A stretch of 20,677 bases of DNA from a virus. Positions 1-20,677 of the stretch are shown here, piece by piece. The stretch is from positions 1-20,677 of IMG/VR virus record IMGVR_UViG_3300017772_000176; one strand, written 5' to 3'. The notes beneath the pieces are model-generated. The model searched no databases. It was not told where the DNA came from and worked only from the letters and a program-made list of their open reading frames with translations. The translations under genes were made by a program, and so were the position numbers. Position 1 is the first letter of the stretch; each line of letters begins with the position of its first letter.

Positions 1-324
1 AGTGGAGGTGTTTTTGGTTATGGAAAATATGTAAAGATTGGCTCTTTAGTTCACTGGCAATGGTACAGCGGTCCAATGAACGTAACAGGTAGTGGGTACG
101 CCCATTTAAGCGGTTTACCTTTTGCTGCTACATCATCAACTGGATATTACTCAACATTTAGCACTGGTCACTCCACCTACGCAGGTACAGCTACGAATGG
201 CTATTTGCAGGCAGGTGGTTTCAACGCATACATTACTAGCACAAACACTACGTCAAGTGCTCCCTATGTTGCAGGTAATCCCAAATATGTAATGGCGTCA
301 GGAACTTACTACACAGATTCATAA
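1..324 (+). CDS. Tail fibre-type protein, C-terminal part (5' end outside window)
   Basis: The frame is open from base 1, so this is the last 107 codons of a longer gene. It contains GKYVKIGSLVHWQW followed by SGLPFAAT, then Gly/Ser/Thr/Tyr-rich sequence with no charged clusters. The pattern G-x-Y-x-K-I-G-x-x-V followed about 25 residues later by G-L-P-F is common at the C-terminal tip of phage tail fibres and spikes, where beta-rich domains bind receptors; this is family knowledge, not shown here. Its position just before small tail/lysis genes matches the end of the structural block in T7-like phages. The receptor specificity cannot be read from the sequence. Confidence 0.65.
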   Translation, partial: SGGVFGYGKYVKIGSLVHWQWYSGPMNVTGSGYAHLSGLPFAATSSTGYYSTFSTGHSTYAGTATNGYLQAGGFNAYITSTNTTSSAPYVAGNPKYVMASGTYYTDS

Positions 325-366
325 CCATACGCCTATCGGACGGTAGGCACAGACAGGAGCAACACA

Positions 367-612
367 ATGGCTTTAGAAAAAGTAATATTAGAAGACAAGA
401 TTGAAATCGTTGGTGACTACAAGCATGTACAAGTCAGAACTAAAACTGCCGTTATGGAGGATGGTGTTGAACTATCTTCAGGCTACCACAGACACGTAGT
501 TAGCGCAGGTGATGACTACAGCAACCAATCTACAGAGGTGCAAGCTATCTGTGCCGCTGTACATACAGACGCGGTTATTGCCGCATATCAAGCATCTTTA
601 ACAGAGGTATAG
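367..612 (+). CDS. Small conserved phage protein, probably tail-associated
   Basis: This gene encodes 81 aa, starting with ATG after GACAGGAGCAACACA, which gives a good Shine-Dalgarno. The protein is mixed alpha/beta in character, with VQVRTKTAVMEDGVE and a His/Arg pair in YHRHVV. There is no signal peptide or membrane segment. I recognise the style (VILEDKIEIVG..., VQAICAAVHT) as that of small proteins placed directly after tail fibre genes in marine phages, but no activity is established to my knowledge. It is 42 bp downstream of the fibre gene and 4 bp upstream of the next ORF, so the three are very likely co-transcribed. Confidence 0.6.
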   Translation: MALEKVILEDKIEIVGDYKHVQVRTKTAVMEDGVELSSGYHRHVVSAGDDYSNQSTEVQAICAAVHTDAVIAAYQASLTEV

Positions 613-616
613 AAAA

Positions 617-922
617 ATGGCAGTAACTTGGACAGTAGTACAACTAGAGCGCAACACTGATGACGATGGGGTTGTGGTGGCACATTGGCGAGCCTCAGAT
701 GTAGATGGCGACCACTCAGGCAGTAGCTATGGCACTTGTGGCTTTACGCCTGACAGTAGTTCTGAAGGCTACACAGCCTATGCAGACATTACCGAATCTC
801 AGGCTATTGGATGGGTCAAAGACGACATGGGCGAAGAAGCTGTAACGTCTATTGAGGAATCTATAGCGGCTCAGATTGCAGACAGCAAAGCCCCTGCGAT
901 TAGCACTGGAGTCCCTTGGTAA
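617..922 (+). CDS. Hypothetical acidic phage protein
   Basis: The product is 101 aa and acidic. The N-terminal half has several Trp residues and a Gly/Ser-rich turn region; the C-terminal half looks helical (SQAIGWVKDDMGEEAVTSIEE) and ends in TGVPW. No catalytic motif, signal peptide or membrane helix is visible. Similar short proteins ending in G-x-P-W occur beside tail fibre genes of marine phages, so a virion or tail-accessory role is a guess from context. It follows the previous gene by 4 bp, and its stop codon overlaps the next start (TAATG), indicating translational coupling. Confidence 0.55.
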   Translation: MAVTWTVVQLERNTDDDGVVVAHWRASDVDGDHSGSSYGTCGFTPDSSSEGYTAYADITESQAIGWVKDDMGEEAVTSIEESIAAQIADSKAPAISTGVPW

Positions 923-1116
923 TGGATCTAATTCTTAAATCACTCAAAAGCAAAACAGTACAGTTCAGTATCGCACTGGCAGTGTTGTCTATCCTACAAG
1001 GTTATGTTGGGTTCTTACCTGTTAGCCCCGCAGGTCAGGCAGCTGTCGGCTGCATTATTGCAAGCTGTGTAACAGTGTTGCGCTTTGTTACAACTATGCC
1101 AATTTCGGCAAAATAA
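922..1116 (+). CDS. Small two-helix membrane protein, holin-like
   Basis: The product is 64 aa, starting at the ATG inside TAATG that overlaps the previous stop; a TTG six bases upstream is a poorer start. Two hydrophobic stretches are visible, roughly residues 14-31 (SIALAVLSILQGYVGFL) and 38-58 (AGQAAVGCIIASCVTVLRF). They are separated by a Pro-containing turn and preceded by a basic N-terminus. Size and topology fit a class II holin or holin-accessory protein, and a lysozyme lies 1.6 kb downstream. Small membrane proteins of unknown function with this layout are also common in phages, so the holin role is inference. Confidence 0.5.
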   Translation: MDLILKSLKSKTVQFSIALAVLSILQGYVGFLPVSPAGQAAVGCIIASCVTVLRFVTTMPISAK

Positions 1117-1135
1117 CTAAAGTTAGGAGAACATG

Positions 1136-1372
1136 ATGACTGAAGAAAACAAAAGCAATGTAATAAACATCAACGGCACTGATTTTACTAGTGACCAGTT
1201 AGACGATAAGCAAAAATACTTTATTGCACAAATTCAAGACCTTCAAGGTAAAGCCCAAAACTTTCAATTTCAGCTAGACCAAGTAAGCGTAGCTAAAGAC
1301 CAGTTCACTAACGCTTTAATTGAGTCACTTAACGAAAACAACGATGAGGAAGCCGAGGTAATCAATGAGTGA
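1136..1372 (+). CDS. Small coiled-coil hypothetical protein (DUF6447-like)
   Basis: The product is 78 aa. Two adjacent ATGs exist at 1133 and 1136; the second is 5 bp from AGGAGA and is preferred. The protein begins with ININGTDFTSDQLDDKQKYF, and the rest is a heptad-like amphipathic helix (IAQIQDLQGKAQNFQFQLDQV). This I-x-I-N-G-x-x-(Y/F)-x-x-x-x-L-x-D layout followed by an I-Q-x-L helix resembles small proteins grouped as DUF6447 in phages and cyanobacteria, but I could not search. No function is known to me. It overlaps the next gene by 8 bp. Confidence 0.55.
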   Translation: MTEENKSNVININGTDFTSDQLDDKQKYFIAQIQDLQGKAQNFQFQLDQVSVAKDQFTNALIESLNENNDEEAEVINE

Positions 1373-1664
1373 TAAAGGCGTTGTAATCCCCACCTGGGCC
1401 ATTCCGCTGGTAGTCTCGTTGTTTGTTGGTGCTATTTCTTATGGCGCTGCACAGGCTAATGCTGAGACTACTTCTAAGGAAGTTAAGCGTATTGAAGTAA
1501 TTGTTAAAGAGACAGCTAAGAAGGCGCAGGAAAACGGTCAGGCTCAAGCTGTAACGGAGACGAAAGTTGACGCAATCGTAGAGTCATTGGCTCGTCAAGA
1601 GAAAATCCAAGAAAAGACTAACGATCAAATTTCTGCGTTAGTACAGGCTTTGTTGGCTAAATAA
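1365..1664 (+). CDS. Membrane-anchored coiled-coil protein, possibly spanin/holin-accessory
   Basis: The product is 99 aa with a single N-terminal hydrophobic segment (about residues 9-30, ending in SYGAAQANA). A charged, Ala/Glu/Lys-rich stretch predicted to form a long helix or coiled coil follows. This N-in anchor with a periplasmic coiled coil resembles inner-membrane spanins (Rz type) and other phage envelope proteins. There is no adjacent clear outer-membrane lipoprotein (no lipobox seen), so spanin function is only a possibility. A GAGG sequence lies 6 bp before the ATG. It overlaps the preceding gene by 8 bp and the following one by 1 bp. Confidence 0.5.
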   Translation: MSDKGVVIPTWAIPLVVSLFVGAISYGAAQANAETTSKEVKRIEVIVKETAKKAQENGQAQAVTETKVDAIVESLARQEKIQEKTNDQISALVQALLAK

Positions 1665-1855
1665 TGAGAATGGTCTTTGCTCTTTTATTCTTTATTAATA
1701 GCGAGGTTGATGAGAGCAAGACCAGATACTACGCAAACAAACACGCATGTGTGTATATGTGTCAAGAACTTTCACGACCTTCACGAAAGTATGAAACGAT
1801 TGACTGTATTTGCAAAGTAACGTGGGTGGACAATTCGACACGAGTTATAAAATGA
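1664..1855 (+). CDS. Small Cys-containing hypothetical protein, paralogue of the next gene
   Basis: The product is 63 aa, starting at the ATG overlapping the previous stop (TAATG). A hydrophobic N-terminus (MRMVFALLFFINS) could be a signal or anchor. A mid-region with CVYMC is followed by IDCICKVTWVD and a terminal VI. The C-terminal C-x(2-4)-(T/K)-W-V-D pattern and overall layout repeat in the gene that follows, suggesting tandem duplication. The paired cysteines and hydrophobic start fit a small exported or envelope-associated protein. Nothing more can be assigned. Confidence 0.45.
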   Translation: MRMVFALLFFINSEVDESKTRYYANKHACVYMCQELSRPSRKYETIDCICKVTWVDNSTRVIK

Positions 1856-2064
1856 AGACGTTTGTTTTTGTTCTCATGATACAAACAATTAACAATAATT
1901 ATGTTGAATCGGCTGAAGAGTTTGCTTTCTTCCGTGATCTTAACAGATGCATTTACTTTTCTGAGTTAATAGCAAAGCAAATAAGATTTAACGAACACCT
2001 ACCTATAACTTCCTACTGTGTTACGAAGTGGGTAGACCCCAAAGAAACGGTAATTTTTGAATGA
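1852..2064 (+). CDS. Small Cys-containing hypothetical protein, paralogue of the previous gene
   Basis: The product is 70 aa, starting at the ATG that overlaps the previous stop (ATGA); an in-frame upstream start at 1810 lies inside the preceding gene and is unlikely. The N-terminus is hydrophobic (MKTFVFVLMIQTINNN), one Cys lies mid-protein (NRCIYF), and the C-terminus reads SYCVTKWVDPKETVI. This parallels CICKVTWVDNSTRVI in the preceding protein. The pair may be secreted or envelope-associated factors acting late in infection, inferred only from the hydrophobic start and the lysis-region position. Confidence 0.45.
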   Translation: MKTFVFVLMIQTINNNYVESAEEFAFFRDLNRCIYFSELIAKQIRFNEHLPITSYCVTKWVDPKETVIFE

Positions 2065-2159
2065 GTAACTTTGACTGGAAAGACAAGGAAGAATGGAAAG
2101 CTTTAATTTTTACAATTATTTTTTTTGGCATTGCATTTAGCAGTTTGCTTTTTTACTAA
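2061..2159 (+). CDS. 32-aa single-span membrane miniprotein
   Basis: The reading frame is ATG to TAA with a 4-base ATGA overlap with the previous gene. The product is a polar, charged N-terminus (SNFDWKDKEEWK) followed by one strongly hydrophobic segment (about residues 15-32, ALIFTIIFFGIAFSSLL) and ends in FY. The charge layout fits a single-pass inner-membrane peptide. It lies in a row of translationally coupled small genes between the holin-like gene and the lysozyme, so a lysis-regulator role is conceivable but unproven. Confidence 0.4.
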   Translation: MSNFDWKDKEEWKALIFTIIFFGIAFSSLLFY

Positions 2160-2183
2160 GTTTATAACACATAAGAGAAAAAC

Positions 2184-2738
2184 ATGGCTACATTCACTTT
2201 TCAAAATAACGACGGCCCTTATCCGCTATTTCCAACAACCGTCACACCAACAAGTTTTGAAATAAGGCACAGACGAACAACCCTGGTTGCTGATGGGCGG
2301 TCTATGCGGAGACAGTCTAGGTCGGTTGGCGGTGTTCGGATAGAAGGTACTTTTAGATTTCCACCTTTACCAACACAAGAATACGCAGAAGTTATGGCGT
2401 TTTTTAGACAACTGGATGGTCGTAGTACTATCTTTGCTATAAGAATACCTAGTTTACGAAGCGACAACGCTACTGATTCAACGCTTAGGATTGGTGAATA
2501 CTATAATAGGAGTTCTACAAGCAGCTCAGTGGCTAATCAGCTAGTACAGTACGTTGGCTTGTCGGGTTCAACTATTATATCTGATCCCCCTTCTCGTGAC
2601 GCCGGGACGGTCTCTTTGCGTACACACGCTCAACAACTACCGACCTTACGGTGTTCTTTAGCCACTGACGCTCCGAGTGTTGAATATAGCGATGACGGTT
2701 TTGTAAGAATTTCATTAGATGTTGTCGAGAGGTGGTAA
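2184..2738 (+). CDS. Putative virion/tail protein
   Basis: The product is 184 aa, soluble and rich in beta-type sequence with many Arg and Ser. The N-terminal section (ATFTFQNNDGPYPLFP), a central FRQLDGRSTIFAIRIP and the C-terminal FVRISLDVVERW resemble small tail-associated proteins of marine phages, in which similar sequences end in a beta strand followed by E-R-W. The exact family is not recognised. The ribosome site is weak (AAGAGAAAAAC). The gene is separated from the lysozyme by 2 bp, and the lysozyme's ribosome site lies inside its 3' end. Confidence 0.5.
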   Translation: MATFTFQNNDGPYPLFPTTVTPTSFEIRHRRTTLVADGRSMRRQSRSVGGVRIEGTFRFPPLPTQEYAEVMAFFRQLDGRSTIFAIRIPSLRSDNATDSTLRIGEYYNRSSTSSSVANQLVQYVGLSGSTIISDPPSRDAGTVSLRTHAQQLPTLRCSLATDAPSVEYSDDGFVRISLDVVERW

Positions 2739-2740
2739 TA

Positions 2741-3169
2741 ATGAATACTACAAAAGACTTAGCTATTGAATGGCTAAAGCAAGACGAAGGCTTAGTACTT
2801 CATCCGTATTTATGTACAGCAAATAAAACAAGTATTGGCTATGGCCGCAACCTAGAAGATTGTGGTATTACCCAAGACGAAGCTGAGTTAATGCTTAAAA
2901 ATGACTACGACACAGCGCGTGTTGACGCTATCAGCTATCTTGGGGCTGATTTATACATTTCACTTACAGATACACAACAAGCCGTAATAGTTTGTATGGC
3001 CTTTAACTTGGGTCTTACCCGGTTACGCAAGTTTGTAAAACTCAAAGAGGCGTTAGTTGCTCATGACTATGAAGAAGCTTCTCAACAGATGCTAGATTCT
3101 AAGTGGTCAGACCAGGTAGGAGCTAGAAGTGTGCGGTTAGCTAATTTTATGTTGGATAATAATAGGTAA
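2741..3169 (+). CDS. Endolysin, T4-type lysozyme (glycoside hydrolase family 24)
   Basis: The product is 142 aa. Start ATG 2741 sits 8 bp after GAGGTGG; a GTG nine bases upstream is part of the ribosome site. Family GH24 enzymes cleave the beta-1,4 bond between MurNAc and GlcNAc. The motif runs KQDEGLVLHPYLCTANKTSI then GYGRN. Relative to the E-8X-(D/C)-5X-T catalytic pattern, the residues are Glu16, Cys25 and Ser31, so Cys replaces Asp20 of T4 lysozyme (also seen in other phage endolysins) and Ser replaces the usual Thr. The C-terminal helical lobe is present, with FNLG and a final region rich in helices. No signal peptide is visible, so release would need the holin-like protein. The stop codon lies inside a family-1 motif. 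Confidence 0.88.
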   Translation: MNTTKDLAIEWLKQDEGLVLHPYLCTANKTSIGYGRNLEDCGITQDEAELMLKNDYDTARVDAISYLGADLYISLTDTQQAVIVCMAFNLGLTRLRKFVKLKEALVAHDYEEASQQMLDSKWSDQVGARSVRLANFMLDNNR

Positions 3170-3178
3170 TACCTATAT
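3164..3178 (+). promoter_or_regulatory. Family-1 near-palindrome, site 1 (AGGTAATACCTATAT)
   Basis: The core ATAGGTA-A-TACCTAT (3162-3176) is a perfect 7+1+7 palindrome, the most symmetric of six related sites in the window. It overlaps the lysozyme stop codon and lies about 30 bp before the next ATG. It is either an operator for a phage repressor or a promoter element. Confidence 0.55.
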
Positions 3179-3207
3179 ACTCATAACACTGTTAGCGTGA
3201 GATCAAT

Positions 3208-3396
3208 ATGACACTAGACGAATACATTCAACAACACGGCAACCTAACCCAGTTTTTGTTAACTTTAAAGTTAATAGCTGAAACTGGAGACACAGCTACC
3301 GTTGTTGAAATTATTGATACATTGTTTATTGATCATTTAGAGTATTTGGAAGGAGACTCGCGTCTTGAGACAGAGTTTTTCTTGAGCGCAATGTAA
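3208..3396 (+). CDS. Small acidic hypothetical protein
   Basis: The product is 62 aa and mostly helical in appearance, with about a dozen Asp/Glu and few basic residues (TLDEYIQQHGNLTQFLLTLK near the start). There is no membrane segment or recognised motif. It is the first gene after family-1 site 1 and has only a weak ribosome site (GTGAGATC). Its stop overlaps the following ATG (TAATG), so the two are coupled. The function is unknown. Confidence 0.45.
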   Translation: MTLDEYIQQHGNLTQFLLTLKLIAETGDTATVVEIIDTLFIDHLEYLEGDSRLETEFFLSAM

Positions 3397-3590
3397 TGGA
3401 TTACGCAACTAATGATTATTGTGAATTCTATCTCCACTCGCCCTCGGATGAAACTGACGATCCACATCCTCGCATTATTATGCGAACCACAGATGGTTAT
3501 GTCATTTTTGGTAAGCACAAACAAATTGAACTTCGCAAATTGTTAAAACAGATAGATATACAGGAGCAAAAAAAGTGCAAGATCAGGTAA
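3396..3590 (+). CDS. Small hypothetical protein
   Basis: The product is 64 aa, starting at the ATG of TAATG overlapping the preceding stop. It is a beta-type sequence in the first two thirds (CEFYLHSPSDE, IIMRTTDGYVIFGKHKQIEL) with a basic helical tail. No motif is recognised. Its 3' end overlaps the next gene by 16 bp and contains that gene's AGGAG ribosome site. The function is unknown. Confidence 0.42.
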   Translation: MDYATNDYCEFYLHSPSDETDDPHPRIIMRTTDGYVIFGKHKQIELRKLLKQIDIQEQKKCKIR

Positions 3591-3784
3591 CTCTTTTACA
3601 AGAATTAGAAGAACACTCAGGTGGACCATTGGCATCTGCACGACTTCTTGCTGTTGATTACACTGGCTCGTATGCGAAATGGAAGACTGAGCGTAAAAAT
3701 TTACCACGTTATATTCGCTCAAGTATCTTGGCTCACATTGCTTTGTATAAAACACGAAACATTTATTTAAAGGAACATTTATAG
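3575..3784 (+). CDS. Small hypothetical protein with GTG start
   Basis: The product is 69 aa. The GTG start is placed 8 bp after CAGGAG, which decides the start. The protein is helical and basic in the second half (YAKWKTERKNLPRYIRSSIL). There is no membrane segment, cysteine pair or recognised domain. It lies in the chain of short genes ending at the attP region. Confidence 0.42.
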   Translation: MQDQVTLLQELEEHSGGPLASARLLAVDYTGSYAKWKTERKNLPRYIRSSILAHIALYKTRNIYLKEHL

Positions 3785-3794
3785 GAAATTAGTT

Positions 3795-3911
3795 ATGGAT
3801 ATATTTTTGTCTGTTGTATTTTTGTTTTTATTTGGAATAGCGGCATCAGGGTCTTTTTTAATCATAAAAGACAAACAAAAAGCTTGGAATGAGCGCAACA
3901 GGCTTAAATAA
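3795..3911 (+). CDS. 38-aa single-span membrane miniprotein
   Basis: The reading frame is ATG to TAA with AGGAAA about 7 bp upstream. The product has a hydrophobic N-terminal segment (IFLSVVFLFLFGIAASGSF, about residues 3-22) followed by a basic tail (KDKQKAWNERNRLK). This is the last gene of the lysis-proximal block; its stop overlaps the start of the attP arm-repeat region. Confidence 0.35.
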   Translation: MDIFLSVVFLFLFGIAASGSFLIIKDKQKAWNERNRLK

Positions 3912-3914
3912 TTT

Positions 3915-3937
3915 ATGGTACATTTCATGGTACATTT
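3915..3937 (+). repeat. Left pair of attP arm-type repeats (ATGGTACATTT x2)
   Basis: ATGGTACATTT occurs at 3915-3925 and 3927-3937, with start-to-start spacing of 12 bp. The same unit recurs as a pair with identical spacing at 4109-4132, on the other side of the putative core. Paired short direct repeats on both flanks of the core are the usual layout of integrase arm-binding sites. Confidence 0.65.
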
Positions 3938-4007
3938 AGTGTTTTCTTAAATTATGCTATTTTTAAGCTATTGATTTACTTGGCTTTTATTTTCTAAAAA
4001 CTACATA

Positions 4008-4023
4008 TGGTGCCCGGGGCCAG
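4008..4023. other. Putative attP core resembling a tRNA 3' end
   Basis: On the minus strand this reads CTGGCCCCGGGCACCA. That can be parsed as the 3' strand of a T-stem (CTGGC), seven acceptor-stem bases (CCCGGGC), a discriminator A and CCA. No complete tRNA is folded here: the sequence diverges after the T-stem. Integrases of many phages recombine at tRNA 3' ends and carry just this segment in attP. The likely attB would be a tRNA with acceptor 5' strand GCCCGGG, plausibly tRNA-Leu; that identity is inference. Confidence 0.6.
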
Positions 4024-4108
4024 CCTAGACAAATTGGCGGCTAAAATCTTGAAATCCTTATATAGCAAGGCTTACAGCTTAGTTTGCGAATATTTTTACG
4101 TGCTTTTT

Positions 4109-4132
4109 ATGGTACATTTTATGGTACATTTT
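4109..4132 (+). repeat. Right pair of attP arm-type repeats (ATGGTACATTTT x2)
   Basis: ATGGTACATTTT occurs at 4109-4120 and again immediately at 4121-4132, in the same orientation and with the same 12-bp period as the left pair. The two pairs bracket the core at distances of about 70 and 85 bp, giving a roughly 220-bp attP beside the integrase gene. Confidence 0.65.
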
Positions 4133-4155
4133 ATGTTTAACTGGAGATCGAGTAA

Positions 4156-4362
4156 GTGATATTAACCGCCCGAGAATTAAAACAACTAACTCAGCCTCGT
4201 AAGTTGGAACAGGAAAAAAGCTACACAAAAACATGTACTAATTATTACGCTAATTTAGAAGACGGAATTCAATATAAACCAAAGCATCATATTGGTGAAA
4301 AAGAAATGAGATCAAAAGCTAGGGCAAAAAATAACGGACGTAAGTTTTCAGTCGTTTTGTAG
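4156..4362 (+). CDS. Small basic hypothetical protein, possible excisionase
   Basis: The possible product is 68 aa with a GTG start about 10 bp after GGAG. It is strongly basic, with repeated Lys/Arg (RELKQLTQPRKLEQEK near the start; RSKARAKNNGRKF at the end). The start resembles the opening segment of some tyrosine integrases, but no further integrase sequence follows. A small basic protein lying between attP and the integrase suits a recombination directionality factor. No HTH is evident, so this is only a suggestion, and the ORF may be spurious. Confidence 0.33.
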   Translation: MILTARELKQLTQPRKLEQEKSYTKTCTNYYANLEDGIQYKPKHHIGEKEMRSKARAKNNGRKFSVVL

Positions 4363-4419
4363 GTCTTCGTAAGCAATAGCTGCTAAAGCTATTATAAACA
4401 ATACTAAAATGGTATCCAT
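4348..4419 (-). CDS. Possible 23-aa hydrophobic peptide
   Basis: An ATG-to-TGA frame on the minus strand encodes MDTILVLFIIALAAIAYEDL plus three residues, a single clean hydrophobic helix with acidic ends. It lies downstream of the integrase on the same strand and overlaps the 3' end of the + strand small basic ORF. The ribosome site is poor, so expression is doubtful. It resembles phage membrane micropeptides only in general character. Confidence 0.22.
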   Translation of the reverse strand: MDTILVLFIIALAAIAYEDLQND

Positions 4420-4429
4420 GTTTCGTTTA

Positions 4430-4458
4430 ACGCCTTGTTGGGTGTGAAGTTGAGGCGT
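4430..4458. terminator. Weak stem-loop between the basic ORF and the integrase
   Basis: ACGCCT (4430-4435) and AGGCGT (4453-4458) can pair across a 17-base loop, followed on the + strand by GATTTTAG. The stem is short and the T-run poor, so it is at best a weak terminator between converging transcripts. No other element is visible in 4363-4527. Confidence 0.2.
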
Positions 4459-4527
4459 GATTTTAGTGATCTGTGCTTGTTAAATCGAATGAATAATAAG
4501 CAACTCTGGTATGGAATAACTGGATAA

Positions 4528-5946
4528 TTAACTTAGGTGTTCTGAAATTTTGATTGCAGCCTTCTGTAACGCAACTAATCGTTCATCATTGCCTATTCCA
4601 GACGCTCCATAACGCATCATTTCAGTAGATATCTTTTTCTCATCCGTTGACCACCCACCCAATAAGCTTAGATTCTTATCGGACGTTTCGGCAATGTCAG
4701 CGTTATAAGCAAAAGAGTGACGCAACGAGTACGCTGAAGCTTTAGGATTTACTAGCCTACACAACGCTGATATCTGACTGCTGATACTAGACTCATCTAA
4801 CTGGCCAATGTGGCCGCCTAGAAGCGCGTTAGAGCCGTCTTCTATAATGTTTTGTAGCTCACGTATACGCTCAAGCTTAATGACGAGAGGAACGATTCTC
4901 TGACGACTAGCGGTCTTTAGTTTTGTATCAAAAATAGCTACTGGAATGTCATAATCAAGAAAAAGACTCGTTGCCCTCATTCTTTGTAACTCACTGGCGT
5001 GACTAGCACATTGAATCGCTATTACAACAAAAAGTTCCTTCCACGGAGCGTAGAGTTCGTGGCTTGTGTCCGAGCATAACTTTAACAATGCAATTTGCTC
5101 TTCACGATTAAGTGTATATCGTTGCTCTGATATATTTGCGTCTTTCACCGTTGGGGCTATAACAGCAATAGGTAAAGAGTGATTGTTAACAAATTCCCTA
5201 AACGCTGCTTTAGCCGGAGTCATTTGTCTGGCAATAGACGAAGGCTTTAACGCATCACCGTTTGCCTTTTTTTTCTTTTTTAAATAATGATAGAACGTAC
5301 TAAGGCTTGTTTGGATTGTTTGTTGTTCAAACACTTGCTCACCAACAACAGACAAAAAATTATCCCAACTGCTTTGTGTTTTTTTCCAAGCACGAGCGCG
5401 TCTTTTTTCACTGCCTTCGTATTTATTTTCTTCTTCATATGCCGCCCAAGCATCGCTGAAGGTATGTAGCCTTGATTGTTGTTCGGGTGGTTCTTTCAGA
5501 AGTTTCCAAGCAGTTTCTTGTATTTGCACTAGCTCAGGTTTCTTTGTGCCAGGTGATTCGTTTTTAATTCTGTCAAATTCAATCATTTCTTCAAAGTGTG
5601 AGTCGGTAAACAAGTCAACATTGTCGTGTCGATGTGTACTGTGTAAGTCGCCTTTACTTAAATTTATTTGCTGAAGATAAGTTAACGCTCTTTTTTCGCG
5701 CTCAACATTTGATAGCTGCTCAATATTGCTTTGTAATAAAAGTTGAGTGTAAGCCGTAAAGTGATCGTTAGCAGCCTCTAACGCTTTAGCTATGTCTGAT
5801 GCGGTGTCTTCAGTTTTAAGGTGTAACGGTTTCTTGTAAAGGACACCCTTGCCCTTTGCTTTCATTAAAGGTAACAGCTTGGTTGGCCAACGCTTTTGAA
5901 AATAAAGTTGTCCGTTGTTTAGTTCAGTAAGGTGACGTAATCGCAT
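4528..5946 (-). CDS. int: Tyrosine-family site-specific integrase
   Basis: The product is 472 aa. It should catalyse recombination between the adjacent attP and a chromosomal attB. An N-terminal arm-binding/core-binding region (about 1-270, rich in Lys, Glu and helices) precedes the catalytic domain. Visible catalytic elements are Lys344 in KLKTASRQRIVPL, Arg409 in AYSLRHSFAY, the loop LLGGWSTDE, and the probable nucleophile Tyr446 in MMRYGASG. At the position where the first catalytic Arg normally sits (G-x-R-x-S-E-L) the protein has CASHASELQ, so His316 appears to replace Arg; the HxLR His is Tyr, and the LLGH His is Gly/Trp. The C-terminal part still reads as a full-length integrase. It is 33 bp downstream of the repressor gene on the same strand, so the two are probably co-transcribed. 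Confidence 0.85.
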   Translation of the reverse strand: MRLRHLTELNNGQLYFQKRWPTKLLPLMKAKGKGVLYKKPLHLKTEDTASDIAKALEAANDHFTAYTQLLLQSNIEQLSNVEREKRALTYLQQINLSKGDLHSTHRHDNVDLFTDSHFEEMIEFDRIKNESPGTKKPELVQIQETAWKLLKEPPEQQSRLHTFSDAWAAYEEENKYEGSEKRRARAWKKTQSSWDNFLSVVGEQVFEQQTIQTSLSTFYHYLKKKKKANGDALKPSSIARQMTPAKAAFREFVNNHSLPIAVIAPTVKDANISEQRYTLNREEQIALLKLCSDTSHELYAPWKELFVVIAIQCASHASELQRMRATSLFLDYDIPVAIFDTKLKTASRQRIVPLVIKLERIRELQNIIEDGSNALLGGHIGQLDESSISSQISALCRLVNPKASAYSLRHSFAYNADIAETSDKNLSLLGGWSTDEKKISTEMMRYGASGIGNDERLVALQKAAIKISEHLS

Positions 5947-5979
5947 AATAAGTAATTTAAAAGTGAGTAAATAAACACA

Positions 5980-6342
5980 CTAATCTAAATTATGTAAATT
6001 AGTTACTCGCTCATTTGGTGCATAAATCGCATTAAAATACGTTTCTAGCTCGTAGTGCCTAACGCATTCTTTAGCAAAAGCATGTACATCAACTCCCAGT
6101 ATATCGGCGTACAAAAGAACGTCAGCACTAGGTACTCGAACTCTGCCTTGCTCAATTTGCGATATAAAACTAACGTACTTTTGCCCGGTCAGTTGTGCCA
6201 AGTCATGTTGCGTAAGCCCAGCAGCTACGCGTAAACTCTTTATCAATACGCCCATTTTTTGCCGCTTGGCTGCATTATGGCGTTGATTTTTTGGCCTTGG
6301 CTCAGTATGTATTTTGCTTTTTTGTATCTCTTGTTTGTCCAC
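5980..6342 (-). CDS. XRE-family HTH regulator, probable lysogeny repressor
   Basis: The product is 120 aa, with a GTG start 8 bp after AGGAG. Residues about 30-90 form an HTH_3 domain: GVLIKSLRVAAGLTQHDLAQ, then SFISQIEQGRVRVPSAD, with the recognition helix around SFISQIE. A basic, Lys/Arg-rich N-terminal extension and a short C-terminal helix (FAKECVRHYELETYF) complete it. There is no peptidase domain of the LexA/CI type, so induction by RecA-driven self-cleavage is unlikely. The divergent arrangement with the RNA polymerase unit and co-orientation with int suit a CI-like switch protein. It could instead be a Cro/excision regulator. A family-1 site overlaps its own putative promoter. Confidence 0.72.
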   Translation of the reverse strand: MDKQEIQKSKIHTEPRPKNQRHNAAKRQKMGVLIKSLRVAAGLTQHDLAQLTGQKYVSFISQIEQGRVRVPSADVLLYADILGVDVHAFAKECVRHYELETYFNAIYAPNERVTNLHNLD

Positions 6343-6411
6343 AAAGCTTTCTCCTGTAACTTATAGAATACATAGTAACACTGCCTTGTTTCGTAGTCTC
6401 CAATTATGTGT

Positions 6412-6426
6412 AGATAATACCTATAT
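6412..6426 (+). promoter_or_regulatory. Family-1 near-palindrome, site 2 (AGATAATACCTATAT)
   Basis: This copy lies in the divergent control region between repressor and RNA polymerase genes and overlaps the -10 of the putative minus-strand repressor promoter by four bases. The right half TACCTATAT is intact and the left half has one change from consensus. The location suits autorepression by the XRE protein. Confidence 0.5.
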
Positions 6427-6452
6427 TAGCATTAACTATTACTAACATTCAA
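6423..6452 (-). promoter_or_regulatory. Putative sigma70 promoter for repressor-integrase operon
   Basis: Reading the minus strand, TTGAAT (complement of 6447-6452) and TAATAT (complement of 6423-6428) are separated by 18 bp. Transcription would begin near 6415, inside family-1 site 2, leaving a leader of about 70 nt before the repressor GTG. The assignment rests on consensus match only. Confidence 0.4.
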
Positions 6453-6536
6453 CAGTCTATTTTGCAAGGCTTTATTTGATGCATAAATGTATTTTTTTTG
6501 TTGTAAGTATTGCTGTACAGTGTTTTACTGTAATTG

Positions 6537-6560
6537 TGACGAACTGGTAGGCAGTATGAC
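6537..6560 (+). promoter_or_regulatory. Family-2 24-bp motif, copy A (putative phage RNAP promoter)
   Basis: The sequence is TGACGAACTGGTAGGCAGTATGAC. It matches copy B (9613) at 22 of 24 positions and copy C (17374) at 20 of 24. It is non-coding here and points toward the RNA polymerase unit 123 bp downstream. If it is the phage polymerase promoter, transcription of the polymerase would be self-reinforcing. The whole 6343-6682 gap otherwise holds the repressor promoter, family-1 site 2 and a CAA-rich leader. Confidence 0.5.
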
Positions 6561-6630
6561 CCCCCGGTATCACTTAGTAGGGTAAGGGTGTTGTTTGTGT
6601 TTTATGTTGTTTAAGTAACATTCAAACAAC

Positions 6631-6646
6631 CAACAACAACAACAAC
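6631..6646 (+). repeat. (CAA)n tract in the leader of the RNAP unit
   Basis: CAACAACAACAACAAC follows TTCAAACAAC. The upstream GTTGTTT (6614 region) can pair with AAACAAC, but otherwise the tract is unstructured. Together with the strong AGGAGGG at 6672-6678 it looks like an open translational leader. A similar CAA/ACC-rich stretch lies before the gene at 20583. Confidence 0.45.
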
Positions 6647-6682
6647 TAAGAATAATTAACTTATGTCCTGTAGGAGGGAAAG

Positions 6683-6823
6683 ATGGAATTACGATCGACG
6701 GTTGTGGTTTGGTTTACCGCAATAATAAAATTTTGGGGTAAAAACTCTAGGTATCCACTTTTATGGCCAAACATGATTTGGTTTGTCACATCTAAAAGCG
6801 GTGGGGGTGGTAGATATGAATAA
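6683..6823 (+). CDS. 46-aa leader protein coupled to RNA polymerase
   Basis: The ATG sits 4-5 bp after AGGAGGGAAAG, one of the strongest ribosome sites in the window. The product is Trp/Phe-rich (VVVWFTAIIKFWGKNSRYP, then LLWPNMIWFVTSKSGGGG) and basic, with semi-hydrophobic patches that could associate with membrane. Its stop (TAA, 6821-6823) overlaps the start of RNA polymerase by 8 bp, and the gly-rich codons GGTGGGGGTGG form the polymerase's own ribosome site. Translation of the two should be coupled. I do not recognise a family; it may be a host-takeover peptide or simply a translational leader. Confidence 0.55.
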   Translation: MELRSTVVVWFTAIIKFWGKNSRYPLLWPNMIWFVTSKSGGGGRYE

Positions 6824-9281
6824 AGATCATGAGGTCGTAGAAGTTTTATGGGAACACCGAATGAGTTTAGACGGTGAAGACCATTATAAAAAAACAATAG
6901 AAAACAAAGCTATTAATGAGACAAAGTTAGGCGAACAACTATTACAACAAATAGCCTTAACAGTTGAAGAGCAAGTATCTCAACGTCAAGCTTCAGCAAG
7001 TAAATCACTTTTTGCAAATCGATCAGGAAAGCGTGAACATTGGTGTCACCTTCTTCCGATGATTAAATCCTATGAAGCGGCGTTCTGTATCACTGAGTCT
7101 TTAATGTTTGAGTTAAGTAAGTCAAAGGCTCCGACCTACCACCACGTCTGTCTTGCTTTATCTGAGTCATTTATCCGAGAGATAAGATTTCAAAATTGGC
7201 GTAATCAAAACAAAGGTTACGCATCATATTTTTTAAAGAAAAATTCAGAAGCGTTAGCGTCAAAAAGTCAACATCTTCGATTTGCAAGAAAAATGGAAAA
7301 GAAGATTGAAGAGTACTTAGACGGCGAGGACTACGATTTAGGTCGTCGAGCAAGGCTAAGTCTTGGGGCTTTGTTGTTTGATTGTATAAAAGCCGCCCAA
7401 CCTGATCTTATAGAAGAAAGGGCTGGCGCTTCAGCAAAAGGTAGTTGGAAAGCTAGTGTTATTTATTGGACGGATAGTTTTTTAGATGACATAAGTCGCC
7501 TACACGCTGTCGCGGCAGTAGCACAACCAGTAAGAAGACCCATGCTTGTACCACCTCGTGCTTGGAAAAGAGACTCTGACGGTAAAATTAAAGGCGGTTA
7601 TTATCTTCTTGAACAGAAGGTCTATAGAACTGACTGGCAACCTCACCTGTTTAACCCAAGCGAAAAGGCTCTTGAAGGATTAAACATTATACAGTCTACA
7701 CCCTGGCGAGTGTGTGACCCAGTTTTTCAGTTTTTAAAACGAAACCCATTATGCGCTCCACAGTACCCAAGGTCTAAGCCTAAGAAAATGGCAAAACAAC
7801 AATGGGACGGACTTGATGAAGACACAAAAATAAAAGTACAACAACAGTTTAGTGATGATCTAGCGATCTTCACGAGCAACACTTCAAAAGCAATGACCTT
7901 TGAGCGTCAAATGCTACAAGCGTGTGAGTTGGAGGGTAAAATATTCTGGCAACCTCACGCATTTGATTTTCGAGGTCGTCTATATCCTTCTAACCAAATG
8001 TTAACTTCACAAGGAGACCACGTAGCTCGTGGCCTGATACAGTTTGCAAACGGTAAGCGAGTAGGCGCTGACGGCATTAATGCGTTGAAGCTACAAGTCG
8101 CAAACACCTTTGGGTGGGATAAAGAATTACTAGAAGTAAGGATAGCTAATGTTGATGGTATTTTGGATGAAATCATGGAGTTGCCTTATAGCGATGACAT
8201 AGCTAACAACCTTATAGAACACGCTGATGAGCCTATGGCGTTTTATGCAGCCGCGTGGGAGTTAAGTAAATGTTTGTCATCTGATAACCCTGAAGCCTTT
8301 GTCAGTTACACGCCGATTTCGGTAGATGGGGTTACTAATGGCCTTCAATTGTTGTCTTTATTATCAAAAGATGTAGTCGGCGCAGAGAAAACAAATTGTA
8401 CAGCTGCCCCGGCTAGAAACGACTTGTACATGGAAGTTGCAGAAGCGGTAAAGGTTATTATGTTGCGTCTTCGAGAAGACCCCAATACAACTAAAGAAAC
8501 ACTACAAGCTGTAAACGCTTGGTGGCCAAAAATGCAAGACAACAAAAAAGCCAGACAAGTGACAAAAAGACCTTTAATGACGACGAGTTACGGTGTGACG
8601 AAAGAAGGCATCCGTGAACAATTAGTGGCTGATAGGTTGGTGGATGATTTAATAGTCCCTGAGTGTTTTAGTGACTTGACGCCTAAACGCGCTCGTCACA
8701 AGCTTGCGGGCTACATGCGTGATTGGATTGTCGAAGGTAGAGTCTCTGCTGTAGCCCAAAGCGTCGTTATAATGGACTACTTAAAAGAAACAGCAAAGGT
8801 GTTGGCAGAAAACGACCTACCGCTGAGTTGGGTTACTCCTGACCAGTGTGAGATTTCACAAAAGTACGTTGTGTTAAAAGATAAAAATGTCCGTACATTT
8901 GATAACTGGATGCGTCGTCTTAGAACGAGAACCAATAAACTATCTCCATCAAAAAACGCCGGAGCAGCTGCGCCAAACGTCGTGCATTCTCTTGATGCTT
9001 CAATGCTTCGGATGACGGCTGTTGAGTTATCTAAGCTAGGTATTAGTGACATGGCGTTTGTTCATGATTCTTATGCTGTGCATTGCTGTCATTTAGATTC
9101 ACTTAATTTTGTGCTTCGTCAAGTTGCTGTTGATATTTTTAAAGGCAACTGGCTACAAGATTCTTTTTACGAAGGTCTAGTATGGCTTGTAGACGACGAA
9201 GTTTCTTTGCCCAAACCACCCCCACAGGGTTCACTGGATGTTGAGAATGAAATTCCAAACGCCCTTTATTTTTTCTCTTAA
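6816..9281 (+). CDS. Single-subunit (T7-type) DNA-directed RNA polymerase
   Basis: The product is 821 aa from ATG 6816 (T7 RNAP is 883). The start is chosen because GGGGGTGG lies 5 bp upstream; a TTG at 6783 lacks this. The enzyme transcribes phage genes from dedicated promoters. The upstream conserved block FDFRGRLYPSN matches T7 DWRGRVYA. Motif A is ISVDGVTNGLQLLSLL with catalytic Asp504; motif B is ARQVTKRPLMTTSYG with Lys584 and Tyr592; motif C is FVHDSYAV with Asp751. Spacing (80, 8 and 159 residues) is close to T7 (94, 8 and 173). Motif A departs from the near-invariant DGSxxGxQH form: the His after Gln is Leu. The N-terminal promoter-binding domain is divergent. The gene opens the + strand early block and is translationally coupled to the preceding 46-aa ORF. 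Confidence 0.93.
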   Translation: MNKDHEVVEVLWEHRMSLDGEDHYKKTIENKAINETKLGEQLLQQIALTVEEQVSQRQASASKSLFANRSGKREHWCHLLPMIKSYEAAFCITESLMFELSKSKAPTYHHVCLALSESFIREIRFQNWRNQNKGYASYFLKKNSEALASKSQHLRFARKMEKKIEEYLDGEDYDLGRRARLSLGALLFDCIKAAQPDLIEERAGASAKGSWKASVIYWTDSFLDDISRLHAVAAVAQPVRRPMLVPPRAWKRDSDGKIKGGYYLLEQKVYRTDWQPHLFNPSEKALEGLNIIQSTPWRVCDPVFQFLKRNPLCAPQYPRSKPKKMAKQQWDGLDEDTKIKVQQQFSDDLAIFTSNTSKAMTFERQMLQACELEGKIFWQPHAFDFRGRLYPSNQMLTSQGDHVARGLIQFANGKRVGADGINALKLQVANTFGWDKELLEVRIANVDGILDEIMELPYSDDIANNLIEHADEPMAFYAAAWELSKCLSSDNPEAFVSYTPISVDGVTNGLQLLSLLSKDVVGAEKTNCTAAPARNDLYMEVAEAVKVIMLRLREDPNTTKETLQAVNAWWPKMQDNKKARQVTKRPLMTTSYGVTKEGIREQLVADRLVDDLIVPECFSDLTPKRARHKLAGYMRDWIVEGRVSAVAQSVVIMDYLKETAKVLAENDLPLSWVTPDQCEISQKYVVLKDKNVRTFDNWMRRLRTRTNKLSPSKNAGAAAPNVVHSLDASMLRMTAVELSKLGISDMAFVHDSYAVHCCHLDSLNFVLRQVAVDIFKGNWLQDSFYEGLVWLVDDEVSLPKPPPQGSLDVENEIPNALYFFS

Positions 9282-9285
9282 TTAC

Positions 9286-9300
9286 AGGTATTACCTATAT
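9286..9300 (+). promoter_or_regulatory. Family-1 near-palindrome, site 3 (AGGTATTACCTATAT)
   Basis: This is an exact consensus copy in the 17-bp gap after the RNA polymerase stop. Its last two bases are the first two of the next gene's ATG, so the site replaces any ribosome binding sequence. It is identical to site 4 over ACAGGTATTACCTATATG. Confidence 0.55.
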
Positions 9301-9655
9301 GCGTAAATCTATTGAAATATTAAAACATGAACTACAAAGTGACATAGCTGTCTTCCATCACGTTGATGGTTGCTACAGCACTATTGGAGCATTGCCTAAG
9401 GGCGCAGAAGAAGGTTCTGTCTGTTTTACCGAAGACGGTAGCAGACTTTTAGTGAAAGACGTCGCCAGGTTAACGGACGAACCACGACACTTTGCTTATG
9501 GGTTTTTGACCCAAGACGGCAGTATCACTTGTGAGTCACCGAAGTCTAAAACCGATGTGTACGAGGGAATTGCACAAGCTGTAAAAGCTAAAAAGAAGAC
9601 TAAAAAGGTTAATGACGAAGTAGTAGGCAGTATGACCGAAGAACCGAATCAATAA
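9299..9655 (+). CDS. Hypothetical protein between RNAP and SSB
   Basis: The product is 118 aa. The first part is mixed alpha/beta (SIEILKHELQSDIAVFHHVD; GSRLLVKDVARLTDE) and ends in a Lys-rich helix (AQAVKAKKKTKKVNDEV) and an acidic tail. No known fold is recognised. The start ATG lies inside family-1 site 3 and has no Shine-Dalgarno, so it is probably translated by re-initiation after the polymerase stop or from a leaderless transcript. The 3' end contains family-2 motif copy B, so these codons serve two purposes. In T7 this slot holds small inhibitors and ligase; nothing here matches those. Confidence 0.55.
   Translation: MRKSIEILKHELQSDIAVFHHVDGCYSTIGALPKGAEEGSVCFTEDGSRLLVKDVARLTDEPRHFAYGFLTQDGSITCESPKSKTDVYEGIAQAVKAKKKTKKVNDEVVGSMTEEPNQ
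9613..9636 (+). promoter_or_regulatory. Family-2 24-bp motif, copy B (putative phage RNAP promoter)
   Basis: TGACGAAGTAGTAGGCAGTATGAC lies within the last codons of the preceding gene, 44 bp before the SSB start. AGAACCGAAT follows at 9640-9649 and is repeated after copy C at 17404-17413, so similarity extends downstream of the 24-bp core. Confidence 0.5.
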
Positions 9656-9679
9656 TTTATTCCTAAAGGAGGAAAAGAA

Positions 9680-10213
9680 ATGGTCAGTAAACAGAAGTAT
9701 TTTAAATGTGTCACTCAGCCGTTCAGCGTGAGTTACCCAAGCCTTCACAAGCCAAACACTGAAGGTAACTTTCCTAGCAACAAGTACGAAGTTACAGCGT
9801 TGTTAGATGAAACTGAACACGCCGATACACTAACGGCTATTAAGTCAGCGGTAAATTCAGCTTTCCAAGCAGAGTGGGCAGATCAGGATGTGTCTGATAA
9901 ACACAACCCGATACGCAAACAGCCTGATGGCACATATAAAATTAAGTTTAAAACTAAGTCAGCGCCAATCTTAGAAGACGCTACAGGTAGCAAGTTGTCA
10001 GATGGCATCATCATTGGGTCTGGGGATTTAGTTAGATGTGCTTGTAATGTTGCAGCCTACTCTGGTCCACAGTCTGGAGTCACAATTTACTTAAACAAAG
10101 TAAGGCTGATCGAAAAGCGTTCTATTGGTGACGGTGTAGATGATTTTGGTGGTCCTGAAGATGGGTTTAACCAAGCCACAGCAGAGACAGCATCAAGTGC
10201 CATCAACTTCTAA
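9680..10213 (+). CDS. Phage single-stranded DNA-binding protein (gp2.5/DUF2815-like)
   Basis: The product is 177 aa. AAAGGAGGAAAAGAA gives an ideal ribosome site. The sequence has the layout of OB-fold phage SSBs: YEVTALLDETEHADTLTAI near residue 35, a charged middle (KPDGTYKIKFKTKSAP type), and GSGDLVRCACNVAAYSG followed by VTIYLNKVRLIEK. The C-terminal third is acidic and flexible (GDGVDDFGGPEDGF), as in T7 gp2.5, where the acidic tail contacts polymerase and helicase. Its order after RNA polymerase and before nuclease and primase-helicase is the T7 gene 2.5 position. Assignment to DUF2815 versus gp2.5 proper is uncertain. Confidence 0.75.
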   Translation: MVSKQKYFKCVTQPFSVSYPSLHKPNTEGNFPSNKYEVTALLDETEHADTLTAIKSAVNSAFQAEWADQDVSDKHNPIRKQPDGTYKIKFKTKSAPILEDATGSKLSDGIIIGSGDLVRCACNVAAYSGPQSGVTIYLNKVRLIEKRSIGDGVDDFGGPEDGFNQATAETASSAINF

Positions 10214-10745
10214 ACAAAAACTAGCTAACAAAAGCAAATCAAGTTGCCCCCTACAATTTGACGAGCCAAAGCCGTCCTTGTTGCCTAAAGAATTATCTTT
10301 TTCTTTACAAGAAGGGCGCAACCTTACAGCAAGCCATGTAGAGTCACTGAGTCTGTACTACTCAAAGTTAACAAGAAAGCAGTACAGAGCCTTACCGTCT
10401 GCTACTAGGTCTAAACTTCGATCAACAATACGTCGTCACTTTCATCATCTTTTAAAGAGCGAGCCGTCGTGGATATACATCATTGTAAATCCGGCGTGGC
10501 CTGAGTATTGTAAAATTGGAGTATCTAACGACATAAAGCACCGCGTGTGCTTATACAACACTCACTCGCCATTCGGCGACTTCACGTGTGTCTATGCTGA
10601 GTTCTTTCATGAACACGATAGATACATTGCCCAGATGTATGAACACTTCGGTTTGCAACGCGCCGAAGGGGAATGGTTTAAAGTTCCAGCGTCAGAAGCC
10701 ACTGCATACTTAAGCGTATTAAAGGAGAAATCAGATGTTGTTTGA
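10161..10745 (+). CDS. GIY-YIG-like (T5orf172/MUG113) nuclease
   Basis: The product is about 194 aa. The start is uncertain: ATG 10161 is 8 bp after GGTGG, ATG 10140 is also in frame, and both overlap the SSB gene in another frame by more than 50 bp. After a basic N-terminal region, residues about 105-190 carry the T5orf172 signature: IYIIVNPAWPEYCKIGVSND, then VYAEFFHEHDRYIAQMYEHF and a final EGEWFKV. These form the two-strand core, Arg-containing helix, His/Glu helix and terminal strand. Such proteins are predicted DNA endonucleases. The gene may be a mobile or recombination nuclease inserted where T7 carries endonuclease I. It overlaps the next gene by 11 bp. Confidence 0.7.
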   Translation: MGLTKPQQRQHQVPSTSKQKLANKSKSSCPLQFDEPKPSLLPKELSFSLQEGRNLTASHVESLSLYYSKLTRKQYRALPSATRSKLRSTIRRHFHHLLKSEPSWIYIIVNPAWPEYCKIGVSNDIKHRVCLYNTHSPFGDFTCVYAEFFHEHDRYIAQMYEHFGLQRAEGEWFKVPASEATAYLSVLKEKSDVV

Positions 10746-11151
10746 TTTTGACGCTTTTGATGAACCCCAACATCTTTACATACCCATCCCACCCTGCCCA
10801 GCTAGTCGCCCTAAAGTGGCTAGATTTGGCACTTATTACAGCAAACGTCATCAAGAATACATGAGGTCGTTTGCTGCTTTTTTAAAAGTTTTGCCTCCGC
10901 AATGGACTTATTTACCAAAAGAAAAACGTCTTTTTATAATCATCGAGTTTGCTTGTAAGCGACCTAAGCGTCTTACAAACGCTATTCCTCGTTATGACAT
11001 CGACAACCTTATTAAGTTACCACTGGACTGTATGACCAGTGCCGCAATGTTTTGGCACGACGATTTTCAAATTGAAGCAATAGTAGCGCGTAAGCGTTAC
11101 GCAGAAACAAACGAAGAGGAACACACGAAGTTACAAGTAATGTCTTTATAA
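10735..11151 (+). CDS. RusA-like Holliday junction resolvase
   Basis: The product is 138 aa. ATG 10735 is 8 bp from AAAGGAG. RusA enzymes are dimeric, Mg-dependent resolvases cutting four-way junctions. Visible features: an N-terminal strand with Pro-rich PIPPCPASRPKVAR, a basic middle, then the acidic active-site block RYDIDNLIKLPLDCMT (Asp88, Asp90) followed by FWHDDFQIEAI (Asp109/Asp110). The D-x-D-N-x-x-K-x-x-x-D ... DD-x-Q-(V/I) arrangement is the RusA signature. Its position, between SSB and primase-helicase, is that of T7 gp3 endonuclease I, for which it is a likely non-homologous substitute in resolving branched replication intermediates before packaging. Confidence 0.82.
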   Translation: MLFDFDAFDEPQHLYIPIPPCPASRPKVARFGTYYSKRHQEYMRSFAAFLKVLPPQWTYLPKEKRLFIIIEFACKRPKRLTNAIPRYDIDNLIKLPLDCMTSAAMFWHDDFQIEAIVARKRYAETNEEEHTKLQVMSL

Positions 11152-11169
11152 ACTCTGTAGGAGGAGTCA

Positions 11170-12822
11170 ATGGAAGAGTACCAAACCAGTGAGTTAGTCG
11201 AAAAGACTGCTTGTCCAAACTGTCCGTCGTCGGATGCCTACGCTATCTATGATGATGGTGACGGTAAGAGTCATGGCTATTGTTTTAGTTGTCGCACTTA
11301 TGTGCATGATCTAAGCAATGACTTTGACGATGAAGCAAAGCCAACCATCACACCAACAAACAAATCAACAAACCAATCATTACCACACGGAGAGTATGCA
11401 GATATACCTGCACGTAAGCTTTTTGCTAAGTCCCTTAAAAAGTTTGGTTACAGCGTAGGAGATGGCAAACACTATGCGCCCTACTTCGATAAAAACGGCG
11501 TATTAGTTGCAGTAAAAGTTCGCGGCGCTAACAAAGAGTTCTATGTTGTTGGCGATATGAAAAAAGCAACATTGTTTGGTCAAAACCTATGGTCGGGTGG
11601 TGCAAAAAGACTTGTGTGCTTTGAAGGTGAAGTAGATTGTGTAAGTTATGGTCAAGCAACAAATTTAACGTGGGAATGTGTCAGCGTTCCTAGTGGTGCG
11701 GCAGGTGCAGCTAAAGCAATTAGACAAAACATCGAGTTTATCGAAAGCCACGCAGAAGTCGTGTTCTGTTTTGATAACGATGAAGCTGGCCAAGAAGCCG
11801 CAATAGAGTGCGCCGCCCTACTTAAACCTGGTCTTGCTAAGATTGCAAAGCTACCACTAAAAGACGCAAGCGACATGCTTGTGGCTGGTCGCGTTGAAGA
11901 ACTTAAAACAGCTATCTATACAGCTAAAACCTATCGTCCTGATGGCATTGTACAAGGTGATGAGATTGATCTTGCCGAAGTTATAAAGGCAACACCAAAA
12001 GGCTTAGATGTCCCTTACAACGAACTCAATGCGGCGCTTAGAGGTTTTCGTAAAAGAGAGTTGTATATGTTGTGCGCCGGATCAGGCGTCGGTAAAAGCA
12101 CCTTTGCTAAAGAGTTAGGTGTACATCTAGCTAAAGAACACGGACAACGTATTGGGTGGGTCATGCTTGAAGAGTCACTTAACAAAACAGTCCAATCAAT
12201 AGTCGCTATTGACAACGATGTCCCTGTTGGTGATTTGATGGAAAACCCTTTGTATCTCGAAGAGAGCGAGTGGCGTAGAAGTATGCATCAGATCGTCGAG
12301 AACTGTGCGTTTTATGACGCTTGGGGTAGTACCGAAGTAGACAACCTGATGCAACGACTTCGATATTTAGCTGTTGGGTGTGAGTGTGATTGGGTTGTAC
12401 TTGATCACGTCAGTATGGTGATTTCAGGCTTAGATGTTGAGGAACGCAAAACACTAGACGTTCTGTTAACCAAACTCAGACAGTTTGTTGAGCAAACAGG
12501 TGTTGGTGTTATTGCTATTAGCCACTTACGTCGTAACAACAGTAAAACATCATTTAACCGTGCAGGTGAAGTTGACCTTAACGACTTACGAGGCTCGGCA
12601 AGTTTAGAGCAATTGAGTGACGTCGTACTTAGTGTCGAGCGAAATCAAATGGACGAAGACCGAGACAAAGCTGAAGTCAGCCAGTTGCGCTTACTTAAAA
12701 ATCGACCTTTTGGTCAAACAGGACCAGTAGGGTTTGTTAAATACGACCGCCACACTGGAAGACTCAAGCACTTTGATCAAGACATGCCAGTGGATGTTGA
12801 AGATTTTGAAGTGCCTTTTTAA
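11170..12822 (+). CDS. T7 gp4-like primase-helicase
   Basis: The product is 550 aa (T7 gp4 is 566). The ribosome site is TAGGAGGAGTCA. The N-terminal zinc domain has Cys15 and Cys18 (CPNC) and CFSC about 20 residues later. A TOPRIM fold contains VCFEGEVDCVSYGQ and FCFDNDEAGQEA. A linker precedes the RecA-type helicase domain with Walker A GSGVGKST (about residue 306), Walker B-like DWVVLDHVSM, AISHLRR (the sensor/arginine region) and the acidic C-terminus VDVEDFEVPF, as in gp4 where the tail contacts DNA polymerase. It should unwind DNA 5'-3' as a hexamer and lay down primers for the family A polymerase encoded 1.9 kb downstream. Confidence 0.95.
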   Translation: MEEYQTSELVEKTACPNCPSSDAYAIYDDGDGKSHGYCFSCRTYVHDLSNDFDDEAKPTITPTNKSTNQSLPHGEYADIPARKLFAKSLKKFGYSVGDGKHYAPYFDKNGVLVAVKVRGANKEFYVVGDMKKATLFGQNLWSGGAKRLVCFEGEVDCVSYGQATNLTWECVSVPSGAAGAAKAIRQNIEFIESHAEVVFCFDNDEAGQEAAIECAALLKPGLAKIAKLPLKDASDMLVAGRVEELKTAIYTAKTYRPDGIVQGDEIDLAEVIKATPKGLDVPYNELNAALRGFRKRELYMLCAGSGVGKSTFAKELGVHLAKEHGQRIGWVMLEESLNKTVQSIVAIDNDVPVGDLMENPLYLEESEWRRSMHQIVENCAFYDAWGSTEVDNLMQRLRYLAVGCECDWVVLDHVSMVISGLDVEERKTLDVLLTKLRQFVEQTGVGVIAISHLRRNNSKTSFNRAGEVDLNDLRGSASLEQLSDVVLSVERNQMDEDRDKAEVSQLRLLKNRPFGQTGPVGFVKYDRHTGRLKHFDQDMPVDVEDFEVPF

Positions 12823-12825
12823 TAC

Positions 12826-12840
12826 AGGTATTACCTATAT
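12826..12840 (+). promoter_or_regulatory. Family-1 near-palindrome, site 4 (AGGTATTACCTATAT)
   Basis: This is an exact consensus copy directly after the primase-helicase stop. Its end forms an ATG (12839-12841) in frame with the methyltransferase, but the true ribosome site GGAGGA follows at 12848. It could control or initiate transcription of the methyltransferase genes with a leader of about 20 nt. Confidence 0.55.
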
Positions 12841-12860
12841 GAATACTGGAGGAAGTAACT

Positions 12861-13985
12861 ATGTGGATAATTCCACAAAACTACCAACTGTCATCAGCTT
12901 TTGTAGCGGATATGGTGGAATCGAGCGAGGACTTGACCTTGCCGGGTATGAACATCGAGTCATCGCTTATGTGGAGATCGAAGCCTTCGCCATTGAAAAC
13001 TTGGCAACGAAGATGGAAAACAAGCAGTTGGATGCCGCGCCTATATGGTCGAATGTTAAAACCTTCCCTGCACACCTCTTTCGAGACAAAGTTAGCCTCC
13101 TTACATCCGGCTATCCGTGTCAACCTTTCTCAGCTGCAGGAGAACGAAAAGGAACAGAAGACCCCAGACACTTGTGGCCGTACATCCGCGAACATATCAG
13201 AACAATTAGACCTACTCGGGTCTTCTTTGAGAACGTCGAAGGACACATCTCGCTTGGACTCTCCACAGTCATCAGCGACTTGGAAGAAGATGGTTACGTC
13301 TGCTCGTGGGGAATATTCAGCGCGGAAGAAGTTGGCGCTCCCCATAGACGCAAGCGGGTCTACATCTTGGGCAACGCCAAGAGCCGCTGACTCAGCCGGA
13401 GGGCCAAGGACATTAAACGAAAAGGGCCAACGAATATCAGTCAGCGATCCGACAAAGACCTATGGCGCTAATCTCAGCGATCAGGTAAGGCACTGGCCTA
13501 CGCCCTCGGCGCGAGATCATAAAGGAGGCAGTGGGACTGTCGTACAAGAAGGTGACAAGTTTTATCGGGTATCAAACACCACTCAAACCCGATTCGGAGC
13601 AAGACTCGATGCAGTAGTTGAGCATTTAAATAAGACCAACTGGCCGACACCGACTGTTGGAGAAGAAAAATTTCGATTGAAAGGGAATTCCCAAGCAAGT
13701 CAGTGTCTTGAAGCCAAAGCTAGAAAAGGAGAACTAGATAATCGTGTTGGGAAACTAAACCCAGATTGGGTAGAGCAATTAATGGGTGTGCCTCTAGGTT
13801 GGACATCATTAACAGGAACAAACACTGATTGGACTTATGGGTGGCATGGCGGCTCGTGGGAGAAAGGTATTCCTCGCGTAGTGGAGAGCATTGAAGACCG
13901 CGTAGATCGAATCAGATTACTAGGAAATGGCGTAGTTCCGGCTACAGCTGCTAAAGCATGGACAACACTTGGAGAACGATTATGA
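12861..13985 (+). CDS. Methyltransferase second half (target recognition, motifs IX-X), overlapping frame
   Basis: The product is 374 aa, in the +1 frame relative to the catalytic gene. ATG 12861 is 7 bp after GGAGGA, and the frame stays open for the entire length. The C-terminal 200 residues are clearly protein-like: three W-x-T-P repeats (WATPRAADSAGG at 170, WPTPSARDHKGG at 212, WPTPTVGEEK at 261), a motif IX-like LNPDWVEQLMGVPLGW, and motif X LGNGVVPATAAKAW near 355. These are what the catalytic half lacks, so the two probably assemble like split enzymes such as M.AquI. Upstream of 13390 the frame overlaps the catalytic gene but still has DTCGRTS and SSLRTSKDTS, resembling target-recognition proteins known beside such methylases. 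Translation could instead begin at ATG 13290. Confidence 0.68.
   Translation: MWIIPQNYQLSSAFVADMVESSEDLTLPGMNIESSLMWRSKPSPLKTWQRRWKTSSWMPRLYGRMLKPSLHTSFETKLASLHPAIRVNLSQLQENEKEQKTPDTCGRTSANISEQLDLLGSSLRTSKDTSRLDSPQSSATWKKMVTSARGEYSARKKLALPIDASGSTSWATPRAADSAGGPRTLNEKGQRISVSDPTKTYGANLSDQVRHWPTPSARDHKGGSGTVVQEGDKFYRVSNTTQTRFGARLDAVVEHLNKTNWPTPTVGEEKFRLKGNSQASQCLEAKARKGELDNRVGKLNPDWVEQLMGVPLGWTSLTGTNTDWTYGWHGGSWEKGIPRVVESIEDRVDRIRLLGNGVVPATAAKAWTTLGERL
12863..13390 (+). CDS. DNA cytosine-5 methyltransferase, catalytic half (motifs I-VIII)
   Basis: The product is 175 aa from GTG 12863, 9 bp after GGAGGA; ATG 12839 is an alternative that would begin inside family-1 site 4. The enzyme half should bind SAM and transfer methyl to C5 of cytosine. 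Motif I is ISFCSGYGGIERGL (residues 11-24); the motif IV nucleophile Cys86 is in SGYPCQPFSAAG; motif VI is FFENVEGH with Glu123; motif VIII is PHRRKRVYILGN near 162. It stops at AKSR just after motif VIII, where the target-recognition domain should begin; that domain and motifs IX-X are in the other frame. Phages use such enzymes to evade host restriction. No cognate restriction enzyme is seen. Confidence 0.85.
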   Translation: MDNSTKLPTVISFCSGYGGIERGLDLAGYEHRVIAYVEIEAFAIENLATKMENKQLDAAPIWSNVKTFPAHLFRDKVSLLTSGYPCQPFSAAGERKGTEDPRHLWPYIREHIRTIRPTRVFFENVEGHISLGLSTVISDLEEDGYVCSWGIFSAEEVGAPHRRKRVYILGNAKSR

Positions 13986-14296
13986 ATGGCAAAGGAGACA
14001 AACAACGACCCACCAACAAACGAGCATTTGATCTCAGCTTTGATCGAATCTTTGGTGCGTTGCTTGGTAGAAGAAAAGCTAAACCCCCAAACCAACAACA
14101 ACAAGTTTTAGATTACTTAGCTAAAAATCTAACGATTACGACAGCCGAAGCAAACACGCACCTTGGAGTTACCAGACTGTCGTCTCGTATTTTTGATTTA
14201 AAGGCAAAAGGTTATGAGTTTGATCGACAATTGGTTGTTACTAAAAATCGAGTTGGTAAACCCATACGTCACGCACAGTGGAGGTTAAAGTCATGA
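13982..14296 (+). CDS. Winged-HTH phage protein with N-terminal KGD-RP motif
   Basis: The product is 104 aa. ATG 13982 overlaps the methyltransferase stop (ATGA) and follows TTGGAGAACG. The N-terminus NGKGDKQRPTNKRAFDLSFD then RIFG matches a short phage motif (G-K-G-D/S-x-x-R-P...F...D-x-I-F/W) found in many small phage proteins of unknown role. Residues about 40-104 form a winged helix: VLDYLAKNLTITTAEAN, THLGVTRLSSRIFDLKAKGY and a C-terminal wing, as in HTH_39-type domains. It probably binds DNA, perhaps as a transcription or packaging regulator. The fusion of the two elements may be specific to this phage group. Confidence 0.62.
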   Translation: MNGKGDKQRPTNKRAFDLSFDRIFGALLGRRKAKPPNQQQQVLDYLAKNLTITTAEANTHLGVTRLSSRIFDLKAKGYEFDRQLVVTKNRVGKPIRHAQWRLKS

Positions 14297-14478
14297 AATA
14301 TGAATGCGTGAACTGCGGCTTGATTGATGAAACTGACGTTTGCGAGGAAAAAGTTGTCGATTTAGAGCCGATGGGCGACCACAAAGTTGAAAGAGTCACT
14401 TATTTTACAACTTGTGGTTTTTGTGGAAGCGACAACATTGAGCCAATTGAACCGGGCTACTGCCCTCACTGTGATTAA
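14293..14478 (+). CDS. Small zinc-ribbon protein
   Basis: The product is 61 aa. ATG 14293 is 8 bp after GTGGAGG, and an upstream GTG is part of that ribosome site. Three Cys pairs are visible: CVNC near the start, CGFC in the middle and CPHC at the very end, with acidic residues between. Two pairs would bind one zinc; the third gives redundancy or a second partial site. Small zinc ribbons in phage replication operons often contact nucleic acid or polymerase, but no specific role can be given. It overlaps the preceding stop by 4 bp. Confidence 0.55.
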   Translation: MKYECVNCGLIDETDVCEEKVVDLEPMGDHKVERVTYFTTCGFCGSDNIEPIEPGYCPHCD

Positions 14479-14488
14479 AGGAATAAAA

Positions 14489-14698
14489 ATGAAAGCGTCA
14501 ATTACACCGCACGAATTGTTGCGGTTAATACATCGAGCGGAAGATGCTTATGAGAAAAAAGGAGCATCAGCCATAGCCCAACGAATGAGGATTGCAGCAA
14601 TGAAGCGTTTTGTTACAGACATGAAGGCTCAGGCTCCAAACAACAACTTACAGATAAGTCTTGAGGACCACCTGATTCTCACTGACTTACCTGAGTAG
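14489..14698 (+). CDS. Small helical hypothetical protein
   Basis: The product is 69 aa from ATG 14489, 6-7 bp after AAAGGAA; an upstream in-frame start at 14387 would lie inside the zinc-ribbon gene. The protein is mostly helical and basic in its middle (GASAIAQRMRIAAMKRFV) with an acidic end (LEDHLILTDLPE). No domain is recognised. It sits directly upstream of DNA polymerase with an 8-bp gap. Confidence 0.48.
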   Translation: MKASITPHELLRLIHRAEDAYEKKGASAIAQRMRIAAMKRFVTDMKAQAPNNNLQISLEDHLILTDLPE

Positions 14699-14706
14699 GT
14701 GTCGAA

Positions 14707-16554
14707 GTGGAGGAGCTTGTATACGACATCGAAGCAGATAATTTAATACCGGGTCTAACAAAGATTTGGTGTATCGGAGTATGTAGTCCTACGAAGCCAG
14801 ATGAGGTTACTACTTACACAGACTATGACGACCGCCACCCTTCGTTACAGGAAGGTTTACTGCGCCTAAAAAACGCCAAAAGATTGATTGGTCACAACAA
14901 CGTGGGGTATGACTGCCCTGCCATTGAAAAGCTTTACCCTGGCTACGTTAGATTTGAGCAACAGTGGGACAACATGGTTGTGGCTGCTCTGTTAAACCCA
15001 AGTCGTCGAAGTTTAGCTTTAGCTACTTTTGGGAAAGAGTTTGGATTTGAAAAGGGTGACTTTCACGACTTCAGTGCCTATAGCGAGGACATGCGAATAT
15101 ATATGGTACGCGACGTTGCATTAACTGCGCGTGTGTATATCGATCTCCAAGATAAGTTAAAGAAAGCTTATGCTACAGGTGTTGATTTTAGAAAAGCCAT
15201 TGAATTAGAACATCATGTCCAGTTGTGTCTTTCATTACAGAATCAACATGGATTTAAGTTTGACGTTAAAAATGCAGAACTTTTATCAGCCAAGCTTTCA
15301 CAGCAAGTGTCTGATTTAGAGACTCAATTAGCGCAAGTGTTTACTCCAATGATTCGGCCTAAAAATGCACGTTGGTGTTATAAAGCTAGAACTTGGGTAT
15401 CACCTGAAATATTTCGTCCAAAGGTTAACAATCGAACAGCGGGTTATGTAAAAGACGCTGATGTAGTAAGAGCAAAAGTTGAATCATTTAATCCAGGTTC
15501 ACGAGAGCAAGTTGCTATGCGCCTTAATCATTTGTATGGATGGAAACCATCCGCTTACACGGAGGATGGACGACCTAAAGTTGATGAGTCTGTTTTAAAG
15601 GAACTTGAATATCCAGAAGCTAAATTACTTGTATCTTTTTATAAAACCAACAAGCAATTAGCCCAACTGTGTGAAGGCAAAACAGCGTGGTTAAAGTTAC
15701 ACGAAAAAGGACGTATGCATGGCTATGTAAGGTCATGTGGTGCGCGTACACACCGAATGAGTCACTCTCGACCAAACATGGCTCAGTGCGACAAATCGAA
15801 GTCAATGAGATCGCTGTGGATACCTGATGATGGACACGTTTTAGTTGGCGTTGATGCTAACGCTTTAGAATTGGTTATGTTGTCTTGTTATCTCTATCCG
15901 TGGGACAAAGGCGCTTATGCTAAGGCTGTTCTTACTGGACGTAAAGAAGACGGTAACGATGCTCACACCTTAAACATGAAAGCCGCAGGGTTGTTGTCGC
16001 GGGACTTTTCAAAGACATACTTCTATGCGCTCATTTATGGCGCAGGTAATGCCAAATTAGGTGCTGTGTATGCCCAAGACCATGCAGAGAACGGCGGTGA
16101 GGTCTACCCAAAGAGCGCCTACGGAGCGATTGGCAAGAAGTCACGTCAGAGTATTGAAGACGGCGTAACAGGCTTAGGAAACCTTATACAGGCTGTCGGT
16201 GAAAAGGCCAGTAAGCGTGGTTATATTTTGTTACCTGATGGCCGTAAAGCCGAAAGTTCTGAACGCACAGCACTTAACACCCTACTCCAAGGAGCAGGTA
16301 GCGTTCTTATGAAAAAGGCGTTAGTGATTTTTCACCACGATTTGATGAAAAAAGCACAACTAACACACGGTGTTGACTACGCATTAGTAGCTAATGTCCA
16401 CGACGAACAACAAATAACAGCCAAACCAGAACATGCTAAAACAGTCGGTGAATCTTTTGCAAAAGCTATCACACTTGCAGGGGAAGCACTTGGACTACCT
16501 GTGCCATTTTCTGGTGATTATCAAATCGGTAATTCATGGGCTGATACCCACTAG
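14707..16554 (+). CDS. Family A DNA polymerase (T7 gp5-like) with 3'-5' exonuclease
   Basis: The product is 615 aa with a GTG start (TAGGTG upstream is a modest ribosome site); T7 gp5 is 704. The exonuclease domain comes first: YDIEADNLIPGLTKIWCIGV with Asp7 and Glu9, then IGHNNVGYDCPAI, and YMVRDVALTARVY as the third motif. Polymerase motif A is VGVDANALELVML (Asp383); motif B is RDFSKTYFYALIYGAG; motif C is VANVHDEQQ (His565, Asp566). It should replicate the phage genome from primers made by the gp4-like protein. It is shorter than T7 gp5, so the thioredoxin-binding loop of T7 may be absent or reduced; I could not align to confirm. Confidence 0.95.
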   Translation: MEELVYDIEADNLIPGLTKIWCIGVCSPTKPDEVTTYTDYDDRHPSLQEGLLRLKNAKRLIGHNNVGYDCPAIEKLYPGYVRFEQQWDNMVVAALLNPSRRSLALATFGKEFGFEKGDFHDFSAYSEDMRIYMVRDVALTARVYIDLQDKLKKAYATGVDFRKAIELEHHVQLCLSLQNQHGFKFDVKNAELLSAKLSQQVSDLETQLAQVFTPMIRPKNARWCYKARTWVSPEIFRPKVNNRTAGYVKDADVVRAKVESFNPGSREQVAMRLNHLYGWKPSAYTEDGRPKVDESVLKELEYPEAKLLVSFYKTNKQLAQLCEGKTAWLKLHEKGRMHGYVRSCGARTHRMSHSRPNMAQCDKSKSMRSLWIPDDGHVLVGVDANALELVMLSCYLYPWDKGAYAKAVLTGRKEDGNDAHTLNMKAAGLLSRDFSKTYFYALIYGAGNAKLGAVYAQDHAENGGEVYPKSAYGAIGKKSRQSIEDGVTGLGNLIQAVGEKASKRGYILLPDGRKAESSERTALNTLLQGAGSVLMKKALVIFHHDLMKKAQLTHGVDYALVANVHDEQQITAKPEHAKTVGESFAKAITLAGEALGLPVPFSGDYQIGNSWADTH

Positions 16555-16562
16555 GAGGGAGT

Positions 16563-17369
16563 ATGACAATTGCATTAATTGATGCGGATATTATCGCATT
16601 TAGAGCAGCAGCCTTGGCCGATGGAGAAGACCCATTCGAGCCTGGGCAGAAACGCAAAGATATGACGTTAGGTGATTGTGAGGTAATTGCTAAGGAACAA
16701 ATTGCAGAGATATTAACTGCGTGTAAGACAGATCAATTACTTCTTATATTTAGTCCTGATGACCGTAAAAACTTTAGAAAAAGCGTGTCTAGTAGCTACA
16801 AGCAATCACGTAATCCTGGTGGCAAACCTCGGTTTTATTGGGAGTTAGTCAATTCTCTGCGTAATGATTTCCGATGCAATCAGGTCGATGGTATGGAGGG
16901 TGACGACCTTCTTGGTATTTTCCAAACTGGTGACTACTTTAAAGACACTATTATTGTTTCTAGTGACAAAGATATGCACACCATACCCGGTAGACTTTAT
17001 AACCACGTTAAGCGTGAATTCCACGATGTAAGCACTAATCAAGCAAACTGGTATTGGATGTACCAGAGTTTGATGGGTGACTCGACGGATGGGTATGGCG
17101 GTGCGCCCGGTTATGGTCGTATCAAGGCCGAACGCTTATTGCCCACGGTCGATGACAGCGATCCGACCATCTTTATGAAGCGTTTATGGCATGAAGTTCA
17201 ATTATGTTTTATTGCAGCATATGACGATGAAAAGATAGGCATACACCAAGCTATCAAACAAGCAAGATTGGCCCGAATACTTCGCAACAACGACTACAAC
17301 TGGGAGCGTAAGGCAATACGTCTGTGGCATCCCACTGAAGATATTTGGTATCCAGTATCACAAATTTAA
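16563..17369 (+). CDS. 5'-3' exonuclease, FEN/T7 gp6-like
   Basis: The product is 268 aa from ATG 16563 after AGGAGGGAGT. Motifs include IALIDADIIAFRAAA at the N-terminus (first metal-binding Asp), SSYKQSRNPGGKPRFYWEL (helical arch and clamp region), DGMEGDDLLGIFQ and VSSDKDMHTIPG (further Asp ligands). A helix-hairpin-helix-like GDSTDGYGGAPGYGRIKAER follows; the family form is GDxxDNxPGxxGxG. The enzyme removes primers and degrades host or branched DNA in T7-like replication. Its position directly after DNA polymerase matches T7 gene 6. Confidence 0.88.
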   Translation: MTIALIDADIIAFRAAALADGEDPFEPGQKRKDMTLGDCEVIAKEQIAEILTACKTDQLLLIFSPDDRKNFRKSVSSSYKQSRNPGGKPRFYWELVNSLRNDFRCNQVDGMEGDDLLGIFQTGDYFKDTIIVSSDKDMHTIPGRLYNHVKREFHDVSTNQANWYWMYQSLMGDSTDGYGGAPGYGRIKAERLLPTVDDSDPTIFMKRLWHEVQLCFIAAYDDEKIGIHQAIKQARLARILRNNDYNWERKAIRLWHPTEDIWYPVSQI

Positions 17370-17373
17370 TCAA

Positions 17374-17397
17374 TGACAAACTAGTAGGCGGTATGAA
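17374..17397 (+). promoter_or_regulatory. Family-2 24-bp motif, copy C (putative phage RNAP promoter)
   Basis: TGACAAACTAGTAGGCGGTATGAA lies in the gap between exonuclease and the Cro-like gene and matches copies A and B at 20 of 24 positions. AGAACCGAAT at 17404 is shared with copy B, and here it forms an inverted repeat with GTTCT (AGAAC-cgaat-GTTCT, 17404-17418). Confidence 0.5.
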
Positions 17398-17441
17398 ACT
17401 GAGAGAACCGAATGTTCTACCGTTTTATTTGGAGGAATGAA

Positions 17442-17642
17442 ATGAGTAATAAAAATCTGTATCACCTGATGTCAGCAAAAGGCATCAATCAAACCCGATT
17501 AGCAAAAGAAACTGGCGTTCCACAACCAACGATTAGTCGTATTATCCGTGGGGACACTACGTCTCCGAGGTTTTCATCTATCAAAAAGATAGCTAATTAC
17601 TTTAACGTGCCACTTGAAGACGTAATCGGGAGCGTACAATGA
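17442..17642 (+). CDS. Cro-like XRE-family HTH protein
   Basis: The product is 66 aa from ATG 17442, 5-6 bp after TTGGAGGAATGA; an in-frame ATG at 17412 is unlikely. Almost the whole protein is an HTH_3 domain: LYHLMSAKGINQTRLAKETG, then VPQPTISRIIRGDTTSPRF as the recognition helix region and IKKIANYFNVPLEDVIG. It is a minimal DNA binder without other domains. Two XRE proteins in one temperate phage usually act as opposing switch proteins, but this one lies deep in the replication block, following a family-2 motif, so it could instead shut off early genes. Its stop overlaps the next ATG (ATGA). Confidence 0.72.
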   Translation: MSNKNLYHLMSAKGINQTRLAKETGVPQPTISRIIRGDTTSPRFSSIKKIANYFNVPLEDVIGSVQ

Positions 17643-17974
17643 GCTTAGATGATGCTACTCCCACTGAGTGGGACAACGCTTGGAAATATGGAAGCAAGCG
17701 AGACACCCCCTCTATTCAAATAATAGCGCCACCAGGCGTAACGACGCCCACGCAATCGGATGGTAGCAGTGCGTCATACTATGAACTTCCCAGTGAGGCT
17801 AACGAGCTACAGGATTTAATTAGCTTTAAGTCAATGAATGCTCAGATTGGTGAAATCTTTAGAGCAGCCTATCGCTATGGTGAGGTGGCACACAGCAAAA
17901 AACTACGTGATGCTAAAAAGATTAAGTTTTACGCTGAAGCTGAAATCAAACGCTTGGAAGCCGGAGGCCAATAG
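17639..17974 (+). CDS. DUF3310-like protein
   Basis: The product is 111 aa. The first half is low-complexity and Pro/Thr/Ser-rich (SIQIIAPPGVTTPTQSDGSS). The second half, from YYELPSEANELQDLISF to IFRAAYRYGEVAHSKKLRDA and FYAEAEIKRLEAG, has the DUF3310 arrangement: paired Tyr, acidic helix, G-x-I-x-(K/R)-A-x-x-R-x-G, then a K-A-x-x-(Y/F) helix. Members occur in many phage replication operons; a nucleotide-metabolism role has been suggested for relatives but is not established. It is coupled to the genes on both sides (ATGA upstream, TAGTG downstream). Confidence 0.6.
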   Translation: MSLDDATPTEWDNAWKYGSKRDTPSIQIIAPPGVTTPTQSDGSSASYYELPSEANELQDLISFKSMNAQIGEIFRAAYRYGEVAHSKKLRDAKKIKFYAEAEIKRLEAGGQ

Positions 17975-18375
17975 TGCCTCGGTCAGCGCCCACGCCGTGT
18001 AAGTCCCCTGGTTGCCCTGAATTAGTACCTGAAGGATCAGCCCGAGGCTTCTGCGTGAGGCATGTGCGTGGGGGTCGTGCGCCTAGACGGACGACTGCGC
18101 GTAGAAGGAGAATGAATGATGAAGAACTTAAAAGAGACGCTTGGTACTCAAGTAAAGATTGGACTAAGCTTCGTCGGGCTTTCATTGCTAGGAATCCTTT
18201 GTGTAGTATCTGCAACGATAATGGTTTTGTTCGATCTGCTGATGTCGTTGACCACATTGTTGAGAGAAAAGATGATGACTCTCTTAGGTTAAGTTGGGAC
18301 AATTTACAGTCTCTGTGCCACTCTTGTCACAATCAGAAGTCGGCAGACGAAAAAAGAAAAAGGAATCGTAGTTAA
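17974..18375 (+). CDS. HNH endonuclease (terminase-associated type)
   Basis: The product is 133 aa, with a GTG start 6 bp after GGAGG, overlapping the preceding TAG. An N-terminal zinc element (CKSPGCPELVPEG, FCVRH) is followed by an Arg-rich linker. The HNH core starts at WYSSKDWTKLRRAFIARNP, continues CSICND and ADVVDHIVERKDD (the catalytic His follows VVD), then WDNLQSLCHSCHNQKS with the N and H of the motif, and ends in a basic tail. Such HNH proteins usually lie next to terminase genes and packaging sites in phages and nick DNA for packaging. Here the next 300 bp are non-coding and repeat-rich, which fits a nearby packaging or replication site. Confidence 0.85.
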   Translation: MPRSAPTPCKSPGCPELVPEGSARGFCVRHVRGGRAPRRTTARRRRMNDEELKRDAWYSSKDWTKLRRAFIARNPLCSICNDNGFVRSADVVDHIVERKDDDSLRLSWDNLQSLCHSCHNQKSADEKRKRNRS

Positions 18376-18404
18376 GTCAGTAAAAGTTGCGAAAAAGAAA
18401 TGTG

Positions 18405-18455
18405 GTGTAGATGATTTTCTAGTGTAGATGGTTTTCTAGTGTAGATGGTTTTGTA
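18405..18455 (+). repeat. Three tandem 17-bp repeats (GTGTAGATGGTTTTCTA)
   Basis: The copies are 18405-18421 (GTGTAGATGATTTTCTA), 18422-18438 (GTGTAGATGGTTTTCTA) and 18439-18455 (GTGTAGATGGTTTTGTA), directly abutting. They are followed by degenerate GTAGAT units to 18465. Coding is improbable because in-frame TAG triplets recur. Iteron-like repeats of this sort bind replication or packaging proteins. Confidence 0.65.
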
Positions 18456-18474
18456 GATGTAGATGGATATTGAG

Positions 18475-18502
18475 GATGATCGCCATCATGATAGATCATG
18501 AT
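18475..18502. repeat. Tandem palindromes (ATCATGAT x2) beside the iterons
   Basis: GATGAT-cgcc-ATCAT is followed by ATCATGAT-ag-ATCATGAT; each ATCATGAT is self-complementary. The rest of 18376-18670 holds the 17-bp repeats, a poly-A run at 18575-18583 and the first minus-strand terminator; I see no gene of confidence in it. Confidence 0.5.
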
Positions 18503-18574
18503 ATACATCCAGACGCTCAGATGTTTAGACTTCCAAATGATACTGGGGAAAACGTGCAGCCAGTGGTTAACTGA
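18488..18574 (+). CDS. Possible 28-aa ORF
   Basis: The frame runs ATG to TGA and encodes MIDHDIHPDAQMFRLPNDTG plus ENVQPVVN. GAGGA lies about 12 bp upstream, rather far. The composition is protein-like, but the ORF overlaps the palindromes and may be fortuitous. Confidence 0.25.
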   Translation: MIDHDIHPDAQMFRLPNDTGENVQPVVN

Positions 18575-18635
18575 CAAAAAAAAAGCCGGGCTAGAATGTT
18601 TTCATAGTTATTCTCTTTTTGTTGGTTAATTGATA

Positions 18636-18664
18636 CTAAAAAGCCCACTCAATGGAATGGGCTT
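18636..18664 (-). terminator. Rho-independent terminator 1 of the minus-strand cluster
   Basis: On the minus strand AAGCCCA-(10 nt)-TGGGCTT is followed by TTTAGT. The wider context GTTGATAGTTC...TAGTATCAAT can extend the stem. It begins directly after the stop of the 116-aa gene at 18671. Nearly identical to terminator 2. Confidence 0.75.
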
Positions 18665-18670
18665 GAACTA

Positions 18671-19021
18671 TCAACTTAATGGAAATAATTTAAAAAATGC
18701 GTCTATTGCTTCTCGCGCCGTGTCGTAAACGTCATCAACAGGATTATTGATATCGTGAATCCACCAAAAAATTCGACCGCTTATAAAATTTTCATCGTCG
18801 TCGCGTTCTTGACTTCCAAAAATACAAGGGACATCAAGATTCCCCCAATCGCGTATATGATAGAAAGAAGGCGCCATATCATTACTGTATGAAACATCTT
18901 GAAAATTTGCCTCCAATAACGCGAGGCCGTCGACGTCTGACATGATTTCCTTTTGTTGTATGTGGACGTGGAAGCAATTGGGATGCTCTGTTGCTAGTTT
19001 GTGGAGTAGTTCTCTTTTCAT
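18671..19021 (-). CDS. Small acidic hypothetical protein
   Basis: The product is 116 aa from the ATG at 19021, which follows ATAGGGGAAACATT; a longer frame from 19081 is less likely because this leader is shared with sister genes. The protein has about 21 Asp/Glu against 9 Lys/Arg, with a His/Cys-containing N-terminal strand (PNCFHVHIQQKEIMSDVDGL), a middle FYHIRDWGNLDVPCIF and a C-terminal helix (DTAREAIDAFFKLF). No family is recognised. It is the last gene before terminator 1. Acidic small early proteins of phages often inhibit host DNA-binding enzymes; that is only a possibility. Confidence 0.55.
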   Translation of the reverse strand: MKRELLHKLATEHPNCFHVHIQQKEIMSDVDGLALLEANFQDVSYSNDMAPSFYHIRDWGNLDVPCIFGSQERDDDENFISGRIFWWIHDINNPVDDVYDTAREAIDAFFKLFPLS

Positions 19022-19031
19022 AATGTTTCCC

Positions 19032-19313
19032 CTATTTGATCCGTTTAATTGACATGTTGTCATTGTGGTAAATTTGGCCATCGTTGTGGACGTTACATTC
19101 CAACCGTTTCAGTAAAATATTAAAATTTACGTTGTTTTGGTGGTAACCCTCAAAACGCCAACCGTCTTCATCGGCGTCGAATAGGTTAGTGGTTTTGAAG
19201 TTTTCCCAAAGTGTGGTGCGTGTATGGATTTGGTAATCATCCCCATTCCAACAACACATGAACAATGGCTCATCGGTGGTGATGGTTCCGTTTTCAGTAA
19301 CTATTGGTTCCAT
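19032..19313 (-). CDS. Small acidic hypothetical protein
   Basis: The product is 93 aa from the ATG at 19313 after AATAGGGGAAATATT. Features are an acidic first half (PIVTENGTITTDEPLFMCCW), a Trp-containing region (DADEDGWRFEGYHQNN) and a basic C-terminus (MSIKRIK). There are no membrane segments or known motifs. It lies between terminator 2 and the 18671 gene, 10 bp from the latter, so the two form one transcription unit starting after terminator 2 or by read-through. Confidence 0.55.
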   Translation of the reverse strand: MEPIVTENGTITTDEPLFMCCWNGDDYQIHTRTTLWENFKTTNLFDADEDGWRFEGYHQNNVNFNILLKRLECNVHNDGQIYHNDNMSIKRIK

Positions 19314-19341
19314 AATATTTCCCCTATTTGGTTAATTGATA

Positions 19342-19370
19342 CTAAAAAGCCCACTCGTAAAAATGGGCTT
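19342..19370 (-). terminator. Rho-independent terminator 2 of the minus-strand cluster
   Basis: AAGCCCA-(10 nt)-TGGGCTT on the minus strand, followed by TTTAGT. The sequences flanking it (TTGGTTAATTGATACT on one side, GAACTATCAACTT on the other) are identical to those of terminator 1; only the loop differs. It directly follows the stop of the 103-aa gene. Confidence 0.75.
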
Positions 19371-19376
19371 GAACTA

Positions 19377-19688
19377 TCAACTTTCGATGTCGTCCCAACA
19401 TAAACCCCAACCGACGCTATAAAGGCCGTCTATAAGTGGTTTTGTGTTTTGCATTTCGTTTATAGTTTCCATCCAATATTCATCGTCTTTTAATTCAGGC
19501 GTATTCTCTAGTTCTTGAAGGTTCCAATTTAAAATAGATTGATAGGTTTTTTTCGTAACCAATGGATCGAGCCAACCATTCCAACGGCCACCGTCCCACC
19601 CTTCATAAATAGGCCAACCGCCTTCATCGTCGCCGTGCATACAGAATTTTAGTTTTGGGCCTAAATCGACACCGTTTGAAAGTTTCAT
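19377..19688 (-). CDS. Trp-rich acidic hypothetical protein
   Basis: The product is 103 aa with eight Trp and about 19 acidic against 8 basic residues. The Trp cluster is in DDEGGWPIYEGWDGGRWNGW, with a second group at the C-terminus (YSVGWGLCWDDIES). The ribosome site is AAGGAGGGCGACCAA. It overlaps the upstream gene by 4 bp (ATGA). No family is recognised; aromatic- and acid-rich composition would suit protein-protein binding. Confidence 0.55.
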   Translation of the reverse strand: MKLSNGVDLGPKLKFCMHGDDEGGWPIYEGWDGGRWNGWLDPLVTKKTYQSILNWNLQELENTPELKDDEYWMETINEMQNTKPLIDGLYSVGWGLCWDDIES

Positions 19689-19912
19689 TTGGTCGCCCTC
19701 CTTGCGTTGTGTCGCTTGATTAATAAAAGTTGGCCAACTAGATCGCCATCATGCTTATCGCCTTTAAAAGGCGCTTTAGGCTCAATAGTGAAGGCTTTAT
19801 GTGTGGCCGTGGCTATTTCATCGAGTGAGAAGTTATATCCCAAGATACCGTTGCGGCCATATCGGTCGTGCATGTATCTATAAAATTGAGTTAATCGTGT
19901 TTGATTGTTCAT
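19685..19912 (-). CDS. Small hypothetical protein
   Basis: The product is 75 aa from the ATG at 19912 after CTAAAGGGGAAACACT, a leader shared with two sister genes. The protein is helical and slightly basic, opening with NNQTRLTQFYRYMHDRYGRN and ending GQLLLIKRHNARRATK. It differs from its acidic neighbours in charge. Family-1 site 5 is 18 bp upstream of the start. No domain is recognised. Confidence 0.52.
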   Translation of the reverse strand: MNNQTRLTQFYRYMHDRYGRNGILGYNFSLDEIATATHKAFTIEPKAPFKGDKHDGDLVGQLLLIKRHNARRATK

Positions 19913-19929
19913 AGTGTTTCCCCTTTAGG

Positions 19930-19944
19930 TGGTATTACCTATAT
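19930..19944 (-). promoter_or_regulatory. Family-1 near-palindrome, site 5
   Basis: The + strand reads TGGTATTACCTATAT. It overlaps the stop codon of the 127-aa gene and precedes the 75-aa gene. Relative to the genes here it runs in the opposite sense from the other copies, which favours a palindromic protein-binding site over a directional promoter. Confidence 0.45.
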
Positions 19945-20322
19945 ATTAATGGTGCAAGAAAAAAGCTCATTACACGCGTCGTCTATGTCCATCGCGTCCG
20001 TGTGGTAGCTTTCGGTAAAGTAATCGCCCCACCAAGCGCCTTCGACTGTTTGGCGCCGTGTGTCGATCCATATGTTAGGACCACCAAAGGCCACCAAAAG
20101 CCTAGCGCCTAAGTATTCGCCCTCACTACTAATCGTGTACTCTATATCAAGGACGTCCGAGATATAATCAAAGCCGCTTATTATGTCGTCTTTGTCGGCG
20201 TGGTGTTCCTCGTAATCCATACCACATGAAGCGTACGTGATACCGTTCTCTAGTCCTTCGACTATAGATAAGACGTGTTGTTTGATGAGTAATTTGTCAT
20301 CGGTTTTTAGTTGGTTAGCCAT
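19939..20322 (-). CDS. Strongly acidic conserved phage protein
   Basis: The product is 127 aa with about 25 acidic and 7 basic residues. Features are an N-terminal helix (LLIKQHVLSIVEGLENGI), DYISDVLDIEYTIS and then a beta region LGARLLVAFGGPNIWIDTRR followed by TVEGAWWGDYFTE. The G-G-P-N-I-W-(I/V)-D-T-R...V-E-x-x-W-W motif is one I have seen in small proteins of marine podoviruses and cyanophages, without known function. The ribosome site is TTAAGGGAATCAA. It is the first gene of the cluster, behind a good sigma70-like promoter, so it is likely expressed early or in lysogens. A DNA-mimic role is possible from charge alone. Confidence 0.62.
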   Translation of the reverse strand: MANQLKTDDKLLIKQHVLSIVEGLENGITYASCGMDYEEHHADKDDIISGFDYISDVLDIEYTISSEGEYLGARLLVAFGGPNIWIDTRRQTVEGAWWGDYFTESYHTDAMDIDDACNELFSCTINI

Positions 20323-20355
20323 TGTTTGATTCCCTTAATCATTGAATGAAGCATG

Positions 20356-20384
20356 AGTATAGATAGACATACTCTATAGTGCAA
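20356..20384 (-). promoter_or_regulatory. Putative sigma70 promoter for the minus-strand cluster
   Basis: On the minus strand TTGCAC and TATACT are separated by 17 bp. The -10 lies in an inverted repeat (GAGTAT at 20355-20360, ATACTC at 20369-20374), a possible operator. Family-1 site 6 begins about 12 bp upstream of the -35. No phage-polymerase motif of family 2 is seen, so host transcription is likely. Confidence 0.5.
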
Positions 20385-20395
20385 CTTTATTTCCT

Positions 20396-20410
20396 AGGTA
20401 ATTCCTATAC
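20396..20410 (+). promoter_or_regulatory. Family-1 near-palindrome, site 6 (AGGTAATTCCTATAC)
   Basis: This copy has two departures from consensus and lies in the divergent gap between the minus-strand cluster and the gene at 20583, comparable to site 2 between repressor and RNA polymerase. The remaining gap (20411-20582) holds a CAA/ACC-rich stretch with no convincing gene. Confidence 0.42.
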
Positions 20411-20418
20411 ATCGTGCA

Positions 20419-20512
20419 GCCACACAAACAACAACACAAACAATAACCGTCAAACCGTTAACTATTCACCAGTAACGCCAACCACCACCAACCAACACCA
20501 ACCAACCAGGCA
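20419..20512 (+). repeat. CAA/ACC-rich low-complexity tract
   Basis: CACACAAACAACAACACAAAC and CCAACCACCACCAACCAACA are almost free of G on the + strand. Such unstructured sequence resembles an mRNA leader or a strand-biased opening region. A 60-aa ORF across it consists of Asn/Thr/Pro repeats and is not believed. Confidence 0.4.
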
Positions 20513-20582
20513 CATCATCCCGGTGAATGGCCAACGACCTCTGCATCAACGATATGTATAGCTATTTACTGGTATTTACTAA

Positions 20583-20677
20583 ATGAATGATAAAACACCA
20601 ACCATAATTAAAAATGATGATGGGGGGCCGCTTCATCTCTGCCACCCTGGTCCACACGGCGCGTCGGGGTCTCCCCC
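20583..20677 (+). CDS. Start of a new + strand gene (runs off window)
   Basis: Thirty-one codons from ATG 20583 are open to the end: MNDKTPTIIKNDDGGPLHLC followed by HPGPHGASGSP. GC rises sharply in the last 60 bases compared with the leader. No clear Shine-Dalgarno is visible, but a degenerate family-1-like sequence (ACTGGTATTTACTAAATG, 20568-20585) overlaps the start, as sites 3 and 4 do at their genes. It may begin the packaging/structural operon; too little is present to name a product. Confidence 0.45.
   Translation, partial: MNDKTPTIIKNDDGGPLHLCHPGPHGASGSP

Follow-up and report, generated by a model that had tools for sequence, protein, structure and literature searches.

Two overlapping reading frames of a putative phage cytosine methyltransferase behind an interlocked ATGTG start

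The locus described here very probably encodes a two-subunit C5-cytosine DNA methyltransferase, the subunits of which are written in overlapping frames, begin at a shared ATGTG start, and would modify phage DNA. It lies in the 20,677-base IMG/VR virus record IMGVR_UViG_3300017772_000176, which is called the window throughout and supplies the coordinates; the gene in frame 2 is named alpha and the gene in frame 3 beta. As judged by the comparison of related sequences, long-term selection acts on both frames over the whole overlap. About 170 codons are kept in two frames across many phage lineages, and a distant branch of the family provides a within-gene control. This evolutionary pattern suggests that both proteins are made. 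Alpha would form the catalytic large domain with motifs I–VIII, plus motif X in most relatives, and beta the small domain with the target-recognition repeats and motif IX, plus motif X in the window variant. The 165-residue N-terminal extension of beta would have arisen by overprinting alpha. A single ribosome-binding site would place the ribosome at ATGTG, where initiation would occur sometimes at ATG, giving beta, and sometimes at GTG, giving alpha; both chains would then come together as a single active enzyme that methylates the DNA of the phage itself. Binding of alpha to beta and a need for both subunits are what such an arrangement leads one to expect, and the role of the enzyme would presumably be modification of phage DNA and its protection from host restriction.

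The locus and its two reading frames

The two frames and their motifs, as set out in an earlier note on this DNA, were borne out, and the positions were confirmed for alpha at 12863–13390 and for beta at 12861–13985. The features read from the sequence are the following:

12863..13390, plus strand: alpha, putative C5-cytosine methyltransferase catalytic subunit with motifs I–VIII, 175 aa
12839, plus strand: alternative in-frame start ATG of alpha
12899, plus strand: motif I of alpha, FCSGYGG
13109, plus strand: motif IV of alpha, GYPCQPFS
13229, plus strand: motif VI of alpha, ENVEG
13346, plus strand: motif VIII of alpha, RRKRVYIL
13388–13390, plus strand: stop TGA of alpha
12861..13985, plus strand: beta, the putative partner, 374 aa, with an N-terminal extension wholly over alpha followed by W-x-T-P repeats, motif IX, and motif X
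12863..13390, plus strand: dual-coded stretch of 528 nt, in which beta is the +1 frame and codon position 3 of alpha is position 2 of beta
13368..13652, plus strand: three W-x-T-P repeats in beta (WATP at 13368, WPTP at 13494, WPTP at 13641), presumed target recognition region
13755..13787, plus strand: motif IX-like LNPDWVEQLMG of beta, a motif that nearly all relatives likewise have in beta
13923..13940, plus strand: motif X, GNGVVP, in the beta frame in the window

Alpha matches PF00145 (3e-33 in a profile search) and features motifs I, IV (PCQ), VI (ENV), and VIII of this family in the correct order; the recognition region and motifs IX and X of PF00145 are present as well, but they are written in the beta frame. 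Residues 61–372 of beta match phrog_1008, 'DNA methyltransferase', at 1.5e-26, and the overlapped part of beta alone (residues 61–159) matches the same family at 5.5e-8. Neither Pfam nor NCBIfam recognises beta of the window or beta of Tadhana, and methylase genes may look broken or incomplete for this reason. Both genes are annotated in Tadhana and only one in C72C1 and ABMM1; the nested beta gene has probably escaped annotation, or been labelled hypothetical, in many other phage genomes.

The neighbouring genes of the methyltransferase locus encode RNA polymerase, integrase, primase/helicase, DNA polymerase, and exonuclease. Between 4528 and 9281 of the window, integrase and repressor genes adjoin the phage RNA polymerase gene, which suggests a temperate phage equipped with an RNA polymerase of its own. 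A further overlap occurs between an ORF for a Gp2.5-like ssDNA-binding protein (9680–10213) and the next ORF (10140–10745), which share 74 nt (10140–10213) if the first starts are used.

The interlocked start codons

The most remarkable feature of the locus, absent from the earlier note, is its interlocked ATGTG. As defines an AUGUG site, two interlocked start codons stand behind a single Shine–Dalgarno sequence (SD):

12848..12852, plus strand: SD GGAGG, at a spacing of 8 nt to ATG 12861 and of 10 nt to GTG 12863
12861..12865, plus strand: interlocked starts ATGTG, consisting of ATG (beta) and GTG (alpha), with the G at 12863 common to both

Among the 118 loci with a readable beta start, the site reads ATGTGG in 110 and GTGTGG in five; the remaining starts are ACATGG in two loci (L043 and L061) and ATGATT in one (L002). 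In L043 and L061, an alpha ATG occupies that place, and beta of L043 can start a codon earlier at GTG. L002 has no NTG at the alpha site; its alpha frame offers an ATG 7 nt further upstream. An SD-like sequence with comparable spacing precedes the start in 54 of 70 non-redundant relatives, mostly 5–8 nt before the ATG.

An alternative of low probability is that alpha starts upstream (at ATG 12839 in the window) or by early slippage from the ATG, with only beta using the shared ribosome-binding site. Upstream candidates in the alpha frame are indeed present in 56 of 115 loci—the window and L006 both carry an in-frame ATG at −22—and the W at residue 2 of beta could be kept for the sake of beta itself. 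The SD spacing of the window also favours the ATG by E. coli rules. Against this stands the GTG, which is the sole alpha start candidate before motif I in 59 of 115 loci; with one further locus that has an ATG there, 60 loci contain a single ATG, GTG, or TTG between the alpha-frame stop and motif I. In L036, the alpha frame is closed by a stop one codon before the GTG, and no ATG, GTG, or TTG of the alpha frame occurs in alpha codons 2–9 in the loci checked. The three loci deviating from the usual site likewise argue for an alpha start here, as their alpha ATG lies at the same place (L043 and L061) or at −7 (L002). A separate alpha start is possible in some members.

The preferred reading, initiation at both codons of the shared site, has a counterpart in E. 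coli: experiments in vitro and in vivo demonstrated that AUGUG behind one SD can start either frame, with AUG favoured 3.5- to 10-fold at permissive spacing (Kohl et al., PMC9841429). Both codons were clearly used by E. coli at a spacing of 4 nt after UAAGGAGG (PMC9841429). S. aureus reads some AUGUG sites unambiguously (PMC13009471). The spacing in the window, 8 and 10 nt, is longer than the 4 nt permissive in E. coli, so ATG, and hence beta, would be favoured by E. coli rules. Because of this spacing and the alternative ATG at 12839, the case for a shared start is stronger in the family as a whole than in the window copy. It is probable that in more than 100 phage loci a natural AUGUG/GUGUG start directs, from one ribosome-binding site, the synthesis of two long subunits of one enzyme, with the choice of start setting their stoichiometry and with the N-terminal domain of the partner wholly overprinted. 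The searchable literature, which covered a minority of subscription papers, yielded neither a description of the interlocked start of this family nor any natural AUGUG site whose two products are both long and conserved.

Selection on both frames and the predicted structure of the extension

If alpha is redrawn with synonymous codons while its amino acids are kept fixed, a mean of 9.3 beta-frame stops arises over 170 codons, and the beta frame was open in none of 5,000 such redraws; the chance of 2 in 10,000 previously assigned to the open frame is thus too weak a figure. Among the findings named beforehand as refuting dual coding were frame 3 stops upstream of 13290 in homologues and a single fused frame in relatives. 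Across alpha of 117 related loci, a beta-frame stop occurs in one of 20,208 codons, and fused frames are absent from the near relatives and present only far away. The sole near relative with a beta-frame stop is a copy in a Blastopirellula MAG (L065, 1151–1474), where the stop follows after 108 codons; this copy is possibly decaying.

Synonymous constraint on alpha, a check already proposed in the earlier note, gave the same picture. The identity at 4-fold sites of alpha between the window and L015, L016, L020, and L025 amounts to 0.69–0.75, versus about 0.28–0.40 for the helicase next door and 0.08–0.29 for the DNA polymerase in the same loci, with the reservation that both controls are also more diverged in protein (35–41% identity versus 73–77%). 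The synonymous choices of alpha avoid stops in the other frame: within the overlap, a beta stop is created at one of 1,837 sites (1,836:1), compared with 88 of 241 (153:88) in three other genes of the window that served as control, these counts and their p-values being drawn from related loci and not from independent events. The avoidance is present from the first codons, with a ratio of 524:0 in alpha codons 1–35. In the distant branch, the start of beta mostly lies some 50 nt ahead of motif IV, and the avoidance sets in at this point: stop-creating choices make up six of 1,259 inside beta versus 231 of 657 in the part of these alpha genes that lies upstream of it. This within-gene contrast is the cleanest control for dual coding. 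In addition, position 1 of alpha codons—position 3 of beta—is no less variable than alpha position 3 in codons 1–15 and 136–150. The amino-acid similarity of beta changes at alpha 4-fold sites does not discriminate (observed −1.51, expected −1.51), as transitions leave no alternative base. Taken with the open beta frame, the 4-fold constraint and the stop avoidance support the earlier proposal of dual coding over nearly all of the catalytic gene.

That frame 3 is under selection from the very first codons bears on a further alternative, a programmed +1 frameshift near 13370–13390 that would fuse alpha with the later portion of beta into one full-length enzyme and leave upstream frame 3 a mere bystander. 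A joined product of the window class would carry motifs I–X in order, and alpha of the window ends in ...CGC TGA C. Within this class, however, alpha stops at TGA, TAA, or TAG in differing contexts and at +526 to +547; the ends thus differ in stop, context, and position, and there is no conserved shifty site. Most relatives, having motif X in the alpha frame, would even need two shifts. A frameshift at the alpha stop is therefore very improbable and was rejected on account of the missing conserved site and the selection on upstream frame 3.

The constraint is not uniform along the beta extension, which can be divided into three segments:

12861..13085, plus strand: beta residues 1–75, constrained, 4-fold identity 0.66–0.86, predicted helices within 29–81
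13086..13235, plus strand: beta residues 76–125, weakly constrained, 4-fold identity 0.42–0.54, predicted disordered linker
13236..13355, plus strand: beta residues 126–165 (SKDTSRLDSPQSSATWKKMVT...), holding the most constrained segment, predicted long helix 135–158

The middle segment overlies the motif IV region of alpha, and the 4-fold identity reaches 0.90 over alpha codons 126–150. The AlphaFold model of beta alone is of low confidence (pTM 0.22), with a pLDDT of about 80 for residues 41–80, below 50 for residues 84–117 and 121–131, and 83 for residues 141–150. A fold search with this model gave no match below E = 1, as expected for a model of low confidence, and a sequence search of the PDB yielded no meaningful match. 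The predicted helices of the extension coincide with the constrained segments and the disordered part with the unconstrained one, which argues for the extension being more than an open corridor to the recognition region. The same coincidence speaks against the idea that a DNA or RNA element, and not a second protein, lies behind the conservation of synonymous sites. RNA structure alone could give conservation at 4-fold sites, but it would have to account for why stops in the beta frame are specifically avoided throughout the overlap and for a beta frame that begins at a start codon with an SD and runs unbroken into motif IX; such an element is highly improbable as the explanation.

Predicted alpha of L015 features a confident catalytic domain up to residue ~184, disorder at residues 185–283, and a confident motif X helix. 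In this model, the disordered part is the shadow of the recognition region of beta. The predicted L015 alpha is without a small domain, which would therefore have to come from elsewhere, and beta has one.

Relatives and comparison with known systems

One scan returned 537 relatives, and a plasmid search gave three weak matches. Beta lies in the +1 frame in 91 of 91 distant loci checked and in nearly all near ones, which come from many independent samples; a nested +1 beta over alpha is widespread in phages, as seen in the distant loci L147–L225 and L003–L005. Damage to an ordinary single-chain gene by a mutation or a sequencing indel, for which distant single-frame homologues such as L145 and L074 might be cited, has a negligible probability and is ruled out by the recurrence of the layout in 117 near loci and 91 distant ones. 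L145 is from Gordonia phage Baddon and L074 from Nocardiopsis; since single-frame homologues occur in distant actinophages (Baddon), the split form is probably derived. The annotated methylase of Baddon (L145, 2495–3565) and of Rita (L146, 2495–3664) has a long +1 frame with PTP/LPTP-like modules, which in Rita occur in both frames; these genomes are GC-rich, so the openness of the +1 frame alone is not evidence.

In 93 loci motif X is encoded in the alpha frame, whereas 19 loci have it in beta. The window-class loci with motif X in beta are L007–L014, L032, L080, L081, L083, and L086, and alpha of the loci with this placement ends at about 174–181 aa. On the alpha tree, motif X in beta requires five changes; the tree is weakly supported, and its starred branches force only one, so a repeated origin of this placement is not claimed. 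Motif X may have moved between the frames more than once. Depending on the relative, beta carries between one and seven W-x-T-P modules, as if modules were gained and lost, and specificity may change with them. The system opens direct tests of the subunit ratio, of the structuring of an overprinted domain, and of the movement of motif X between frames.

Overlapping two-subunit C5-methyltransferases, and a long overlap in split methylases, are already known. The nearest characterised precedent is M.EcoHK31I and not M.AquI, which the earlier note had named. The gene for the smaller polypeptide of M.EcoHK31I lies within that of the larger one, in a different frame; this beta is a short chain of 176 aa, and its start is located deep within alpha. 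In M.EcoHK31I (YGGCCR), the larger polypeptide carries motifs I–VIII and X, motif IX is confined to the smaller one, and the recognition domain is assigned to alpha (PMC3404938). The same motif layout over two polypeptides is seen in most relatives of the window, and motif IX of both the window and its relatives lies in a separate +1 frame overlapping alpha. The window differs by having motif X in beta instead of alpha, and its beta starts before the alpha start, covers all of alpha, and carries the recognition-like repeats.

For M.AquI, the overlap of the genes is small, whereas that of the window spans 528 nt, comprises the whole alpha gene, and is under selection. The likeness consists in the split of the window variant into alpha with motifs I–VIII and beta with motifs IX–X. 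The corresponding division in M.AquI (CYCGRG) is an alpha with motifs I–VIII and a partner with IX and X (PMC3404938). The nested pairs annotated in Paenibacillus larvae phages (for example Tadhana genes 54/55; phrog_1008) share with the window the beta family, its +1 nesting over alpha, and motif IX in beta; their beta, in contrast, is shorter and mostly starts about 50 nt before motif IV.

With respect to initiation, the AUGUG/GUGUG sites of E. coli pqiA, tamA, and narQ (PMC9841429) and Thermus rnpA–rpmH (AUGGAUG) also have one SD and two interlocked or adjacent starts in different frames, both of which are used. Thermus rnpA–rpmH is named there as the sole earlier bacterial case, and the alternative products at the described E. 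coli sites are short peptides (Kohl et al., PMC9841429). If the reading proposed here is true, ambiguous AUGUG initiation gains a natural case with two long conserved products. The second product of the E. coli sites is a short peptide of unknown function, whereas in the window family both frames are long and conserved and their products appear to be subunits of one enzyme.
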